This document shows positions 1 through 64,000 of a DNA stretch of 64,000 bases, piece after piece (the stretch's first letter is position 1; every line of letters begins with the position of its first letter). This DNA comes from Lactobacillus iners DSM 13335. GTDB taxonomy: Bacteria; Bacillota; Bacilli; Lactobacillales; Lactobacillaceae. The stretch covers positions 1 through 64,000 of the forward strand of contig NZ_GG700809.1 in assembly GCF_000160875.1 (NCBI RefSeq). Reading direction: 5' to 3'. A program made the translations under genes and the position numbers. The notes beneath the pieces are model-generated. The model worked only from the letters and a program-made list of their open reading frames with translations. It was not told the origin of the DNA and searched no databases.

Positions 1-9
1 ACCAAAAGA

Positions 10-40
10 GAGTAGCAATTATGTAATTGCTACTCTTTTT
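10..40 (+). terminator. Rho-independent terminator of the gene upstream of the window
   Basis: A perfect 12-bp inverted repeat (10-21 and 24-35) with a very short loop is followed by five Ts. It ends a transcript entering from the left, and its A-rich left flank would also allow termination on the minus strand. Confidence 0.85.
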
Positions 41-93
41 GTATACAATTGTGATTATTAAATAATATTACGTAAAAAAAGTATATTTTTTGG

Positions 94-131
94 TGGAAGT
101 GCTTACATGCGTAAGCGAATTGTGTTAAAAT
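94..131 (+). promoter_or_regulatory. Promoter region of the man PTS operon with a cre-like site
   Basis: Bases 94-107 (TGGAAGTGCTTACA) match the CcpA consensus TGNAARCGNWWWCA at all but one position. They overlap a weak -35 (103-108), which lies 17 bp before a TAAAAT -10 at 126-131. A second 16-bp dyad (GCTTAC, 4-base spacer, GTAAGC) covers 101-116. Placing cre over the -35 suggests carbon-catabolite control, which is inferred. Confidence 0.55.
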
Positions 132-174
132 ATCAACGTAGTCTTAATAATAGACATAGTAAGGGGGAAAAAAT

Positions 175-1164
175 ATGGTAGGAATAGTCCTTGCAAGCCA
201 TGGTGGATTTGCTGATGGAATCTTTCAATCTGCTGAAATGATTTTTGGCAAGCAGGAAAATCTTGCACATGTTATTTTAAAGCCTGATGAAGGTCCAGAT
301 GACATAAGAAAGAAAATGGAAGATGCCATTGCTTCATTTGATGATTCTGAGCAAGTGTTGTTTATTGTTGATTTATGGGGTGGTACACCATTTAATCAAG
401 CCAACAATTTGGTTAAAGAGCATGAAGATACTTGGGCTATAGTATCTGGTATGAACTTACCAATGGTTGTAGAAGCACTTGGACAAAGATTGGCTTCAAA
501 TAATGCACATGATATTGCTAAAGCAATTGTTAAACCTGGTCGAGACGGCATTAAGACCAAACCTGAGTCATTAATGCCTGTAGAAAAGGCAGAAAGTAAT
601 GTTTCTGCTAAACACCAAGTTGCCATTCCTGAGGGAACTGTTATTGGTGATGGTCATATTAAATATCTGTTAGCTAGAATAGATTCACGTTTATTACATG
701 GTCAAGTTGCTACTAGTTGGACCAAATCATTAGCTCCTAATAGAATAATTGTTGTATCAGACAGTGTTTCTAAAGACAAAATTAGAAAGACTATGATACG
801 TGAAGCTGCACCTTCTGGTGTACCTGCTAACGTCGTACCTATTGATAAGATGTTAGAAGTTACTAAAGATACGCGTTTTGGTGGTACTAAGGCATTAATT
901 CTTTTTGAAAATCCTGAAGATGCACTAAGAGCTATAAAAGGCGGTATGGATATTAAGACATTGAATATTGGTTCTATGGCTTATAGTGCAGGTAAAGTTA
1001 ACGTTAATACTGTATTAGCAATGGATCAAAAAGATGTTGATGCATATCGTGAACTTGAAAAATTAGGTGTCAGTTTTGATGTACGTAAAGTGCCAGCAGA
1101 TAATAAGCAAGATATGAATGAATTGCTTAACAAGGCACAAAAATTAATTAACGAACAAAAATAA
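175..1164 (+). CDS. manL: PTS mannose/glucose-class EIIAB protein
   Basis: This is the cytoplasmic fused IIA-IIB protein of a mannose-class phosphotransferase system (329 aa). It passes phosphate from HPr to the incoming hexose. The IIA domain (about 1-130) has the phosphorylatable His9 in LASHGG and the VDLWGGTPFN motif. A linker follows, then the IIB domain (about 160-325), which begins YLLARIDSRLLHGQV with His175 as the second phosphorylation site. It is first of four genes, with IIC, IID and ManO directly downstream, and a GGGGGAAA Shine-Dalgarno precedes the ATG. Mannose-class systems in lactobacilli usually carry glucose and mannose; the real substrate here is not shown by sequence. Confidence 0.95.
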   Translation: MVGIVLASHGGFADGIFQSAEMIFGKQENLAHVILKPDEGPDDIRKKMEDAIASFDDSEQVLFIVDLWGGTPFNQANNLVKEHEDTWAIVSGMNLPMVVEALGQRLASNNAHDIAKAIVKPGRDGIKTKPESLMPVEKAESNVSAKHQVAIPEGTVIGDGHIKYLLARIDSRLLHGQVATSWTKSLAPNRIIVVSDSVSKDKIRKTMIREAAPSGVPANVVPIDKMLEVTKDTRFGGTKALILFENPEDALRAIKGGMDIKTLNIGSMAYSAGKVNVNTVLAMDQKDVDAYRELEKLGVSFDVRKVPADNKQDMNELLNKAQKLINEQK

Positions 1165-1191
1165 TTTTGTTTATATAGGAGGTTTTTTAAA

Positions 1192-1986
1192 ATGAATGCT
1201 ATTCAGATGATTCTGGTAGTGGTCGTTGCATTCCTAGCTGGTATGGAAGGTATTCTTGACCAATTTCAATTTCATCAACCCTTAGTTGCATGTACTTTAA
1301 TTGGATTAGTTACAGGTAACTTGGAATTAGGATTATTATTAGGTGGATCATTGCAAATGATTGCTTTAGGCTGGGCTAACATTGGTGCCGCTGTTGCACC
1401 TGACGCAGCTTTAGCAGCTGTTGCATCAACTATTATTTTGATCCAAGGTGGTCAAGGATCTAAAGGTATTGGTGCCGCTATTGGTATTGCTATCCCATTA
1501 GCTATTGCTGGTTTGTTCTTGACTATGATTGTGCGTACAATTTCTGTTGCTATTGTACATATTATGGATAAAGAAGCTGAAAAAGCAAATTGGCGTGCAA
1601 TTGACGTATGGCAATGTGTTGCTATTGCATTGCAAGGTTTGAGAATTGCTATTCCTGCTGCTTTGTTACTATTTATACCTGCTAGTGTTGTTAAAGCAGG
1701 ATTGGCTGCAATGCCTGCATGGTTGAATGACGGTATGTCTATTGCTGGTGGAATGGTTGTTGCTGTTGGTTATGCAATGGTTATTAATATGATGGCAAGT
1801 CGTGAAGTATGGCCATTCTTCGTCATTGGTTTCTGTGTGGCAGCATTACAAGGTTTGACTTTGATCGCCCTTGGTGGTATCGGTGTCTCTCTCTCTATTA
1901 TGTACCTTGCTTTGGAAGGCTCCGGTAGCAAGAGCTCAAATAATGGATCTGGAGATCCTTTAGGCGACATTTTAGATAATTATTAA
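1192..1986 (+). CDS. manM: PTS mannose/glucose-class EIIC membrane component
   Basis: Integral membrane IIC subunit (264 aa), which with IID forms the sugar channel. The sequence is almost all hydrophobic helices. It has the family-typical beginning (AIQMILVVVVAFLAGMEG) and Gly/Ala-rich loops such as LLLGGSLQMIALGWANIGAA. A strong TAGGAGG site precedes the ATG, and the gene lies 27 bases after manL and 24 before manN, so co-transcription is clear. The hydrophilic Ser/Asn/Gly-rich tail is normal for the family. Confidence 0.95.
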   Translation: MNAIQMILVVVVAFLAGMEGILDQFQFHQPLVACTLIGLVTGNLELGLLLGGSLQMIALGWANIGAAVAPDAALAAVASTIILIQGGQGSKGIGAAIGIAIPLAIAGLFLTMIVRTISVAIVHIMDKEAEKANWRAIDVWQCVAIALQGLRIAIPAALLLFIPASVVKAGLAAMPAWLNDGMSIAGGMVVAVGYAMVINMMASREVWPFFVIGFCVAALQGLTLIALGGIGVSLSIMYLALEGSGSKSSNNGSGDPLGDILDNY

Positions 1987-2010
1987 AATAAGACTAAAGG
2001 AGGATATATC

Positions 2011-2940
2011 ATGTCTGAAACTGCTAAAAATAAGATTATACTTAGTAAAAAGGACCGTTGGAATGTTTGTTGGCGTTCTACTTTCCTTCAAGGTTCATGG
2101 AACTATGAAAGAATGCAAAATGGTGGATGGGTTTATAGTTTAATTCCAGCTTTAAAAAAATTGTATCCAAACAAAGAAGACTTGTCAGCCGCTTTAAAGC
2201 GTCACTTGGAATTCTTTAATACTCACCCATACTTAGCAGCACCTGTTATTGGTGTAACATTAGCCTTAGAAGAGGAAAAAGCTAATGGTGCAAAAGTTGA
2301 AAATGCTGCATTGCAAGGTGTTAAGGTTGGTATGATGGGACCTTTAGCCGGTGTTGGTGACCCTGTATTCTGGTTCACTGTAAGACCTATTTTAGGTGCT
2401 ATTGGTGCGTCACTTGCATGTGCTGGTAATATTTTAGGACCTATTTTGTTCTTTGTTGTTTGGAATGCCATTCGTATCGGTTTCTTGTGGAATACTCAAG
2501 AAATGGGATATAAAGCAGGTACCAAGATTACTGAAGACGCTTCAGGTGGTTTGCTTCAAAAGATCACACGTGGTGCTTCTATGATGGGTATGTTCGTTTT
2601 AGGTGCCTTAATTGAAAGATGGGTAAATATTTCCTTCAAGCCAATTGTATCAAGTGTTAAATTAGCTAAAGGTGCATATATTGATTGGAATCATATTTCA
2701 AGTGGTGCAAAAGGCATCCATCAAGTTTTAACTCAATGGAATATGGGCAAAGGTTTGTCCTTGGAACCAATTAAGGTTACTACTTTGCAAGGTAACTTAG
2801 ATTCATTAATTCCAGGTTTAGCTGGATTACTTCTTACATTCTTATGTATGTGGTTATTGAAGAAGAAAGTTTCCCCAATTGCTATTATTTTAGGAATCTT
2901 TGTTGTCGGTGTCCTTGGTCACGTAGTTGGTTTATTATAA
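2011..2940 (+). CDS. manN: PTS mannose/glucose-class EIID membrane component
   Basis: IID subunit (309 aa), partner of IIC in the membrane complex. The start contains the family signature (LQGSWNYERMQNGGWVYSLIPALKKLYP), followed by the HLEFFNTHPYLAAPVIGVTLALEE block and the MMGPLAGVGDPVFWFTVRP motif. Two or three hydrophobic helices lie near the C-terminus (about 270-309). An AAAGGAGG site sits just upstream. IID proteins of this class also serve as bacteriocin receptors in other lactic acid bacteria, which is family knowledge and not tested here. Confidence 0.95.
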   Translation: MSETAKNKIILSKKDRWNVCWRSTFLQGSWNYERMQNGGWVYSLIPALKKLYPNKEDLSAALKRHLEFFNTHPYLAAPVIGVTLALEEEKANGAKVENAALQGVKVGMMGPLAGVGDPVFWFTVRPILGAIGASLACAGNILGPILFFVVWNAIRIGFLWNTQEMGYKAGTKITEDASGGLLQKITRGASMMGMFVLGALIERWVNISFKPIVSSVKLAKGAYIDWNHISSGAKGIHQVLTQWNMGKGLSLEPIKVTTLQGNLDSLIPGLAGLLLTFLCMWLLKKKVSPIAIILGIFVVGVLGHVVGLL

Positions 2941-2941
2941 T

Positions 2942-3301
2942 ATGGTACAATCTATTAATACCAAAAGTGAATATCATGTTGATGCTACGTGGTTTCGTGG
3001 CATGTCGGTGTACGGTCAAGTTTTGATTGGTGATGTAGGTTTTGAATTTTATTCTTCAAAGAATGTGAATGATTTTGTTCAAATACCTTGGACAGAAGTG
3101 AAATTAGTGATTGCTGACGTATATTTTAAAGGGAGATACATTCCTAGATTTAAAATACAAACACGTAATAGTGGTGATTTCATTTTTGCAACTAGACATC
3201 CTAAAGATACATTAAGGGCTATACGTACACATGTTTCCGATGAGAAAATGCGGAAGTCACGTACATTTTGGCAAATTATTAAGAACTTTTTAAAAAGATA
3301 G
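2942..3301 (+). CDS. manO: ManO-type DUF956 protein
   Basis: A 119-aa protein of the DUF956/ManO family, found almost only at the 3' end of mannose-PTS operons. The fold is PH-like: the family segments WFRGMSVYGQVLIGDVGFEFY, then IPWTEVKLVIADVYFKGRYIPRFKI, are easy to see. The ATG at 2942 begins one base after the manN stop, so it is probably translationally coupled; no Shine-Dalgarno is visible, and an in-frame TTG at 2927 overlapping manN is less likely. ManO is thought to modulate PTS expression or activity, but its biochemistry is not established. Confidence 0.88.
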   Translation: MVQSINTKSEYHVDATWFRGMSVYGQVLIGDVGFEFYSSKNVNDFVQIPWTEVKLVIADVYFKGRYIPRFKIQTRNSGDFIFATRHPKDTLRAIRTHVSDEKMRKSRTFWQIIKNFLKR

Positions 3302-3306
3302 ACAAA

Positions 3307-3341
3307 AAAAACCAGAAAATATATCATTTCTGGTTTTTTTG
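3307..3341 (+). terminator. Terminator of the man operon
   Basis: A 9-bp stem (AACCAGAAA at 3310-3318, TTTCTGGTT at 3327-3335) is followed by a run of Ts, directly after the manO stop. Confidence 0.9.
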
Positions 3342-3389
3342 TTTATGAGGATAAGTGAGATAATTTTTTCTAATTCAATTAATTAATAT

Positions 3390-3425
3390 AAAGACTTAAG
3401 AGTTTTACTTTTAAGTCTTTTGATT
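3390..3425. repeat. Inverted repeat between manO and the permease gene
   Basis: AAAGACTTAA at 3390-3399 pairs perfectly with 3411-3420, with an 11-base loop. It lies after the man terminator and 26 bases upstream of the permease -35. It could be a second weak terminator or an operator, and nothing in the sequence decides between them. Confidence 0.5.
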
Positions 3426-3445
3426 TTTATAGGTATGTTTAAAAT

Positions 3446-3474
3446 TTGCGAAAAATAAGTGTTTATTTTATAAT
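3446..3474 (+). promoter_or_regulatory. Promoter of the amino-acid permease gene
   Basis: TTGCGA (3446-3451) and TATAAT (3469-3474) are separated by exactly 17 bp, about 55 bases before the ATG. Confidence 0.65.
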
Positions 3475-3527
3475 TCAATAAGACTGTTTGTATCTCATGA
3501 GATAAATCAATTATTAGGATAAAATTT

Positions 3528-4901
3528 ATGCAAAATAATTCAAAAAAAATTCAATTAAAACGATCAATGACTGCTGGTCAAATGGAAATGATTTCCTTAG
3601 GTGGAGCTATCGGCGTTGGTCTATTTATGGGGTCTACATCAACTATTAAATGGACAGGACCTTCAGTATTGTTGGCTTACATGCTAGTAGGACTAATTTT
3701 ATATATTGTAATGCGTGCATTAGGTGAAATGCTTTATGTTAACGCTACTACAGGATCCTTTGCTGATTATGCTACACATTATATATCCCCTTTAGCTGGA
3801 TACTTAGCTGAGTGGTCGAATATTTTTGAGTATATTATGGTGGGTATATCAGAGGTTGTAGCTGTTACGGAGTATCTTAAATATTGGTGGCCTAAAACTC
3901 CAACGTGGATAGCTGGTATTATTGTTATCGTATTTTTGGTATTGGCTAATTTAGCCAGTGCTAAAGCGTATGGCACTTTAGAATTTTGGTTTTCTATGAT
4001 TAAAGTGATTACAATTGTACTTATGATTGTAGTTGGGTTAGCCGTTATTTTGTTAGGTCTTGGTAATAAAGGTGTTCCTATTGGCTTTTCTAATTTATGG
4101 TCACATGGTGGTTTTTTTGCACATGGTATTAAGGGATTTTTCTTCTCTTTAGCTATTATTGTTGGATCATATGAAGGAATAGAATTGATTGGTATATCGG
4201 CTGGTGAAGTTATGGATCCTCATAAAGCCGTAGTTAAAAGTGTTAAGTCTGTTTTATGGCGTATTTTGATATTTTATGTTGGTGCTATATTCATTATTGT
4301 GTGTATATATCCTTGGAATGAATTAAAAGCTATCGGTTCTCCTTTTGTAGAAACATTTACTAAAGTGGGCATTCCTTTTGCTGCTGGATTTATTAATTTT
4401 GTAATTTTAACAGCTGCTTTGTCGGGTGCAAATTCAGGCATATATTCTTCAAGTAGAATGCTATTTAGATTAGCACATGAAGGTCATGCACCTAAATTTT
4501 TTGGTAAAGTATCTAAAAGAGTTGTACCTAATAAGGCTATTTTGGGAATTTCTGCCGGAATATTAATTGGATTTATTTTAAATCTTATTTTTTCAACTAT
4601 CAGCAAGTCCGCTAGCAGCTTATTTGTATTGATTTATAGTTCTTCTGTTTTACCTGGTATGGTACCGTGGTTTGTAATCTTGATAGCTGAATTAAAATTT
4701 CGAAAAGAAAATCCTAAGCAAATGGCACAACATACATTTAAACTTCCGTTGTATCCTTATTCTAGTTATTTTGCTTTTAGTATGTTATTTTTGATCATCA
4801 TATTTATGTTTATCAATCCTGAAACAAGATTATCAGTAATAGTAGGAGCAGCTGTTTTATTATTTGCTACAATATTATATTTTATTAGGAAGAAAAAATA
4901 G
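3528..4901 (+). CDS. Amino-acid permease of the APC superfamily (AAT-like)
   Basis: A 457-aa membrane transporter with about 12 hydrophobic helices. The APC signature on helix 1, MEMISLGGAIGVGLFMGS, and the conserved helix-6 region IVGSYEGIELIGISAGEVMDPHKAV place it in the amino-acid transporter (AAT) family of H+ symporters. That family includes D-serine/D-alanine/glycine, aromatic and histidine permeases. The substrate cannot be assigned from motifs. It stands alone with its own promoter. The Shine-Dalgarno is weak (TTAGGA). No clear terminator follows; the next sequence is an IS-end-like relic beginning only a few bases after the stop. Confidence 0.88.
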   Translation: MQNNSKKIQLKRSMTAGQMEMISLGGAIGVGLFMGSTSTIKWTGPSVLLAYMLVGLILYIVMRALGEMLYVNATTGSFADYATHYISPLAGYLAEWSNIFEYIMVGISEVVAVTEYLKYWWPKTPTWIAGIIVIVFLVLANLASAKAYGTLEFWFSMIKVITIVLMIVVGLAVILLGLGNKGVPIGFSNLWSHGGFFAHGIKGFFFSLAIIVGSYEGIELIGISAGEVMDPHKAVVKSVKSVLWRILIFYVGAIFIIVCIYPWNELKAIGSPFVETFTKVGIPFAAGFINFVILTAALSGANSGIYSSSRMLFRLAHEGHAPKFFGKVSKRVVPNKAILGISAGILIGFILNLIFSTISKSASSLFVLIYSSSVLPGMVPWFVILIAELKFRKENPKQMAQHTFKLPLYPYSSYFAFSMLFLIIIFMFINPETRLSVIVGAAVLLFATILYFIRKKK

Positions 4902-4907
4902 TTAAAT

Positions 4908-4944
4908 AAAAAAGTCTAACTTTTTTGTGTGGGGAGTCACATCA
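4908..4944. mobile_element. IS-end-like relic
   Basis: The stretch contains AAAAAAGTCTAACTTTTTT, then GGGG and GTCACATCAA. The same words occur in the same order and orientation at 58993-59022. In reverse complement it begins TGATGTGAC and includes AAAAGTTAGACTTTTTT, which resembles terminal repeats of IS3-family (IS150-group) elements of lactobacilli. Small insertions relative to the 59-kb copy indicate decay. No transposase gene is attached. Confidence 0.5.
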
Positions 4945-4957
4945 AAGTCTTACAGAT

Positions 4958-5024
4958 AATGCTAATCAAAAATATAAATAGCATTTAAAAAAGTGTTGAC
5001 AATTTAAAATCATGATTTTATAAT
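4958..5024 (+). promoter_or_regulatory. Consensus promoter with upstream dyad for the 30-codon gene
   Basis: TTGACA (4996-5001), a 17-bp spacer and TATAAT (5019-5024) give a perfect sigma-A promoter. Directly upstream a dyad AATGCTA (4958-4964)/TAGCATT (4979-4985) ends 10 bases before the -35, a spacing seen for activator or repressor sites. In the leader, CCCAAA (5051-5056) can pair with TTTGGG (5078-5083), which includes part of the Shine-Dalgarno. Regulation by these elements is inferred. Confidence 0.7.
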
Positions 5025-5095
5025 TTGCTTAATTTAATTTTAACAAAATACCCAAAGGGTTAAACTAATAATTTCTATTTGGGGAGGTATTATTT

Positions 5096-5188
5096 ATGTC
5101 AGATTATAAAAAGATCAATTCAGCCGTAGGTGGTTCTGAAAGAAAATTAGAAAAGGAATTTCAATCCTTAGAAGATATTATTCTTTAA
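5096..5188 (+). CDS. Small peptide gene (30 aa) upstream of a broken ABC exporter
   Basis: A 30-codon reading frame has a strong GGGGAGG Shine-Dalgarno 8 bases before its ATG and lies behind a consensus promoter, so it is very likely translated. The peptide starts MSDYKKINSAVGG and continues with a charged amphipathic segment ending in LEDIIL. It has no Cys. The Gly12-Gly13 pair followed by a 17-residue helix-like tail recalls exported signalling peptides. Equally, a short acidic leader next to an exporter and a SagB-like remnant recalls a RiPP precursor that has lost its core. I do not recognise a family. The exporter gene starts 20 bases downstream, so the two share a transcript. Confidence 0.6.
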   Translation: MSDYKKINSAVGGSERKLEKEFQSLEDIIL

Positions 5189-5208
5189 TTAGATATGTAG
5201 GTTATTTT

Positions 5209-6246
5209 ATGCGTGCTGTTCTAAAAGAGCTTAATAGCAAGTACAAGTTTGAGTATTTTCTTTTTTTAGGAATGAATATTATTAATACGTGTATAGAGAC
5301 ATCTAATATTTTTTTGGAAGGTATGTTAATAAATTCACTAGTATATAAGGCTGATAGAATATCATTCATACACAATGTAGTAATTATAATAGCTTTAAAC
5401 GTTATAAGACTTTTTTTGTCTTTTTTTATAAATAAAATTCAAATTCTAAACTACAGAAAAATAAACATAGATGTAAACGATACGATAATAAAGAAACTAT
5501 ATTCAAAAGATACGTTAGAGGTCTTAAAACTTGATCCTATTCAAACTGCAGATAGAATTACGGAAGATACTAATGAAATATTGAATTTCTTGTTTCAAAC
5601 AGTAAATCAAATAATTTCAATTATTATTTCCTCGATTATAATTTTTGTTTATATTATTAAAGCTAAACCTCACTTTTTCCTATTTATAATGATTTTGCTA
5701 CCAGCATATATTATTTTGTACCTTATTTTGAAACCTAAAATATTCAAAATAAACTTAGAATTAAGACAAGTTTATAATGAATATTTTTCAGGATTTGCTG
5801 AATGGTTGAATAGATATGTTGAAATTAAAGGCAATAGACGCGAAGAGAGAGAATATAAAAGGTGGAAAAAGACCCAAGCATCTCTTTTAAATATTACAAG
5901 AAGAAACTTCTTTCTTAATTTGGGCATGTCTACTGGTGAAATCGTCTTACAATTGATTTTTCAGTTAATATTGTTTATTAATGGCGGATTGGCAGTAATA
6001 TCAGGAAGTATGACAATAGGCTCTTTTTCAGTTCTTTTCCAATATTTTAATCAATTATTAGGACAAGTAGATGCACTATTTTCTATTTTATTTGATTTTG
6101 AATCTTTTCGTGTTGCATATATGCGAATTGATCAATTGATGTCTATCATGAATGAAGTAGACGGGGAAATAGTTATTACTAAGGTTGAAAATATCCAAGT
6201 GCATAATTTCAATATTAGTTTAGATGCACAAAAAACTTACATGTAG
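5209..6246 (+). CDS. ABC exporter, membrane-domain portion (frameshifted gene, N-terminal part)
   Basis: A 345-aa frame carrying the transmembrane domain of a half-size ABC exporter. Hydrophobic helices lie at about 17-37, 63-83, 130-150, 155-175 and 240-275. There is no N-terminal C39 peptidase domain. The frame continues into the first strand of the ATPase domain (VENIQVHNFNISLDAQK), then stops just after a run of six As at 6230-6235. The ATPase domain continues in the +1 frame. With five As, the reading would run through QKLTCSFNNSGLYVVRGRNG, which is what an intact exporter of about 530 aa should have. So this is either a pseudogene, a slippage-dependent gene or a base-call error. Confidence 0.8.
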   Translation: MRAVLKELNSKYKFEYFLFLGMNIINTCIETSNIFLEGMLINSLVYKADRISFIHNVVIIIALNVIRLFLSFFINKIQILNYRKINIDVNDTIIKKLYSKDTLEVLKLDPIQTADRITEDTNEILNFLFQTVNQIISIIISSIIIFVYIIKAKPHFFLFIMILLPAYIILYLILKPKIFKINLELRQVYNEYFSGFAEWLNRYVEIKGNRREEREYKRWKKTQASLLNITRRNFFLNLGMSTGEIVLQLIFQLILFINGGLAVISGSMTIGSFSVLFQYFNQLLGQVDALFSILFDFESFRVAYMRIDQLMSIMNEVDGEIVITKVENIQVHNFNISLDAQKTYM

Positions 6247-6805
6247 TTTTAATAATTCTGGTCTTTATGTTGTTAGAGGCAGAAATGGAATAGGAAAATC
6301 TACTTTTTTAAGGACGATAACAGGACTGTATACGCCAGCCAAAAAAGGTACAATTTTAATAAACAATATAGATATTGACTTAATAAACAAGAAAAAACTT
6401 AGAGAAGATAATATAAGTTGTTTATTCCAAGATACGATTCTTCCCAATTGTGTTGTAAGAGAATATTTAGATATGTATGTAAACGAGAGTAATGAAAATT
6501 GCATTTCTGGATATCAATATTTTCCAAAAGTATTTAGCTCTTCTCAATTTAATATAAAGAAAGTGTTAGATAAAAAAATGACTGAACTGTCAACGGGTGA
6601 AATACAATTAGTGAAGCTTTACACTACTATTTTGAAAAACGAAGCCCACTGTTTTTTATTAGACGAACCCTTAGCTAATATTTATCCTGAGTTGCAATCA
6701 GATGTATTAAGCTTGTTGAATGAAATAGCACAAAATAATCTAGTTATAATCATTAGTCATGATCTTGGAATTGAAGAAAAAACTAAAAATATAAGGATAA
6801 GATAA
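6224..6805 (+). CDS. ABC exporter, ATPase portion (frameshifted gene, C-terminal part)
   Basis: A 193-aa frame overlapping the preceding one by 23 bases. It has the full set of ATPase motifs: Walker A GRNGIGKST (about 19-27), Q-loop LFQD, an ABC signature changed to LSTGE, Walker B CFLLDEPLA with the catalytic Glu, and the H-loop ISHD. The ATG at 6224 has no Shine-Dalgarno and lies inside the upstream frame. The start is therefore probably artificial and the frame is the displaced second half of one exporter. The preserved motifs suggest the break is recent, or is bypassed. Confidence 0.75.
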   Translation: MHKKLTCSFNNSGLYVVRGRNGIGKSTFLRTITGLYTPAKKGTILINNIDIDLINKKKLREDNISCLFQDTILPNCVVREYLDMYVNESNENCISGYQYFPKVFSSSQFNIKKVLDKKMTELSTGEIQLVKLYTTILKNEAHCFLLDEPLANIYPELQSDVLSLLNEIAQNNLVIIISHDLGIEEKTKNIRIR

Positions 6806-6841
6806 CTATGAACACATTGTTGTAATTAACAATGTATATAA

Positions 6842-6955
6842 AATTTGGAATGTGGACATATATTTCAAAATCTTACTCTTGTGGCAACATATCTAAATAT
6901 AGGTTCTGTATGCTCAGGTGGCTTTTCTGAAAAAGAAGATAAATCAAATTTTTAA
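6842..6955 (+). pseudogene. Remnant of a SagB-type (nitroreductase-fold) oxidoreductase
   Basis: A 37-codon frame bounded by stops reads NLECGHIFQNLTLVATYLNI, then GSVCSGGF. This matches the FMN-binding C-terminal signature of SagB/ThcOx-type dehydrogenases (GHixQNLyLvAtsLgLGs...GGF). No start codon and no N-terminal two thirds are present. A second out-of-frame scrap (YLASGY, about 6982-7040) may be the last strand of the same gene. SagB proteins oxidise azolines in azole-containing RiPPs, so this remnant beside a tiny gene and an exporter hints at a decayed peptide-modification cluster. Confidence 0.55.
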
Positions 6956-7064
6956 ATTTTTGTTTGAAAATTAAATAGTAATGGAATATTTAGCAAGTGG
7001 CTATAGATTAAATGATAACGTTAAACGTGTTATATCTATTTCGTAATAAGTTATAAATTAACTC

Positions 7065-7105
7065 AAAAAGCATTACCTAATCGTTACAAGAGGTAATGCT
7101 TTTTT
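7065..7105. terminator. Bidirectional terminator between the exporter patch and asnA
   Basis: AAAAAGCATTACCT (7065-7078) pairs with AGGTAATGCTTTTT (7091-7104). A- and T-runs on both sides allow it to work on either strand. It lies about 80 bases after the asnA stop. Confidence 0.85.
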
Positions 7106-7182
7106 AAAACTTGATGCATCTTATCATGTTTTGAGGGTTCATATCCAATATCATCTTTGTAGACTTTTTATAATTATAGTCT

Positions 7183-8193
7183 TTATAAGAGATGAATATT
7201 ATTTTTCTCGCATTGATCAGCCATTTCCTTAGGCCATATGCTTGCTTGGACTTCACCTATATGTACTTTGGCTAACAATAACATACATAGACGTGATTGA
7301 CCAATTCCACCGCCAATTGTATATGGTAAATCTCCATTTAACAACATTTTGTGAAATGGTAATTGTTCACGATCTTGTGCATTAGCTTTAATTAATTGTT
7401 CTTTTAATGAGGTTTCACTGACACGAATACCCATAGATGATACTTCTAATTTACAATGTAAAGGCTCATACCAGAATATAATATCACCATTTAATTGCCA
7501 ATCATCGTAGTCTGGAGCACGACCATCGTGTGGTTTACCACTTTTTTCTAGCTTATCACCAATTTTCATTAAGAAAACTGCCTTTTGCTCTTCAGCAATC
7601 TTGTCTTCTCTTTCTTGTGGAGAAAGTTCAGGCCATCTATTTTCTAATTCTTGTGTAGTAACAAAGCTAATTTGATCAGGTAATCTATAAATTGAACCTG
7701 GATATATTTTACGTACATATTGTTCTGTTTGCTTAATAGCAGCAAAAATTTTACGTACAGTATTTTTTAGTGTTTCTTCAGTACGTTCTTCCTTCTTAAT
7801 TATTTTTTCCCAATCCCATTGATCGACGTAGATAGAATGAAAGTTATCTAAATCTTCATCTCTACGTATTGCATTCATATTAGTATATAAGCCTTCGTGC
7901 ATAGGGAAATTATATCTCTTTAAAGCAAAACGCTTCCATTTTGCCAGTGAATGAACTACTTCAATTTGATCATCTGGAATATTTTTTATATCAAAAGAAA
8001 CAGGTCTTTCAATACCGTTTAAATTGTCATTTAATCCAGTGCTTTTTTCAACAAACATAGGAGCCGACATTCTTTGTAATGTTAATTCAGTGCTAAGTTT
8101 ATCTTGAAATGTTTCACGAATGATACTGATTGCAGCTTCTGTATCTCGAATGTTTAATTTAGGTACATAATCTTTTGGAATTATTAATGGCAT
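7183..8193 (-). CDS. asnA: Aspartate-ammonia ligase (asparagine synthetase A)
   Basis: Cytoplasmic enzyme making asparagine from aspartate, ammonia and ATP (336 aa, usual family length). It has the class-II aminoacyl-tRNA-synthetase-like fold. Typical segments are [18 protein letters not shown], the [24 protein letters not shown] block with VDQWDWEK, and the C-terminal [22 protein letters not shown] Shine-Dalgarno precedes the ATG. It is a single-gene unit controlled by the T-box leader directly upstream, so it is induced when charged tRNA-Asn runs low. Confidence 0.96.
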
Positions 8194-8199
8194 AATTTG

Positions 8200-8530
8200 T
8201 CTCCTTCAAAAAATATTTGAAAGCAGAGAAAAAAGCCCTCTGCCCCCATTAATATCAGGACGAAAGGCTTTTTTCCGCGGTGCCACCTAAATTGTTTAGC
8301 TTTAGCTAAACCCACTTTATGAAACACAAACATGTCTCATCGGTAAGGTAACGTGCCGAAAACGTCTCCACCTACTTTAAGTCTTATCATGGCTTATTTA
8401 GGTAAGCAGCATTAAGGAAAAAGTGTTATTCGGTAAAAAAGAGCCTGCTGATTTTTCACTACCATCAACTCACTGCTTGGATTAATTACTTACTCATCTT
8501 TTTCATAGCTTTTAAATTTATTCATACATT
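8200..8530 (-). promoter_or_regulatory. T-box riboswitch leader of asnA (Asn specifier)
   Basis: The conserved T-box AGGTGGCACCGCGG lies on the minus strand at 8288-8275. It is followed by the G/C-rich terminator stem and T-run before asnA. Stem I spans about 8500-8415. The candidate specifier AAC sits at 8427-8425 in the internal loop and is followed by the usual purine. Uncharged tRNA-Asn should favour the antiterminator. The fold was done by eye. Confidence 0.9.
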
Positions 8531-8536
8531 AATGTT

Positions 8537-8565
8537 ATTTAACTACTTTTCTATTTGACTTTCAA
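8537..8565 (-). promoter_or_regulatory. Promoter of the asnA T-box transcript
   Basis: On the minus strand TTGAAA (8565-8560) and TTAAAT (8542-8537) are separated by 17 bp, just upstream of stem I of the T-box. Confidence 0.55.
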
Positions 8566-8655
8566 GCATTTTTTAAAAAAATTTTGAAAGATTATGTGTA
8601 ATATAGACAGTATCTGTTATTATTGATAAAGTAGTTAAACACTGGAGGCCAAAAA

Positions 8656-9567
8656 ATGAAACAACAAAAAAAATTATGGATATTTTTAGTAATCATATCT
8701 TGTAATTTGTGGGGGATATCAGGATTATGTGCTAAAAGAGTGTTTGATCTTTCTACCCAGGTCAGTCCAATAACTATCACACAAATAAGAATGCTTATTA
8801 GTGGGTTGTTTTTACTTTTACTAGCACAACTTACTGGCAAAAAGCCGATTAAAATTCTATATTCTAGAAAAAATATTATAGATATTATCCTTTATGGCCT
8901 ATTTGGACTAATACCTATACAGTTGTTTTATTTCATTGTAGTTCAAAAATCTAACGCCTCTATAGCGACAATTTTGCAATTTATGGGTCCTTTCTTTATT
9001 ATGTTTTATATGGTAGTTTTTGAACATCAATTTTTGCGAAGGTTAGATATAGTTGCAGCGTTAGTTGCATTCATGGGAATTATCTTTATTGCAACACATG
9101 GTAATTTTTCAAAAATATCATTATCACCTGAAGTTTTATTTTGGGGATTTTTATCTGCGTTAGGAGTAGCAACAAATACATTAATTCCTAGGCCATTACT
9201 TAAACGGATGGATAGTGTAACATTGATTGCGTGGTCCATGATAGCGACGGGGTTAATGATGCTGATTGCTTATCCTTCGCAGATTTTAATTCCAAAAGAT
9301 TCTAGAGTCATCATCCTGCTGGTTGTAATAATAATATTGGGAACTATTTTACCATTTTATTGTATGTTAAATTCTCTCAGATATATTAAACCGTCTACTG
9401 CAAGTATTTTAGATGCTTTTGAACCGATATCTGCCACTCTTGGTTCAGTCTTTGTGTTCAATTTAATTTTAAAACCAATTGATTGGTTAGGAACAATATT
9501 GGTAATTTTAGCTGTTATAGCAATATGTTATCAACCAAAGAGCAAAATCGAATCGATACAAAAATAA
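8656..9567 (+). CDS. EamA/DMT-family membrane transporter
   Basis: A 303-aa protein with ten predicted helices arranged as two EamA repeats (about 8-145 and 160-295). It has typical features such as NLWGISGLCAK in helix 1, the repeat-1 end FMGIIFIATHG, and YIKPSTASILDAFEPISATLGS in the second repeat. Members export amino acids, metabolites or drugs; the substrate cannot be told. A CTGGAGG site precedes the ATG. It is a single gene, divergent from asnA and followed by its own terminator. Confidence 0.88.
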   Translation: MKQQKKLWIFLVIISCNLWGISGLCAKRVFDLSTQVSPITITQIRMLISGLFLLLLAQLTGKKPIKILYSRKNIIDIILYGLFGLIPIQLFYFIVVQKSNASIATILQFMGPFFIMFYMVVFEHQFLRRLDIVAALVAFMGIIFIATHGNFSKISLSPEVLFWGFLSALGVATNTLIPRPLLKRMDSVTLIAWSMIATGLMMLIAYPSQILIPKDSRVIILLVVIIILGTILPFYCMLNSLRYIKPSTASILDAFEPISATLGSVFVFNLILKPIDWLGTILVILAVIAICYQPKSKIESIQK

Positions 9568-9570
9568 CAA

Positions 9571-9608
9571 AAAAATAGACAAAGCTCAATTAAGGTTTGT
9601 CTATTTTT
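9571..9608 (+). terminator. Terminator of the EamA transporter gene
   Basis: AAAAATAGACAAA (9571-9583) pairs with TTTGTCTATTTTT (9596-9608), which is T-rich on its 3' side. Confidence 0.85.
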
Positions 9609-9628
9609 ATTTTGTATATATTTTTTTC

Positions 9629-9712
9629 TTGCTTTTTTGCTTTATATAAACTATACTGTACCTCAATGGTTGCTATTTTATAATATGCATAGTTTATTTT
9701 AAATAGCCATTG
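9629..9712 (+). promoter_or_regulatory. Promoter and operator-like dyad of the YhgE/Pip gene
   Basis: TTGCTT (9629-9634), 17 bp, then TATACT (9652-9657). A long dyad starts near the expected transcription start: CAATGG-TT-GCTATTT (9664-9678) with AAATAGCCATTG (9701-9712). It could be a repressor operator, since genes of this family often sit beside TetR regulators, or a 5' mRNA hairpin. No regulator gene is adjacent here. Confidence 0.6.
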
Positions 9713-9751
9713 ATAATATACATTATGTATATAATTCGGAGAGGGAAAAGT

Positions 9752-12466
9752 ATGAAGAAAATAAAACAGAAATTATCTCAGCATAATCTGGTTTTTATTA
9801 TTATGTTTGCGGTAGCTATATTGGCTCCAGTACTTTATAGTCTATCTTTTATTAAATCGGTTTGGGATCCTTATGCGGGTGCCAAGAATTTACCCATTGC
9901 TGTGGTGAATAATGATCAGGCAGTAAACTACAATAACAAAAAATTAGCTGTAGGCGATAAGATAGTTTCTCAATTAAAACATAACAAGCAAATGAAATGG
10001 TTGTTTGTAACTGAAGAAGAGGCTAAAAAAGGTTTACAAAATAGAAAATTTTATACGGTAGTAACAATACCTAATGATTTTTCTAAAAATGCGACAACAG
10101 TTTTGACATCGCATCCTCAAAAAATGAAGTTGTATTATAAAACTAATGACTCGTTGAATTATCTGGGCAGTACAATGAGTGATATGGCATTAATTAGATT
10201 AAATGGCAAAGTAAGATCTTCAGTTACTAAGGCCTATGCAAATGCTATGTTTGATCAGTTGCGTATTTTTGGTAAAGGTATGCACAAAGCTGCTAATGGT
10301 GCTAAACAAATTAGTACTGGCATGATTAGTTTGCAGGATGGTAGTAAAAAATACGTTGCTGGTGTGTCTAAAATATCCAATGGTATGCAAATTTTAAGGG
10401 TATCTGTGCAGCCACTAGCTACAGGATCAAAAAAATTAGTTGAAGGATCAAGCAAATTATATACGGGTATTAATAAATATACGAATGGAGTATCTAAGTT
10501 ATACTTAGGTTCCGAAAAATTAATTAATGCAACACCAATATTGACCCAAGGTATTAATGAATTCAATACCGGATTATTTGCTTATACTTCTGGCGTTGGT
10601 CGTTTATCTTCAGGATTGTCGAAATTAAGTGCCAACTCTTATCGCCTCAGGGCAGGAGGACGTTCCCTATTAACTGCTAGCGATAATTTTGATTTATTAA
10701 ATGTTGGTAGTCAAAAAGTAAATGCAGGTGTTTCCGCATTTAATAGTAAGCTATCTGATAGTAATTTGTTAGGAACCTTAAATGGTGCTCTTTCTTTACA
10801 AGGTCAAGTTTTCCAATTGGAAAGTCAATTAGCAACTGTTCAAGAGACGTTGAAGGTATTAAAATCATTAGATCTTTTAAGTATTGTTAAAAGCATGGCA
10901 GATATTAAGCAATATGCCGAAAACTTGTCGCAGGCTAAAAATATTGATCAAGCAATAAATTATAGTGATCAAAATGCAACTAAGGCAGACAAAATTGCTC
11001 AACTTGTTAACAGCGAAAGTCAAATAAATGAAAGTACTAAGCAAAAGATTCTAGGATTAGTTAAGGATATAAAAACTAATGCTCAGGCTGGTAATGCTAG
11101 TTTAGAGGCATATGTCGGTGAATCTGTAGTGCCACTTTTGCTATCGCTGGAGGGGATGCAATCTAAGTTAAGTCCTGCTCAATTGCAAGGGTTATCAAGT
11201 CAAATTGCAAATATAGAATCTGCATTAGTGGGTGCTAAAAAATTACTTTCAGAAACCAAAGGGTTATTATCTAAAGTATCTGATAATAAGGATATGTTGA
11301 ATAACATGCCAGATAAATTAAAGAAATTATCAGCTGCTACATCACAAATTGCTGCTGGTACGCAACAATTAGTAGATTCAAAAAGTAAAATAAAACAATT
11401 GGTATCAGGAATTGATGAATATACTGATGGAGTAGATATGGCAATGTCTGGTGCAGCAACTTTAGATGCTAATTCAGCTAAATTGTTGAGTGGTTTTGAT
11501 AAGCTTAAGTTAGGATTTAGCCAATATGCTGGTGGTATTGTTCAGATTAATGGTGGGTTGAAATTATTGGATTTGAATAGTAAAACGCTACTATCTGGTT
11601 CGAATCAATTAAATGTTGCTTTAATTCAATTAAATGAAAAAGTTCCCGCTTTATTATCAGGTATTGATCGCTTAGCTAATGGCTCCAGTCAATTAAATAG
11701 TAAGTCCTCAATTTTATTGCAAGGAATTAATAAATTACGCCAAGGCAGTGGAACATTATCTGATAAATTATCACAAGGAGCAGATAAATTGAATTCTACA
11801 CAAGCTGCTGATGCCAATAGCGATATGTTTTCTGATCCAGCAGAATTAAAACATGATACAGTTAGTGTGGTACCTAACTATGGACATGCTTTAGCTCCAT
11901 TCATTATGGCTACTGCATTATTCATAGGTGTATTAATCTTATTAGTGGAATTTCCGGCTAATCGAAGAATGACAGAAATTACATCATATAGATCATTAAT
12001 CCTACGTGAATTTAAATTAGCAATTATTGCATGTTTAGGTATGGTGCTAGTTCAAAATATTATTTTAATCGTATCAGGATTAAAAGTTTTCAACGTAGTA
12101 GAATTATTTACTATTTGTATAGCATATACTTTAGCTATGTTGGGTATCATGCAATTGTTGACATTTATGTTTGGTAGATGGGGTCTGTTACCTGGTTTAT
12201 TACTATTTGTTTTGCAAATCGGTGGAGCTGGTGGAATGTTTCCAATAGAAGTAACTAATAGTTTCTTCCAAACTATACATCAATTTTTACCTATGTCATA
12301 TGCTATTGCTGGTTTAAGACAAGCGATAACTAGTGGGTTAGGTACTGGATACTTTATGAGTAATTTAATGGTATTAATATTACTAGCTATTGTTGCTTAT
12401 GTTGGATTGGTAATAGCTATTGTCTATAAATTTACTAATACAGCTACTGAAACTGTAACTAATTAA
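9752..12466 (+). CDS. YhgE/Pip-family membrane protein
   Basis: A 904-aa envelope protein. One N-terminal helix (about 12-35) is followed by the family block AGAKNLPIAVVNNDQAVNY. A very long extracellular region of repeated amphipathic helices (about 140-680) is rich in Gly-Ser-Leu/Asn segments such as LSSGLSKLS and INGGLKLL. Five or six helices at the C-terminus (about 695-900) resemble an ABC-2 permease domain. Relatives are the Lactococcus phage infection protein Pip and EsaA-like proteins. The role here is unknown; phage adsorption or envelope export are possible. The ATG at 9752 has a GGAGAGGG site, so the in-frame TTG 42 bases upstream is rejected. Confidence 0.85.
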   Translation: MKKIKQKLSQHNLVFIIMFAVAILAPVLYSLSFIKSVWDPYAGAKNLPIAVVNNDQAVNYNNKKLAVGDKIVSQLKHNKQMKWLFVTEEEAKKGLQNRKFYTVVTIPNDFSKNATTVLTSHPQKMKLYYKTNDSLNYLGSTMSDMALIRLNGKVRSSVTKAYANAMFDQLRIFGKGMHKAANGAKQISTGMISLQDGSKKYVAGVSKISNGMQILRVSVQPLATGSKKLVEGSSKLYTGINKYTNGVSKLYLGSEKLINATPILTQGINEFNTGLFAYTSGVGRLSSGLSKLSANSYRLRAGGRSLLTASDNFDLLNVGSQKVNAGVSAFNSKLSDSNLLGTLNGALSLQGQVFQLESQLATVQETLKVLKSLDLLSIVKSMADIKQYAENLSQAKNIDQAINYSDQNATKADKIAQLVNSESQINESTKQKILGLVKDIKTNAQAGNASLEAYVGESVVPLLLSLEGMQSKLSPAQLQGLSSQIANIESALVGAKKLLSETKGLLSKVSDNKDMLNNMPDKLKKLSAATSQIAAGTQQLVDSKSKIKQLVSGIDEYTDGVDMAMSGAATLDANSAKLLSGFDKLKLGFSQYAGGIVQINGGLKLLDLNSKTLLSGSNQLNVALIQLNEKVPALLSGIDRLANGSSQLNSKSSILLQGINKLRQGSGTLSDKLSQGADKLNSTQAADANSDMFSDPAELKHDTVSVVPNYGHALAPFIMATALFIGVLILLVEFPANRRMTEITSYRSLILREFKLAIIACLGMVLVQNIILIVSGLKVFNVVELFTICIAYTLAMLGIMQLLTFMFGRWGLLPGLLLFVLQIGGAGGMFPIEVTNSFFQTIHQFLPMSYAIAGLRQAITSGLGTGYFMSNLMVLILLAIVAYVGLVIAIVYKFTNTATETVTN

Positions 12467-12506
12467 ATATATTGTAAAATAAACAATTAGGTTTATATAT
12501 AAAATT

Positions 12507-12545
12507 AACCTCTAGATTTGCATTAAGTCAAAGCTAGAGGTTTTT
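12507..12545 (+). terminator. Terminator of the YhgE/Pip gene
   Basis: AACCTCTAG (12507-12515) pairs with CTAGAGGTT (12534-12542), then a T-run. Confidence 0.85.
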
Positions 12546-12579
12546 ATATTTTTAAAATTGACAATTTATTTTGTATAAA

Positions 12580-12612
12580 TAAAAAGATGTAGGTAATTTA
12601 TATCCTACATCT
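12580..12612 (-). terminator. Terminator of the secreted nuclease gene
   Basis: On the minus strand AGATGTAGG (12612-12604) pairs with CCTACATCT (12593-12585) and runs into Ts. It lies just past the nuclease stop codon. Confidence 0.85.
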
Positions 12613-12620
12613 ATGATCAT

Positions 12621-13556
12621 TTAATTGTACTGCAATAAAGCATTCAATTTTTCTTTAAAAAATATATAAATCTTGGAGTTAGAAATTTTGTGGATGAATG
12701 TTTGATCATTAGGCTGTTTAACTTTTGCATGATAATAATCAAAATTATTGAATTTTTGATTATTAAACGAAACATACATATCTTTGTCTGCTGCTACTCT
12801 GCCTGTTTGATAGTCAAACTTGTACCCAGGTTGGACATTAAAAATATAGACATTAAAATTTAGGGATTTATCTGTTGAGATAGCCTGTAAATGAACACCT
12901 CGAGCCATCAATTCACTACCGCGAAAAATAGGTTTTGCTTGATATATTACTTTTTTATCTTGCATGAGTGCGGTTCTAACCTTATCTTCGAATATAGTTT
13001 GTAATGCTTTATTTGAAAAATCAGTTTGTGTGAAAAGATTTTTTCTATTGTTTTGATCACCTCTTTGGAGATTAGGGCTATATTTTCCCATTTTATCCAT
13101 TCCTTTAGATAATGAATAAGCTATAAAGTGTCCACGATTATAAATTTTTTGATCAGGTAGATTGGGATGCCAACCTGAAGGGTTAATATATTGTTTAACT
13201 CTGCCTTTAGATAATGAATCTATATTTGATTTAGATAAAAAGGCAGTTTTGGCACCAGTTGCTCTATTAAATTGATCTATACGTTTATAAACTATTTTAT
13301 GTTCTTGCCAATCATTAGGGTTCAAATTAGCATGATTGTTATTCAGTTCTATGATTGCTTGATTTCCTGAAATAAAATCTAGACTTTCTAACTTATAGTT
13401 TTTTATTCCGAGTGTTTGTGTTCTTATATCTTTTGTAGCAGAAATCTCAGTTGCATTAGCTTTGTGAGTTAATGTCAAATTGTGACCTGCTGAAAGCATC
13501 AAACCTGTTGATGCAATACTTAATAAGGTAACTAATTTATTTATCTTGATTTTCAC
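12621..13556 (-). CDS. Secreted DNA/RNA non-specific endonuclease (EndA/NucA-like)
   Basis: A 311-aa exported nuclease. A signal peptide occupies about 1-35 (hydrophobic core LLSIASTGLMLSAG, cleavage near KANA). The betabetaalpha-metal nuclease domain contains YNRGHFIAYSLS, with His143 as the expected catalytic base in the D/N-RGH motif. It also has the downstream QNNRKNLFTQT segment, whose Asn binds magnesium in the family. Such enzymes degrade extracellular DNA for nutrition or act in DNA uptake. It is a single-gene unit between two terminators. The Ser/Thr/Asn-rich tail after about 250 is not a recognised domain. Confidence 0.88.
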   Translation of the reverse strand: MKIKINKLVTLLSIASTGLMLSAGHNLTLTHKANATEISATKDIRTQTLGIKNYKLESLDFISGNQAIIELNNNHANLNPNDWQEHKIVYKRIDQFNRATGAKTAFLSKSNIDSLSKGRVKQYINPSGWHPNLPDQKIYNRGHFIAYSLSKGMDKMGKYSPNLQRGDQNNRKNLFTQTDFSNKALQTIFEDKVRTALMQDKKVIYQAKPIFRGSELMARGVHLQAISTDKSLNFNVYIFNVQPGYKFDYQTGRVAADKDMYVSFNNQKFNNFDYYHAKVKQPNDQTFIHKISNSKIYIFFKEKLNALLQYN

Positions 13557-13703
13557 GGTAGTACTCCTTTCATCTTGTTAATTAAATGCTTGATTAATTT
13601 TTAGATAGAATAATGATTAAAATAACAAATCTTATTTTTGATTATAACTTATGTTTGAAAAAAGTACAGTAAGAATAGTTGTATTTTTATTTTTTAAACT
13701 AAC

Positions 13704-13742
13704 AAAAAGAGAAGTAACTTATGCATTAGTTATTTCTCTTTT
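13704..13742 (-). terminator. Terminator of the gatD-permease unit
   Basis: On the minus strand AAAAGAGAAATAACT pairs imperfectly with AGTTACTTCTCTTTT and is followed by Ts, 16 bases after the permease stop. Confidence 0.75.
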
Positions 13743-13757
13743 GAAAAATTTGTTCAG

Positions 13758-15143
13758 TTATTTGATTTGATTAATTTTACTGTGCTTGTAACCATACAAT
13801 AGGTAGATAAGAATGCCAATGCTAAACCATATGCCTGCAAACATAAATGTTCTTTTTGATAAGAAAGTCATCATACCAATGCAACATATGCCAGAAAGTA
13901 AAGGAATAAAAGGATAAAGAGGTACTTTAAAAGTACCTGATGGTATATCGGTTCTTCTTCTAATTAAAATAACACCAAACGAAACAAATGTGAAAGCTAA
14001 CAAAGTTCCTATGGAAACTAGGCTAGTGAGTTCATCTAGTGAAAACAGACCACCCATCAAGGCAATAATAATAGTTACAACTATCAAGGCGTTTTTGGGT
14101 AATCCTACTGTATTGATTTTTCCTAAAAAGTTTGGCAATAATCCATCACGTCCAATAGAATAAATTAAACGTGAACTGGAATATATCATAGATAGCATCA
14201 TAGTACTCATTCCTATTATTGCACCTATTGATAAACAATCGGCTATCCAACCTTGGTTCACAGATTTGAGTGCAAAAGCTACAGGATTGGCTACGTCCAA
14301 CTTGTTGTATGAAATCATACCAGTTAATACGATAGAAACTCCTATATATAATAGAACTGCGATAATTAAAGTACCTATAATGCCTATAGGCATATTTTTT
14401 TCTGGCTTTTTAACTTCTGCTGCTGATGCAGATATAACGTCAAAGCCCAAAAAAGCAAAGAAAACTGTAGTTGCTCCTTTAAATATACCGGAAAAATGGA
14501 AAGGAAAGTATGGTGTATAATTTTTAGGCTTGATATAAAAAAGTCCCACTATGATAAAAATGCAAATAATTCCGATTTTTAGCAGAACTGCTATATTATT
14601 AAATTTTAGAGATGATTTCATACCTTTCGATAACAAGGCTGCAATGAAAATTACGCTTAAAATTGCTAATAAATTAACATATGTTCCTTGTGCTGGATTA
14701 AAGGGACCGGAAAGAAAATGAGGTAGTTGCCAGTTAAAACTACTCAATAAGGAGTTGCAGTAAGAAGCCCATCCTGTAGATACTGCAGCTACTGATAGCA
14801 TATATTCTAATATTAAAGCCCATCCTAAGATCCAACCAATAAATTCGCCATATAATATGTTACCGTAGGAATATGCACTACCTGCAATAGGGATGCTAGC
14901 TGATAATTCAGCGTAGCACATGCTGCATAAAGCACAAACGAAGGCCGCAATAATAAAGGATATAGTGACAGCTGGGCCTGCTTTTGTTGCGGCTACAGTT
15001 CCAGGTAGGATAAAAATTCCAGTGCCAATTACAGAGCCAATACCTAACGTCAGTAGTTCAAAAGCCCCTATAGTTTTAACGAAATGTTTGTCTGTATTGA
15101 TATACCGGCTTAGGTTTTCTTTTCTTAATAAATTATAGGGCAT
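13758..15143 (-). CDS. APC-family amino-acid permease (YfnA/cationic amino acid type)
   Basis: A 461-aa transporter with 12 or more hydrophobic helices. The helix-1 signature is LLTLGIGSVIGTGIFILPG, and the helix-6 segment is FFAFLGFDVISASAAEVKKPEKNMP, typical of YfnA/CAT-type antiporters or symporters. The C-terminal part has KVPLYPFIPLLSGICCIGMM. The start at 15143 is chosen because TAGGAGGACAGAGC precedes it; an in-frame start 39 bases upstream has no site. It overlaps the end of gatD by 11 bases, so the two are translated from one message. Confidence 0.88.
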   Translation of the reverse strand: MPYNLLRKENLSRYINTDKHFVKTIGAFELLTLGIGSVIGTGIFILPGTVAATKAGPAVTISFIIAAFVCALCSMCYAELSASIPIAGSAYSYGNILYGEFIGWILGWALILEYMLSVAAVSTGWASYCNSLLSSFNWQLPHFLSGPFNPAQGTYVNLLAILSVIFIAALLSKGMKSSLKFNNIAVLLKIGIICIFIIVGLFYIKPKNYTPYFPFHFSGIFKGATTVFFAFLGFDVISASAAEVKKPEKNMPIGIIGTLIIAVLLYIGVSIVLTGMISYNKLDVANPVAFALKSVNQGWIADCLSIGAIIGMSTMMLSMIYSSSRLIYSIGRDGLLPNFLGKINTVGLPKNALIVVTIIIALMGGLFSLDELTSLVSIGTLLAFTFVSFGVILIRRRTDIPSGTFKVPLYPFIPLLSGICCIGMMTFLSKRTFMFAGIWFSIGILIYLLYGYKHSKINQIK

Positions 15144-15804
15144 GCTCTGTCCTCCTATGATATCGTGTAATAATTTTATCAACTAATGCATTGGCAATAT
15201 TTTCATTTTTGAGTAGGGGACCATGAGAATAAGATCCAATAAGATTTTTATATCTCATACCTTCAACACCATCTTGGGGATTATTGCCATATCCTTCGAT
15301 CATTTTCCCTAAAGGTTTTAACTTATCATTATCAAAGTATGTTTGTCCGGAATGATTTTCAAAAGCTCTAACCTCACCCCATTGTGTTATGTAATGTGTA
15401 TCGCCGATCATTCTTTTGTCAGCTTTAAAAACTGTATGTATTGGAACGATATCTAAGCCTTTAATGGTGATACCAGCATTAGTTTTATAATAAGAGCCTA
15501 ATAATTGATATCCGCCACAGATGCACAACATAGGATTGCCAGATTCAATATATTTTTGTAAGGTTTGTTTGTGTCGTGGTAAATCTTTAGCAACTATCGT
15601 TTGTTCTAAATCTTGCCCACCACCAAAAAAGACAAAATCATATTTTGAAGCATCAAAATTAGTGCCTAATGATACATTGTCTACTTCAGTTTCATAGCCG
15701 GCTTTTTTTAATAAAAATTTTATAATTTTAACATCGCCTGAGTCACCATAAGTATTCATCAGATCTTCATATAAATAAGCAATTTTGATTGAACTTTTAT
15801 TCAT
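15133..15804 (-). CDS. gatD: Lipid II isoglutaminyl synthase glutaminase subunit GatD-like
   Basis: A 223-aa class-I glutamine amidotransferase of the CobB/CobQ type. The N-terminus (IAYLYEDLMNTYGDSGDVKII) is diagnostic of GatD. The nucleophile is Cys96 in ICGGYQLLG, and the catalytic His194 lies in GSYSHGP. GatD supplies ammonia to MurT, which amidates D-glutamate of lipid II, needed for wall cross-linking and lysozyme resistance. The usual murT neighbour is missing: upstream is a 120-base gap and a divergent gene, downstream an overlapping permease. Either murT lies elsewhere or this copy works differently. Confidence 0.85.
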   Translation of the reverse strand: MNKSSIKIAYLYEDLMNTYGDSGDVKIIKFLLKKAGYETEVDNVSLGTNFDASKYDFVFFGGGQDLEQTIVAKDLPRHKQTLQKYIESGNPMLCICGGYQLLGSYYKTNAGITIKGLDIVPIHTVFKADKRMIGDTHYITQWGEVRAFENHSGQTYFDNDKLKPLGKMIEGYGNNPQDGVEGMRYKNLIGSYSHGPLLKNENIANALVDKIITRYHRRTEHAL

Positions 15805-15971
15805 AATTATATGCCTTCTTTGTAAATATAATAATATTATTGTAAATAATATTACTATAAAAATCTACTAAGTGTTATAAAATTATATGTAATAAACATA
15901 TTTATGAATGCATCCAAAATAGCATGTTTTTAAATATTAATATATTATTAAAAAGAGGAGGATTATTTTGT

Positions 15972-16748
15972 ATGAATGATAGACTTATCATCTTGGATGG
16001 AGCTGTGAATTTTAGAGATCTAGGTGGTTATGTAACAGCTAATGGTCGATCAGTTTGTTGGAAAAAAATATATCGTTCTGATAGATTAGATAATTTAACA
16101 ATGCAAGATATGGAAATTTTAGCTCAAAAACACATAGTTACTGATTGTGATCTGCGTACTAGTTATGAGCAATCATATTGGCGGGATAGATTATGGGATG
16201 GTGTAGCTCATTATGATTGCCATATTTATAATGAAGAAGATATTACTTATGAAAATCAAATAACTACAGAAACTGTCAATAATTTAATTAATAGTCTTCC
16301 AGTTCCACAGGGTATTGTAGGACGACGGTATCAAAAAATATTGTTGGATAAAACTGGTCAGATGGCTTTAAAGCGGGTATTTCAAGAGATATTGTCGCTT
16401 GATGAAAACGATGCTCTTGTTTTTCATTGTACTGCAGGAAAGGATCGCACTGGATTAGTAGCTGCGGTTATTTTGCTAGGATTGGGCGTTAAGGAAGAAG
16501 ATATTATTGCTGATTATTTATTAAGTAATGAATTATATCTTTTTTCAATTAAGCATACTTTACCTACAGATGATGATTTACAAAATATCATTGAGCGGAT
16601 GAACTTAAATGGAGTTGATGCACTATCTATTCAGACAATTATTCAAACTATTAATCAGGGATTCGGCGGATTTGATAATTACTTTTTAAAAGTTTTAAAT
16701 TTTAGCAAAGCAGATTTAAGTGAGTTTCGCAATAAATTGACAGTGTGA
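15972..16748 (+). CDS. Tyrosine-protein phosphatase (Y_phosphatase3 family)
   Basis: A 258-aa cytoplasmic phosphatase. The family N-terminus (VNFRDLGGYV...) is followed by the active-site loop HCTAGKDRTG, with Cys and Arg of the CX5R motif, near residue 155. Enzymes of this family dephosphorylate phosphotyrosine, and in some relatives phosphoinositides; the substrate is unknown. The ATG at 15972 follows AGAGGAGGA by about 10 bases, so an upstream in-frame start 48 bases earlier is rejected. A paralogue lies at 33495-34280. Its neighbour downstream, the maltose regulator, has its own ribosome site and is probably separate. Confidence 0.88.
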   Translation: MNDRLIILDGAVNFRDLGGYVTANGRSVCWKKIYRSDRLDNLTMQDMEILAQKHIVTDCDLRTSYEQSYWRDRLWDGVAHYDCHIYNEEDITYENQITTETVNNLINSLPVPQGIVGRRYQKILLDKTGQMALKRVFQEILSLDENDALVFHCTAGKDRTGLVAAVILLGLGVKEEDIIADYLLSNELYLFSIKHTLPTDDDLQNIIERMNLNGVDALSIQTIIQTINQGFGGFDNYFLKVLNFSKADLSEFRNKLTV

Positions 16749-16841
16749 TTTATTCAGTAACTGACTTGTATTTAAATGGTAATTGTTGATAACATACGTT
16801 AGAATAAAAATATAGATTTATTGTATTTTTAGGAGGTAATT

Positions 16842-17795
16842 GTGGTCACATTGTCTGATGTTGCAAAAGAAGCAAATGTTTCAAAAATGACAGTTTCTCG
16901 TGTTATTAATCACCCAGAGCAAGTAACTAAAGAATTAAGATCTTTAGTGGAAAAAGCAATGAAAACTTTACACTATAGTCCCAATTCAGCTGCACGTGCC
17001 TTAGCTAAAAATCGTACAAATGTAGTTAAGTTTATAATTTTAGAAAATATAGATACTACAGAACCATATTATATGAATCTTTTGTTTGGTATTACACAAG
17101 GATTAAATCGTCATCAATATGCGTTGCAATTGCTAACTAGTGTTGATGAAATTACTAAAGGCAATGCTGATGGCTATATTATTACAGGTGCTCGTTCCAG
17201 TGATTCTGAATGGCTAGATAAATTAGATAAACCATTTGTACTCTTTGGTGAGAATCGCTACGGGTATGACTATGTGGATACAGATAATAAAATAGGAGAG
17301 CAGATAGCTACTCAATATGCATTGAATAAAAATTATCAGTCAATTATTTTTATAGGTATCAATGAAAAAGAAGCGTTCGAATATTCCAGAGAGGCTGGTT
17401 ATATCAACACTTTGCAAAGTCATAATAAAGTTCCTAAAATTTTTAGATTACCTAATCATAGTCATAGTGCACAGCATTTTATTGATGAACATTGGAAGGA
17501 ATTTGCACATAATACTTGCTTTATATGTGCTAGTGATAGATTAGCTACTGGTGTTGTGAGAGCTATCATAGCTAAAGGTGGCGAAATACCCAAAGATTTT
17601 GGAGTAATCGGTTTTGATGGTATTTTTTTAGATCAAGTTTCACATCCAAAATTGACGACAGTAAAGCAACCTATTATAAAATTAGGTGAGTTATTATCTG
17701 ACATGTTATTGCAAAAAATATCACAATCAGGTGCTCAACAAGGTGAATTACTGATAGAACCTACATTAATAAAACGAGATACAACAAGAAATTAA
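16842..17795 (+). CDS. malR: LacI-family transcriptional regulator of the maltodextrin cluster
   Basis: A 317-aa repressor with an N-terminal LacI helix-turn-helix (about 1-55, VTLSDVAKEANVSKMTVSRVINHPEQV) and a periplasmic-binding-like sugar-sensing domain. GTG is the start, with AGGAGGTAATT just upstream. It lies directly before the maltodextrin genes and is separated from them by its own terminator. It most likely binds the GATAxCGGTAACAT-type operators at 17877 and 21388. Its effector (maltose or a maltodextrin) is inferred from context. Confidence 0.88.
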   Translation: MVTLSDVAKEANVSKMTVSRVINHPEQVTKELRSLVEKAMKTLHYSPNSAARALAKNRTNVVKFIILENIDTTEPYYMNLLFGITQGLNRHQYALQLLTSVDEITKGNADGYIITGARSSDSEWLDKLDKPFVLFGENRYGYDYVDTDNKIGEQIATQYALNKNYQSIIFIGINEKEAFEYSREAGYINTLQSHNKVPKIFRLPNHSHSAQHFIDEHWKEFAHNTCFICASDRLATGVVRAIIAKGGEIPKDFGVIGFDGIFLDQVSHPKLTTVKQPIIKLGELLSDMLLQKISQSGAQQGELLIEPTLIKRDTTRN

Positions 17796-17805
17796 CACAT
17801 TTATT

Positions 17806-17836
17806 AAAAACCTGTTTTCAAAAAAACAGGTTTTTT
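17806..17836 (+). terminator. Terminator of malR
   Basis: AAAACCTGTTTT (17807-17818) pairs with AAAACAGGTTTT, followed by Ts. Confidence 0.9.
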
Positions 17837-17876
17837 GTTTGAATTATATTTTTAAAAATAAGTTTATATTCTTTTT

Positions 17877-17890
17877 TGATAGCGGTAACA
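17877..17890 (+). promoter_or_regulatory. cre/MalR operator upstream of the maltodextrin genes
   Basis: TGATAGCGGTAACA matches the cre consensus with one mismatch and closely resembles the site at 21388. LacI-family regulators and CcpA share this kind of operator, so either or both could bind. Confidence 0.65.
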
Positions 17891-17959
17891 TATTAATTGG
17901 GGCTATATTTACGTGATAACTCTTGTTAAATTGATATTAGTAAAAGAAAGGAGATAATC

Positions 17960-19621
17960 ATGGCTAATTGGTATGATCGAGCAATTATTTATCAAATATA
18001 TCCCAAATCATTTCAAGACAGTAATGGTGATGGGATTGGTGATTTAAATGGTATTCGCCAAAGAATTCCCTATTTAAAGAGTTTAGGTATAAACGCTGTG
18101 TGGTTAAATCCAGTGTTTGTTTCGCCGCAAGTAGACAATGGATATGATGTGTCTAATTATTATGCAATTGACCCAAGTATGGGTACTATGGAGGATATGG
18201 AGAATCTGTTATCAGAATTACATGATGCAGGTATTCGTGTGATAATGGATTTTGTTTTAAATCATACTTCATATCAACATCCTTGGTTTCAAGATGCAAT
18301 CCATAATAAAGATAGCATTTATCGTGATTACTATATTTTTGCTAAGGGCAAGGATGGTAAGGAACCTAATAATTGGGGTAGCTTTTTTGGCGGCAGTGTT
18401 TGGGAGAAAGATCCTGCTGGAACAGATGAATATTATTTTCACTTGTTTGATAAAAAAATGCCTGATCTCAATTGGAAAAATCCTGAAGTTAGACATGCTA
18501 TGTTAGATGTAGCAGAGTTTTGGCTCAAAAAAGGCATCGACGGATTACGAATAGACGCTTTTATTCACATTGGCAAAGCAGATTTACGTCAAAATTATCC
18601 TACTGATAGTGATGATGATCAGCCAATTGTTGCTGAACCATTTTTTGCTAATTTATCACAAGTGCAAAAGTGGTTACGCCCATTTTGTAAACAAATTAAA
18701 GCTGATTATCCAGATACCTTATTATTAGGTGAAGCTGCCAGTGCTAATGTTAATTTGGCAGTAGATTATACTTTGCCTCGCAATGAGCTAATGGATACTG
18801 TGATTACTTTCAGATATTTTACTGAAAATTTGACAAAACTTGATGAAAGCTTTTCTACTAGGTACCAGCCACGTGATTTGGATATTCCTGCGTTTAAGCA
18901 AAATCAGGTAGTATGGCAACAAACATTGAGTAATGTTTCGTTACCAACACTGTATTGGAATAACCATGATATGTCACGTGTTGCTACTCGATTTGCCAAA
19001 GATGAACAGCAAGTTAAGGGCTTAGCAATGTTGATGTACTTGCAAAGAGGTATACCAGTAATTTATTATGGTGAGGAGTTAGGTCTTAAAAACTTACATT
19101 TCGATACAGCAGAACCATTTAATGATATAACTGTTGATGAGTTTTTAGCTTCGGCAATTAAAGCAGGGAAGACTAAAGAACAAGCTCTTGAAATGGTAAG
19201 TAAGATGCATAAACTCGCAGCTAGAAATGTTATGCCATGGGATGATAGTGATAATTCCGGGTTTACAACGGGTGAGCCATGGAATGTCGGGGTACCAGCC
19301 AATGCCGATAATGTTGCTGGCGAAGAAAATGATAACAATAGTGTATTAAATTTTTATCGTCAATTAATTGACTTAAAGAAGACTGATTTATTTACTAATG
19401 GTACTTACTATCTTTTTGATACTAATAGGTATACTTATGTATATGAAAGAGATTTGGAAGATGAAGTAGGCATTGTGGCAGTCTCTTTGAGCTCAAAAAA
19501 AGAGATGATCGAGCTTCCTATTGGAAACTATGATATCAAGCTCAAAACCGGTACCTGTGAGCTGGTTAACAATCAATTAACATTAGCTCCAGGATCTGGT
19601 GTTGTATTAATTAAAAAATAG
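17960..19621 (+). CDS. Alpha-glucosidase, GH13 subfamily 31 (MalL-like)
   Basis: A 553-aa cytoplasmic glucosidase. The (beta/alpha)8 barrel carries the nucleophile Asp199 in GLRIDAFIH, acid/base Glu258 in LLGEAAS, and Asp337 in NNHDMSR. Ala200 directly follows the nucleophile. Relatives acting on alpha-1,6 bonds have Val there and alpha-1,4-acting maltases have Ala or Thr, so an alpha-1,4 preference is suggested; this is inference. It has a GAAAGGAG site and lies 14 bases before the next GH13 gene, so they form one unit. It would trim short maltodextrins to glucose. Confidence 0.9.
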   Translation: MANWYDRAIIYQIYPKSFQDSNGDGIGDLNGIRQRIPYLKSLGINAVWLNPVFVSPQVDNGYDVSNYYAIDPSMGTMEDMENLLSELHDAGIRVIMDFVLNHTSYQHPWFQDAIHNKDSIYRDYYIFAKGKDGKEPNNWGSFFGGSVWEKDPAGTDEYYFHLFDKKMPDLNWKNPEVRHAMLDVAEFWLKKGIDGLRIDAFIHIGKADLRQNYPTDSDDDQPIVAEPFFANLSQVQKWLRPFCKQIKADYPDTLLLGEAASANVNLAVDYTLPRNELMDTVITFRYFTENLTKLDESFSTRYQPRDLDIPAFKQNQVVWQQTLSNVSLPTLYWNNHDMSRVATRFAKDEQQVKGLAMLMYLQRGIPVIYYGEELGLKNLHFDTAEPFNDITVDEFLASAIKAGKTKEQALEMVSKMHKLAARNVMPWDDSDNSGFTTGEPWNVGVPANADNVAGEENDNNSVLNFYRQLIDLKKTDLFTNGTYYLFDTNRYTYVYERDLEDEVGIVAVSLSSKKEMIELPIGNYDIKLKTGTCELVNNQLTLAPGSGVVLIKK

Positions 19622-19635
19622 GATGGAATATTATA

Positions 19636-21384
19636 ATGCAATTATCAGCTATAAGTCATCGTCCTGATAGTGAAGATGCCTTTTTGTATGATAAAGATCA
19701 TTTACGTATTAGGTTGCATACTGCTAAAAATGATATTGCTAAAGTTACAGTATTTTATAATGATCCATATATGTTCATGCCTGATAAAGAAGGTAAATAT
19801 ATTTTTCATTATCATATTAAAAAGATGCACTTAATTAGTAAGGGACAAGTTCATGATCACTGGGGGGTAACTTTAACCGCCAAATATCATCGAATTCAAT
19901 ATTTATTTGAGATTCAGGATACATCTGGTAGAAAAATCTTCTTAACTGATAGAGGGTTTAGAACCGCATGTAAAGAAGGATTGAATAAAACTCAGAATTA
20001 TTATCGTTTGCCATACTTTCATGAAATAGATATGGTTAAAACACCAGAATGGGTTAAAGGTACTGTTTGGTATCAAATTTTCCCAGAACGTTTTTCTAAC
20101 GGTAATAAATCTAATGATCGTCCAAATGTAAAAGATTGGGATCCACAAACTCATCCTGGACGCGAAGATTTTTATGGTGGTGATTTACAAGGTGTAATTA
20201 ATCATTTAGATGATTTGCGTGAATTGGGTGTTAATGGACTATATTTCTGTCCAATTTTTAAAGCAAGTTCTAATCATAAATATGATACGATCGATTACAA
20301 AGAAGTCGATCCAGATTTTGGTGATAAGGGATTGTTTAGGCAATTGGTCCAAGAGGCTCATAAGCGTGGCATGAAGGTGATGCTCGATGCAGTATTTAAT
20401 CATATAGGGGTTAATTCACCACAATGGCATGATGTGATTAAAAATGGTTCTAAATCAAAATATGCCGATTGGTTCCACATTAATTATTTCCCAGTTGAAC
20501 CATATCATGATCCTACTAAAGGACAAGGTGAACCACCTTATGATACTTTTGCTTGGGAACCACATATGCCTAAATGGAATACGGCTAATGTTGAGGTTCA
20601 AAATTATCTTCTAGATATTGCAAGTTATTGGATTAAACAATTTGATATTGACGCTTGGCGTTTGGATGTAGCACCTGAAGTTGATCATAACTTTTGGAGG
20701 TTATTTAGATCTAAGGTTGATAGTTTGAAGAAGGACTTTTATATTGTTGGTGAGATTTGGCATTCAGCACAATCTTGGCTTGATGGTGATCAATTTTCCT
20801 CAACAATGAATTATCCTTTTACTCAACAAATTGAAGATCACTTTTTATTAGGCACCAAGACATCACATCAAATGGTTGAATTGCTTAGTGATCAATTAAT
20901 GTTATATCGTGCCCAAACAAACCAAGTTATGTTAAATACTTTGGATTCGCATGATACACCACGTATATTAACGATGGCTAATGGAGATAAAAAGCTTGTC
21001 TATCAAACGATTGCCTTTACTTTTATGCAAACTGGTAGCCCATGTATTTATTATGGAACAGAAATGGGTATGACTGGTGGACCAGATCCAGACTGTCGTA
21101 AACCGATGGATTGGAGCCATAAGGGCGATGAATTTTGGCAAAAAATAGCAGGACTTGTTAAATTTAGGCTCCAAAATGCCCGCATTTTAGGAAAAGGTAA
21201 CACTAGAATGAGAGTTACTGAGGATGGTTTAATTAGAATTAAGCGTACAGAATCAGGACAGTCAATTTTAGGATACTTTAATACAACTGATAAACCAGTA
21301 AGTTGTAAGATGAAAGCGGTTCTTAGCCAGAATTTTGCTAATGATATATTAGAGCCTCATGGCTTTGTTATTGGGTATAATTAA
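19636..21384 (+). CDS. Neopullulanase/maltogenic amylase, GH13 subfamily 20
   Basis: A 582-aa intracellular maltodextrin hydrolase. An N-terminal CBM34-like domain (about 1-125), which makes dimers in this family, precedes the barrel. The catalytic residues are Asp344 (WRLDVAPE), Glu373 (IVGEIWH) and Asp440 (LDSHDTPR). Family members cleave cyclodextrins, pullulan and linear dextrins mainly to maltose. No signal peptide is present, so its substrates must first be imported by the ABC system encoded downstream. Maltose made here feeds the phosphorylase gene that follows. Confidence 0.92.
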   Translation: MQLSAISHRPDSEDAFLYDKDHLRIRLHTAKNDIAKVTVFYNDPYMFMPDKEGKYIFHYHIKKMHLISKGQVHDHWGVTLTAKYHRIQYLFEIQDTSGRKIFLTDRGFRTACKEGLNKTQNYYRLPYFHEIDMVKTPEWVKGTVWYQIFPERFSNGNKSNDRPNVKDWDPQTHPGREDFYGGDLQGVINHLDDLRELGVNGLYFCPIFKASSNHKYDTIDYKEVDPDFGDKGLFRQLVQEAHKRGMKVMLDAVFNHIGVNSPQWHDVIKNGSKSKYADWFHINYFPVEPYHDPTKGQGEPPYDTFAWEPHMPKWNTANVEVQNYLLDIASYWIKQFDIDAWRLDVAPEVDHNFWRLFRSKVDSLKKDFYIVGEIWHSAQSWLDGDQFSSTMNYPFTQQIEDHFLLGTKTSHQMVELLSDQLMLYRAQTNQVMLNTLDSHDTPRILTMANGDKKLVYQTIAFTFMQTGSPCIYYGTEMGMTGGPDPDCRKPMDWSHKGDEFWQKIAGLVKFRLQNARILGKGNTRMRVTEDGLIRIKRTESGQSILGYFNTTDKPVSCKMKAVLSQNFANDILEPHGFVIGYN

Positions 21385-21387
21385 TTT

Positions 21388-21442
21388 TGATAACGGTAAC
21401 ATCAAAGATGGTATTGTAAAGCGTTTTCAAAAACATAATAAT
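21388..21442 (+). promoter_or_regulatory. Promoter with two cre/MalR-like operators upstream of the maltose phosphorylase gene
   Basis: TGATAACGGTAACA (21388-21401) is a near-consensus cre/MalR site. A second (21416-21429, core AAAGCGTTTTCA) overlaps a TTGTAA -35 (21414-21419), which lies 17 bp before an AATAAT -10 (21437-21442). The site over the core promoter suggests repression by CcpA or MalR. So malP-pgmB-msmK-malEFG may be expressed from here separately from the two GH13 genes. Confidence 0.65.
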
Positions 21443-21491
21443 AGACTTATAGAGATTAAGCCAGTTAATAGCTGGAGGAGAAGACAAATTA

Positions 21492-23765
21492 ATGAAACGT
21501 ATTTTTGAAGTAGATCCTTGGAAGGTAACATCACATATATTTAATCCTGAAGACAAACGTCTTCAAGAATCCATGACTGCCATTGGTAATGACTATATGG
21601 GTATACGTGGTAACTTTGAAGAAGGATATTCTGCAGATGGGTTGCAAGGAACTTATCTTGCAGGTGTTTGGTTCCCTGACAAAACTAGGGTTGGCTGGTG
21701 GAAGAATGGCTACCCTGAGTATTTTGGTAAATCACTTAATGCACCTAGCTTTATTAATGTTGAAATTACAGTTAATGGTGAAAGAGTTGATTTAGCTAAG
21801 TCTAAGTTTTCAGATTTCTATTTATCATTAGACATGCATCAAGGTTTATTAACTAGAAGCTATGTTTATGAAGGCAAAGACGTTAAAGTTAAGTTTGAAT
21901 TTAATCGTTTCTTGAGTAATAAAATCAAAGAAGCTGCATTAATTGATATCAAGGCTACTGTTTTAGAAGGTAGTGCAAAAATTAAATTTAATGCCAAGAT
22001 CGATAGTAACGTAGTTAATGAAGATAGTAACTATGATGAACATTTTTGGCAACCTTTGGGTGAAGATGGTGAAGGTAGAACAGTTCAAGTTATTACTAAG
22101 CCAAATCCATATGAAGGTGTTCCTCAATTTACAGTTTTGTTAAAACAAGGCTTAAAAGCAAATGGTGAAAAAATCGAAGGCAAAGTTACTACAACTACTG
22201 GTGTGCTTTCCGAAACAGTTGAAGTTGAATTAAATGAAAACGACACCTACGAATTAGAAAAAGATGTTGTTGTTGTAACTAGTCGTGATGTTGAACCAGC
22301 TGAGCAAGCTAAAAAAGCTACAGACTTGTTAGATGCTGTTCAATCTGAAAGTTTTGTTGATAACTTAGCTGATCATACTGCTATTTGGGAAAAACGCTGG
22401 GAACAAAGTGATATTGTTATTGCAGGTGATGAAGCTGCACAACAAGGTATTCGCTTTAATATTCTTCAATTGTTTATGACATACTATGGCGAAGATCGTC
22501 GTCTTAACGTTGGACCAAAAGGGTTCACTGGTGAGAAATATGGTGGTGCAACTTATTGGGATACTGAAGCATATATCGTCCCAATGTATTTGGCTGTTAC
22601 TAAGCCAGAAGTTACTAAGGCATTGCTAGAGTATCGTCATGAGCAATTGCCAGGAGCATATCATAATGCTAAACAACAAGGCTTGAAGGGTGCTTTATTC
22701 CCAATGGTGACATTTAACGGTATTGAATGTCATAATGAGTGGGAAATTACCTTTGAAGAAATTCACCGTAATGCGGATATACCTTTTGCTATTTATCAAT
22801 ATACTAATTACACAGGTGATGATAGTTATGTCAAAGACGAAGGTATGGATGTATTAGTAGGTACTGCAAGATTTTGGGCAGATCGTGTTCACTTCTCTAA
22901 ACGTAAGGGTAAATACATGATCCATGGTGTAACTGGACCTAACGAGTACGAAAACAATGTTAATAATAACTGGTTCACCAATACTATGGCTAGATGGTTG
23001 ATTGGTTATACTTTGGAAAGACTTCCTAAGGCAACTGCCGAAGCACAAAAGCGTGTAGCTGTTACTGATGAAGAAAAAGCTAAGTGGCAAGATATTGTTG
23101 ATAATATGTACCTTCCTGAAGATAAGGAATTAGGTATTTTTGTTCAACACGATACTTTCCTTGATAAAGATTTGAGACCAGTTAGTGAAATTGAAGATCA
23201 GCGTCCAATTAACCAAAACTGGTCATGGGACAAGATTTTGAGATCACCATTCATAAAGCAAGCTGATGTATTACAAGGTATTTACTTCTTGAATGACCAT
23301 TATACAATGGAACAAAAAGAGAAGAACTTTGATTTCTACGAGCCAATGACTGTGCATGAGAGTTCATTATCACCATGTATTCACTCCATTTTGGCAGCTG
23401 AATTGGGTAAGAAAGAAAAAGCTGTTGAATTATATGAAAGAACTGCTCGATTAGATTTGGACAACTACAACAATGATACAGTTGATGGATTGCACATCAC
23501 TTCAATGAGTGGTTCTTGGTTAGCTATTGTTCAAGGCTTTGCAGGCATGCGTTATGATGCAGATCATTTGAAGTTCAATCCATTTGTTCCTGATAAATGG
23601 AATCATTATAGTTTCAAATTAAATTATCGTGGCAGATTGATCGAAGTTTATGCTGATCATAAAGAAATTAAGGTATCACTTCTTAAAGGTGCAGATCTTG
23701 AAATTATTGTAAAAGGTGATAAAGTACAACTTAAGGAAGGCGAAACCCAATGCTTAAAGGCTTAA
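21492..23765 (+). CDS. malP: Maltose phosphorylase, GH65
   Basis: A 757-aa enzyme that splits maltose with inorganic phosphate into glucose and beta-glucose-1-phosphate, saving one ATP. It has the GH65 N-terminal beta-sandwich (about 1-270), a linker, and the (alpha/alpha)6 catalytic barrel. The general acid is expected at Glu485 in TGPNEYENNVNNNW. The HNEWEITFEEIHRN block and the C-terminal phosphate-binding segment THS/TSMSGSWLAIVQGFAG are also present. A GGAGGAG site lies upstream. Its last 16 bases overlap pgmB, the usual partner. Kojibiose or trehalose phosphorylase activity is less likely given the context. Confidence 0.94.
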   Translation: MKRIFEVDPWKVTSHIFNPEDKRLQESMTAIGNDYMGIRGNFEEGYSADGLQGTYLAGVWFPDKTRVGWWKNGYPEYFGKSLNAPSFINVEITVNGERVDLAKSKFSDFYLSLDMHQGLLTRSYVYEGKDVKVKFEFNRFLSNKIKEAALIDIKATVLEGSAKIKFNAKIDSNVVNEDSNYDEHFWQPLGEDGEGRTVQVITKPNPYEGVPQFTVLLKQGLKANGEKIEGKVTTTTGVLSETVEVELNENDTYELEKDVVVVTSRDVEPAEQAKKATDLLDAVQSESFVDNLADHTAIWEKRWEQSDIVIAGDEAAQQGIRFNILQLFMTYYGEDRRLNVGPKGFTGEKYGGATYWDTEAYIVPMYLAVTKPEVTKALLEYRHEQLPGAYHNAKQQGLKGALFPMVTFNGIECHNEWEITFEEIHRNADIPFAIYQYTNYTGDDSYVKDEGMDVLVGTARFWADRVHFSKRKGKYMIHGVTGPNEYENNVNNNWFTNTMARWLIGYTLERLPKATAEAQKRVAVTDEEKAKWQDIVDNMYLPEDKELGIFVQHDTFLDKDLRPVSEIEDQRPINQNWSWDKILRSPFIKQADVLQGIYFLNDHYTMEQKEKNFDFYEPMTVHESSLSPCIHSILAAELGKKEKAVELYERTARLDLDNYNNDTVDGLHITSMSGSWLAIVQGFAGMRYDADHLKFNPFVPDKWNHYSFKLNYRGRLIEVYADHKEIKVSLLKGADLEIIVKGDKVQLKEGETQCLKA

Positions 23766-24412
23766 TTTTTGATTTAGATGGTGTGTTGACAGATTCAGCT
23801 AGGTATCATTTAGCAGCCTGGAGTCAATTAGCAGAAAAGTTAGGTATCCATTTAGATGCTAAGGCGGGTGATGGCTTAAGGGGTTTGTCACGAATGGATT
23901 CACTTAATCTTATTCTTAAGTTTGGACATCAAGAAGATAAATATACAGCAGCCCAAAAGGAAGAATTTGCTGCTGAAAAAAATAGTTTATATGTTGAATC
24001 TATAAAAGCTATGACAGCTAGTGATATCTTGCCAGGAATTGAGCAGTTGTTGACAGATGCTAAAAAACAAGGTTTGAAATTGGCAATTGCTTCTGCTTCA
24101 AAAAATGCTCCAACAATTTTAAATCAATTAAATATTATGGATAAGTTTGATGCAATTGTAGATCCAAGTACATTGCACAAAGGTAAGCCAGATCCTGAAA
24201 TATACCAAAAGGCACAGGAACTTTTGGGATTAGAATCTGACGAGGTTATTAGTTTTGAAGATGCTGCAGCAGGTGTTGCATCTATTAAAGCGGCAGGTCA
24301 ATTTGCCGTTGGTATAGGTGATAAAAAGGTCATGGCGGCTGCAGATTACATAGTTTCTGATACTGGTAAATTGCGGTTAGAGGAGATCGAAGCCGCATTT
24401 GATCAAAAATAG
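23750..24412 (+). CDS. pgmB: Beta-phosphoglucomutase
   Basis: A 220-aa HAD-superfamily mutase converting beta-glucose-1-phosphate to glucose-6-phosphate. The aspartyl nucleophile and acid/base are Asp8 and Asp10 in FDLDGVLTDSARYH. The cap domain has the family DGLRGLSRMDSL segment. Later motifs are IASASKNA and KGKPDPEIY, and the metal site is SFEDAAAGV. It overlaps maltose phosphorylase, its metabolic partner, by 16 bases, and a GGAAGG site lies inside that gene. Confidence 0.95.
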   Translation: MLKGLIFDLDGVLTDSARYHLAAWSQLAEKLGIHLDAKAGDGLRGLSRMDSLNLILKFGHQEDKYTAAQKEEFAAEKNSLYVESIKAMTASDILPGIEQLLTDAKKQGLKLAIASASKNAPTILNQLNIMDKFDAIVDPSTLHKGKPDPEIYQKAQELLGLESDEVISFEDAAAGVASIKAAGQFAVGIGDKKVMAAADYIVSDTGKLRLEEIEAAFDQK

Positions 24413-24431
24413 AGAAAGCAGGTAAGGGCAA

Positions 24432-25535
24432 ATGGTTGAAGTTGATTTAAACCATATCTACAAGAAGTATGAAGGCAATGACAGATATTCTGTTAATGAC
24501 TTCGACTTGCATATTAAGGATAAGGAATTTATTGTATTCGTTGGCCCTTCAGGTTGTGGTAAATCAACTACGTTGAGAATGATTGCTGGGCTTGAAGATA
24601 TATCAGAAGGAACATTTGAAATTGATCACCAAGTGATGAATGATACTGCTCCTAAGGATCGAAACATTGCTATGGTTTTCCAAAACTATGCTTTGTATCC
24701 ACATATGACAATTTATGATAATATGTCATTTAGTTTAAAATTAAAGCACTATGCCAAGGAAGAAATTGATAAGCGTGTGAAACATGCTGCTAAGATTTTG
24801 GGCTTGGAAGACTATCTAACAAAGCGTCCATCTGAATTGTCTGGTGGTCAAAGACAGCGTGTAGCTCTAGGACGTGCTATTGTGCGTGATGCACCTATCT
24901 TCTTGATGGATGAGCCTTTATCCAACTTGGATGCTAAGTTGCGTGTTACTATGCGTGCTGAAATTGCTAAGTTACATCAAAGATTAGGTACAACTACTAT
25001 TTATGTTACTCACGACCAAACAGAAGCCATGACTTTAGCAGATAGAGTTGTTGTTATGTCAGTAGGTGAAGTTCAGCAAATAGGAACTCCATTAGAAGTG
25101 TATAATAAACCAGTGAATATGTTCGTTGCTGGATTTATTGGTTCACCTCAAATGAACTTCTTTAATGTCCATTATAAGGATGGATATATTTCAGACGGAA
25201 AGGGACTTAATATTGAAGTTCCTGCTGGTAAGGCAAGCATGTTGGAATCTAAAGGCTATGCTGATAAAGATCTTGTATTTGGTATTCGTCCAGAAGATAT
25301 TCACTCAGAGGAAGCTTTCCTTGAAACTTGGCCTCACGCTGTGATTGATTCAGAAGTTGTTGTTTCAGAGCTTTTGGGTGCTACTATCCAACTTTACCAA
25401 AAGGTTAATGGTACGGAGTTCGTTGCTAATGTTAATGCACGTGATTATCATAAACCTGGTGATAAAGTTAAGATGGGCTTTGATGTAAATAAAGCACATT
25501 TCTTTGATAAAGATACTCAAAAAGCTATTCGTTAA
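24432..25535 (+). CDS. msmK: Sugar ABC transporter ATPase (MsmK/MalK type)
   Basis: A 367-aa ATPase driving maltodextrin import. The motifs are Walker [11 protein letters not shown]-loop [10 protein letters not shown], signature LSGGQRQR, Walker [13 protein letters not shown] and H-loop VTHDQ. A C-terminal TOBE/regulatory domain (about 240-367) is typical of MalK/MsmK proteins, which often serve several sugar importers. It sits between the sugar enzymes and the binding protein MalE. Its GTAAGG ribosome site is moderate. Confidence 0.93.
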
Positions 25536-25556
25536 TCGTTGTTTTTATGCTAATAC

Positions 25557-25586
25557 TTGCAACGATGTAGAAGAACGTCGTTGCAA
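25557..25586 (+). other. Stem-loop between msmK and malE
   Basis: A 9-bp perfect stem (TTGCAACGA at 25557-25565, TCGTTGCAA at 25578-25586) is followed by As, not Ts. It is therefore not a plus-strand terminator. A stable hairpin just before a binding-protein gene commonly protects or processes mRNA, allowing more MalE than MsmK; this role is inferred. Confidence 0.6.
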
Positions 25587-25638
25587 AAAAAATATCTATC
25601 TATTCTTTGTCTAGTTGAAAACTAGGAGGAAATATATT

Positions 25639-26853
25639 ATGAGTTTGTTGAAAAAATTAGGTGTAAGTAGTGTTGTTGCTTTAGCAGCTGTTTCATTGGC
25701 TGCATGTGGTAGTAAAAAAGATGCTGATAAGTCAGCTGAGAGTAGTAAACCTTTAACTTTGTGGGTAGATACTCAACAAGTTGGTTACTACAAGAAGATT
25801 GTTAAAGAATTTAATAAGAAGTATCCAAAAATTAAAGTTAGAGTTACTCAAAGCCCTAATGGATCAGCACAAGCTAAGACTGATGTTGGTAAAGACCCTG
25901 CAAAAGCAGCTGATGTTTTTGAAGTTCCAAACGACCAATTAGGCCAAATGGCAGAATCAGGTTATATTAACCCACTTTCTCCAGATGCAGTAAAGCAAAT
26001 TAAAGCTGACAATGTTCCAGAAGCTTACAAAGGTGTTGAATGGAAGGGTAAGGTTTACGCATATCCATTTGCAGAACAAGCACAAACACTTTACTACAAC
26101 AAGTCTAAATTATCCGCATCTGATGTTAAAGACTGGAAGACTTTAACTTCTAAAGGTGTAGTTGCTACAGACTTTACTAATGCATATACTATGTTCCCAG
26201 TATTCTTTACTGCAGGTAACAAGTTATTCGGTGCTAATGGTGAAGATCCTAAGGGAAGTACAGTTGCATCTGAAAATGGTGTTGCAGCATTGAAATGGTT
26301 TGCAGAACAAAAAGGTAACAAGGGTGTAATGCAAACTTCTAACGGATTGAACCAATTGAAGAAAGATAAAGCACAAGCTATCTTAGATGGTCCTTGGAAC
26401 GCAGCAAACATTAAGAAGATTTTAGGTAAGAACTTTGCAGTAACAGTATATCCAAAGATTAATGTTGCTGGTAAAGACGCTCCAATGCAAGCATTTTTAG
26501 GTATTGAAGGATTTGCTGTTAACTCACATACTTCAAACGCAAAGAACGCAACATTGTTAGCTGCCTTCATTACTAATAAAGCTGCACAATTAGTAGCACA
26601 CAAAGAAGCAGGCCAAATTCCTGTAAATAAAGCTGCTCAAGCAAGTGATGAAATTAAGAATGATGACGTTGCTAAAGCTGTTATTGCAATGGCTAAGAAA
26701 CAATCAGTATTAATGCCTAAGTTATCACAAATGGCAATCTTCTGGGATGGTGCTAGTCCTCTTATCAGTGGTGCATACGATGGTAAGATTAAAGCTGACC
26801 AATTCAAAGCACAACTTGATAAATTTGCAGCAAAAATTTCAAAGAAAAATTAA
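25639..26853 (+). CDS. malE: Maltodextrin-binding lipoprotein
   Basis: A 404-aa extracellular substrate-binding protein of the ABC importer. The N-terminal lipoprotein signal ends in LSLAAC, with the lipid-anchoring Cys at about 23. The mature part has MalE-family segments such as VAYPFAEQAQTLYYNKSKL-like and the later AFLGIEGFAVNSHT. The ATG at 25639 follows TAGGAGGAAATATATT; an in-frame start 24 bases upstream is rejected. Frequent use of a few preferred codons fits a highly expressed gene. Confidence 0.93.
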   Translation: MSLLKKLGVSSVVALAAVSLAACGSKKDADKSAESSKPLTLWVDTQQVGYYKKIVKEFNKKYPKIKVRVTQSPNGSAQAKTDVGKDPAKAADVFEVPNDQLGQMAESGYINPLSPDAVKQIKADNVPEAYKGVEWKGKVYAYPFAEQAQTLYYNKSKLSASDVKDWKTLTSKGVVATDFTNAYTMFPVFFTAGNKLFGANGEDPKGSTVASENGVAALKWFAEQKGNKGVMQTSNGLNQLKKDKAQAILDGPWNAANIKKILGKNFAVTVYPKINVAGKDAPMQAFLGIEGFAVNSHTSNAKNATLLAAFITNKAAQLVAHKEAGQIPVNKAAQASDEIKNDDVAKAVIAMAKKQSVLMPKLSQMAIFWDGASPLISGAYDGKIKADQFKAQLDKFAAKISKKN

Positions 26854-26915
26854 TTTAAGTTGATAAGTATTATTTGTTATTAATTTAACAAAACGCATAA
26901 GCAAAGGTTGATAAT

Positions 26916-28265
26916 ATGTTTAAGAAAAAGCATGTAGCTCCTGAGGCAACGTTTGGTGAGACATTTGCTAAGGGTGATATAGCTACGAAATTGTCATTTT
27001 TCTTAATGGGTGTAAATGCTCTAAAACACAAACAATGGGTTAAAGGGCTTTCATTCTTAGTTACTGAGATCGTGTACTTTGTATGGCTAGTATTAAGTGG
27101 TATTAGTGCATTAAGTATGCTAAGTAACTTGGGAAAAATAAAGAAAAAGCAAGTCGTTTTTGATAAGGCACAAGGAATTTATCTCACCAAGCAGCCAGAT
27201 AATTCAGTTTTGATACTTTTATTTGGTATCCTTGCTATCTTACTTACTATTGGATTTATTTATTTATATTATGTAAATTTAAAGTCTAATCGTAATTTGT
27301 ACGTATTAGATCGGGATCACAAGCATATTCCGACTAATATGGAAGAATTGGCATCTTTGTTAAATACTAGATTACATTCGACTTTGATGTTTCTTCCAAT
27401 TTTAGGTATTTTATTGTTTACAGTTTTGCCGACTATCTTCATGATTTCCATGGCATTTACTAATTATGATTCGCATCATTCTATAGGATTTTCATGGACG
27501 GCATTTAGTGCATTTGGTAGTGTTCTTAGTGGTGATTTGGCTGGAACGTTCTTCCCAGTTTTAGGATGGACATTGATATGGGCTGTTGCTGCTACTGTTA
27601 CTACATTCTTCTTCGGTGTGTTATTAGCTTTGTTAATAGAGTCGAAGGGAATCAAGCATAAGAACTTTTGGCGTACAATATTCGTTATAACATTTGCGGT
27701 ACCACAGTTCGTTTCGTTATTGATGATGGCACAATTCTTGGACTTACAAGGTCCGTTGAATTCCTTGCTGAAAATGGTAGGTATTCATGCTATTCACTTT
27801 ATCGACGATCAAGCATCGCCATTGGTAGCTAGAATAACTGTTATTGTTGTCAATATGTGGATAGGTGTGCCAGTATCTATGCTAACATCTACTGCTATTA
27901 TTCAAAACTTGCCACAAGATCAAATTGAAGCAGCTAAGATTGATGGTGCTTCAGCTGTACAAATTTTCAGATACATTACGTTCCCTCAAATTTTGTTTGT
28001 TATGTCTCCAGCTTTAATTCAACAGTTTATAGGTAATATTAACAACTTCAATGTTATTTTCTTATTGACTGGTGGTAAACCATTTAATAACAACTATAAT
28101 GGTGCTGGGTCGACTGACTTATTGGTAACTTGGCTTTACAAGTTAGTTTTCGGTCAGCAACAAAGGTATAACGCTTCAGCCGTTTTAGGTATTTTGATCT
28201 TTATTATTAGTGCTACAGTATCATTGATTGCATATCGTCACACTAATGCATTTAAGGAGGGCTAA
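26916..28265 (+). CDS. malF: Maltodextrin ABC transporter permease MalF
   Basis: A 449-aa membrane subunit. It has a long N-terminal extension with hydrophobic segments (about 45-75 and 100-125) and then the conserved permease domain. The EAA loop is visible as IEAAKIDGASAVQIFRYITFPQI (about 343-365), where the ATPase docks. It lies 62 bases after malE and 5 before malG. The N-terminal extension is usual for MalF of lactobacilli. Confidence 0.92.
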   Translation: MFKKKHVAPEATFGETFAKGDIATKLSFFLMGVNALKHKQWVKGLSFLVTEIVYFVWLVLSGISALSMLSNLGKIKKKQVVFDKAQGIYLTKQPDNSVLILLFGILAILLTIGFIYLYYVNLKSNRNLYVLDRDHKHIPTNMEELASLLNTRLHSTLMFLPILGILLFTVLPTIFMISMAFTNYDSHHSIGFSWTAFSAFGSVLSGDLAGTFFPVLGWTLIWAVAATVTTFFFGVLLALLIESKGIKHKNFWRTIFVITFAVPQFVSLLMMAQFLDLQGPLNSLLKMVGIHAIHFIDDQASPLVARITVIVVNMWIGVPVSMLTSTAIIQNLPQDQIEAAKIDGASAVQIFRYITFPQILFVMSPALIQQFIGNINNFNVIFLLTGGKPFNNNYNGAGSTDLLVTWLYKLVFGQQQRYNASAVLGILIFIISATVSLIAYRHTNAFKEG

Positions 28266-28270
28266 AGATA

Positions 28271-29140
28271 ATGTCTAAAAAAATGAAATCATATTCTGCA
28301 CAAAGAAGATTATCATTAGCTTTGCGTTACTTGCTCTTAGGATTTTTAGCTATTCTTTGGATTTTACCAATCGTTTGGATTATTTTAGCCAGTTTTTCAT
28401 TCAACAATACAGGATTTGTATCAGAGTTCTGGCCTGAAAAATTCACATTGGATAACTACATTGGTATCTTTACTAATAATCAATATCCTATAGTTAACTG
28501 GATTATTAATACGTTATTGGTAGCCATTGCCTCTGCCATCTTGTCTACATTTATTACCATTTCGGTAGCATATGTTTTGTCAAGATTACGTTTTGGATTC
28601 AGAAAGCCATTCTTGCAAATTGCATTAGTATTAGGAATGTTCCCTGGCTTTATGTCAATGATCGCATTGTACTATATTTTGAAAGCATTAAACATGTTGA
28701 ATTTAGTAGGTTTGTTGCTTGTTTATGTTGGAGGATCAGGATTGGGATTCTACATCGCCAAAGGATTCTTCGATACAATGCCGCGTGCTATTGATGAGGC
28801 CGCTGAAATTGATGGTGCTACCGCTTGGCAAGTGTTTATTCACATTGGATTGCCACTTTCTAAGCCTATGATTGTTTATACAGCATTAACTACATTTATG
28901 GCACCGTGGGTTGACTTTATTTTCTCAGGAATTATCTTATCAACTTCAGGTAATTCCAAGAATTACACGATTGCGTATGGATTGTATAATATGCTTACAT
29001 CATCTAAAGGTGCATCCACTTCTAACTTTGCCCAGTTTATTGCTGGATGTGTAATAATTGCTATTCCTATTACGATCTTATTTATGATTATGCAAAAATT
29101 CTATGTTAGTGGAATTACTGCTGGATCAGATAAAGGTTAA
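28271..29140 (+). CDS. malG: Maltodextrin ABC transporter permease MalG
   Basis: A 289-aa membrane subunit with six predicted helices and the EAA loop DEAAEIDGATAWQVFIHIGLPLSKP. It forms a heterodimer with MalF. An AAGGAGGGC site sits at the end of malF. It is the last gene of the cluster and is followed by a strong terminator. Confidence 0.93.
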   Translation: MSKKMKSYSAQRRLSLALRYLLLGFLAILWILPIVWIILASFSFNNTGFVSEFWPEKFTLDNYIGIFTNNQYPIVNWIINTLLVAIASAILSTFITISVAYVLSRLRFGFRKPFLQIALVLGMFPGFMSMIALYYILKALNMLNLVGLLLVYVGGSGLGFYIAKGFFDTMPRAIDEAAEIDGATAWQVFIHIGLPLSKPMIVYTALTTFMAPWVDFIFSGIILSTSGNSKNYTIAYGLYNMLTSSKGASTSNFAQFIAGCVIIAIPITILFMIMQKFYVSGITAGSDKG

Positions 29141-29163
29141 TGATTTAATTTGTTTTATGCGTG

Positions 29164-29198
29164 AAAAGCCTCTTGCTTTAAAAGCAAGAGGCTTTTTT
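29164..29198 (+). terminator. Terminator of the maltodextrin cluster
   Basis: A long stem, AAAAGCCTCTTGCTTT (29164-29179) with its complement, and six Ts. Confidence 0.92.
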
Positions 29199-29218
29199 GG
29201 TATTTTAAATTAAAAAAA

Positions 29219-30598
29219 TTATTTACTAAGAATATATTTTGCGGCTTGGATCGCTGCTTCTCTTCCAAAAACGATAGTTTCAGTAATTGAGTTACCGCCT
29301 ATTCGATTATTTCCATGTAAGCCACCTGTTACTTCTCCTGCAGCATAAAAGCCCTTAATAATATTACCAGATATATCTAGTACTCTAGCATGTTGGTCAA
29401 TATGAATTCCGCCCATAGTATAATGAATAGCAGGATGGACGTGAATAGCAAAGTAGGGTGCAGTAGCAATAGGACGTTCCAACCCTGTCGTTCGATGATA
29501 ATCGACATCATTATTTTGGGCGATAGCTTGATTCCAACGCTGGATGGTCTTTATTAATGCTTGAGGACTAATAGAGATAGCATTGGCTAATTCAGATATT
29601 GTTTGTCCTGTTTTGACTAAACCTACTGCATCATAAAATTCAAGTGCTTTGACATGATTACGAATTTCCTGATCTAAGATTAGCCAAGCTCCGTCTTCAT
29701 GTAAATTTGTGATGGCATTTGCTACGATTTTTCTGGTATCGAGTTCATTTACAAACCTAGCGGCTGCTTGATTAATTAAAATAGCTCCTTCGCCACGTAC
29801 TGCTTCACCTATCAAATATGTGTGTTTATTATCTGTTTGAGCAGTTGGATGAACCTGTATAAAGTTCATCTGGATAAGTTGAGCACCTATTTTAGTAGCT
29901 AATTTGAGGCCATCACCGGTAGTCCCATCTTGATTTGTTGTTTTATATGATAATAAATCTGGTCGATATTTTTTGATTATTTCTTTTGATGCACCAAAGC
30001 CACCAGTTGCTAAGATAACGACTTTAGCCGAAATAAGCTGTCCATTTTCCAATTTAATAGCAAAATCTTGGTCCTTGTGTATTAACTCAACGACTTTGGC
30101 GTTGTTAAAGACACTTATATGTTGCTTTGTAATTTCTTTTAGAAGATTGGTAATTAAAAAATTGCCAATGGGTTCTTTAGAAGCAGGCCGATGTGTACGT
30201 TTAATCGTCATACCACCAGTTATGGTGAGTTCATTTAATAGAATATTGTGGTCTTTTAACCATGCAATAGCTAGGGGAGCATGTTCTACAAAAAAATGTA
30301 GCATATCTGGATCATTAAGTTGACCGCCACCTTGTAATGTTTCTTGATAAAACTTGGTCATGCTGTCAATAATTCCTTGCTGATATTGAATATTAGTTTC
30401 AGCAGCATTCATTCCCGAGGATGCTCTGGCAGTATTTCCTCCCAGTTTATTGTTTTTCTCGAGTATTGCAACTTTTAATCCAAGTTCATGAGCTTGAATA
30501 GCAGCACTAAGTCCTGCACCTCCTGATCCAATTACGATAGCATCATAATATGACTCAAGATTATTTATAGAATTAGTTTTAAAAACGAAATTAGACAT
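29219..30598 (-). CDS. Fumarate-reductase-like flavoprotein (flavocytochrome c family)
   Basis: A 459-aa FAD enzyme. The N-terminal dinucleotide-binding motif is AIVIGSGGAGLSAAIQAHELG, followed by KLGGNTARASSGMNAAET. The substrate domain has HPTAQ, GEAVRGEGAILIN and RFVNELDTR. The C-terminal block GGLHGNNRIGGNSITETIVFG binds FAD. The covalent-FMN domain found in some relatives is absent, so the electron donor is unclear. Fumarate reduction as an electron sink is plausible, but related enzymes reduce other enoates. It lies 24 bases after the dipeptidase gene on the same strand, probably one operon. Confidence 0.85.
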   Translation of the reverse strand: MSNFVFKTNSINNLESYYDAIVIGSGGAGLSAAIQAHELGLKVAILEKNNKLGGNTARASSGMNAAETNIQYQQGIIDSMTKFYQETLQGGGQLNDPDMLHFFVEHAPLAIAWLKDHNILLNELTITGGMTIKRTHRPASKEPIGNFLITNLLKEITKQHISVFNNAKVVELIHKDQDFAIKLENGQLISAKVVILATGGFGASKEIIKKYRPDLLSYKTTNQDGTTGDGLKLATKIGAQLIQMNFIQVHPTAQTDNKHTYLIGEAVRGEGAILINQAAARFVNELDTRKIVANAITNLHEDGAWLILDQEIRNHVKALEFYDAVGLVKTGQTISELANAISISPQALIKTIQRWNQAIAQNNDVDYHRTTGLERPIATAPYFAIHVHPAIHYTMGGIHIDQHARVLDISGNIIKGFYAAGEVTGGLHGNNRIGGNSITETIVFGREAAIQAAKYILSK

Positions 30599-30621
30599 TT
30601 TGTCTCCTTATCTAATAAATA

Positions 30622-32034
30622 TTATAAATTAGGATCAATTTTGAAACTTAAAGGAGAGTCAGCTGTTTGTAAGGTAATTAGTTGCGAAATCAATTTTTTA
30701 AAAGCTTTAATTGCTACTTGGGCCATTTCTTTATTAGCCTGATTAACTATATCTATAACTTTATTTTGTTGAGTTTCGTTAACCAACTTTTGATCATATT
30801 GATATCTAATTTTTTTCAGAGTATAGCGAACTTCTTTTTGTGTATTAATCAAATATGGTGAATATTTAGCCCAATTTCTGTCTACAAGAGTTCCAGCTAA
30901 TTTAAATACCCAATATGCTGAGTTGGCAGAGTATTCTTTTTTGCCATATTTAAATAAGTTGGGAACAATAGTACCTTGAGGATAAAAAGGAATATATACA
31001 CTTTGTGATGCAATACCTAAAGCAAGCCATTGTGTCATATTCTGATCTTTTAATTGTAATAAATGAGATTCTTGTGTAGTTGCTATACTAATAGGTCTAA
31101 AAGTGGAATTATTGACATTCTTTGCCTTCGTTAAGTCATACGGTGTGCCGTTATAATGATCACTTAAGACTCTTTGGGCATCTTCAATAGAAATAGGATG
31201 ATCAGGTTTTTGAATAAAAGGCAATTCAAAACTTTGAGGCTGGTTGCTTACCGATGGTGTTAAAATTTTCTGACCTATCCAAACACGTGGGGTATTGTAG
31301 GTTAAATCAGAATCATCATGCGTTCCAAAGATACGCCTAAAGTCAAAGGGTTTATCTTGTGGCCATAAATTATGATCAATAACAAATTGGTTGATATTGT
31401 TGGAATACATAAAATTATCTGAATCATTAAAGTCAATGATTTGGATAGATAATTGATTAGCTACGACAGCATACGAATCATCAGGTATTCTTTGAGCTAC
31501 CCAGTGGTGACCAGAACCAATTTCCATATACCATGCTTCATTTTTGTCAGCAAATAAAATACCATTGGCTTCTGCTGCACCATGAGTTTCTACTATGTTA
31601 CCTAATCGTTTAATACCATCACGTGCTGTTTTAATATATGGAAGAACAACAGTAATCATAGCTTCTTCCAGAATACCTGTTTCTTCATTAAAAGGATCAC
31701 AAGCTAGTACACGTTCATTGGCATAGGCACTTTCTGTTGCACTCATTGCTACATGATATTCATTAAATCCATCTTCTTCAAAGAGACCATATTGATCTGT
31801 CCATTCAGGAGTAGATGAATATGAAAAAATTTCGCTAGGCAAATCAATTGTAAATTTATTAGCCTTTGATTTAAAAATATTATTGATTTTAACTTGATGT
31901 TGGTTAAATGCTAAATGTTTTGGCCAAGCAGTCTTGCAGTCTTCATTGCGACCAATAATAATACTTTGATCTATTGTTGCTTTTTTACCAATTAAAATTG
32001 ATGTACATGCTGAACGTCCCACTTTTTTTATCAT
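30622..32034 (-). CDS. C69-family dipeptidase (PepD-like)
   Basis: A 470-aa N-terminal-nucleophile hydrolase cleaving dipeptides. The start region ACTSILIGKKATIDQSIIIGRNEDC matches family C69; the nucleophile is Cys10, exposed in relatives by removal of a short propeptide. Other conserved parts are GAAEANGILFADKNEAWYMEIGSGHHWVAQRIPDD-like and the central NTPR segment. The ATG at 32034 follows AAAGGG; a start 33 bases upstream is rejected. Lactobacilli carry several PepD paralogues for peptide nutrition. Confidence 0.88.
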   Translation of the reverse strand: MIKKVGRSACTSILIGKKATIDQSIIIGRNEDCKTAWPKHLAFNQHQVKINNIFKSKANKFTIDLPSEIFSYSSTPEWTDQYGLFEEDGFNEYHVAMSATESAYANERVLACDPFNEETGILEEAMITVVLPYIKTARDGIKRLGNIVETHGAAEANGILFADKNEAWYMEIGSGHHWVAQRIPDDSYAVVANQLSIQIIDFNDSDNFMYSNNINQFVIDHNLWPQDKPFDFRRIFGTHDDSDLTYNTPRVWIGQKILTPSVSNQPQSFELPFIQKPDHPISIEDAQRVLSDHYNGTPYDLTKAKNVNNSTFRPISIATTQESHLLQLKDQNMTQWLALGIASQSVYIPFYPQGTIVPNLFKYGKKEYSANSAYWVFKLAGTLVDRNWAKYSPYLINTQKEVRYTLKKIRYQYDQKLVNETQQNKVIDIVNQANKEMAQVAIKAFKKLISQLITLQTADSPLSFKIDPNL

Positions 32035-32131
32035 AATTTTCCCTTTTCCATGTTTTTGTAATATCATATATAATTGTAGTATAAAGGCATTATGGCAACA
32101 ATCATAAAATTAAAAAGTAGAAGGTACAATT

Positions 32132-32353
32132 ATGGAAGATAATAAAAAAACAATAGTTTTAAAATTTAATACTGAAGAGCATACTATCGATATGAATTTC
32201 TCACCAGATTTGACTGATGAAATGGAGATAGGTTATATCTTATCGTCTAGTTTTTTGTCCTTTGCGGCTCATCAAGGTGTTAGCAAAGAAGTATTACATG
32301 ATATTATAGATGATCAGTATAGTGAATTTTTGTCACAGAATAATGAAGATTAA
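32132..32353 (+). CDS. Small acidic protein of unknown function
   Basis: A 73-aa acidic protein without signal peptide or membrane segment and with no motif I recognise. An AGAAGG site precedes the ATG, and the gene is 12 bases before the first FMN reductase, so it is first in a four-gene run (small protein, two reductases, phosphatase). The spacing makes real expression likely. No function is proposed. Confidence 0.7.
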   Translation: MEDNKKTIVLKFNTEEHTIDMNFSPDLTDEMEIGYILSSSFLSFAAHQGVSKEVLHDIIDDQYSEFLSQNNED

Positions 32354-32365
32354 GGAACTAAGTTA

Positions 32366-32923
32366 ATGAAAATAGTTGCTTTAGTCGGTAGTAATGCTAA
32401 GTTTTCTTATAATCGAGAATTGTTAAAATTTATTCAAAAACATTATATAGATAATTATGAGATAAAATTAGCTGAAATTAAAAATATTCCTTTGTTCTGT
32501 GAGGGTTTAGCTGAACCTGATAGTGTTAAAAATTTAGCTAACCAAATTCTTGATTCTGATATGGTGATTATTGCTACATCAGAAAATCAGCATTCTGTAT
32601 CATCTGCTTTAAAAAGTGTTATTGAATGGTTATCATCAGTAGAACATCCATTTTTGAATAAGCCAGTAATGGTAATTGGAGTTTCTAGTCAACATACAGG
32701 TTCTGCTAGAGCACAAGTTCGATTGAAGAATGTTTTAGCCTCCCCTGGCGTTGGAGCTATTGTTTACAATGGTAATGAATTTATGCTAGGTAATGCTTCA
32801 GAAAAATTTGATGAAGATGGGAATCTAGATTCAGCTACAGTTGAATTTTTAGATAAGTTTTGGCATCAGTTTATGGATTTTTATCAAACAATTAATGGAA
32901 GGAAATTAGATAATCAATGTTAA
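32366..32923 (+). CDS. NADPH-dependent FMN reductase family protein (divergent copy)
   Basis: A 185-aa flavodoxin-fold protein. The N-terminal phosphate-binding loop is GSNAKFSYNRELL. The second flavin-contacting motif, normally PEYN, is here SENQ (ATSENQHSVSSALKSVIEWL). Its downstream paralogue keeps PEYD. This copy may bind flavin differently or play a non-catalytic partner role. The last 7 bases overlap the next gene, indicating translational coupling. Confidence 0.82.
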   Translation: MKIVALVGSNAKFSYNRELLKFIQKHYIDNYEIKLAEIKNIPLFCEGLAEPDSVKNLANQILDSDMVIIATSENQHSVSSALKSVIEWLSSVEHPFLNKPVMVIGVSSQHTGSARAQVRLKNVLASPGVGAIVYNGNEFMLGNASEKFDEDGNLDSATVEFLDKFWHQFMDFYQTINGRKLDNQC

Positions 32924-33477
32924 AATTAATAGCTATAGTAGGAACTAATGCAGAATTTTCCTTTAACCGTTTTTTATGTCAATATATTGCTAAACGTTAT
33001 GGGGATAAGTTTAACATTGAAGTTTGTGAAATTAATGACTTGCCACTATTTTCCAAAGATGATTATCCTAATGAAGCTGTACAAAATTTCAGAAAAAAAT
33101 TACGTCTAGCTGATGGTGTAATTATTGCTACACCAGAGTACGATCACGCAATTCCAGCCGCTTTAAAGAGTGCTATGGAATGGACAGGAAAGCATTCATT
33201 AGGTAGTGGTAATGATGTTATGCGACTTAAACCGACAATGGTAGTAGGTACATCATATGGTGTACAAGGTGCATCTCGGGCTCAAGAAGATATGCGTGAG
33301 ATTTTATTATCATCTGATGAAGGAGCTTTAGTTTTACCAGCCAATGAGATTTTGATTGGTTATGCAGCCACAAATTTTGACAAACAAAGTCATGATCTAA
33401 TTAATAAAACAATTATTAAACAACTTGATGTTGCTATGGATAATTTTTATCAATTTATTAATCAATGGAATAAATAA
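32917..33477 (+). CDS. NADPH-dependent FMN reductase
   Basis: A 186-aa flavodoxin-fold oxidoreductase with GTNAEFSFNRFL as phosphate loop and ATPEYDHAIPAALKSAMEWTG as the flavin-ring motif. Family members reduce FMN, quinones, azo dyes or chromate with NAD(P)H. It is paired with the divergent copy directly upstream, and the phosphatase gene starts 17 bases downstream. Confidence 0.87.
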   Translation: MLKLIAIVGTNAEFSFNRFLCQYIAKRYGDKFNIEVCEINDLPLFSKDDYPNEAVQNFRKKLRLADGVIIATPEYDHAIPAALKSAMEWTGKHSLGSGNDVMRLKPTMVVGTSYGVQGASRAQEDMREILLSSDEGALVLPANEILIGYAATNFDKQSHDLINKTIIKQLDVAMDNFYQFINQWNK

Positions 33478-33494
33478 AAAATGAGGAGGCATAT

Positions 33495-34280
33495 ATGCAA
33501 GAACCAATTGTTTTAGATCATATTAAAATTCCTAATGCTCGTGATTTAGGAGGCTATCTAGGTGCAGATGGTCGAAAAATTCTAAAAAAACGTTTATTGC
33601 GAACAGGAAAGATAATTGATTTATCTAATGATGATAAAAAGTTTTTAATTAATTATGGAGTGAAGACGGTGATTGATTTACGTACGCCGTCTGAATATAA
33701 TGTCAACCCTGATACTCCAATTGAAGGTGTAGAGGATGTACATATTCCAGTCCATAGGGATGCAAAATTAGATACAAAATTAATAGCTATGAGACAGACT
33801 TATGATAAGATTCAATATGCAGGATTTAAGTCTATGTGCTACCAATATCGTCGTAGCATCACGGAACCTTTTTCGCAAAATGCGTTTAAAAAGATATTAG
33901 AGACTTTGGCCTCCCAAAAAGATGGTGCGACTATTTTTCATTGCTCTGAAGGAAAAGATCGAACAGGATTAACTACTGTTTTTATTCTATATTTGTTAGG
34001 TGTTAACTGGGAGACAATTAGACAGGATTATTTATATTCTAATTTTACGTTGAGAGACTATCAGGCTGCTATGGATAAAAAAATTATAGCTGAGGGTGGT
34101 AATGATATTTTACGTTCTAATATTAGATCACTAGCCGGTGTAGCCAATGAATATTTAGATACGGCTTTATTAACCATTAAACAAGAATATGACGGAATAG
34201 ACAATTTTATTCATAATCAATTAGGATTAGATCAAGAATTTATTCAAGAATTTCGCAATTTATATTTAGAAGTAAAATAA
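33495..34280 (+). CDS. Tyrosine-protein phosphatase (Y_phosphatase3 family)
   Basis: A 261-aa phosphatase. NARDLGGYLGADGRKILKKRLLRTGKI forms the family N-terminus, and HCSEGKDRTGL (about 153) is the CX5R active site. It is a paralogue of the phosphatase at 15972-16748, with the same architecture but different neighbours. An AGGAGG site lies upstream. It closes the reductase operon and is followed by a bidirectional terminator. Confidence 0.88.
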   Translation: MQEPIVLDHIKIPNARDLGGYLGADGRKILKKRLLRTGKIIDLSNDDKKFLINYGVKTVIDLRTPSEYNVNPDTPIEGVEDVHIPVHRDAKLDTKLIAMRQTYDKIQYAGFKSMCYQYRRSITEPFSQNAFKKILETLASQKDGATIFHCSEGKDRTGLTTVFILYLLGVNWETIRQDYLYSNFTLRDYQAAMDKKIIAEGGNDILRSNIRSLAGVANEYLDTALLTIKQEYDGIDNFIHNQLGLDQEFIQEFRNLYLEVK

Positions 34281-34316
34281 AAGATTCTTCAATTAATTTT
34301 GAAGAATCTTTTTTTT
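34280..34316. terminator. Bidirectional terminator between the phosphatase and cvpA
   Basis: AAAGATTCTTCAA (34280-34292) pairs perfectly with 34299-34311, with A- and T-runs on either side, between convergent genes. Confidence 0.9.
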
Positions 34317-34854
34317 AGCTTAAGGTTTGACTGATACCAAAGATGCTCTTGAACATACCATTTGATATCAAAGGCGTACTATAAATAATAAATCTGAGGA
34401 ATGGTGCATCGATTGTTTGCTGGATAAACCATGGATTTTCGAAAAATTCAAACATAGATAGTATGATATATACAAAGAAATATGCCGCAAAAAATGAAAT
34501 ACAAGCTCCTAATATACTATCTAGTAATCCTATCAAATGATGTTTACTATGTTCTCTCTTTGGGAGTCGTTTTTTGATAAATCTTTTGATTATTTTACCA
34601 ATGAATAAGATAATGAAGAATCCGATGAAATGATATAAGATTAAATCAGAACTATTATTCGTTGAGTTAAGATTGGGTGTTTTATTGGAAAACTCCATAA
34701 AAAGCCAATCTCCTAGTGGATTTTGAAATATGACTGCTATAGAAAAAATGATGGCAGAAAAAACCAAGTTAATAATGCGTTGTGCGAAGCCAATCTGAAA
34801 TCCTTTCTTGGTTTGATAGATTAAATATGCTAATACTAGTAATAATATAATCAT
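34315..34854 (-). CDS. CvpA-family membrane protein
   Basis: A 179-aa protein with four predicted helices (about 1-18, 25-45, 70-90, 110-135). The family pattern FQIGFAQRIINLVFSAIIFSIAV is followed by a basic loop and GLLDSILGACISFFAAYF. CvpA was named for colicin V production in Escherichia coli, and homologues are linked to envelope stress and cell-wall processes. It is a single gene divergent from rsmG. Confidence 0.8.
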   Translation of the reverse strand: MIILLLVLAYLIYQTKKGFQIGFAQRIINLVFSAIIFSIAVIFQNPLGDWLFMEFSNKTPNLNSTNNSSDLILYHFIGFFIILFIGKIIKRFIKKRLPKREHSKHHLIGLLDSILGACISFFAAYFFVYIILSMFEFFENPWFIQQTIDAPFLRFIIYSTPLISNGMFKSIFGISQTLS

Positions 34855-34942
34855 AAGCTTGTATCAACCTCCTTTAGTGATATTAGAACATATTTTAATG
34901 ATTTATGCAAAAAGTTTCATAGGTAAAATGGTATGTATTATG

Positions 34943-34971
34943 TTGCCCTAAAGCCTAAATTGCGGTAAATT
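34943..34971 (+). promoter_or_regulatory. Promoter of the rsmG-parAB-ychF block
   Basis: TTGCCC (34943-34948), 17 bp, TAAATT (34966-34971), about 35 bases before the rsmG ATG. Confidence 0.5.
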
Positions 34972-35007
34972 ATAAGTTGTGTAACAGTAGTTTCGTTGGG
35001 GTGAAAA

Positions 35008-35727
35008 ATGAATTCAGACATATTTAAAGAATTACTATTAAAGCAAGGTATAGAGCTTAGTGCTAGGCAACAAGAACAGTTTAGGACATATTATCATCAA
35101 TTAATTGTTGCTAATGAAAAAACAAATCTTACACGAATTACTGAAGAAGACGAGGTGTATTTGAAACATTTTTATGATAGTTTGACACCAATTATCAAAT
35201 TCAGAGAAATGATATCCAATGCTGAATCTTTATGTGATGTTGGTGCTGGTGCTGGCTTTCCTTCTGTACCTATCAAAATAATATATCCTGATATAAAATT
35301 AACCATTATTGATTCTTTAGGCAAGCGTCTTACTTTTTTGGATAAATTAGTTAAGCAATTAGGCTTAGATAATATTACTTTAGTTCATAGTCGTGCTGAA
35401 GATGCAGGTAGAAATATCAAATTGCGGGAAAACTTTGATGTAGTTACAGCCAGAGCAGTAGCAAGAATGAGTGTTTTAAGTGAATATTGTTTGCCTTTAG
35501 TTAAGGTTGGAGGCTATTTTGTTGCTTTGAAGGGACCTAAGCTATCAGATGAGTTATTTGAAGCACAAAATGCTTTAACAATATTAGGTGGTAAGATAGA
35601 AAAAACATGTGAGTTTACTTTACCAGATAGTATGGATGATAGAACACTAGTAGCTGTTAAAAAAATCAAAAAAGTGTCTAATAAGTATCCTAGACAAGCT
35701 GGTATACCTAATCGTAAACCCCTTTAA
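35008..35727 (+). CDS. rsmG: 16S rRNA (guanine-N7) methyltransferase RsmG
   Basis: A 239-aa S-adenosylmethionine-dependent methyltransferase that modifies the guanine in the 530 loop of 16S rRNA. The family features are the N-terminal [15 protein letters not shown] and HFYDSL segments, and the SAM loop [36 protein letters not shown] follows. Loss of RsmG gives low-level streptomycin resistance in other bacteria. It heads the chromosome-segregation block, as in most Firmicutes near the origin. Confidence 0.96.
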
Positions 35728-35747
35728 TTTTTCGGAGGTAATTAATA

Positions 35748-36593
35748 ATGTCATTATTTTTTAGTCACAAAGATAAGTTACCGGAAAATAAAAAAATAAA
35801 AGATATTGATTTGGATAATATTGTTCCTAATCGTTATCAGCCTAGAAGAGCATTCAATGATGAAACGATAGCACAGTTGGCCCAAACTATTCAGGAACAA
35901 GGATTATTACAACCAATTGTTGTCAGACACATATTAGATTCTGATAAATATGAAATTATTGCCGGTGAACGTCGATATCGTGCAGTTAAGCTGCTTAAAT
36001 GGGCTACAATTCCAGCTATTGTCAATTCAATGGCTGATGAACAGGTTGCTTCTTTAGCTTTGATTGAGAATTTACAACGTGAAAATCTTAATCCGATTGA
36101 TGAAGCAAAAGCATATGCACAATTGATGAAAATTAATAACCTTACTCAGGAGCAATTGGCACATCAGGTTGGTAGGACACAGTCATATATTGCTAATAAG
36201 ATCCGATTATTAAAGCTTACTCCTAAGGTACAAAGTTTTTTAGTTGCTCAAAAAATCACACCACGTCACGGTCGTGCTTTACTTACATTATCTGCATCTG
36301 ATCAAGATAGGGCAGTAAGTGAGATAGTAAAAAAAGATTTAACTGTTAAAGAAACAGAGAATATGGCTCAAGATATTGATCGTTATTTTAGTAATATGGG
36401 TCAAGAAGGTGCAACTAAGGCGAAAGCTTCAAGAAAAGTTACTGTAAAAACAGGTAGTGATTTTACAGTACAAATTAATACTATTAAGCAGGCTATAAAG
36501 ATGGTTAAAGATTCAGGTATGATAGTCAAACAGCATGAAAATAAATCAAAAGATTCATATAAAATTACAATTGAAATATTAAAAGGGGAGTAG
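35748..36593 (+). CDS. noc: Nucleoid occlusion protein Noc (ParB family)
   Basis: A 281-aa DNA-binding protein with the ParB CTP-binding domain: IVPNRYQPRRAF, then EIIAGERRYRAVKLL, then ENLQRENLNPIDEA. A helix-turn-helix covers LTQEQLAHQVGRTQSYIANKIRLLKL. It is assigned to Noc, not ParB, because it lies between rsmG and parA and a canonical ParB follows parA. Noc prevents division over the nucleoid and binds the membrane by an N-terminal amphipathic helix, consistent with the start SLFFSHKDK. A CGGAGG site precedes it. Confidence 0.9.
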   Translation: MSLFFSHKDKLPENKKIKDIDLDNIVPNRYQPRRAFNDETIAQLAQTIQEQGLLQPIVVRHILDSDKYEIIAGERRYRAVKLLKWATIPAIVNSMADEQVASLALIENLQRENLNPIDEAKAYAQLMKINNLTQEQLAHQVGRTQSYIANKIRLLKLTPKVQSFLVAQKITPRHGRALLTLSASDQDRAVSEIVKKDLTVKETENMAQDIDRYFSNMGQEGATKAKASRKVTVKTGSDFTVQINTIKQAIKMVKDSGMIVKQHENKSKDSYKITIEILKGE

Positions 36594-36595
36594 TT

Positions 36596-37369
36596 ATGGC
36601 ACAAGTAATCTCAATAGCCAATCAAAAAGGTGGCGTTGGTAAAACTACAACGACAATTAATTTGGGAGCTAGTATTGCTATTCGTGGTTATAAAGTATTA
36701 ATTATTGATACTGATCCTCAAGGTAATGCCACTTCTGGACTGGGTATAGAAAAGTCATCTGTTGATCAAGATGTTTATAATGTGTTAATTGATGAAATAT
36801 CCATGTCCAAAACAATACATCATACTTCAACTCCAAATTTAGACATAGTACCTGCAACTATTCAATTAGCAGGTGCTGAAATAGAATTAACATCATTGAT
36901 GGCTAGAGAAACTAGACTTAAACAAGGAATAGATGAAATTAGTGATCAATATGATTTTATTCTTATTGATTGTCCACCTTCTTTAGGACAACTCTCAATA
37001 AATGCTTTTACTGCTTCGGATTCGATTTTGATTCCCGTACAAAGTGAATATTATGCTATGGAGGGATTAAGTCAGCTACTTAATACTATTAGATTAGTTC
37101 AAAAGCATTTCAACAAAAATCTTGGTGTCGAAGGCGTTTTATTAACGATGTTGGATGCTCGGACTAATTTAGGTGCAGATGTAGTAAAAGAAGTTAAAGA
37201 ATATTTCAATAAAAAAGTGTATAAAACTATTATTCCAAGGATTACTAAATTAGCAGAAGCACCAAGTTTTGGAAAACCAATTACAGAATATGCACCCAAA
37301 TCTAGAGGTGCTCAAGTTTATGATTCATTGGCTAAGGAGGTGTTAAAATCTCATGGAAAAAAGATCTAA
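36596..37369 (+). CDS. parA: Chromosome-partitioning ATPase ParA (Soj)
   Basis: A 257-aa Walker-type ATPase that acts with ParB in origin segregation and replication control. The deviant Walker A is KGGVGKTTT (about 11-19), and Walker B lies in FILIDCPPSLGQLS. It starts two bases after the noc stop and overlaps parB by 17 bases, so translation is coupled. Length and context are normal for chromosomal Soj. Confidence 0.95.
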   Translation: MAQVISIANQKGGVGKTTTTINLGASIAIRGYKVLIIDTDPQGNATSGLGIEKSSVDQDVYNVLIDEISMSKTIHHTSTPNLDIVPATIQLAGAEIELTSLMARETRLKQGIDEISDQYDFILIDCPPSLGQLSINAFTASDSILIPVQSEYYAMEGLSQLLNTIRLVQKHFNKNLGVEGVLLTMLDARTNLGADVVKEVKEYFNKKVYKTIIPRITKLAEAPSFGKPITEYAPKSRGAQVYDSLAKEVLKSHGKKI

Positions 37370-38231
37370 AGGTTTTAAGAGCTTAGGTAGAGGATTAGAA
37401 GCACTTTTTGATGATGGCCCAAAAATAAAAGACGGTGAGGAGATTAGGGACATAAAATTAGACGATATTCGACCTAATCCTTACCAACCTAGAAAAAATT
37501 TTGATGATAAGGGATTACAAGAACTAGCTGAATCAATAAAAGAAAATGGCGTTTTTCAACCAATTATTGTGAGAAAATCTGTTGAAGGATATGAATTAAT
37601 TGCGGGTGAGAGGCGGTTCCGTGCTTCTAAAATAGCTGGTAAAGAAACGATACCAGGCATCGTTCGTGATTTTGATGAAGCAAAAATGATGGAAGTTGCT
37701 ATTTTGGAAAATTTGCAACGTGAAGATTTAACGCCTCTAGAAGAAGCACAAGCGTACGAAACACTTCAGAAAAATCTGGGATTAACACAAGAAGATGTCT
37801 CTAAACGTTTAGGTAAGTCACGACCATATATTGCAAACTATTTACGTTTGTTAACATTGCCTCCCAAAACTAAAAGACTACTACAATATGGTAAGTTATC
37901 AATGGGGCAAGCACGTACACTTTTAGGCTTAAAAGATAAAAGTCAGATTGATAGTTTGGCTAAAAAGGTAGCTGATGAAGGCACAACAGTTCGCAGATTA
38001 GAGTTACTAGTTAATAAGATTAATACTAAAAGTCAAGAAAAATCTAGAAAAGTTACTAATAAGTCGAAATTCATTGCTGCCAGTGAAAATAAGCTTTCGG
38101 ATAAATTTGGCACAAAAGTTAACATTAGTTCCAGCAATCGAGGAAATGGTCATCTATCTATTAGCTTTAAATCAACGGAAGAATTAAATCGTATCTTAGA
38201 TGTATTAGGTATTGATTTAGATAAAGAATAG
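37353..38231 (+). CDS. parB: Chromosome-partitioning protein ParB (Spo0J)
   Basis: A 292-aa parS-binding CTPase. The N-terminus (SKGFKSLGRGLEALFDDGP) is typical of chromosomal ParB and interacts with ParA. The CTP-binding domain carries IRPNPYQPRKNFD, then ELIAGERRFRASK and ENLQREDLTPLEEA. The HTH is GLTQEDVSKRLGKSRPYIANYLRLL, and a C-terminal dimer domain follows. An AAGGAGG site lies in the end of parA. I did not find a parS palindrome in the window. Confidence 0.95.
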   Translation: MEKRSKGFKSLGRGLEALFDDGPKIKDGEEIRDIKLDDIRPNPYQPRKNFDDKGLQELAESIKENGVFQPIIVRKSVEGYELIAGERRFRASKIAGKETIPGIVRDFDEAKMMEVAILENLQREDLTPLEEAQAYETLQKNLGLTQEDVSKRLGKSRPYIANYLRLLTLPPKTKRLLQYGKLSMGQARTLLGLKDKSQIDSLAKKVADEGTTVRRLELLVNKINTKSQEKSRKVTNKSKFIAASENKLSDKFGTKVNISSSNRGNGHLSISFKSTEELNRILDVLGIDLDKE

Positions 38232-38245
38232 TGGGAGTGATTTTA

Positions 38246-38497
38246 ATGTATCAGTTAGCTGATGTGGTTCAAATGAAAAAACCACATGCTTGTGGTGAAA
38301 ATCAATGGGAAGTTTTGCGAATTGGTGCAGATATCAGAATAAAATGTCTCGGATGTGGTCATCTAATTATGATGTCACGTGCTGATTTTAATAAAAAACA
38401 TAAAAAAGTTTTGCGTACAGCCAAAGATCCAGTTAATTTAAAATCTGAATTTTATGTACCAAAAGATAAAATTATTATTCCAAATATAAATAACTAA
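38246..38497 (+). CDS. DUF951 family protein
   Basis: An 83-aa protein with MYQLADVVQMKKPHACGENQWEVLRIGADIRI and the later CLGCGH. The conserved Cys residues (CG near 16 and CxxC near 37-40) suggest zinc binding. It is nearly always found between parB and ychF in Firmicutes; its function is unknown. The ATG at 38246 follows GTGGGAGTG; the upstream in-frame GTG overlapping the parB stop is less likely. Confidence 0.85.
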   Translation: MYQLADVVQMKKPHACGENQWEVLRIGADIRIKCLGCGHLIMMSRADFNKKHKKVLRTAKDPVNLKSEFYVPKDKIIIPNINN

Positions 38498-38509
38498 GGG
38501 GAGAAAAAA

Positions 38510-39610
38510 ATGTCATTAACTGCAGGTATTGTAGGATTACCTAATGTGGGTAAATCAACTTTGTTTAATGCTATTACTAAAGCGGGTGCCGAAATGGCCA
38601 ATTATCCATTTGCTACTATTGAGCCAAATGTGGGGATGGTCGAAGTTCCAGATAAACGTTTAGCTAGAATTCAGGAATTAATCCCAGCTAAAAAAGTGGT
38701 GCACACTACTTTTGAATTTACAGATATAGCTGGATTAGTAAAAGGAGCTTCAAAAGGCGAAGGTCTAGGTAATAAATTCTTAGAAAATATTAGACAAACG
38801 GATGCAATAGTACATGTAGTTAGGGCATTTGAAGATGATAATATTACTTCCGTCACTGGTAAAGTTGATCCTGAAGAAGATATTAATACAATTAACTTGG
38901 AATTAGCTATTGCCGATTTAGATGCTGTTAATCGTCGTATTGCCAAAGTTCAAAAAGTTGCACAACAAGGAGATAAAGCAGCTAAAGCTGAAATGGCTGT
39001 CTTAGAAAAATTAAAACCTGTACTTGAGGAAGGAAATGCTGCACGTTCTATTGAATTTAATGATGACGAGCAACAAATTGTTAAAGGGTTATTTTTGTTA
39101 ACGACTAAACCAGTAATTTATGTAGCAAATATTGCAGAATCATCCATGGCGGATCCAGAATCAGATAGTTTATATCAAATAGTTAAAAAGCATGCAGAAT
39201 CAGAAAATGCAGAAGCTTTAGGTATTAGTGCTGCTACTGAAGAGGAAATAGCATCTATGGATGAGAGTGATAGACAGGAGTTTTTGGAAGCAGAAGGTGT
39301 CGAAGAATCTGGGCTGGATCGCTTAATTAAGGCGGCATACCATATTTTGGGATTGCGTACATTTTTTACTGCTGGTGGCACAGAAACTAGAGCTTGGACT
39401 TTTCGTGATGGTATGAAAGCTCCGCAAGTTGCTGGAGTTATCCATTCTGATTTTGAACGAGGCTTTATCCGTGCTGAGGTAGTTTCTTATGATGATTTAG
39501 ATAAATTTGAAACTATGCAAAAAGTCAAAGAAGCTGGCAAATTACGACTTGAAGGTAAAGATTACTTAGTTCAAGATGGAGACATTATAGAATTTAGATT
39601 TAATGTATAA
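38510..39610 (+). CDS. ychF: Redox-regulated ATPase YchF (OLA1 family)
   Basis: A 366-aa P-loop protein. GLPNVGKSTLFNAIT is the G1 motif, DIAGLVKGASKGEGLGNKFL is G3, and a G4-like motif with altered specificity fits the known preference for ATP. A coiled-coil insert lies at about 125-165, and a C-terminal TGS domain (about 280-366) ends VQDGDIIEFRFNV. It binds ribosomes and influences stress responses. A GGGGAGA site precedes it, in the usual place after parB-DUF951. Confidence 0.95.
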   Translation: MSLTAGIVGLPNVGKSTLFNAITKAGAEMANYPFATIEPNVGMVEVPDKRLARIQELIPAKKVVHTTFEFTDIAGLVKGASKGEGLGNKFLENIRQTDAIVHVVRAFEDDNITSVTGKVDPEEDINTINLELAIADLDAVNRRIAKVQKVAQQGDKAAKAEMAVLEKLKPVLEEGNAARSIEFNDDEQQIVKGLFLLTTKPVIYVANIAESSMADPESDSLYQIVKKHAESENAEALGISAATEEEIASMDESDRQEFLEAEGVEESGLDRLIKAAYHILGLRTFFTAGGTETRAWTFRDGMKAPQVAGVIHSDFERGFIRAEVVSYDDLDKFETMQKVKEAGKLRLEGKDYLVQDGDIIEFRFNV

Positions 39611-39621
39611 AGGAGAAAAAC

Positions 39622-40398
39622 ATGAGTTTAGAGGAAAAAAATGCTGAAACAATTAAGGCACAAAAACTCCATTTGCAAAAGCAGGCAATGCAAATTAATA
39701 AAGTTAATGATATAGAGCATGCTAGTGCAGATGATCTATATGAATTACTTAGTAATAAAAATAGAGACTATGTTTTTAAGTTAAAAAAGCAACTAGCAGA
39801 TCAAGGAAAGCAAACAGAAGAACAAGTTGCTATTCTGATCGATAAATTATTACCAGAAATAGTTGTTGCTCAAAAAAAAGGAGTAACGGCAGTCAATTAT
39901 TATGGAAAATCTCCTATTGAAAAAGCATATGAATTGCTACATCCAGTAGAAAAGCCTAAAGAAACTTCATTTACTATGTTAGTGTTAGATAATATTCTCT
40001 TATATTTAACTTGCTTTTTGGGCATGTTTGGTTTGATCCAAATGTTTTCTAACCAAAAAAATAATAGTCAAAATATGGGGATTATTACTATTATGAGTGT
40101 TGGTATCATCTTTGGTATTTTAATGGCCTATTATAATCGAATGTTAGCTATGGATAAAAAAGACCGACCAGCTGTATGGAAATTAATAGCATATGGTATT
40201 GTCATGTTGGTAGGTGTGTATGTATGGATAGCTATTGTATCTGTTGTGCCAATTTTTAGACCAATTAATATTGTTTTGCCAGCTGTAGTTAATGTTAGTA
40301 TGGGTGTTATTGCATTTGTTTTGCGAATGTATCTTAAGAAAAAATATAATATAATTGATCCATTAAGAGCAAAGCAATTATCTAAATATAATAAATAA
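39622..40398 (+). CDS. DUF1129 family membrane protein
   Basis: A 258-aa protein. The N-terminal soluble helical region (about 1-115) contains the family segment ASADDLYELLSNKNRDYVFKLKKQL. Four hydrophobic helices follow (about 118-135, 148-165, 185-210, 215-235), and a short basic tail ends the protein. Its function is unknown. It is a regular last gene of the rsmG-ychF block in lactobacilli and has an AAAGGAG site. Confidence 0.82.
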   Translation: MSLEEKNAETIKAQKLHLQKQAMQINKVNDIEHASADDLYELLSNKNRDYVFKLKKQLADQGKQTEEQVAILIDKLLPEIVVAQKKGVTAVNYYGKSPIEKAYELLHPVEKPKETSFTMLVLDNILLYLTCFLGMFGLIQMFSNQKNNSQNMGIITIMSVGIIFGILMAYYNRMLAMDKKDRPAVWKLIAYGIVMLVGVYVWIAIVSVVPIFRPINIVLPAVVNVSMGVIAFVLRMYLKKKYNIIDPLRAKQLSKYNK

Positions 40399-40400
40399 AA

Positions 40401-40440
40401 AATAATCAAGGACACATGATTGTGTCCTTGATTATTATAA
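40401..40440. terminator. Terminator-like hairpin between convergent genes
   Basis: AATAATCAAGGACACA (40401-40416) pairs perfectly with 40421-40436. The T-tract is short on the plus strand; it probably ends both converging transcripts. Confidence 0.7.
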
Positions 40441-40450
40441 ATTTTAAAAG

Positions 40451-41002
40451 TTAAATGATTTGAGCTCCTAAGCAAGTTTTAAAGTGATTTAGTGCCCACA
40501 AGTGTCCCTCTGGTGAGAAAGATCCTACTGCATTTTTATGAATAACAAGATTATAATTTAAGTTATAAGCATCAACCGCAGTATGTAGAACACAAATATC
40601 GGTGCACACTCCTGTCAAATGTAAAGTGGTGATATTTCTTTCCCTTAAAAAAAGGTCTAGAGATGTGCCACAAAATGATGAGTAGTGACTTTTGTCAATC
40701 ACTTCTACGCTATTACTATCTTTGTTGGTTTGGTACCAGTTTTCTAGTTTTCCATAAAATTGTCTTCCCCAAGTATTAGCTAAATTGTGTGGTGGAAATA
40801 ACTTACTTTCTACAGTATATGGATCATTTTTGATATGCAGATCTGTTGGAAGAATGATAAAGTCGCCCTGTTGCAAAAACTGATTAGCTAATGAAACAAT
40901 TTCATTTTCTAAAATTTGCCCAGGTTGTTTGCAACTTAACGCCCCATGATCATCTATGAAATCATTGGTATAATCTATGATTAACAAAGCCTGTTTGCTC
41001 AT
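40451..41002 (-). CDS. Isochorismatase-family cysteine hydrolase (nicotinamidase-like)
   Basis: A 183-aa hydrolase. The triad is visible as Asp in LLIIDYTNDF, Lys in VIDKSHYSSF and the nucleophilic Cys in TGVCTDICVLHTA, the order found in nicotinamidases. Conversion of nicotinamide to nicotinate for NAD salvage is the most likely role, but other amidases share the fold. It is a single gene facing pcp on the opposite strand, with an AAGGAG site. Confidence 0.82.
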   Translation of the reverse strand: MSKQALLIIDYTNDFIDDHGALSCKQPGQILENEIVSLANQFLQQGDFIILPTDLHIKNDPYTVESKLFPPHNLANTWGRQFYGKLENWYQTNKDSNSVEVIDKSHYSSFCGTSLDLFLRERNITTLHLTGVCTDICVLHTAVDAYNLNYNLVIHKNAVGSFSPEGHLWALNHFKTCLGAQII

Positions 41003-41084
41003 TGAAAACTCCTTAATTTAATATGTATTTACAATCATTATATTTATATTTCCCAAAAAATACTAGCTTTTAGGAGGAATATGT

Positions 41085-41720
41085 ATGAAAATTATGATAA
41101 CAGGATTTAACCCATTTAATGGAGAAAAAGTTAATCCAGCTCAAGAAGTATTAAAATTTTTACCTGATACCATAAGGGGACATCGTCTTGTCAAATTAAA
41201 TGTAGAGACAAGTTTTGAAAAGGCTGCATCTCAAGTTTATGATGCGTTACTTGCTGAAATGCCAGATTACTGTATTAATATCGGGCAAGCAGGTGGTAGA
41301 AGTGGTATTACACCTGAAAAAATTGCTATTAATTGGGTGGATGCTTCTATTGCTGATAACACGAATTATCAACCTAAAGGTCAAAAAATTGTTGCAAAGG
41401 GTATGGATGGTTATTTTACGCAACTACCTATTAATGCAATTGTCAAAAATATTCGAAATTCTGGTCTTCCTGCTAAAGTGTCAAATACTGCTGGTACATA
41501 TGTTTGCAATTATTTATTTTATAAAGTTCAATACTGGCGTAATACAGAATTTCCTAATCTTAAAGGTGGTTTTATACATATTCCTTATTTACCTTCTCAA
41601 GTTTTACAAAGTAATCAACCTTCTATGTCATTAAACGATATAACTAATGCAATGATGATTATGCTGAAAACAGTTATTGATTACGACGGTTTGAAAGATA
41701 TAACAAGTTTATATGATTAA
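41085..41720 (+). CDS. pcp: Pyrrolidone-carboxylate peptidase
   Basis: A 211-aa cysteine peptidase (family C15) removing N-terminal pyroglutamate. The start MITGFNPFNGEKVNPAQEV is characteristic. The triad fits Glu near 81 (ITPEKIAIN), the Cys in NTAGTYVCNYLFY (about 142) and His in GGFIHIPYLP (about 166). It is cytoplasmic and acts in peptide turnover. A TAGGAGG site precedes it. Confidence 0.93.
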   Translation: MKIMITGFNPFNGEKVNPAQEVLKFLPDTIRGHRLVKLNVETSFEKAASQVYDALLAEMPDYCINIGQAGGRSGITPEKIAINWVDASIADNTNYQPKGQKIVAKGMDGYFTQLPINAIVKNIRNSGLPAKVSNTAGTYVCNYLFYKVQYWRNTEFPNLKGGFIHIPYLPSQVLQSNQPSMSLNDITNAMMIMLKTVIDYDGLKDITSLYD

Positions 41721-41755
41721 TAAGATGCAATTATTTGTTAGAAATGTGATGGATT

Positions 41756-42844
41756 ATGGAAGAAAAAAGAAGATTATCTAGAGTTGAAATAAATCATCAA
41801 AGAGAAAAGAAAAAAAGAGTTTACAGATGGATCAAATATATTATCGGAATAATATTTTTGTTTGCTTGTATTTATGTTACTGCAGTTTATTTAAAAACTA
41901 AAAATGCTTTTGACAAGACATATGATCCTCAAAATTCTGTTACGCAAGCAGGTTTTAGTAGTAAAAAAAAGTTTGCTGTACTTTTACTCGGGACAGATAC
42001 TGGTGCTTTAGGACGTCATGAGAAACGTGGCAACACAGATACTATAATTGTTGCAACTGTCAATCCCAATGATAAAAAAGTATCTTTAATGTCGATTCCG
42101 AGGGATACTATGGCGGAAATGATTGGTAGTCCCAGATTTAGTGTTCATAAAATTAATGCCGCTTATAATATCGGGGGTCCAAAAATGGCTATGGAGACAG
42201 TAAGTAAGTTACTTAATGTACCTTTGAAATATTATATTACTATCAATATGGGTGGTATGACCAAATTAGTAGATGGAGTTGGCGGTGTTGATGTAGTTCC
42301 GCCTTTAACATTTACCTATGATGGTTGCTCTTTTACTAAGGGTGTTAAAACACATTTAGATGGTAAAAAAGCATTAGCATATGCACGTATGCGGTATGAT
42401 GATCCCCGAGGAGATTATGGTAGGCAATTGCGACAAAGACAGGTAATTATGTCGATTTTGAAACATTCGATTTCTTTTGATACAGTGAAAAATTTAGATG
42501 AAGTTTTAAACACTGCATCAAATAGTATCAAAACTAATATTCGCTTTGATTCTTTTATTAGTATTTTTAAAAATTATCGTGATTGCTCTAACAATATGTC
42601 AAATGATTATTTGCATGGCAATGGTGCAATGATAGGTGATGCTTCATATCAAGTGATGAGCAATAAAGAATTGAATAGAGTATCAAAAATTTTACGTGAA
42701 CAATTAGGATTAGAATATGTTGAGTTAGATAATAATGAAACGTATCAAAATAGCAAGAATAAGCAATTTGATTGGTTAAGTGGTAATCAAAATCAGCCTT
42801 ATTATATCTATGAACCTAATAGTAATAAATTATGGCATGGGTGA
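41756..42844 (+). CDS. LytR-CpsA-Psr (LCP) family glycopolymer transferase
   Basis: A 362-aa membrane-anchored enzyme with one N-terminal helix (about 25-47). The extracellular LCP domain contains LLLGTDTGALGR, RGNTDTIIVATVNP and VSLMSIPRDTM, then HKINAAYNIGG and the ALAYARMRYDDPRGDYGRQLRQR block. The conserved Asp and Arg residues bind pyrophosphate. LCP proteins attach teichoic acids or capsule polymers to peptidoglycan. Only a weak ribosome site (GATGGA) is seen. Downstream a PlsY-like gene follows at once, so both are probably co-transcribed. Confidence 0.9.
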   Translation: MEEKRRLSRVEINHQREKKKRVYRWIKYIIGIIFLFACIYVTAVYLKTKNAFDKTYDPQNSVTQAGFSSKKKFAVLLLGTDTGALGRHEKRGNTDTIIVATVNPNDKKVSLMSIPRDTMAEMIGSPRFSVHKINAAYNIGGPKMAMETVSKLLNVPLKYYITINMGGMTKLVDGVGGVDVVPPLTFTYDGCSFTKGVKTHLDGKKALAYARMRYDDPRGDYGRQLRQRQVIMSILKHSISFDTVKNLDEVLNTASNSIKTNIRFDSFISIFKNYRDCSNNMSNDYLHGNGAMIGDASYQVMSNKELNRVSKILREQLGLEYVELDNNETYQNSKNKQFDWLSGNQNQPYYIYEPNSNKLWHG

Positions 42845-42849
42845 TAGTA

Positions 42850-43464
42850 ATGTATAATTTAATAGCACTTATTGTAGGTTATCTATTTGGTAATATTTTA
42901 TGTGCATTTATTGTTTGTAAAATTAAATTTGGTATGAATCCTACTCAAATCGGATCACATAATCCAGGTACTGCTAATGTTGGTAGTATTTTTGGCAAGA
43001 AATGGGGTCTGTTGACATGTGTAGGTGATATAGTTAAAGCGATCTTGGCATTGATATTAGTTCTAATTGTTTGTCCTATGCATATTTCTCTTGCTTATTG
43101 TGGCTTGGGATTGATGCTAGGTCATGCTTTTCCTTTTTGGAATAAATTTAATGGTGGAAAATGTGTAGCAGTATCATTGCCAATTGTAATATTTTTTGAT
43201 TGGCAATGGGGAATTTTTTGTATCATCATTGAATTGTTATTGATGATAATTTTAAAGAATTTAGCTGTTTCACCTGTAATTAGTTTATTAATTTATAGTA
43301 TTGCAATGTTTGTGATATATAGTAACTGTGCAGGTATATTATTTCTCATTGGTTGGTGTGTAATGTTATATAAATTTAGAAATGACTTGGTTGCATATTG
43401 CAAAGGAGAAGGAAAAAGGACAGACATCCTATTTTTATTTAAGCGAGTATTAAAACATAAATAA
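42850..43464 (+). CDS. PlsY-like glycerol-3-phosphate acyltransferase
   Basis: A 204-aa protein with about five helices of the PlsY family, which transfers acyl from acyl-phosphate to glycerol-3-phosphate. Motif 1 is IGSHNPGTANVGSIFGKKWG. Motif 2 is GHAFPFWNKFNGGKCVA, where standard PlsY has FKGGKgVAT; the loss of the first Lys and the Cys/Val changes make this a divergent member. It may be a paralogue of a main plsY elsewhere. The ATG at 42850 is used because GGGTGAT precedes it; an in-frame ATG 18 bases upstream overlaps the LCP gene. Confidence 0.78.
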   Translation: MYNLIALIVGYLFGNILCAFIVCKIKFGMNPTQIGSHNPGTANVGSIFGKKWGLLTCVGDIVKAILALILVLIVCPMHISLAYCGLGLMLGHAFPFWNKFNGGKCVAVSLPIVIFFDWQWGIFCIIIELLLMIILKNLAVSPVISLLIYSIAMFVIYSNCAGILFLIGWCVMLYKFRNDLVAYCKGEGKRTDILFLFKRVLKHK

Positions 43465-43465
43465 G

Positions 43466-43494
43466 TTGACAAATAGTTAATTCTAAATTATTAT
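43466..43494 (+). promoter_or_regulatory. Promoter of tyrS
   Basis: TTGACA (43466-43471) and TATTAT (43489-43494), with a 17-bp spacer. Confidence 0.75.
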
Positions 43495-43499
43495 CTAGC

Positions 43500-43694
43500 T
43501 AAGCAAGTAGTGTATAGATTCAGTGTTCAGAGAGCTAGTGGTTGGTGTGAGCTAGGCAGGTCTATATAACGAAATACAGATGGAGTAGTTGCCTTATTGA
43601 CTGTAAAGACGCTGCAAGCGTGAATACGGGTGGTACCGTGGTTAAAGTTGATTTAATCGCCCCTGATCTAATTTGTTGGATCAGGGGCTTTTTT
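43500..43694 (+). promoter_or_regulatory. T-box riboswitch leader of tyrS (Tyr specifier)
   Basis: The T-box sequence GGGTGGTACCGTGG lies at 43628-43641. It is followed by the terminator stem GCCCCTGATC (43659-43668)/GATCAGGGGC (43679-43688) and six Ts. In stem I the candidate specifier TAC is at 43575-43577 within GAAATACAGA, fitting tyrosine. The AGAGAGCTAGTGG-like apical region is also present. Confidence 0.93.
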
Positions 43695-43704
43695 GGAGGA
43701 AAAA

Positions 43705-44958
43705 ATGGATATTTTAGAAGATTTAAAATGGCGTGGAGCTATTAATCAGCAAACAGATGAGCAAGGGTTGAGGGAATATTTACAACAGCATAAGGATTTA
43801 ACTCTATATTGTGGAACAGATCCTACAGGTGATTCGCTTCATATAGGACACTTGATACCCTTTATGATCTTGAAACGTTTTCAAATGGCAGGATACCATC
43901 CGATTATTTTGATTGGCGGAGCTACTGGAGCTATTGGTGATCCGTCAGGTAGAAAGACTGAGCGTGTTTTACAAAGTGAAGAACAAGTAAGACATAATGA
44001 AAAATGTTTAACATCTCAAATGGAAAAATTGTTTGGCACTGAAAATTTTGAAATTGTCAATAATGCTAGTTGGTTGAGCAAGTTAACTTTATTAGATTTT
44101 TTACGTGATTATGGTAAGTTATTCCAAGTGAATACTATGCTAAATAAAGATATTGTTGCAAGTCGCTTGGCCACTGGCATTTCATATACTGAATTTACAT
44201 ATCAAATAATGCAGGCTATAGATTTTTATTATTTGAATAAAAATAAAAATGTTACTTTGCAGATTGGTGGTGGAGATCAGTGGGGTAATATTACAGGCGG
44301 AATAGATTTAATTCACCGTATAGAAGGGGCTGATCATCCAGCATTTGGATTAACTATACCATTAATGCTAAAAAGTGACGGGACAAAATTTGGTAAATCT
44401 GCTGGTGGAGCTATCTGGCTTGATCCTGAAAAAACCAGTCCGTACGAATTTTACCAATTTTGGATTAATCAAGATGATCGTGATGTCATTAAATATTTGA
44501 AATATTTCACATTTTTATCTCATCAAGAAATAGAAGATTTAGCCATTAGCGTAGAAAAAGAACCGTGGAAACGATTAGCACAGCGAAAATTAGCGGAAGA
44601 AGTTACAAAATTTGTACATGGTGAAGCTGGATTGAGGGATGCTCAATTTATTACTAATGCTCTATTTGAAGGCAATATCATGGAATTGTCGGTTAAACAA
44701 ATTGAACAAGGATTTAAAAATGCTCCTTACGTTGAAATTTCCAAAGAATCTAAAAATTTGGTCGATCTTTTAGTAGAAACTGGAATTGAAAAATCTAAGC
44801 GACAAGCTCGTGAAGATATTAATAATGGTGCTATTTATGTAAATGGATCTCGCCAAAATGATTGCGATTTTTTGGTAGATGTGCCTAACAGTTTTGAAGG
44901 TAAATTTGTGATTATTCGTCGTGGTAAGAAAAAATATACTTTATTAAAAACAAAATAG
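43705..44958 (+). CDS. tyrS: Tyrosyl-tRNA synthetase
   Basis: A 417-aa class-I synthetase. HIGH-type motif HIGHL (in GDSLHIGHLIPF) and KMSKS-type motif KFGKS (in SDGTKFGKSAGGAI) bracket the Rossmann catalytic domain. Tyrosine-binding residues are in LYCGTDPTG and YQIMQAIDFYYL. A C-terminal S4 RNA-binding domain (about 350-417) is present. The start at 43705 follows GGAGGA by four bases; an in-frame TTG upstream lies in the terminator. It is controlled by the T-box. Confidence 0.96.
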   Translation: MDILEDLKWRGAINQQTDEQGLREYLQQHKDLTLYCGTDPTGDSLHIGHLIPFMILKRFQMAGYHPIILIGGATGAIGDPSGRKTERVLQSEEQVRHNEKCLTSQMEKLFGTENFEIVNNASWLSKLTLLDFLRDYGKLFQVNTMLNKDIVASRLATGISYTEFTYQIMQAIDFYYLNKNKNVTLQIGGGDQWGNITGGIDLIHRIEGADHPAFGLTIPLMLKSDGTKFGKSAGGAIWLDPEKTSPYEFYQFWINQDDRDVIKYLKYFTFLSHQEIEDLAISVEKEPWKRLAQRKLAEEVTKFVHGEAGLRDAQFITNALFEGNIMELSVKQIEQGFKNAPYVEISKESKNLVDLLVETGIEKSKRQAREDINNGAIYVNGSRQNDCDFLVDVPNSFEGKFVIIRRGKKKYTLLKTK

Positions 44959-44959
44959 T

Positions 44960-44995
44960 AAAAAAGACATGCGTTTTAAGCGTATGTCTTTTTAT
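44960..44995 (+). terminator. Terminator of tyrS
   Basis: AAAAAGACATGCG pairs with GCGTATGTCTTTTT (one mismatch), followed by T-rich sequence. Confidence 0.8.
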
Positions 44996-45016
44996 TTATG
45001 CTAATATTAAATATAT

Positions 45017-45089
45017 GCTGTTTTAGCTCAGTAGGTAGAGCACCGCCGTGGTAAGGAGGAGGTCCTCAGTTCAAATCTGAGAAACAGCT
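45017..45089 (+). tRNA. tRNA-Thr (anticodon GGT)
   Basis: A cloverleaf fits: acceptor GCTGTTT with AAACAGC, D-arm GCTC/GAGC, anticodon stem CCGCC/GGAGG, loop GTGGTAA with GGT at 45050-45052, variable AGGTC and T-arm CTCAG/CTGAG. CCA is not encoded. The centre of the anticodon stem has a G-A mismatch (45045 with 45057), and position 32 is G where a pyrimidine is normal. The sequence otherwise matches lactobacillus threonine tRNA. It stands alone between tyrS and a sugar-kinase-like gene. Confidence 0.88.
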
Positions 45090-45174
45090 TATTGGCTAAT
45101 TTTATTTTGTAAAAGATATATTAACTATAGTGTAATATAATGATGATGAGCTAATATTTAAAGAGGTTATACTT

Positions 45175-45993
45175 GTGATTTATACGATTACTTTGAATGA
45201 TGATAAAAATAATACTTGTTGTGGAACTTATGTATCATTATTGCTTAAGAAAAAAGATATCGAGTCAATTGCGTTAGGAATTATTCCTAATGATTATCAA
45301 AAAGCAGAAAAATTATTGGATGATGCAGATATTAAACATGATTTTATAAAAATTGATGCCACTCAATTAGATCTTTTTGGAGAAGATAAACAAGTTGCAA
45401 TTAGTGCACAACAAAAATTATTAGATAATTTAAAGTGCCTAAACAAGGGCGATATTTTAGTTATATGTGGTAGTTTTGCTAAAGGAATATCACCTGTTTA
45501 TTTATCCGATATGGCTGCTATTGCACATAAAAAAGGAGCATACTTGGTTGTATCTGTACCATATGCAACTGTCATGGATATTTTACCTTTGCAACCATTT
45601 TTAATTCAGTTGACGGGTCAAGATATAAAGAACATTTTTGATAAAGTAGCAGGCAGGCAATTACTATATCAATCAGCTCACTATATGGTAGCGAAAGGGG
45701 CCAGTCATGTTTTATGTACGTTGGATAAGCAACATATAGCCGTAATTAATATGACACAAGGTTTTGTGGCTGAAGTGCCAGATGTTAAAAAGGTTTCAGG
45801 AGTAGGATGTCAAGAATCCTTATTAGCGACCTTTTTAACAGGTATTTTAAAGAATCATATGACTATTACTAATTTAGCCAATAGTGTAGCTGCATATGCT
45901 GATTCTTTACAAAAAGATGGGTTGACGGACTATAGCAATAATTTAGCTCTTCAGAGAAAAGTTATTGCTCAAAAAATTATGTTTGATGATTAA
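45175..45993 (+). CDS. PfkB-fold sugar-kinase-like protein lacking the catalytic motif
   Basis: A 272-aa protein resembling 1-phosphofructokinase/tagatose-6-phosphate kinase by its start MIYTITLNDD and by the segment GDILVICGSFAKGISPVYLSDMAAIAHKKGAYLVVSVP. The GAGD motif holding the catalytic Asp is replaced by GCQE (about 211-214, in VSGVGCQESLLATFLTG). The N-terminal sugar-binding GGKGxN motif is also missing. It may have lost kinase activity and kept a sensing or binding role, or use Glu214. GTG start, site GAGG. No linked pathway genes. Confidence 0.7.
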   Translation: MIYTITLNDDKNNTCCGTYVSLLLKKKDIESIALGIIPNDYQKAEKLLDDADIKHDFIKIDATQLDLFGEDKQVAISAQQKLLDNLKCLNKGDILVICGSFAKGISPVYLSDMAAIAHKKGAYLVVSVPYATVMDILPLQPFLIQLTGQDIKNIFDKVAGRQLLYQSAHYMVAKGASHVLCTLDKQHIAVINMTQGFVAEVPDVKKVSGVGCQESLLATFLTGILKNHMTITNLANSVAAYADSLQKDGLTDYSNNLALQRKVIAQKIMFDD

Positions 45994-45996
45994 AAA

Positions 45997-46036
45997 AATA
46001 ATGCTAATTTATCAAAATTAGCATTATTTTTATTTT
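45997..46036. terminator. Bidirectional terminator
   Basis: AATAATGCTAATTT (45997-46010) pairs perfectly with 46015-46028, with T-rich and A-rich flanks, between convergent genes. Confidence 0.88.
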
Positions 46037-46830
46037 TGCTTTCTAATATCGAAAGCTGATTTGACAATATTTTGTGGAATAGCTAAAGTATCATGTTGAC
46101 CAAATTCGTCATATATTGCATGCCAACTGCATGTGTAATCGTTACTAAAAACAAAATCTGCTGCTAAATCTATCCGAACAATTTTATTAGTATGTTTATT
46201 TATGATATAAACAAAATTGATCCTAGTTGGTTCAGAAACCTTTACTGCCCTAGCTAAATTCATATTTTGTGAACCAGGTGTATTTAAAGCGTCGATAACT
46301 AAATTGTTAACTGATCTCCAAGCAGAAGTATCCGTCTTTGAATAAGTGAAGATGTAGTTACCATTGCTAATTTTGATTTTAGCTTTATTGGTCATCACTT
46401 TGTTTAAATTGGAGAAATTTTTGGCATTAAAGCGGTTAAATATTTGATCAGGACTAAATTTATCGTTAGTGTTAGTATTTTTAATCCATTTTCCTTTGTT
46501 TTGAGGTAGCAGTATGTATACCATATTATTATTTAGCCAAAATTGTTCACTATTAACCTTATTTCCTTGATTTAATGAATATTTTATATTGACTAGATCA
46601 GGTTTAAATAAAGCCGTCATTGAACTATCCTGTTTCATTTTTTTAGATTGAACTGTTTCTATAAAATGTCCACTGTTAAATGATTGATTAAAAGCATGTT
46701 TTAATGTGGTCGTAGCTACTGTTCGTATATTGTCGTTGCTTGCTTGGTTGTCAATTGCTTTTTTGGCACATCCTGAAGTCATACAACAAACTAACATTAA
46801 TGTAAATAAAAGTGTGTGTCTTTTATTCAT
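46030..46830 (-). CDS. Putative lipoprotein of unknown function
   Basis: A 266-aa secreted lipoprotein. The signal peptide MNKRHTLLFTLMLVCCMTSGC places the lipid-modified Cys at 21. The mature part is rich in beta-strand-like segments with Asn and Lys and resembles LppX/DUF6612-type lipoproteins of lactobacilli, judged by overall layout only. It may handle lipids or wall precursors. A GGAGGG site precedes it. The PAS-domain gene upstream is 68 bases away on the same strand. Confidence 0.75.
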   Translation of the reverse strand: MNKRHTLLFTLMLVCCMTSGCAKKAIDNQASNDNIRTVATTTLKHAFNQSFNSGHFIETVQSKKMKQDSSMTALFKPDLVNIKYSLNQGNKVNSEQFWLNNNMVYILLPQNKGKWIKNTNTNDKFSPDQIFNRFNAKNFSNLNKVMTNKAKIKISNGNYIFTYSKTDTSAWRSVNNLVIDALNTPGSQNMNLARAVKVSEPTRINFVYIINKHTNKIVRIDLAADFVFSNDYTCSWHAIYDEFGQHDTLAIPQNIVKSAFDIRKQK

Positions 46831-46897
46831 TGTAAACCCTCCGATATATTATAGATTCGATGTAATAATTTTACTCTTATTATTTTTGAAATGTAAT

Positions 46898-47341
46898 CTA
46901 TCTTTTTTTAAAGATGATATGTAAAAAATTTTTCAAACGTCTCCATTTCCATTGGTAATCTTTGGTAGGTTGTGTTACCTCGACGCAACCAATGTAGTCA
47001 CCGCTTTCATTGTGTAAACTGTAAAAAGATACATTGATTGGTTGATTTTTGGACCAACGTTTGGACCAAAGATTAATTGAGAGACTTTTTCTTTCGTTAT
47101 TATGCATTTGTTCGAGCACCCGCTTAACGTGAGGTTTAGATTTTTCTGCGTGTACATCTAAAACATTTTTACCTAGGTTTGCGGTTGTTCTTTCAAATAA
47201 TCGACCTTCATTCATTGAAGACCAAACGATAGTATCATTTTCGTCGACTACGTCAAATTCCTGTGGAATAGTTTTAAAAATAGCATCCAATTGTTCTAAT
47301 GTTAATGAACCTCCAGACAAATTTATTTTGTTATTTGGCAT
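46898..47341 (-). CDS. PAS-domain protein (DUF438-tail-like)
   Basis: A 147-aa soluble protein. SLTLEQLDAIFKTIPQEFDVVDENDTIVWSS and RTTANLGKNVLDVHAEKSKPHVKRVLEQM match the C-terminal PAS module of DUF438-type proteins, in which a small ligand or haem may bind. Here the module stands alone, followed by a short basic tail (WKWRRLKNFLHIIFKKR) that may contact membrane or nucleic acid. AAAGGGAG is the ribosome site. No output domain is present, so it is a sensor without an obvious partner. Confidence 0.75.
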   Translation of the reverse strand: MPNNKINLSGGSLTLEQLDAIFKTIPQEFDVVDENDTIVWSSMNEGRLFERTTANLGKNVLDVHAEKSKPHVKRVLEQMHNNERKSLSINLWSKRWSKNQPINVSFYSLHNESGDYIGCVEVTQPTKDYQWKWRRLKNFLHIIFKKR

Positions 47342-47529
47342 CTAAATAAAACTCCCTTTCATGACTGACTAATGAATATTGTAACATGATATTTATCAAT
47401 AATTAAAATATTAACTATTAGGAACATATTTGGGTTACTTTTATTACAATAATTTTCTTTAAGCTATTAATTTATCTAATAAGTGTGTAAAATAGACATT
47501 GAATGATAATTTTAAAAGGAGATAATTTA

Positions 47530-48222
47530 ATGTCTAAATTAGTTTTAATTCGTCATGGACAAAGTCAATGGAACCTATCAAACCAATTTACTGGTTGGGT
47601 AGATGTTAATCTTTCAGATAAAGGTGTTGAGGAAGCTAAAAAAGCTGGACGTTTGATTAAAGAACACGGTTTACAATTTGATCAAGCATATACTTCTGTA
47701 TTAACACGTGCTATCAAAACTTTGCACTTTGCATTGGAAGAAAGTGGCCAACTTTGGATTCCTGAAACTAAGTCTTGGAGATTAAACGAACGTCATTATG
47801 GTGCTCTTCAAGGTTTAAATAAGAAAGATACTGCAGATAAGTATGGTGATGAACAAGTTCATATTTGGCGTAGATCTTATGACGTTTTGCCACCTGTTAT
47901 TGAAGATGACTCTGAATATAGCCAAGCACATGATCGTCGTTACGCTCACTTAGATCCACATATTGTTCCTAAGGCAGAAAACCTTAAGGTATGTTTGGAA
48001 AGAGTTATGCCATTCTGGGAAGATCATATTGCTCCAGATTTACGTTCTGGTAAAAATGTTATTATTGCAGCACATGGTAATTCACTTCGTGCCTTAACTA
48101 AGTATATTGAAAATATTTCAGATGAAGATATTATGGGCTTGGAAATGAAGACTGGTGAACCAGTTGTTTATACATTTGATAATGAATTAAATGTAGTTGA
48201 CAAAGAAAAGCTTGATGACTAA
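47530..48222 (+). CDS. gpmA: 2,3-bisphosphoglycerate-dependent phosphoglycerate mutase
   Basis: A 230-aa glycolytic enzyme interconverting 3- and 2-phosphoglycerate. The phosphohistidine is His9 in [10 protein letters not shown], and the second His lies in [35 protein letters not shown] is typical. The start at 47530 follows AAAGGAGATAATTTA; a start 27 bases earlier is rejected. Preferred-codon use is strong, as expected for a glycolytic gene. It is a single-gene unit. Confidence 0.96.
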
Positions 48223-48235
48223 TTATATAGTTATT

Positions 48236-48275
48236 AAAAAGGTACTGACTTTAAAAGTCGGTACCTTTTATTTTT
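48236..48275. terminator. Bidirectional terminator between gpmA and the HD hydrolase
   Basis: AAAAGGTACTGACTT pairs with AAGTCGGTACCTTTT, with a T-run. The hairpin includes the last codons and stop of the convergent HD gene. Confidence 0.8.
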
Positions 48276-49636
48276 TGAGGATCTTGTAATGAATTATTGT
48301 TGATATAACTTTGAAATTCTGAATAAAGTGGTTGAAATAATTGCACATCTCCCAACGACTTGATCATTGTTTTAGGGAAAAAGAAACGTTCATCACCTTG
48401 TACAGTGCCATTTAATGCTTTTACTAGGGGACTTAGTTCTGAAAGTTCGACTAAGGTACCATCATTTTCCATAATTTCTATCGGACTATGTGCATTTTTC
48501 CCTGTAGGTTTATAAGCATCATAAGGTTCATCAAAAGCAGAATTAGTAGCAGTATAGTATTGTGGATCAAATCCTGCATTTTTAATGAGCTCATTTAATT
48601 TAGGTATGAGGTACTTAGTTTGATTGTTAACTTTAACACTTTCAAGGGGATGCCTGTATAAGTAACTTCCTGCTAAATCTGCTAAAATTTTGTCTCCTGA
48701 TTTAGTCCAAAGCATAAAATTAGTTTCCATTACGCCATCATCTAAGGCTAAATAATCTTCAAGACTCCATTTATTGGCCAAAAAAGCTTCCAATTGAGGA
48801 GTTACAGTGAAATCTTTGATATCATTTCTTTGATAAATTTCTTGTGCACGTTGTAATAAATGATGCAAAATGACTTCCATTGAACGACCTATTCGATGGA
48901 AGTAAACTTGTTGATACATTTGATAGCGACTGATAATATAATCTTCTACTGCATGGATCCCTTTATCTAAAAAACAGATGCCATTCTTATAAGGTCTAAT
49001 AACATCCAATATTCGAGTTAAATCAAAGGCACCATATGATACGCCTGTAAAATATGCATCGCGCAGTAAATAATCCATTCTGTCGGCATCAGCCTGACTA
49101 GATATTAACTTAACTACTTGTGGATTGGGATAAGTTTTGGCAATTACACTTGCAACTTTTTGTGGAAAATCTGGTGACACTTGTTTTAAAATTTTGTTTA
49201 TTTGTGTATTTTCATCCAGAATTATTTTTTGCCCCATTAATTCATGATTAGTATTAAATAAATGCTCGAAAGTATGCGAATATGGACCATGTCCTAAATC
49301 ATGTAATAATGCTGCACACTCTACGAGCAAATTATTACTAGGATCCCATAATCCATCATCACTTTGCTGAGTAGCATATTTTTGAGTGAAAATATTACAT
49401 ATTCTTCTAGTTAGTTCATAGACGCCTAAATTATGCTCAAATCTGGTATGTGTAGCACCAAAGAAAACAAATGAGGTGGGACCTAATTGCTTGATGCGAC
49501 GTAATCGCTGAAATTCAGGAGTGTTGACTAAATTAAAAATTATTGGATTCTTAATATGAATATATGTATGTACGGGATCACGAAGTACTTGTTCGTGAAA
49601 ATTGTTTATGTTATTAATATCTCTCATCATGTTCAT
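48251..49636 (-). CDS. HD-domain phosphohydrolase (YwfO/dGTPase-like)
   Basis: A 461-aa cytoplasmic metal-dependent phosphohydrolase. The HD motifs are THTRFEHNLGVYELTRR, LLHDLGHGPYSHTFEH with the central HD, and SSQADADRMDYLLRDAYFTGV. They resemble YwfO of Bacillus and its Enterococcus relative, which hydrolyse dNTPs, dGTP-activated in the latter. It may regulate nucleotide pools. The ribosome site is weak (AAAAG), and three in-frame ATGs close together leave the exact start open by up to 9 bases. Confidence 0.85.
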   Translation of the reverse strand: MNMMRDINNINNFHEQVLRDPVHTYIHIKNPIIFNLVNTPEFQRLRRIKQLGPTSFVFFGATHTRFEHNLGVYELTRRICNIFTQKYATQQSDDGLWDPSNNLLVECAALLHDLGHGPYSHTFEHLFNTNHELMGQKIILDENTQINKILKQVSPDFPQKVASVIAKTYPNPQVVKLISSQADADRMDYLLRDAYFTGVSYGAFDLTRILDVIRPYKNGICFLDKGIHAVEDYIISRYQMYQQVYFHRIGRSMEVILHHLLQRAQEIYQRNDIKDFTVTPQLEAFLANKWSLEDYLALDDGVMETNFMLWTKSGDKILADLAGSYLYRHPLESVKVNNQTKYLIPKLNELIKNAGFDPQYYTATNSAFDEPYDAYKPTGKNAHSPIEIMENDGTLVELSELSPLVKALNGTVQGDERFFFPKTMIKSLGDVQLFQPLYSEFQSYINNNSLQDPQKIKGTDF

Positions 49637-49766
49637 CTTTTAAAAAAATTCAATGTTAAAAACTAAAATGTGTCTATTCTAAATTACGAGCATATTGTAA
49701 CATATTATAGTAAGAACCATGATTATTTAAATCAATTTATCTAAAATTAGTTAGAAGGGAGCAGTT

Positions 49767-50198
49767 ATGAAAAAAGTTAAAGTTGAAATAACTAGTATTA
49801 TCAAGCAAGAAGGGCAAGTTGAGCATTTTAAATGTACTGGTTGTGGTACATTGAGCTGTGACAATGATACTTATCGAATTGAATATATGGAAAAAAATCA
49901 ATCAGCTGAGATTCCAGTAAAATTACTTTATAAAACTGATGAGTTAATTATGCAACGTGGTACTATTGAAAATAATAATTACAATATGATGAAATTTATG
50001 GCTAATGAAAAGAAAAATTGCCGATTAATTGCCGCAGGAAAAATTATGGATCTGACTAGTTTTACTAAAAGTATTAATTTTTTAAAGAAAAATGCAAATA
50101 ATATCCAACTAAAAGTTGAATATCAACTATTTTCTGATATATACTTAATAGGTGACTATAAAATTAGCATTGATTGTTTTGAAGATACGCAAAGTTAG
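49767..50198 (+). CDS. DUF1934 family protein
   Basis: A 143-aa protein with a calycin-like beta-barrel pattern. The segment TYRIEYMEKNQSAEIPVKLLYKTDELIMQRG is typical of DUF1934 (YwiB of Bacillus). A CTGCGTL-type Cys pair (about 25-28) is present, although Cys is otherwise rare. Function unknown. It is followed 19 bases later by rpoE, the neighbour expected in lactobacilli, and has a GGGAG site. Confidence 0.8.
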   Translation: MKKVKVEITSIIKQEGQVEHFKCTGCGTLSCDNDTYRIEYMEKNQSAEIPVKLLYKTDELIMQRGTIENNNYNMMKFMANEKKNCRLIAAGKIMDLTSFTKSINFLKKNANNIQLKVEYQLFSDIYLIGDYKISIDCFEDTQS

Positions 50199-50217
50199 AT
50201 GAAAGGACGTGTCATTA

Positions 50218-50763
50218 GTGGGATTAGATGATTTTAAAGACCAGAAAAGAGAAGAACTATCGATGATTGAAGTAGCTCGTGCTATTTTGCAAGATAGTGG
50301 TAAAAGAATGGCCTTTGCTGATATCGTTAATGCTGTTCAACAATTTTTGGGAAAGAGTGACGAAGAAATTCGTGACCGTTTGCCACAATTTTACACAGAT
50401 TTGAATACTGATGGTGAGTTTATCTCGATGGGTGATAATGTATGGGCTTTAAGATCATGGTTCCCATATGAATCTGTAGATGAAGAAGTTAATCATCCTG
50501 AAGATGAGGAAGATTTACCACGCAAAAAGAATCATAGAAAAGTTAATGCCTTTATTGCTGATTCTGATAGTGATGATATTATTGATTATGATTCTGATGA
50601 TCCAGAAGATGATGACTTATCATTGGATGAAACGGATGCTGATGATTATTCAGATGATAGCGATTTAGATGATGCTGACGATGATGATGAGCTTGATGAT
50701 GGATTAGAAGGTCAATTATCTGAGTTACACAAAGATGATTTAGATTCTGATGATGAAAATTAA
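50218..50763 (+). CDS. rpoE: RNA polymerase delta subunit
   Basis: A 181-aa protein. The folded N-terminal domain (about 1-95) contains SMIEVARAILQDSGKRMAFADIVNAVQ and GDNVWALRSWFPY. The very acidic disordered tail (about 96-181) is made largely of Asp, Glu and Ser. Delta displaces nucleic acid from RNA polymerase and aids recycling. GTG at 50218 is chosen because AAAGGA lies about 10 bases upstream; the other GTG, 9 bases earlier, is too close to it. Confidence 0.93.
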   Translation: MGLDDFKDQKREELSMIEVARAILQDSGKRMAFADIVNAVQQFLGKSDEEIRDRLPQFYTDLNTDGEFISMGDNVWALRSWFPYESVDEEVNHPEDEEDLPRKKNHRKVNAFIADSDSDDIIDYDSDDPEDDDLSLDETDADDYSDDSDLDDADDDDELDDGLEGQLSELHKDDLDSDDEN

Positions 50764-50795
50764 GTACTTGACGTATTGCTGATTAGCATTTACCA

Positions 50796-50850
50796 TATAA
50801 TACGGGCACTTTGTGCATATAGCTCCCATTAGGGGAGCTTTTTTATTGTG
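50796..50850 (+). promoter_or_regulatory. pyrG leader: promoter, GGGC start and attenuator
   Basis: TATAAT (50796-50801) is followed by GGGC (50804-50807) and then an attenuator hairpin AGCTCCC (50821-50827)/GGGGAGCT (50832-50839) with a T-run. This layout is that of the pyrG control known in Bacillus and Lactococcus: low CTP causes reiterative G addition at the GGGC start, and the poly-G pairs with the CUCCC arm and prevents termination. Here GGGC lies closer to the -10 than usual, so the exact start is uncertain. Confidence 0.75.
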
Positions 50851-50870
50851 TATTGGAAAGGAATTATTGC

Positions 50871-52493
50871 ATGACTAAGTATATTTTTGTAACTGGTGGC
50901 GTTGTATCATCTTTGGGAAAAGGTATTACCGCATCGAGTTTAGGACGTTTATTAAAAAATCGTGGTTTAAAGGTAACTATGCAAAAATTTGATCCATATA
51001 TTAATATAGATCCAGGTACGATGAATCCATATCAACATGGTGAAGTTTATGTAACAGATGATGGAACTGAAGCTGATTTAGATTTGGGTCATTATGAACG
51101 ATTAGTAGACGTAAGAACTAGCAAGTATTCAAATGTTACTACTGGTAAAATATACCAAGAAGTTTTAGAAAAAGAACGTCGTGGCGATTATCAAGGTGAT
51201 ACTGTACAAGTTATTCCGCATATAACAGATATGATCAAAAAGAAAATAATGCGTGCAGGGTTAACCACTGATTCTGATGTAGTTATTTCTGAAATTGGTG
51301 GTACTGTAGGTGATATAGAATCTACACCATTTATGGAAGCTATTAGACAAATGCGTCGTGAAGTTGGCGATGAAAATGTAATGTATATTCATTGTACTTT
51401 AGTTCCATTGCTACATGCAGCTCATGAAATGAAAACTAAGCCAACACAACATTCTGTAGCAACTTTACGTAGTATAGGTATTCAACCTAATATGTTAGTT
51501 TTACGTGCTGAACAATCTATCAAGCAGGAATTAAAGAATAAAATTTCTAACTTTACTGATGTTCCAGTGGAAAGAATTATGGAATCAATCGATGAACCAT
51601 CTTTATTTGATGTGCCATTGTCTTTCCAAAAACAAGGTATGGATCAATTAGTATGTGATTATTTACATCTAGACAGTCCAAGAAAAACTGCGGATATGGA
51701 ATCTTGGAAACGTTTAGATCAAAGAGCTAAGAATTTAGAGCATACTACAAAGATTACTTTAGTTGGTAAATATGTTGAGTTAGAAGATGCATACATTTCT
51801 GTAACAGAAGCTTTGCAACATGCAGGTTACTTATATAGTACTAAAATTGAGGTTGATAAAGTACAAGCAGAAAATATTACTGAAGATAATATTGCAGATA
51901 TTATGCGTGGTTCTGAGGGATTAATTGTACCTGGTGGTTTTGGCACAAGAGGTCTTGAAGGAATGATTACTGCAATTAAGTATGTCAGAGAAAATGATAT
52001 TCCATTTTTAGGAATATGTTTAGGAATGCAAATGGCCAGTGTAGAGTTTGCACGTAATGTTTTAAATATGAAGGGTGCAAATACTACTGAGGCAGATCCA
52101 AAAACCAAATACAATATAATCGATATTATGGCTGATAAACGAGACGTTGAAAATATTGGTGGTACTTTGCGTTTAGGTCTTTACCCTGCAACTTTGAAAA
52201 AGGGTACTAAAACTAGTGCTGCCTATGATGGCGAGTCAGTAATACAGGAACGTCATAGACATCGTTTTGAATTTAATAATGAGTATCGTCAAGCATTTGA
52301 AGATGCGGGCATGATATTTTCAGGTGTATCACCAGATAATAGATTAGTAGAAATTATTGAGATACCTCAAAATAGATTCTTTGTTGCAACACAATATCAT
52401 CCTGAATTTTTGAGTAGACCACAGCGTCCAGAGGGCTTATTTAAGGCATTTATCGGTGCTGCAAGTGGTTTACCTATTTCAGAATTTAATTAG
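50871..52493 (+). CDS. pyrG: CTP synthase
   Basis: A 540-aa enzyme making CTP from UTP, ATP and glutamine. The synthase domain starts [26 protein letters not shown], with the P-loop and the metal-binding [26 protein letters not shown]. The class-I glutaminase domain (about 300-540) has the Cys in [11 protein letters not shown] and a His-Glu pair in [17 protein letters not shown] precedes the ATG. It is regulated by the attenuator leader. Confidence 0.97.
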
Positions 52494-52508
52494 TAGATAT
52501 ATAAAATG

Positions 52509-52549
52509 CAAGAAGTTCGAGTGAAAATGCTTTCTCTTCTTGTTTTTTT
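52509..52549 (+). terminator. Terminator of pyrG
   Basis: CAAGAAG (52509-52515) pairs with CTTCTTG (52536-52542), followed by seven Ts. Confidence 0.75.
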
Positions 52550-52624
52550 GGCTATTTTTCTATATCATGTTTTGTGATACAGTTATGTATTACAGTAAAA
52601 AATTAGAAGGAATTGTTCCCTATA

Positions 52625-53890
52625 ATGAAAAAAATGATTATTCATGGTGGAAAGCCCTTAAAGGGCGACGTATGGATAGGTGGAGCAAAAAATTCAACAG
52701 TAGCTTTAATTCCAGCGTCAATACTTTCTCGTACGACCGTTGTTTTAGAAGGTGTACCTCGTATCGCTGATGTAGATAATTTGATGGATTTGTTAGGTGA
52801 AATGGATGTTAAATGTAAATTTGAAGAAACTACATTGACCATTGATCCTGAGAATATTAAGCGTAGTCCATTGCCAGCAGGCAAGATAAAGTCTCTACGT
52901 GCATCATATTATTTCATGGGTGCTCTTTTGGGTCGCTTTGGAAAAGCTGTTGTAGGATTCCCAGGTGGGGATGATATTGGGCCTAGACCGATCGATCAAC
53001 ATATCAGAGGATTTGAAGCATTAGGTGCTAATGTGGAAAATGAAGATGATAAAATTATTATTACAGCTCCTGAAGAAGGGTTAAGGGGTGCAAAAATATC
53101 TCTAGCTATGCCTTCCGTTGGTGCCACTATGAATATTATTATGGCATCAGTAACTGCTAATGGACAAACTGTAATAGAAAATGCAGCTAAAGAACCTGAG
53201 ATTATTGATTTAGCCATATTTTTAAATAATATGGGTGCAGTAATTAGAGGAGCAGGTACTGATACGATTAGAATTAATGGTGTCAGTCAGTTAAAGGCAA
53301 AAGCTTCACATACGATTATTCCAGACAGAATTGAAGCAGGTACATATATTTCTTTAGCAGCTTGCATTGGTAATGGTATCAGAATTCATAATGTAATTAC
53401 GGAACATTTGGATAGTTATCTTGCTAAGATTGAAGAAATGGGCGTTGTAACGGATGTTGATGAAGATTCAATTTTTGTTTATCCAGCAGGCGATCTTAAG
53501 ATGGTTCAAATCAAAACTGAACCGTATCCTGGTTTTGCTACAGATTTACAACAGCCAATTACACCACTTTTATTAACTGCTAAAACTGGCGAGGGTATAA
53601 TAATTGATAATATATATCCTAAGCGTGTAGGGCATGTGCCCGAGTTGCGAAAAATGGGTGGCGAGATTTGTGTGGAAAATAATATTATTTTGATCCACCC
53701 TAGTTCTAAATTAAAAGGTATGGATGTTAATGCTGGTGAAATTCGTGCTGGTGCTGCTTTAATGATAGCAGGCTTGATGGCTGATGGTGAAACTGTTATT
53801 CATAATGCAGGCAACATTTTGCGAGGATACGATCGTGTTCAAGATAAGATTCGTAAGTTGGGTGGCGATATAACTGTTGTTGAAGAATAA
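52625..53890 (+). CDS. murA: UDP-GlcNAc 1-carboxyvinyltransferase MurA with Asp at the fosfomycin site
   Basis: A 421-aa enzyme performing the first committed step of peptidoglycan synthesis. The inside-out alpha/beta barrel has Lys/Asn in WIGGAKNSTVALIPA and the conserved loop around 113-122. There the usual GGCxIG, whose Cys acts as acid and is the target of fosfomycin, reads GGDDIGPRP with Asp116. The same Cys-to-Asp change gives intrinsic fosfomycin resistance in Mycobacterium. The ATG at 52625 is taken as start; a TTG 12 bases upstream is too near the AGAAGG site. Lactobacilli often carry two MurA copies. Confidence 0.94.
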   Translation: MKKMIIHGGKPLKGDVWIGGAKNSTVALIPASILSRTTVVLEGVPRIADVDNLMDLLGEMDVKCKFEETTLTIDPENIKRSPLPAGKIKSLRASYYFMGALLGRFGKAVVGFPGGDDIGPRPIDQHIRGFEALGANVENEDDKIIITAPEEGLRGAKISLAMPSVGATMNIIMASVTANGQTVIENAAKEPEIIDLAIFLNNMGAVIRGAGTDTIRINGVSQLKAKASHTIIPDRIEAGTYISLAACIGNGIRIHNVITEHLDSYLAKIEEMGVVTDVDEDSIFVYPAGDLKMVQIKTEPYPGFATDLQQPITPLLLTAKTGEGIIIDNIYPKRVGHVPELRKMGGEICVENNIILIHPSSKLKGMDVNAGEIRAGAALMIAGLMADGETVIHNAGNILRGYDRVQDKIRKLGGDITVVEE

Positions 53891-53948
53891 TTAAGCTTAC
53901 GAGTAAACAAATCCCCTATTTTCTAAAATTTTTCGAGAGGTAAATATT

Positions 53949-54668
53949 ATGTCAGAATTATTAGGTGAGTTCTTCGGTACTATGGTCATGGTGGCTTTAG
54001 GTGTTGGTACTGGAGCAGCTGTTAATTTAAAGAAAAGTTATGCTAAGAATGCTAATTGGTTTTATATTATTTTTGCGTGGGGTTTAGCTGTCACATTTGG
54101 AGTTTATGTTGCTGCTAATTTCGGCTCTAAAGCCCATTTGAACCCTGCTGTTACTCTTGGTATGGCGGTTGGTGGTTATTTCCCATGGGACAAAGTTTTT
54201 ACGTATATTGTAGCTCAATTTATAGGTGCTTTTTTTGGCGGATTGATTCCATACATACATTACTATGCCCACTTTAAAGAAACCAAAAATGAGGCTGAGG
54301 GTAATCATGTAGGTATTTTTGCTACAGGTCCAGCTACTAATAGTCCAATCTTTAATTTCATAGATGAAACAATTGATACTTTTATTTTTGTATTTGTATT
54401 AATTCATTTGGGTAATTTCGGAGAAGGATTAAAACCATTTATTGCAGGATTTTTAGTTATTGTTATTGGATTAGCCTTAGGTCCTACTACTGGATTGGCT
54501 ATGAATCCAGCTCGTGATTGGTCACCAAGATTAGTTTATACAATTTTCCCAGTTCCATATAAATCTACAGCTAATTGGAGTTATGCATGGGTTCCTATGT
54601 GTGGTCCCCTTTTAGGTGGTATTTTAGCAGCTCTCTTGAACTATAGCTTGCAAAACTATATTTTATAA
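53949..54668 (+). CDS. MIP-family channel (aquaporin/glycerol facilitator)
   Basis: A 239-aa channel with six helices and both NPA boxes: LNPAVTLG (about 60) and MNPARDWSPR (about 183). The Asp after the second box (NPARD) is typical of glycerol-conducting GlpF-type pores. It probably carries glycerol, water, or both; relatives in lactobacilli also pass lactic acid or dihydroxyacetone. A GAGAGG site precedes it. Its original palindromic terminator has been split by an insertion (54675-54702 and 59023-59049). Confidence 0.92.
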   Translation: MSELLGEFFGTMVMVALGVGTGAAVNLKKSYAKNANWFYIIFAWGLAVTFGVYVAANFGSKAHLNPAVTLGMAVGGYFPWDKVFTYIVAQFIGAFFGGLIPYIHYYAHFKETKNEAEGNHVGIFATGPATNSPIFNFIDETIDTFIFVFVLIHLGNFGEGLKPFIAGFLVIVIGLALGPTTGLAMNPARDWSPRLVYTIFPVPYKSTANWSYAWVPMCGPLLGGILAALLNYSLQNYIL

Positions 54669-54674
54669 TTTTAT

Positions 54675-54702
54675 CTAATAAAAAAAGCAACATTTTAAAA
54701 TG
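54675..54702 (+). terminator. Left half of the split channel-gene terminator
   Basis: CTAATAAAAAAAGCAAC followed by ATTTTAAAATG. Its exact complementary arm, GTTGC, seven Ts and ATTAG, lies at 59032-59048. Joined, the halves make one perfect long terminator palindrome. The 11-bp core ATTTTAAAATG is present at both junctions (54692-54702 and 59023-59033), as expected for a target duplication. Confidence 0.75.
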
Positions 54703-54719
54703 CAATGTCATTAAGTTAA

Positions 54720-54830
54720 GATATTGACGAAAATAGAGCTTGATGAACCGAATAATTTTGATTCGGTTCTTTTTCTTTTTAAAAGAAAAGTGAGCAGAGT
54801 TTTTGTCTTTCTGCTCACTTTCGTCATATC
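54720..54830. repeat. Nested inverted repeats forming a three-way-junction-like element
   Basis: GATATTGACGAAA (54720-54732) pairs with TTTCGTCATATC (54819-54830) with one bulge. Inside are two further hairpins: GAACCGAAT/ATTCGGTTC (54745-54769) and GTGAGCAGA/TCTGCTCAC (54790-54818). The first is followed by Ts and can act as a terminator. The whole lies at the left end of the insertion and may be a structured RNA or an element end. Confidence 0.55.
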
Positions 54831-54885
54831 ATTGGTCTTTCATAGAAAATTGTGGTTCTTATGAAATACCTTCACTTAACTATTA

Positions 54886-54975
54886 TTAAACATATCGATA
54901 AATGCCTTGAAAAGCGTTGCTGAATTCGTCAATGTCTTTCTTGATGTAAGAAAGGTTATAGCATGGATTTTTTTA
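54886..54975 (-). other. Short open fragment, possible gene remnant
   Basis: A 28-codon open stretch between stops on the minus strand ends in the residues KKDIDEFSNAFQGIYRYV. It has no start codon or ribosome site. It looks like the C-terminal end of a larger protein, perhaps a transposase, but I cannot assign a family. The rest of 54669-55068 holds only the repeats listed. Confidence 0.25.
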
Positions 54976-55000
54976 CTTGCATAGATTTTTTTGAAATTTT

Positions 55001-55026
55001 ATTTTAATTTTGTAGTGCTAGCACTA
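55001..55026. repeat. Direct repeat with palindromic core, left copy
   Basis: A 26-bp sequence matches 58607-58632 at 24 positions in the same orientation. Its core TAGTGCTAGCACTA is a perfect palindrome. The left copy lies 43 bases beyond the end of the exporter genes and is continued by an overlapping second palindrome, CACTAATTAGTG. Confidence 0.75.
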
Positions 55027-55068
55027 ATTAGTGTTTATACTATAGAATTTCAGTACTACAGAATAGAT

Positions 55069-56640
55069 CTAAACTAAATGTATTTCTCTATCAAAGAGAC
55101 TGTACATTTCATCATTAAAATTATGAGCTATAAAGATCACAGTATATGGACTATTTAATAACTTCTTTAAAATATCGAGCGTTGCTTTTTTATCTATAGC
55201 ACTAGTGCCTTCATCAATTAAAATAAAATCGTCATCGTGAATGCAAGCCCGAGCTAATACTATTTTTTGTCGCTGACCTCCAGAAATATTTAATTTTTGC
55301 AAATTTAATTTTGTCTTTAGGCCTAATGGCATTTTTCTAATATCAGATTCAAAAGAAACGTCTTTAACATAATCTAATACTTTATTTTTCAATTTCGAAT
55401 TGAACATTGTAATATTATTTTCGATACTATCAGGAAATAATATTGGATCTTGTGGGATATATCTTATCTTAACCTTATTAATTTTAATATCAGCACCATA
55501 TTTATTTTTAAAATTGATCGTACCAGTATGAAGTTTAATTTTACCAAGAAGTACTTTAAATAGAGTGGTTTTTCCAGTTCCTGAGTCACCAGTTAATAAA
55601 ACTTTTTCACCAGATTTTATATTCAAATTGGGAAACTTTATTATTTTCCCATTAGAAAATTTTACTGACACGTTTTTTGTAGTCAAGCTAGCTGGAGACT
55701 GTAAAGTACCTATATGCTCAACTACAGCTGTATCCGCATTAACCTCATTGCTTAAACTATCTACTGAATGAATCTGTCCTAATTCAGTTGCAAGCATTTT
55801 AACTGACATATTGATATAGGAGCTAAAGCTTTCAACAGTTACTATTACACCAAATACAACAGTATGGTTTGTAACTAATACGGCCGTAACTGCTAATAAA
55901 GCAAATTGCAGCAGTGCTGAAGTAGCCTTATTCAATACAGCTAAACCTTGCATAGTACTTGTTCTTGCTATATTTGCACTTTCTAATGTATCAGATGCAT
56001 TATCCATAATCCTAGAAAGCTGTGCACCCACTGAAAACCTTTGAAGTACCGACAGACCATCTAACCATTTTTCAGCTGTATCTAAATACTGCTTATTTGC
56101 TTGAGATAGCTTTAGAGCAGCTGCTTGCATAGCGGGACGAAGAAATTTAGGCAAATAAAAGCTGAGCGTTCCCAATATCAAAACGACAATTAATAGACTC
56201 CAATGAAACAGCAACAGCCCAATCGAGGCAAAAATAATTTGAGCTAAATAGTATGGAATATCTGTATATACTGCTAGCTTTGAATCTTTTATTAAGTTCA
56301 GATCGTTAGTTAAGCGATTCTGAACTTCGGCAGCATTATGTGCTTTATTATCATAAAAATAATGGTTTACTATTTTAAATCTTATTTTATGATTATATTG
56401 CTGAATTTGTTTTTCAATCCAATACTGACAAATATTAAGACTAGCATAACTTATAATAAATAAAATTAAAGATAGAGTAATCAGAAAAATAAATTGTTGC
56501 CATTTTCTGTTTTTAATGGCCGTTATTTGATATGTATTAATATAGCTGACCCCAATTATTAAACCAGAAGTTAAGAATTCTAGAACTAATAGCGATATCA
56601 TTCTTATTCTATTAACAGCATATATATCTTTAAAAGACAC
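55069..56640 (-). CDS. ABC exporter, fused membrane and ATPase domains (second of a pair)
   Basis: A 523-aa half-transporter. Hydrophobic helices lie at about 12-35, 48-70, 120-145, 150-165 and 230-265. The ATPase domain (about 315-523) has Walker A GDSGTGKTT, Q-loop YIPQD, signature NISGGQRQK, Walker B FILIDEGTSAID with catalytic Glu, and H-loop IAHN. No C39 peptidase is attached. It begins 20 bases after its paralogue on the same strand. All catalytic residues are present, so homodimer or heterodimer are both possible. Substrate unknown; a peptide is suggested by the small gene heading the operon. Confidence 0.88.
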   Translation of the reverse strand: MSFKDIYAVNRIRMISLLVLEFLTSGLIIGVSYINTYQITAIKNRKWQQFIFLITLSLILFIISYASLNICQYWIEKQIQQYNHKIRFKIVNHYFYDNKAHNAAEVQNRLTNDLNLIKDSKLAVYTDIPYYLAQIIFASIGLLLFHWSLLIVVLILGTLSFYLPKFLRPAMQAAALKLSQANKQYLDTAEKWLDGLSVLQRFSVGAQLSRIMDNASDTLESANIARTSTMQGLAVLNKATSALLQFALLAVTAVLVTNHTVVFGVIVTVESFSSYINMSVKMLATELGQIHSVDSLSNEVNADTAVVEHIGTLQSPASLTTKNVSVKFSNGKIIKFPNLNIKSGEKVLLTGDSGTGKTTLFKVLLGKIKLHTGTINFKNKYGADIKINKVKIRYIPQDPILFPDSIENNITMFNSKLKNKVLDYVKDVSFESDIRKMPLGLKTKLNLQKLNISGGQRQKIVLARACIHDDDFILIDEGTSAIDKKATLDILKKLLNSPYTVIFIAHNFNDEMYSLFDREIHLV

Positions 56641-56660
56641 TTATAATCACCTCTTATTAT

Positions 56661-58232
56661 TTACAAGCTAATCTTTCTACTAAATAGTTTTTCCATATCT
56701 TGAGTTAAATTATGAGCTATTACAATAACTGTCTTATTCGATGATACTAAGTTTTTTAGAATACGATAGCTACTTCTTGAATCTATTGCACTAGTTGCCT
56801 CATCAGCTAAAATAATAGAAAAATTATGTATCTCATTACGAGCTAAAATAATTTTCTGTTTTTGCCCTCCAGAAAAATTAATCGTGTCTAAATCAATTTT
56901 TGTTTCAAATCCGTTTGGCATACTAGCTATATCTTTACTTAAATCATTGTTTTCAATAGAATTTTTTACCTGCTGTTTCAACTTATTATTGAACATAATA
57001 ATATTGTTGATAATAGAAGTAGGAAAAAGCTTACCATCCTGAGGAATATAACCAATTTGAGCATAATCTGGACTAATTTTTTTACCATATTTATCTTCAA
57101 AAATAACTTGTCCCGTAGTTGGGTACATTTTATTAAGAATTAATTTAAATAGCGTAGACTTACCAGTACCACTATCTCCACTAAGCAACACTTTTTCGCC
57201 TTTTTTAATACGAATATCTGGGAAGTGTATTGTTTCTCCATTTTTAAATGAAATGCTTAAATCATGTGTACTAATTGAGTATATTTCATCAGTATTAATT
57301 TCTTTATGAGAGGGGATTACCTTTTGGGACTCAACAATTTGTTTGTTAAGCTCTTGAACTGATTGAATTCGTGTTAACGATGTAGTAATTGGCAACAAAC
57401 AATTTAAAATCATAGAGGAAAAGTTACCGGCTGCTATTATTACTCCGAAGGTTACTTGATGATTAAAAAATAAGATTGCTGCTAACAGAGTAATCGCAAT
57501 TTGAGAGAAAGAATTGGCACATCCGTTAAGAAAATCTGCAATAGAAATTACTTTTTTTCTTTTTACGAAGCTTGTTTCTAGATTTTTACTAACTTCTTGC
57601 ATGACTAAGTTTAGTTTATTAAAAGCAGTATACTTTCTTAATTCTTCTAAGCCATTAAACCATTCTTCAATAGCTAACAAATATTTACTATTTCTATTAA
57701 CCACTTTTTGCGTTGCATTAGAGGCTCTTTGTCTTGTAAAACGAGGAATGTAAAGTGTAATAACTGATAGAATTAATGCCAATAATGTAAGCATCCAATT
57801 CATTAGAAGAAGGCTGCCAATAGACGTAACCAACAAGAAACTTGATTGAATAATACTTAAAGACTTATCGGCATAATTTTTAGTAAGCACTTGTAAATTA
57901 CCATTTAATTCATTTTCCATTTCAGCCACTTTAAGTGCCTTGTCATGAAAGTATTTGCTTATTAATTTATGTCTAATACTGTGAATATATTTTTGAGTTT
58001 GTTTACTAAAAAGATAGGTAGCTAACGAGCTGAAAATGTAAGAAACGAATGAAAGGAAAACACTACTGGCAATAATTATCAAAAAACCTATGAGAATATT
58101 TTTAACTAATTGATTATAGGCAAATTGTATAATATATGAGCTTGTTGCAGATCCTGCTGCAAATAATAGCTCTAAAACAATTATTACAAAGAATAAGAGT
58201 AAATTAGTTTTAATTAATTTTTGAAAACTCAT
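56661..58232 (-). CDS. ABC exporter, fused membrane and ATPase domains (first of a pair)
   Basis: A 523-aa half-transporter with the same length and layout as its neighbour. There are about six hydrophobic helices in 1-280, then the ATPase with GDSGTGKST, YIPQD, NFSGGQKQK, SIILADEATSAID and IAHN. The pair probably arose by tandem duplication and has since diverged. A TTAATCAC-type weak site is seen before the ATG. It lies 10 bases after the 67-codon gene, so all three are one operon driven by the promoter at 58545-58517. The operon is inside the insertion that split the channel terminator. Confidence 0.88.
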   Translation of the reverse strand: MSFQKLIKTNLLLFFVIIVLELLFAAGSATSSYIIQFAYNQLVKNILIGFLIIIASSVFLSFVSYIFSSLATYLFSKQTQKYIHSIRHKLISKYFHDKALKVAEMENELNGNLQVLTKNYADKSLSIIQSSFLLVTSIGSLLLMNWMLTLLALILSVITLYIPRFTRQRASNATQKVVNRNSKYLLAIEEWFNGLEELRKYTAFNKLNLVMQEVSKNLETSFVKRKKVISIADFLNGCANSFSQIAITLLAAILFFNHQVTFGVIIAAGNFSSMILNCLLPITTSLTRIQSVQELNKQIVESQKVIPSHKEINTDEIYSISTHDLSISFKNGETIHFPDIRIKKGEKVLLSGDSGTGKSTLFKLILNKMYPTTGQVIFEDKYGKKISPDYAQIGYIPQDGKLFPTSIINNIIMFNNKLKQQVKNSIENNDLSKDIASMPNGFETKIDLDTINFSGGQKQKIILARNEIHNFSIILADEATSAIDSRSSYRILKNLVSSNKTVIVIAHNLTQDMEKLFSRKISL

Positions 58233-58242
58233 CTTTAATCAC

Positions 58243-58446
58243 CTAGATCCTATAATTATTTTTAATAATATCGGCTTTTTCTAAGGGGGACGGATAAATA
58301 TATATCTGTCTTTTTAAATCAGCTTGCAATTTTGAAGTTGATACACCAGATCTATTAAAAGAATCTAACATTTCAATTTGTCTAGCAAAAGGATCATCAG
58401 AATGATTTGCTAATAAATATTGTTTCTTTTCATTAGCCTTTTCCAT
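58243..58446 (-). CDS. Small protein (67 aa) heading the ABC-exporter operon
   Basis: A 67-aa soluble protein, begun by ATG with a GGAAGGAAG site 8 bases upstream and a near-consensus promoter, so expression is very likely. It has no Cys, signal peptide or membrane helix. The N-terminal half is acidic and polar (HSDDPFARQIEMLDSFNRSG), and the C-terminal half is basic with a Tyr/Pro-rich part (KRQIYIYPSPLEKADIIKNN). I do not recognise the family. Position directly before two exporters suggests a precursor peptide or a small partner of the transporter. Confidence 0.72.
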   Translation of the reverse strand: MEKANEKKQYLLANHSDDPFARQIEMLDSFNRSGVSTSKLQADLKRQIYIYPSPLEKADIIKNNYRI

Positions 58447-58516
58447 AAAAAATACTTCCTTCCAATAAAAAGATATTTCTTTCTAAATGGATGTAGTTCA
58501 TTTGGAAATTAAGGTA

Positions 58517-58545
58517 ATAATATTGCCTTTTTATTAATTAGTCAA
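58517..58545 (-). promoter_or_regulatory. Promoter of the small-protein/ABC-exporter operon
   Basis: On the minus strand TTGACT (58545-58540), 17 bp, TATTAT (58522-58517). The palindromic repeat at 58619-58632 lies 74 bp upstream of this -35. Confidence 0.75.
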
Positions 58546-58606
58546 CGCATTTTTTAATTTTTTATATTATTCTTCTTCATTTAATACTTGTTATTTGCTA
58601 AAAATG

Positions 58607-58632
58607 ATTTTAATTAAGTAGTGCTAGCACTA
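58607..58632. repeat. Direct repeat with palindromic core, right copy
   Basis: Matches 55001-55026 at 24 of 26 positions, with core TAGTGCTAGCACTA (58619-58632). It is upstream of the exporter-operon promoter. The sequence after it (TATAGAAT) also recurs a little beyond the left copy (55041-55048). Confidence 0.75.
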
Positions 58633-58706
58633 TAGAATATTACCAAAGAAAGTTTCTTAGTTCATAATAATTTTTGTAAGAAATTGAAACTACTGTGAGG
58701 TGCAAA

Positions 58707-58787
58707 ATGACTAAAATTATAACCTTTGGTAACTTCCATTCACCCAATGCAACGTTTAAATTACTATGGAGTAACTGGAATTACTAA
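58707..58787 (+). CDS. Possible micro-gene (26 aa)
   Basis: A 26-codon frame (MTKIITFGNFHSPNATFKLL, then WSNWNY) with a GTGAGGTG site 5 bases before the ATG. It is divergent from the exporter operon. No promoter is obvious and it may be chance. Two overlapping short frames follow (to about 58880), so the stretch could be a degraded gene. Recorded because of its ribosome site and position. Confidence 0.25.
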   Translation: MTKIITFGNFHSPNATFKLLWSNWNY

Positions 58788-58796
58788 TGACAGTTG

Positions 58797-58958
58797 TTAC
58801 GATGAAAAAAGTATTTGAAGTTTATAAGCAAGTTGTAAATGATCTCTATTATGACCACCAAAATGTAAATCTAGTCCTTTAATTTCAAGTTTATTTAAAC
58901 TTCCGAGTTGCTTTTTAATTTCTTGACGTTGTTGCTTAGTTAAAGTGAGTGGCTGCAT
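58797..58958 (-). pseudogene. Short ORF at the inner side of the IS-end relic
   Basis: A 53-codon frame starting MQPLTLTKQQRQEIKKQLGS, helical and basic. It lies directly inside the terminal repeat (58990-59022), where an IS would carry the start of its first gene, and reads inward from that end. It has no clear ribosome site and no recognised transposase motif, so it is listed as a possible truncated IS gene. Confidence 0.3.
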
Positions 58959-58964
58959 AAAAAT

Positions 58965-59022
58965 AACGTAGCAGTCATATAAACTGCTACGCTAAAAAGT
59001 CTAACTTTTTGGGGTCACATCA
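58965..59022. mobile_element. IS-end-like relic at the right border of the insertion
   Basis: AAAAAGTCTAACTTTTT followed by GGGGTCACATCA ends exactly at the right 11-bp junction repeat (59023). Read outward-in it begins TGATGTGACCCC, like IS3-family (IS150-group) ends. A hairpin built on GTAGCAG/CTGCTAC (about 58968-58991) sits inside it. The same end, slightly decayed, occurs at 4908-4944. No intact transposase remains. Confidence 0.55.
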
Positions 59023-59049
59023 ATTTTAAAATGTTGCTTTTTTTATTAG
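59023..59049 (-). terminator. Right half of the split terminator
   Basis: ATTTTAAAATG, then TTGC, seven Ts and ATTAG: the arm complementary to 54675-54702. It lies 17 bases after the stop of the DUF2187 gene and would have been a bidirectional terminator before the insertion. Confidence 0.65.
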
Positions 59050-59065
59050 CTACAAGCGAATTATT

Positions 59066-59353
59066 TTATTGTTGATCATCTTTTGCTTCAATTTTGGATA
59101 TTTTGATTTCGTTAGTAGGTGTTTCAGCTTGTTTTGATGGTTTTTTAGCTAATTTCTTAAGATTTTTAAAACTAACTACTATTTTTCCATTAAGATCACT
59201 AACATTTGTTTCATCTTCTGGTTCATAGGATGTAATAGATAATAATACTGAGTTTTCGTATATTTTTTCTACTTTACCTTCAAATGGCTTGGATATTTCT
59301 TCATCAGATTTTGCACCTACGATAGAATCTATTTTGATATCGCTTTTTTTCAT
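59066..59353 (-). CDS. DUF2187-family protein
   Basis: A 95-aa cytoplasmic protein. IDSIVGAKSDEEISKPFEGKVEKIYENSVLL and VVSFKNLKKLAKK match the KOW-like DUF2187 (YkvS) family, probably a small beta-barrel. The C-terminal tail is polar and charged. The start at 59353 follows AGGAAAGAG; a longer frame to 59419 has a Tyr/Ile-rich extension with no ribosome site. Function unknown. Confidence 0.78.
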   Translation of the reverse strand: MKKSDIKIDSIVGAKSDEEISKPFEGKVEKIYENSVLLSITSYEPEDETNVSDLNGKIVVSFKNLKKLAKKPSKQAETPTNEIKISKIEAKDDQQ

Positions 59354-59445
59354 GAAAAACACTCTTTCCTTATTAGTATGATATCGTATACAATAGTGAA
59401 ATAATATTATAAAAATCAAGCAATTTCAAGCAATAGGAGTATATT

Positions 59446-60003
59446 TTGAAAAAAATCATTATCATTGCTGGCCCTAGTGGTGCTGGTAAGACCACTATAT
59501 CTAATTATTTGCAGGAAAAATACAATATACCACGAGTTTTAACACATACTACGAGACCGCCGAGGGCAGGCGAACAAAATGGCAAAGAGTATTATTTTGA
59601 GACCGATAGTAGTTTTAGTAAACTTCATCTATTTGAAAAAGTAGAATATGGCCATTATCAATATGGCTCAAGTCAGGAGTCTCTACAAAAAGCTTGGAGT
59701 CAACATGATTTAGTTTCTATCATACTTGAAACCCAGGGTGTCAATTCGTATTTTCATAAGCTACCGATTGATAATATTTGTTTTATTTATATTACAATTA
59801 GTGATCATTCTAAATTAATGCAACGTTTGATTGGGCGAGGGGATGCTCCTATTGAAATAAATAAAAGGATTAATAGTTCAGAATTTAAACGTGATTTGCA
59901 ATTGCATGGCGTTTTAAAAAAGTATGCTCATATTGTAGTCAATGATAATTGGCAAGATACTAAAGGAACTATAGCAAAGTTGATTGATCAGATACAACAT
60001 TAG
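59446..60003 (+). CDS. Guanylate-kinase-like P-loop protein
   Basis: A 185-aa protein. The P-loop GPSGAGKTTISNYL is followed by VLTHTTRPPRAGEQNGKEYYF, the GMP-binding segment of guanylate kinases (Arg, Arg, Glu and Tyr kept). YGSSQESLQKAW replaces the usual YGT region, and the lid has RLIGRGDAP. It is shorter than Gmk (about 205 aa) and diverged, so a main gmk probably exists elsewhere. TTG is the start, with TAGGAG five bases upstream. Real nucleotide specificity is uncertain. Confidence 0.8.
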   Translation: MKKIIIIAGPSGAGKTTISNYLQEKYNIPRVLTHTTRPPRAGEQNGKEYYFETDSSFSKLHLFEKVEYGHYQYGSSQESLQKAWSQHDLVSIILETQGVNSYFHKLPIDNICFIYITISDHSKLMQRLIGRGDAPIEINKRINSSEFKRDLQLHGVLKKYAHIVVNDNWQDTKGTIAKLIDQIQH

Positions 60004-60055
60004 TGGTTTTTTGAAATATTTATTACATAATTTTGTAATCAATGTGCTTTAATTC

Positions 60056-60072
60056 TGTAACATGGATGTAAT
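60056..60072 (+). promoter_or_regulatory. WalR (YycF)-type box upstream of the NlpC/P60 gene
   Basis: TGTAAC, five bases, TGTAAT matches the WalR consensus TGTWAH-N5-TGTWAH exactly. A TACAAT -10 lies at 60084-60089, so the box covers the -35 position as for an activated promoter. Extra TGTAAT half-sites are at 60034 and 60095. Confidence 0.7.
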
Positions 60073-60145
60073 ACTAATCAGATACAATAGTCATTGTAAT
60101 AAATTAAGATTTTAAAGCGACAGAGAGTCGCAGGAGGAACCTGAT

Positions 60146-60847
60146 TTGAAACCACTTATGTCTAGATTATTTAAATTCACTTTGGCTACAACTATTGCTG
60201 TGACTGGTGTTGTAGTATCTAATTCTTTAAAACCAGTTAAAGCAAAAGCTGCTGGTGTTATAGCTAAGGTTAATTATGTACCTGGTTATGGCATAGCTGT
60301 CTGGAATAATATAAATGGCGGACATACTACTGGTCAGTATTTACCTCATGGAAGTAGATGGGTAGTTGTTAAGACTTCTTATGATAAACAAGGTAGATTA
60401 TGGTACGATTTAGGCCACAATCATTGGGTATTAGCTTCATATACTGTTTCTGATTCTACACCTGTTTCTCAATCTGCATCAGCTAACACTAGTGTAAAAG
60501 CTAGTGCACAAGCTATAATTAATTTTGCTCTTAAACAACAAGGCAAGCCTTACGTATATGGTGCTGCAGGTCCTAGTGCATTTGATTGCTCAGGCTTAAC
60601 TTCATACGTTTATAAGCAAGTTACAGGTCGTTATATTGGTAGAACTACTTATAATCAATTGAATGCTGGTACACGAGTTAGCGTTAGTCAATTACAACCA
60701 GGTGACTTAGTATTTTGGGGTAATTATCATGTTGGTATTTACATCGGCAATGGACAATATATTCACTCACCACAACCTGGACAAAGTGTTACTGTAGCTA
60801 ATATTTCTAGTTATTACTACCCTTCATACGGTGTTCGTGTACTTTAA
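60146..60847 (+). CDS. Secreted NlpC/P60 peptidoglycan endopeptidase
   Basis: A 233-aa wall hydrolase. The signal peptide (about 1-36) has the core TLATTIAVTGVVVS and a cleavage site near VKAKA. An SH3-like wall-binding domain (about 40-98) contains YGIAVWNNINGGHTTG and RLWYDLGHNHWV. A Ser/Thr linker leads to the NlpC/P60 domain (about 118-233), with Cys in FDCSGLTSYVY, His in NYHVGIYIG and the third polar residue His in YIHSPQPG. It cuts stem peptides. TTG start with AGGAGGAA upstream. The WalR-type box fits the control of such hydrolases. Confidence 0.92.
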   Translation: MKPLMSRLFKFTLATTIAVTGVVVSNSLKPVKAKAAGVIAKVNYVPGYGIAVWNNINGGHTTGQYLPHGSRWVVVKTSYDKQGRLWYDLGHNHWVLASYTVSDSTPVSQSASANTSVKASAQAIINFALKQQGKPYVYGAAGPSAFDCSGLTSYVYKQVTGRYIGRTTYNQLNAGTRVSVSQLQPGDLVFWGNYHVGIYIGNGQYIHSPQPGQSVTVANISSYYYPSYGVRVL

Positions 60848-60869
60848 TTCTTAATTGCATATATTTAAA

Positions 60870-60897
60870 AGGTATCAAGTTGTTGATGCTTTTTTTG
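60870..60897 (+). terminator. Terminator of the NlpC/P60 gene
   Basis: A 7-8 bp stem, GGTATCAA with TTGATGC (one wobble), is followed by seven Ts. Confidence 0.75.
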
Positions 60898-61002
60898 TTT
60901 TCTTAGTGCTTCAATTTATGACTACTAATTTTTTATATATAATAATTTAGCTGAACTACGTGATATAATAACTTAATAGAGTAAGGCAGAGGAAGTAATT
61001 AT

Positions 61003-62184
61003 ATGCGTAAAAAAGCACGTAGCTATAAATTTAGTCTGATTATTTTGCTACTTCTTTCTTTTTTATTGGTTATTTTTTTATTAATTGCAAATAATAAAAG
61101 AAAACATAATCGAATTAAGCAAATCAATCAAACAGTTATATATAATAAAACTCATTTTAATCCATGTGTAAAAATATATGGCGTAGATGTTAGCAAATTA
61201 ACAATTGATCAAGCATATAGAAAAGTTAATAAAAAAGCTGTTAATGCATTAATGATTGACGGAAGAGATATAAAGTTAATTAGAAAAGATTTCGAAACTA
61301 TTACTCGAAAAAAAGTTGAAGATTATTTTAACGAACAAAAGACAAGATTGCCTAATTATCAAAAATATATTTTTCGTAATAAAGAATTATTGGATTTAAA
61401 AGGTAAAGCCAAAAATATAGCTGATGCCAAAGTAGTATTTGAAATTTTGGGTAAAAAATACATTTTCTCAAGAAAAAAATATTATCCAAAAGTTGAATGC
61501 TATAATAAGGCATTTCATTTTTTAGATGATAGTTTACTGAAGGCTAGGATAGAAAGACTTAATCAAGAGTATAGCACTTTGCATAAAAAGTATCATTTTG
61601 AAACTCCTGAACATGGTATGATTTTGGTAAGAAATGAGAGTTATGGATGGGCCATTAATTCTAAACAGTTAATTGAAGCTATTAAATCTGCATATATTAA
61701 TAAACATTCTGTATTAAAAGGTCACAATTTTGTTTATGGTATTGGATATAGCTCATATGGTAAAGGATATGGTAAAGGTAATAATGGGTTAGGCAACACA
61801 TATATTGCTGTATCTATCCCTAATCAAGAAGCATGGTTTTATAAGCATGGCAAGTTAGTTCTTAAAATTAACAATATTGTCACAGGAACTGCTGCAAATA
61901 AGTTAGATGCGACTCCAAAAGGCGTTTGGTATATTCATTATAAGCAGTCACCTAGTGTATTGCGTGGTAAAAATAGTGATGGAACACCATATGCATCTCG
62001 TGTTAGATATTGGATGCCATTTACTTTGAGTGGATGTGGACTGCACGATGCTGCTTGGCGAACCGATTGGAGTAAAACTGCTTATATAAAAAATGGTTCA
62101 CATGGATGTGTTAATATCAAACCTAGCTTGATAAAAGCTGTTTGGAATGTAGTTGAAAAGGATGAACCTGTAGTTATTTATTAG
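61003..62184 (+). CDS. L,D-transpeptidase with YkuD domain
   Basis: A 393-aa membrane-anchored enzyme. One N-terminal helix (about 10-30) is followed by a PG_binding_4-like region (about 55-235) and the YkuD domain (about 265-393). Active residues are His in SGCGLHDAAW and the His and Cys in the signature GSHGCVNI. YkuD enzymes form 3-3 cross-links or attach proteins to wall peptides. GAGGAAG is the ribosome site. The 9-12 base gap to the next gene suggests co-transcription. Confidence 0.9.
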   Translation: MRKKARSYKFSLIILLLLSFLLVIFLLIANNKRKHNRIKQINQTVIYNKTHFNPCVKIYGVDVSKLTIDQAYRKVNKKAVNALMIDGRDIKLIRKDFETITRKKVEDYFNEQKTRLPNYQKYIFRNKELLDLKGKAKNIADAKVVFEILGKKYIFSRKKYYPKVECYNKAFHFLDDSLLKARIERLNQEYSTLHKKYHFETPEHGMILVRNESYGWAINSKQLIEAIKSAYINKHSVLKGHNFVYGIGYSSYGKGYGKGNNGLGNTYIAVSIPNQEAWFYKHGKLVLKINNIVTGTAANKLDATPKGVWYIHYKQSPSVLRGKNSDGTPYASRVRYWMPFTLSGCGLHDAAWRTDWSKTAYIKNGSHGCVNIKPSLIKAVWNVVEKDEPVVIY

Positions 62185-62201
62185 AGAGTAGGATAGTGTT
62201 G

Positions 62202-62915
62202 GTGGAATATTTTTTTAGACATGTACCTGATGGAACAACGAATTTTAACATGGCTTCTGTTTGGATAGCATTATTTATATCGGTTTTATTGGTTCATAAA
62301 TTTCGTTATAGTAAGCTTTTGCTAAATTTTGTGTTTGGTTCTATGCTTTGCTTACAATTATTGTTGATATATTGGTATTACGGTGAGCCTAGTACCTTTT
62401 TACATGAAGGATTGCCTTTATTTCATTGTAGAATTGCTGAAATTATGATTCCTTTAATGTACTACATGAATCAAAAAAAGATAGCCTTTTATTTTTCATG
62501 GTTAGGCATAATAGGAACTACTCTTGCGTTTACAATACCTGATCCTTCTAGGTATGTTTGGCCACATATTACTAATGTTACATATATTGGTTCACATATA
62601 TTATTAATGTGTGCAAGTATTATGGTAATTGAAAATGTCGAAACTGGGCTAAGAAGTATTGATATTATGAGCATCACATTGGCAATGAACACTTTAGTAT
62701 TAGCAGTAGATTTGTTACTTAAAGCAAATTATTGCTACTTGATGCAATTGCCATTTAAGTTATGGTTTACGCCTAATGGTGTCATAATTTTTATAATAAT
62801 GACATTTTTATTGATTTGTAGTATATCTTTTCTACAAAAAGAATATGAAATAGCTTGTAAAAGAAATCTAGCTAAAAAAGCTACGATAAAAGATGATACA
62901 GATTACTTACAATAA
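62202..62915 (+). CDS. YwaF/TIGR02206-family membrane protein
   Basis: A 237-aa protein with six or seven helices. The order FFRHVPDG, then PLFHCRIAEIMIPLMYY, is typical of the TIGR02206 (YwaF) group, whose conserved HxC/H region is of unknown function. The start is uncertain: GTG at 62202 has TAGGA at suitable distance, but GTG 62196 or TTG 62199 are also in frame. Its last 9 bases overlap the convergent prepilin-peptidase-like gene. Confidence 0.75.
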   Translation: MEYFFRHVPDGTTNFNMASVWIALFISVLLVHKFRYSKLLLNFVFGSMLCLQLLLIYWYYGEPSTFLHEGLPLFHCRIAEIMIPLMYYMNQKKIAFYFSWLGIIGTTLAFTIPDPSRYVWPHITNVTYIGSHILLMCASIMVIENVETGLRSIDIMSITLAMNTLVLAVDLLLKANYCYLMQLPFKLWFTPNGVIIFIIMTFLLICSISFLQKEYEIACKRNLAKKATIKDDTDYLQ

Positions 62916-63413
62916 TAATAATGTAATCAGTGTAAGCCATTGCCCTAAGAATAAAAAGGGCAAGAAAGGTAATGATCTATTATTTTTATTGTGAAATATT
63001 ATATATATTAAGGCAGTGCAACATGCGATTAAAAGGATATGTAGTGATATACCTACTCCATATATTCCGCAAAAAATAATGAAGTAAAATAAATCGCCAC
63101 TGCCTATTTTTTTACTCAAAATTAAGATAAAAAATACGAAAAACAAGATGAGGAAAATTTTCCATTCCCCTGCAGTGAAAGCACCAAAACTATTTTTCCA
63201 TTCTATGATTAAGCTGATTATAGGGATGATAGCTAATAATAAATAAAATTCTTGGTTAAAGAAATCACTGATAATAGCGTATGAAAAAAATCCCGTAGAG
63301 AGGATTAATATTATCTTGGAACATAAAATATAAGGTAGTGACAGCCAAATTATACTTAATTGTCCTAATAGCAGAATCAGAATTAAAATATTATTTTTGT
63401 AGTTATTTTTCAT
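62907..63413 (-). CDS. Short type-IV prepilin-peptidase-like protein
   Basis: A 168-aa protein with about six helices. The two aspartates of A24 aspartyl peptidases are visible: SDFFNQEFYLLL (about 50) and the GxGD motif KIGSGDLFYF (about 107). The N-terminal methyltransferase/zinc domain of ComC/PilD is absent, so it is the peptidase half only. ComC processes competence pseudopilins in relatives; whether this short form does is open. GAGGTAATTT is the ribosome site. It ends inside the convergent YwaF-like gene and is divergent from rpsL. Confidence 0.78.
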   Translation of the reverse strand: MKNNYKNNILILILLLGQLSIIWLSLPYILCSKIILILSTGFFSYAIISDFFNQEFYLLLAIIPIISLIIEWKNSFGAFTAGEWKIFLILFFVFFILILSKKIGSGDLFYFIIFCGIYGVGISLHILLIACCTALIYIIFHNKNNRSLPFLPFLFLGQWLTLITLLLL

Positions 63414-63479
63414 AAATTACCTCGTTATCTATAATGCATAATTTATTACGCAAAATTAGTATAAATATATAAAAAAGTG

Positions 63480-63509
63480 TTGACATATTAGTCTCACATG
63501 CATTATTCT
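63480..63509 (+). promoter_or_regulatory. Promoter of the rpsL (str) operon
   Basis: TTGACA (63480-63485), 18 bp, TATTCT (63504-63509). A leader of about 75 bases precedes the gene. Confidence 0.65.
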
Positions 63510-63585
63510 ATTAATTGTGCATATATTATGTTTGGGGGTTAAAAAAGAAACTCCCGGATGTGTGAACAATTAGGAGGAAAAATTA

Positions 63586-63993
63586 ATGCCAACAATTAAC
63601 CAATTGGTTAGAAAAGGCCGTCATTCTAAGACGACTAAATCAAAGTCACCAGCTTTGAATTATGCTTATAATAGTATGAAAAAAGAAATGAATTATGATC
63701 CAGCACCACAAATGCGTGGTGTTGCAACTCGTGTAGGTACTATGACACCTAAGAAACCTAACTCAGCTTTGCGTAAGTACGCTCGTGTGCGTCTTTCTAA
63801 CTTAGTTGAAGTTACTGCTTATATTCCTGGTATTGGTCACAACTTACAAGAACACTCAGTTGTATTAATTCGTGGTGGTCGTGTAAAAGACCTTCCTGGT
63901 GTTCGTTATCATATTATTCGTGGTGCATTGGATACTGCCGGTGTTGACGGAAGAAAACAAGGTCGTTCCAAGTACGGTGCAAAGAAAGACTAA
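63586..63993 (+). CDS. rpsL: Ribosomal protein S12
   Basis: A 135-aa component of the small subunit decoding centre. [11 protein letters not shown], the [19 protein letters not shown] block and [13 protein letters not shown] are conserved. The lysines that change in streptomycin-resistant mutants are present in wild-type form. TAGGAGG precedes the ATG. A new AGGAGG follows the stop (63995-64000), so the next gene, probably rpsG, starts just outside the window. The first str-operon gene has its own promoter. Confidence 0.97.
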
Positions 63994-64000
63994 TAGGAGG

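Follow-up and report, generated by a model that had tools for sequence, protein, structure and literature searches.

Insertion sequence ends and plasmid-derived exporter genes between the halves of a split palindrome, presumably a former bidirectional terminator, in Lactobacillus iners

Background

In Lactobacillus iners, a common vaginal species, two genes for ABC exporters lie between the halves of one long palindrome, and the question raised by the locus is how the halves came to be 4.3 kb apart. The sequence-only reading had proposed that the terminator of a channel gene was split by a single acquired unit. The window considered here is the whole stretch of 64,000 nucleotides that was analysed (contig NZ_GG700809.1 of strain DSM 13335, positions 1 to 64,000).

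The question has a wider bearing. In compact genomes, terminators offer many sites at which DNA can be inserted without breaking a gene. Splitting a terminator should be costly through read-through, a cost that would be removed if the incoming element supplied two terminators itself. Such a rule of terminator replacement, if true, would point to the sites at which acquired DNA probably accumulates. The L. iners case offers a concrete acquired trait, export pumps whose close relatives belong to peptide clusters on L. gasseri plasmids.

Among the papers listed by the literature searches, IS1272 was the sole terminator-seeking element recognised. According to the accessible text of Furi et al. 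2016 (PMC4923244), IS1272 and the related TnSha1 and TnSha2 (IS1182 family) seek hairpins, several of their targets being terminators, with no sequence consensus; the cut is blunt and in the stem, part of the hairpin is deleted and no target duplication is made. For the IS4 family, the accessible text of De Palmenaer et al. 2008 (PMC2266710) gives a subgroup with the end consensus -AATR--------WTW, tabulated with lengths of 1,400-1,650 bp and repeats of 10-13, and contains the words "terminator" and "Lactobacillus" 0 times. In the accessible part of a large survey (PMC9208149), IS3 and IS1182 were over-represented between convergent genes, and IS4 was not among the families listed.

Results

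The long palindrome noticed in the sequence-only reading was found to be split by 4.3 kb, and its arms prove longer than first noted, forming an inverted repeat of 27 bp without mismatch (54675-54701 and 59023-59049). The left half (54675..54701, + strand) begins with the arm CTAATAAAAAAAGCAAC (54675-54691), and the right half (59023..59049, - strand) ends with the complement, GTTGCTTTTTTTATTAG, at 59033-59049, one base beyond the 59032-59048 given earlier; the earlier position of the left arm was exact. This was the longest exact inverted repeat with a spacing of more than 100 bp in a scan of positions 53001-61000, while the same scan of 40 dinucleotide-preserving shuffles gave a maximum of 16 and a mean of 13.5. 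The 11-bp centre, ATTTTAAAATG, had been thought duplicated and is indeed present at both junctions of the insert. The window has exactly two + strand copies, at 54692 (54692..54702) and at 59023, where the second copy opens the right half.

The left half follows a MIP/aquaporin channel gene (53949..54668, + strand; PF00230, E 3.4e-41), and the right half is followed by a convergent DUF2187-like gene (59066..59353, - strand; PF09953, 23.9 bits against a cut-off of 24.7). The palindrome was presumably the former shared terminator of the two genes. The terminator of the channel gene was hit, as had been proposed, but it probably also served the DUF2187-like gene. When the flanks were joined in silico they folded at -24.7 kcal/mol, and the joined, empty site between the two genes would read CTAATAAAAAAAGCAACATTTTAAAATGTTGCTTTTTTTATTAG. 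The genome collections yielded no close relative: the best MIP match was 65%, and the best identity among 75 Lactobacillus genomes was 77%. An empty or intermediate L. iners site was not encountered. The right 84 bp used as query matched 0 of the 75 Lactobacillus genomes, a search that had no positive control and hence shows little; the viral contigs gave no locus with MIP, with abcA or with the core sequence of the joined palindrome as query.

The boundaries of the insert, read as 54703 and 59022, proved correct to the base: 54703 opens an IS4-family terminal repeat and 59022 closes an IS3-type end. At the left, an internally deleted IS4-family remnant (54703..54943), with matches to IS copies starting exactly at 54703, consists of the intact left terminal repeat CAATGTCATTAAGTTAAG, the left ~200 bp and a right-end-like stretch to GTCAATGTCTT that rests on a weak alignment. 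The remnant in the window has no transposase gene, and no copy of the IS4 right terminal repeat occurs in the window when up to 3 mismatches are allowed; the right boundary was therefore rejected as an IS4 right end. An inward-facing terminator carried by the remnant (54745..54769, + strand; -11.3 kcal/mol, z -3.2) is the terminator-like site that now comes first after the MIP gene. The 11 bp of the duplication make about one helical turn, as for the IS4 family, and the duplication agrees with those of the IS4 element, which measure 9-11 bp in 15 relatives; it does not fit the IS3 element now adjoining the right copy. Because the right IS4 end is missing, this assignment is made by the length and the left end only.

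Loci carrying relatives of the IS4 element were chosen from the match list, copies with both ends being preferred. Forty-three loci were inspected, 24 were end-paired, and 15 of the 24 were flanked by an exact duplication 9 bp or more in length; the folding, exchanged-arm and terminator counts took in those 15 copies only, with the 19 loci without paired ends unscored. The 15 copies were 1,655-1,663 bp long, and their duplications, of 9-11 bp, were all different. Nine end-paired copies were without a 9-bp duplication. No exact duplication was found at the end-paired loci L074, L142, L147, L148 and L149, and in the pairs L143/L144 and L145/L146 one flank each matched the opposite flank of the partner. 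The joined sites folded at -10 kcal/mol or better in 13 of the 15 copies, compared with 49 of 210 combinations with right arms exchanged; folding is frequent in the latter as well, through the pairing of A-runs with T-runs. The mean fold of the joined sites was -14.0 against -7.1 (sd 0.66) on permutation, and 0 of 400 permutations reached the observed mean; the joined hairpin was weak in L132 and L140.

Inward-facing terminators were present near both ends in all 15 copies, but in only 1 of 210 segments taken from the interior of these copies. The hairpin finder used for this count gave nothing for the joined palindrome of L. iners in spite of its fold energy; we suppose the cause to be that no more than a few outer pairs are trimmed by the finder, whereas the T-run lies inside the stem. 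The transposase of L075 scored 149 bits against NF033592 (cut-off 115). The YREK motif was found in L075 and in five of six other copies (L131, L137, L140, L151 and L153), and was not seen in the longest ORF of L130.

The right terminus, TCACATCA, was an IS end, as had been suspected. It is the right end (IRR) of an IS3-family element (58966..59022), ending in GGGGTCACATCA; in L173 a similar end is found 11 bp beyond an annotated gene for an IS3 transposase, the terminal repeat there giving a 24-bp match of 95.8% (H143/L173), and Monoglobus had an 86% match. Base 59022 was judged the last IS3 base from the junctions in L171 and L173, in both of which short duplications lie between complementary A-run and T-run arms. 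Five IS3-type ends were examined in all; besides these two, L172 was unclear, L078 was without a duplication and L077 without a left end. No reverse copy of the IS3 end was found in the window at up to 3 mismatches, and the long ORFs of the interval were the ABC genes only, with no IS3 transposase. The IS3 piece is a fragment, unable to move. It carries an inward-facing terminator (58964..58994, - strand; -19 kcal/mol, z -4.8), which is the terminator-like site that now comes first after the DUF2187-like gene. The terminator scan found two, a count no higher than in shuffles (mean 1.3, sd 1.1). For the IS3 end to adjoin the right copy exactly, a second insertion must have fallen within 3 bp, which would be a coincidence.

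Between the IS ends, plasmid-derived DNA (54932..58965) was 90% identical to L034, L035 and L036 over 54932-58309 and reduced to scraps thereafter; it overlaps the IS4 remnant briefly, the join being at a shared ATGTCTT. It carries two intact ABC exporter genes on the - strand, abcB (55069..56640) and abcA (56661..58232), each encoding 523 aa with PF00005 and PF00664 domains and each 92% identical to a plasmid protein. The Walker A and signature motifs are intact. Comparison of the window with four relatives gave a dN/dS of 0.10-0.13 (0.10-0.13 for abcA, ~0.12 for abcB), from which the share of the window branch after loss of the biosynthesis genes is not separable. Plasmid-backbone scraps (58618..58965; matches to L034, L036 and L037) come from an AAA-family ATPase gene, both its upstream region and its interior, and from a hypothetical gene adjoining a RelB/DinJ-type antitoxin gene.

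The proposed operon of a small protein and ABC exporters held for the ABC genes, which were acquired (plasmids of L. gasseri/johnsonii are ~90% identical in DNA); the supposed small protein is a scar in which three biosynthesis genes are fused. This 67-aa ORF (58243..58446, - strand), a deletion scar, joins 9 aa of a precursor-peptide N-terminus, ThiF-like residues ~78-118 (less five) and a YcaO-like C-terminus. The C-terminus shifts frame among strains, a 56-aa form (P0006) being on 458 contigs and the 67-aa form of the window on 4. As the main interpretation of the ORF, a bacteriocin or signal peptide was rejected on the grounds of the three-gene fusion and the varying frame. Beyond the scraps in this ORF, no biosynthesis genes of the cluster were found in the window. 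An azole-type RiPP cluster would be expected to have genes for a precursor peptide, an E1-like protein, a YcaO protein and a dehydrogenase. On the plasmids, the ThiF-like protein matched PF00899 (1.5e-27) and MccB structures (1.1e-21), while the YcaO-like and SagB-like proteins matched weakly (24.5 bits against a cut-off of 25.7, and 19.4 against 78.4); a search of solved structures gave no meaningful match for the 338-aa hypothetical, YcaO-like or SagB-like protein. A pure microcin C cluster was dropped as a candidate, the MccB-like protein being accompanied by the weak YcaO-like and SagB-like genes.

Discussion

The history that we consider quite likely has an IS4 element inserted into the terminator, an IS3 element at the right copy, and a captured plasmid eroded to two selected exporters, with the flanking genes still terminated. 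An IS4-family element, of a group that would insert into rho-independent terminator loops, probably entered the bidirectional terminator of the MIP and DUF2187-like genes, duplicating 11 bp of the centre; the exact end, the duplication and the 15 relatives support this step. An IS3-family element, whose kind also occurs within terminator-like arms, would have come to abut the right copy, probably by inserting at a point 3 bp inside this copy and making a short duplication. Sequence identity shows that the DNA between the IS ends stems from a plasmid like those of L. gasseri/johnsonii with a ThiF/YcaO-like peptide cluster, which would have been captured there, possibly by IS3-mediated cointegration or recombination. 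Repeated deletions would have taken most of the plasmid DNA and all of the biosynthesis genes, leaving the two intact ABC genes under purifying selection. The insertion should cost little, each flanking gene soon meeting a terminator, because both IS ends carry inward-facing terminators, structures that are observed and from which termination is predicted.

The exporters are most likely orphan immunity or efflux pumps against the peptide encoded by related plasmids. That they are instead decaying hitchhikers without function in L. iners seems unlikely to us. The remainder of the block is wreckage, the frame of the small ORF varies, and five shorter abcA proteins (P0042, P0049, P0050, P0084 and P0087; 97-99% identity) exist, which may be contig ends or real breaks. 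However, the low dN/dS and the intact motifs speak against decay, as do 28 near-full-length abcA variants (514-528 aa, at least 97% identity; the named ones are from L. iners). Moreover, pumps without adjacent biosynthesis genes occur at three places with differing end points, the window, the JV-V03 plasmid and the G039 chromosome; the YcaO-like remainder starts at residue 177 in JV-V03 and at residue 239 in G039, where the check for biosynthesis genes covered 15 kb and 19 kb, respectively.

The single 4.3-kb unit of the sequence-only reading did not survive the analysis, which found an IS4 left end, an IS3 right end and a much-deleted plasmid fragment between them. A composite transposon that carried the exporters and made the 11-bp duplication in one event would account for the exact position of the duplication on either side of all 4.3 kb. 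However, the ends come from separate IS families and differ in their terminal repeats, on which ground the composite transposon was rejected. Transposases act on matching pairs of ends, and the interior shows stepwise plasmid deletions; we regard the composite transposon as very improbable. Two separate look-alike terminators are scarcely credible: convergent genes can have one terminator each and the short palindrome ATTTTAAAAT is in both halves, but the 27-bp complementarity exceeds that in any of the shuffles, the halves with their present neighbours fold at only -0.7 and -3.8 kcal/mol, and an IS end adjoins each of them.

A broader proposal, on which we are evenly divided between acceptance and doubt, is that a Lactobacillus IS4 group is specialised in terminator replacement. 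Its members would recognise the hairpin, insert in the loop with a duplication of 9-11 bp and carry an inward-facing terminator ~45 bp inside each end; one bidirectional terminator would therefore be destroyed and two put back. Such sites would then be safe landing pads that collect IS and plasmid DNA. The L. iners site would be an example, with a pair of pumps for a peptide antibiotic kept after loss of the biosynthesis genes. As far as our searches of the literature reached, a terminator-seeking, terminator-carrying IS4 group is new.

Compared with the IS1272 and TnSha elements as described in the accessible text of PMC4923244, the hairpin targets and the linkage with passenger genes and an integrating plasmid (TnSha2) are alike, but here 9-11 bp are duplicated at the loop, no target base is lost and the transposase is of another family, so that the IS1182/IS1272 hallmark of a partly deleted hairpin without duplication is not seen. 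With regard to the IS4 subgroup in the accessible text of PMC2266710, CAATGTCATTAAGTTAAG fits the end consensus, the duplication is about one helical turn and the YREK motif occurs in L075 and five of six other copies, while the 15 copies here exceed the tabulated lengths, at 1,655-1,663 bp, and have repeats of 9-11 bp. IS3 elements of the ISEfa10 type have a like right end with an inward hairpin, L171 and L173 having their short duplications between terminator-like arms, and an L171-like end is annotated ISEfa10 in one record; the window keeps a 57-bp IS3 end only, which does not fix the exact element. Source-like DNA with 90% identity is found in L. johnsonii p9785L and in L. gasseri plasmids with the ThiF/YcaO-like cluster. 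These keep the full cluster on the plasmid, whereas the L. iners chromosome keeps the pumps and scraps only. Several of the L. gasseri plasmids with related exporter clusters are from human urine isolates.

Split palindrome and flanking genes

Downstream of the channel gene MIP (53949-54668, + strand), the sequence-only reading had described one long palindrome divided in two by acquired DNA. The arms, at 54675-54701 and 59023-59049, were indeed exact complements across 27 bp, which was the longest exact inverted repeat spaced by more than 100 bp in 53001-61000, compared with a maximum of 16 in 40 shuffles. The arm coordinates of that reading held except for the right arm, which was shifted by one base. 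The palindrome centre had been placed at both junctions, and the + strand of the window (G+C 32.5%) has two occurrences of ATTTTAAAATG, one at each. Since MIP and the DUF2187-like gene (59066-59353, - strand) are convergent, the two genes probably shared the palindrome, with its A- and T-runs, as a bidirectional terminator. Window proteins matched entries under the name Lactobacillus iners. No close relative genome was found either in the named genome contigs, where the closest MIP match was 65%, or among 75 Lactobacillus genomes, where the top identity of the murA-MIP DNA was 77%.

Left end of the insert

Homology to IS copies began exactly at 54703, the first base of the insert (54703-59022). 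About 240 bp of an IS4 element is left in the window, the right part of which was, in our reading, identified from a weak alignment. Fifteen IS4 copies of 1,655-1,663 bp start with CAATGTCATTAAGTTAAG or a near variant and finish with its complement, and their ends matched the published IS4-subgroup consensus (PMC2266710). The transposase of the L. amylolyticus copy scored 149 bits against the NCBIfam IS4 model, passing the cut-off of 115, and the YREK motif was present in this copy and in five of six others examined; it was absent from the longest ORF of the copy L130.

Forty-three IS4 loci were inspected; both ends could be paired at 24, and an exact 9-11 bp duplication bordered 15 of the latter. 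Ten of the 15 come from genome G014 and two from G018, with single copies in G023, in G008 and on a plasmid of L. amylolyticus. The duplications all differed in sequence and at most sites covered the loop of a hairpin. When the flanks were put together at one duplication copy and folded, 13 of the 15 joined sites reached -10 kcal/mol or lower, as against 49 of 210 pairings with the right arm of another site; the mean was -14.0 kcal/mol versus -7.1 (sd 0.66) for permuted sites, a value attained in none of 400 permutations. The joined sites of L132 and L140 folded weakly, and the window site gave -22.0 on the same measure.

Several other arrangements of this IS4 group were observed. Three short forms, L142, L147 and L146 (282, 417 and 1,205 bp), have the terminal repeat at both ends and are possibly deletion derivatives. 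In two pairs of copies, L143/L144 (genome G021) and L145/L146 (G029), one flank matched the opposite flank of the partner, the pattern expected had the two copies recombined and the intervening DNA been rearranged. A left end of the same group lies directly behind a MIP gene on the L. kefiranofaciens plasmid pWW2 (L079:1763-2596).

Right end of the insert

An IS-like terminus had been read at the right junction, and the final 25 bp of the insert, AGTCTAACTTTTTGGGGTCACATCA, resembled an IS3-family right end. In the Brevibacillus locus L173, an end of this kind is located 11 bp past an annotated IS3 transposase gene, and a search with the end of a second locus, L171, matched an annotated ISEfa10 in one Enterococcus record. 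In both loci the element lies between complementary A-run/T-run arms, with duplications, by eye, of 5 bp in L171 and 3 bp in L173. Among the other IS3-type ends examined, L172 gave no clear picture, no duplication was seen in L078 and no left end was obtained for L077. Had an IS3 element inserted 3 bp inside the right-hand copy of the IS4 duplication, that copy would have been restored and the present junction formed.

Terminators carried by the IS ends

All 15 IS4 copies had an inward-facing terminator no more than 170 bp from each end, starting 42-49 bp in for 29 of the 30 ends. Of 210 equal-sized internal windows on both strands of the same copies, which are related and hence not independent, only 1 had such a terminator. 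The left remnant kept its terminator at 54745-54769 (+ strand, fold z -3.2), and the IS3-type end carries another at 58994-58964 (- strand, fold z -4.8). These were the only terminator-like sites in a scan of 54600-59450; their number was not above that in shuffles, but their folding was. By their structure, these IS-end terminators would thus have supplied MIP and the DUF2187-like gene each with a replacement.

IS1272 is reported likewise to target hairpins, several of which are terminators, but, unlike these IS4 copies, it leaves the hairpin partly deleted and without a duplication (PMC4923244). In a survey of IS neighbourhoods, IS3 and IS1182 were listed as over-represented between convergent genes, and IS4 was not (PMC9208149). 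The non-subscription literature searched, ISfinder aside, yielded no account of such a target rule or of paired inward terminators for an IS4-family element, so the claim that both are new is a limited one.

Plasmid-derived middle

The segment 54932-58309 shared 90% identity with L. gasseri, L. paragasseri and L. johnsonii plasmids, and 11 plasmid records covered at least 77% of a 4.4-kb query. Ten of these records list a ThiF gene, either inside the matched stretch or elsewhere in the region inspected; JV-V03 lists none. The p9785L cluster encodes a 47-aa peptide, a SagB-like protein, a 338-aa hypothetical protein with HELFGH, which we take to be a TldD-like HExxxH motif, ThiF-like and YcaO-like proteins, and two ABC proteins; strong matches were obtained for the ThiF and ABC genes only. 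Past the promoter-side DNA were remnants of two further genes, one for an ATPase and the other small and hypothetical.

The 67-aa ORF (58243-58446, - strand), taken in the sequence-only reading for a small protein, joins peptide residues 1-9, ThiF residues ~78-118 (minus five) and a YcaO-like C-terminus, a fusion that, on this comparison, is the product of large deletions in the window. Ten of its 11 matches start with MEKANEKKQYLLAN, so the fusion is common to several strains. Its forms vary by a five-residue gap and in the frame of the C-terminus, differences not expected of a conserved small protein. P0133, a 338-aa ThiF relative, agreed with the longer L. iners form at 40 of 41 positions, and P0132, which is 99% identical to the L. 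johnsonii protein, at 38 of 41; thus, an intact near relative exists.

Plasmids of L. gasseri and L. johnsonii carry a divergent ThiF/YcaO-like/SagB-like peptide cluster (L035:9316-13093); no description of it was recognised among the papers listed in the literature search. In L. intestinalis, L037 has plasmid backbone but not the cluster. A perfect palindrome, TAGTGCTAGCACTA, flanks the ABC genes at 55013-55026 and 58619-58632, with no further site in the window even when one mismatch was allowed, and the plasmids L034 and L036 have a second copy of 54985-55063 (75-77% identical) across the cluster. The two repeats hint at a mobile or regulated module.

Exporter function

Both exporter genes, abcA and abcB, kept the Walker A and signature motifs, and the Walker B pattern used matched in abcA only. 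Against four relatives, dN/dS was 0.10-0.13 for abcA and 0.12 for abcB. Among the best 120 of 234 abcA matches, 28 proteins of 514-528 aa were at least 97% identical and five shorter ones 97-99% identical. Pumps without adjoining biosynthesis genes were found in three places with differing end points, for which 64 kb, 15 kb and 19 kb were inspected. We infer that abcA and abcB may be orphan immunity or efflux pumps; that they are hitchhikers carried along with the insert seems unlikely.

The same exporter pair occurs in a second Lactobacillus chromosome, G039 (L169:8887-12202), where the 19 kb inspected held no biosynthesis genes. There it lies, by eye, near two MFS-pump-like genes, and a MIP-like gene (39% identity) is about 3.3 kb away.
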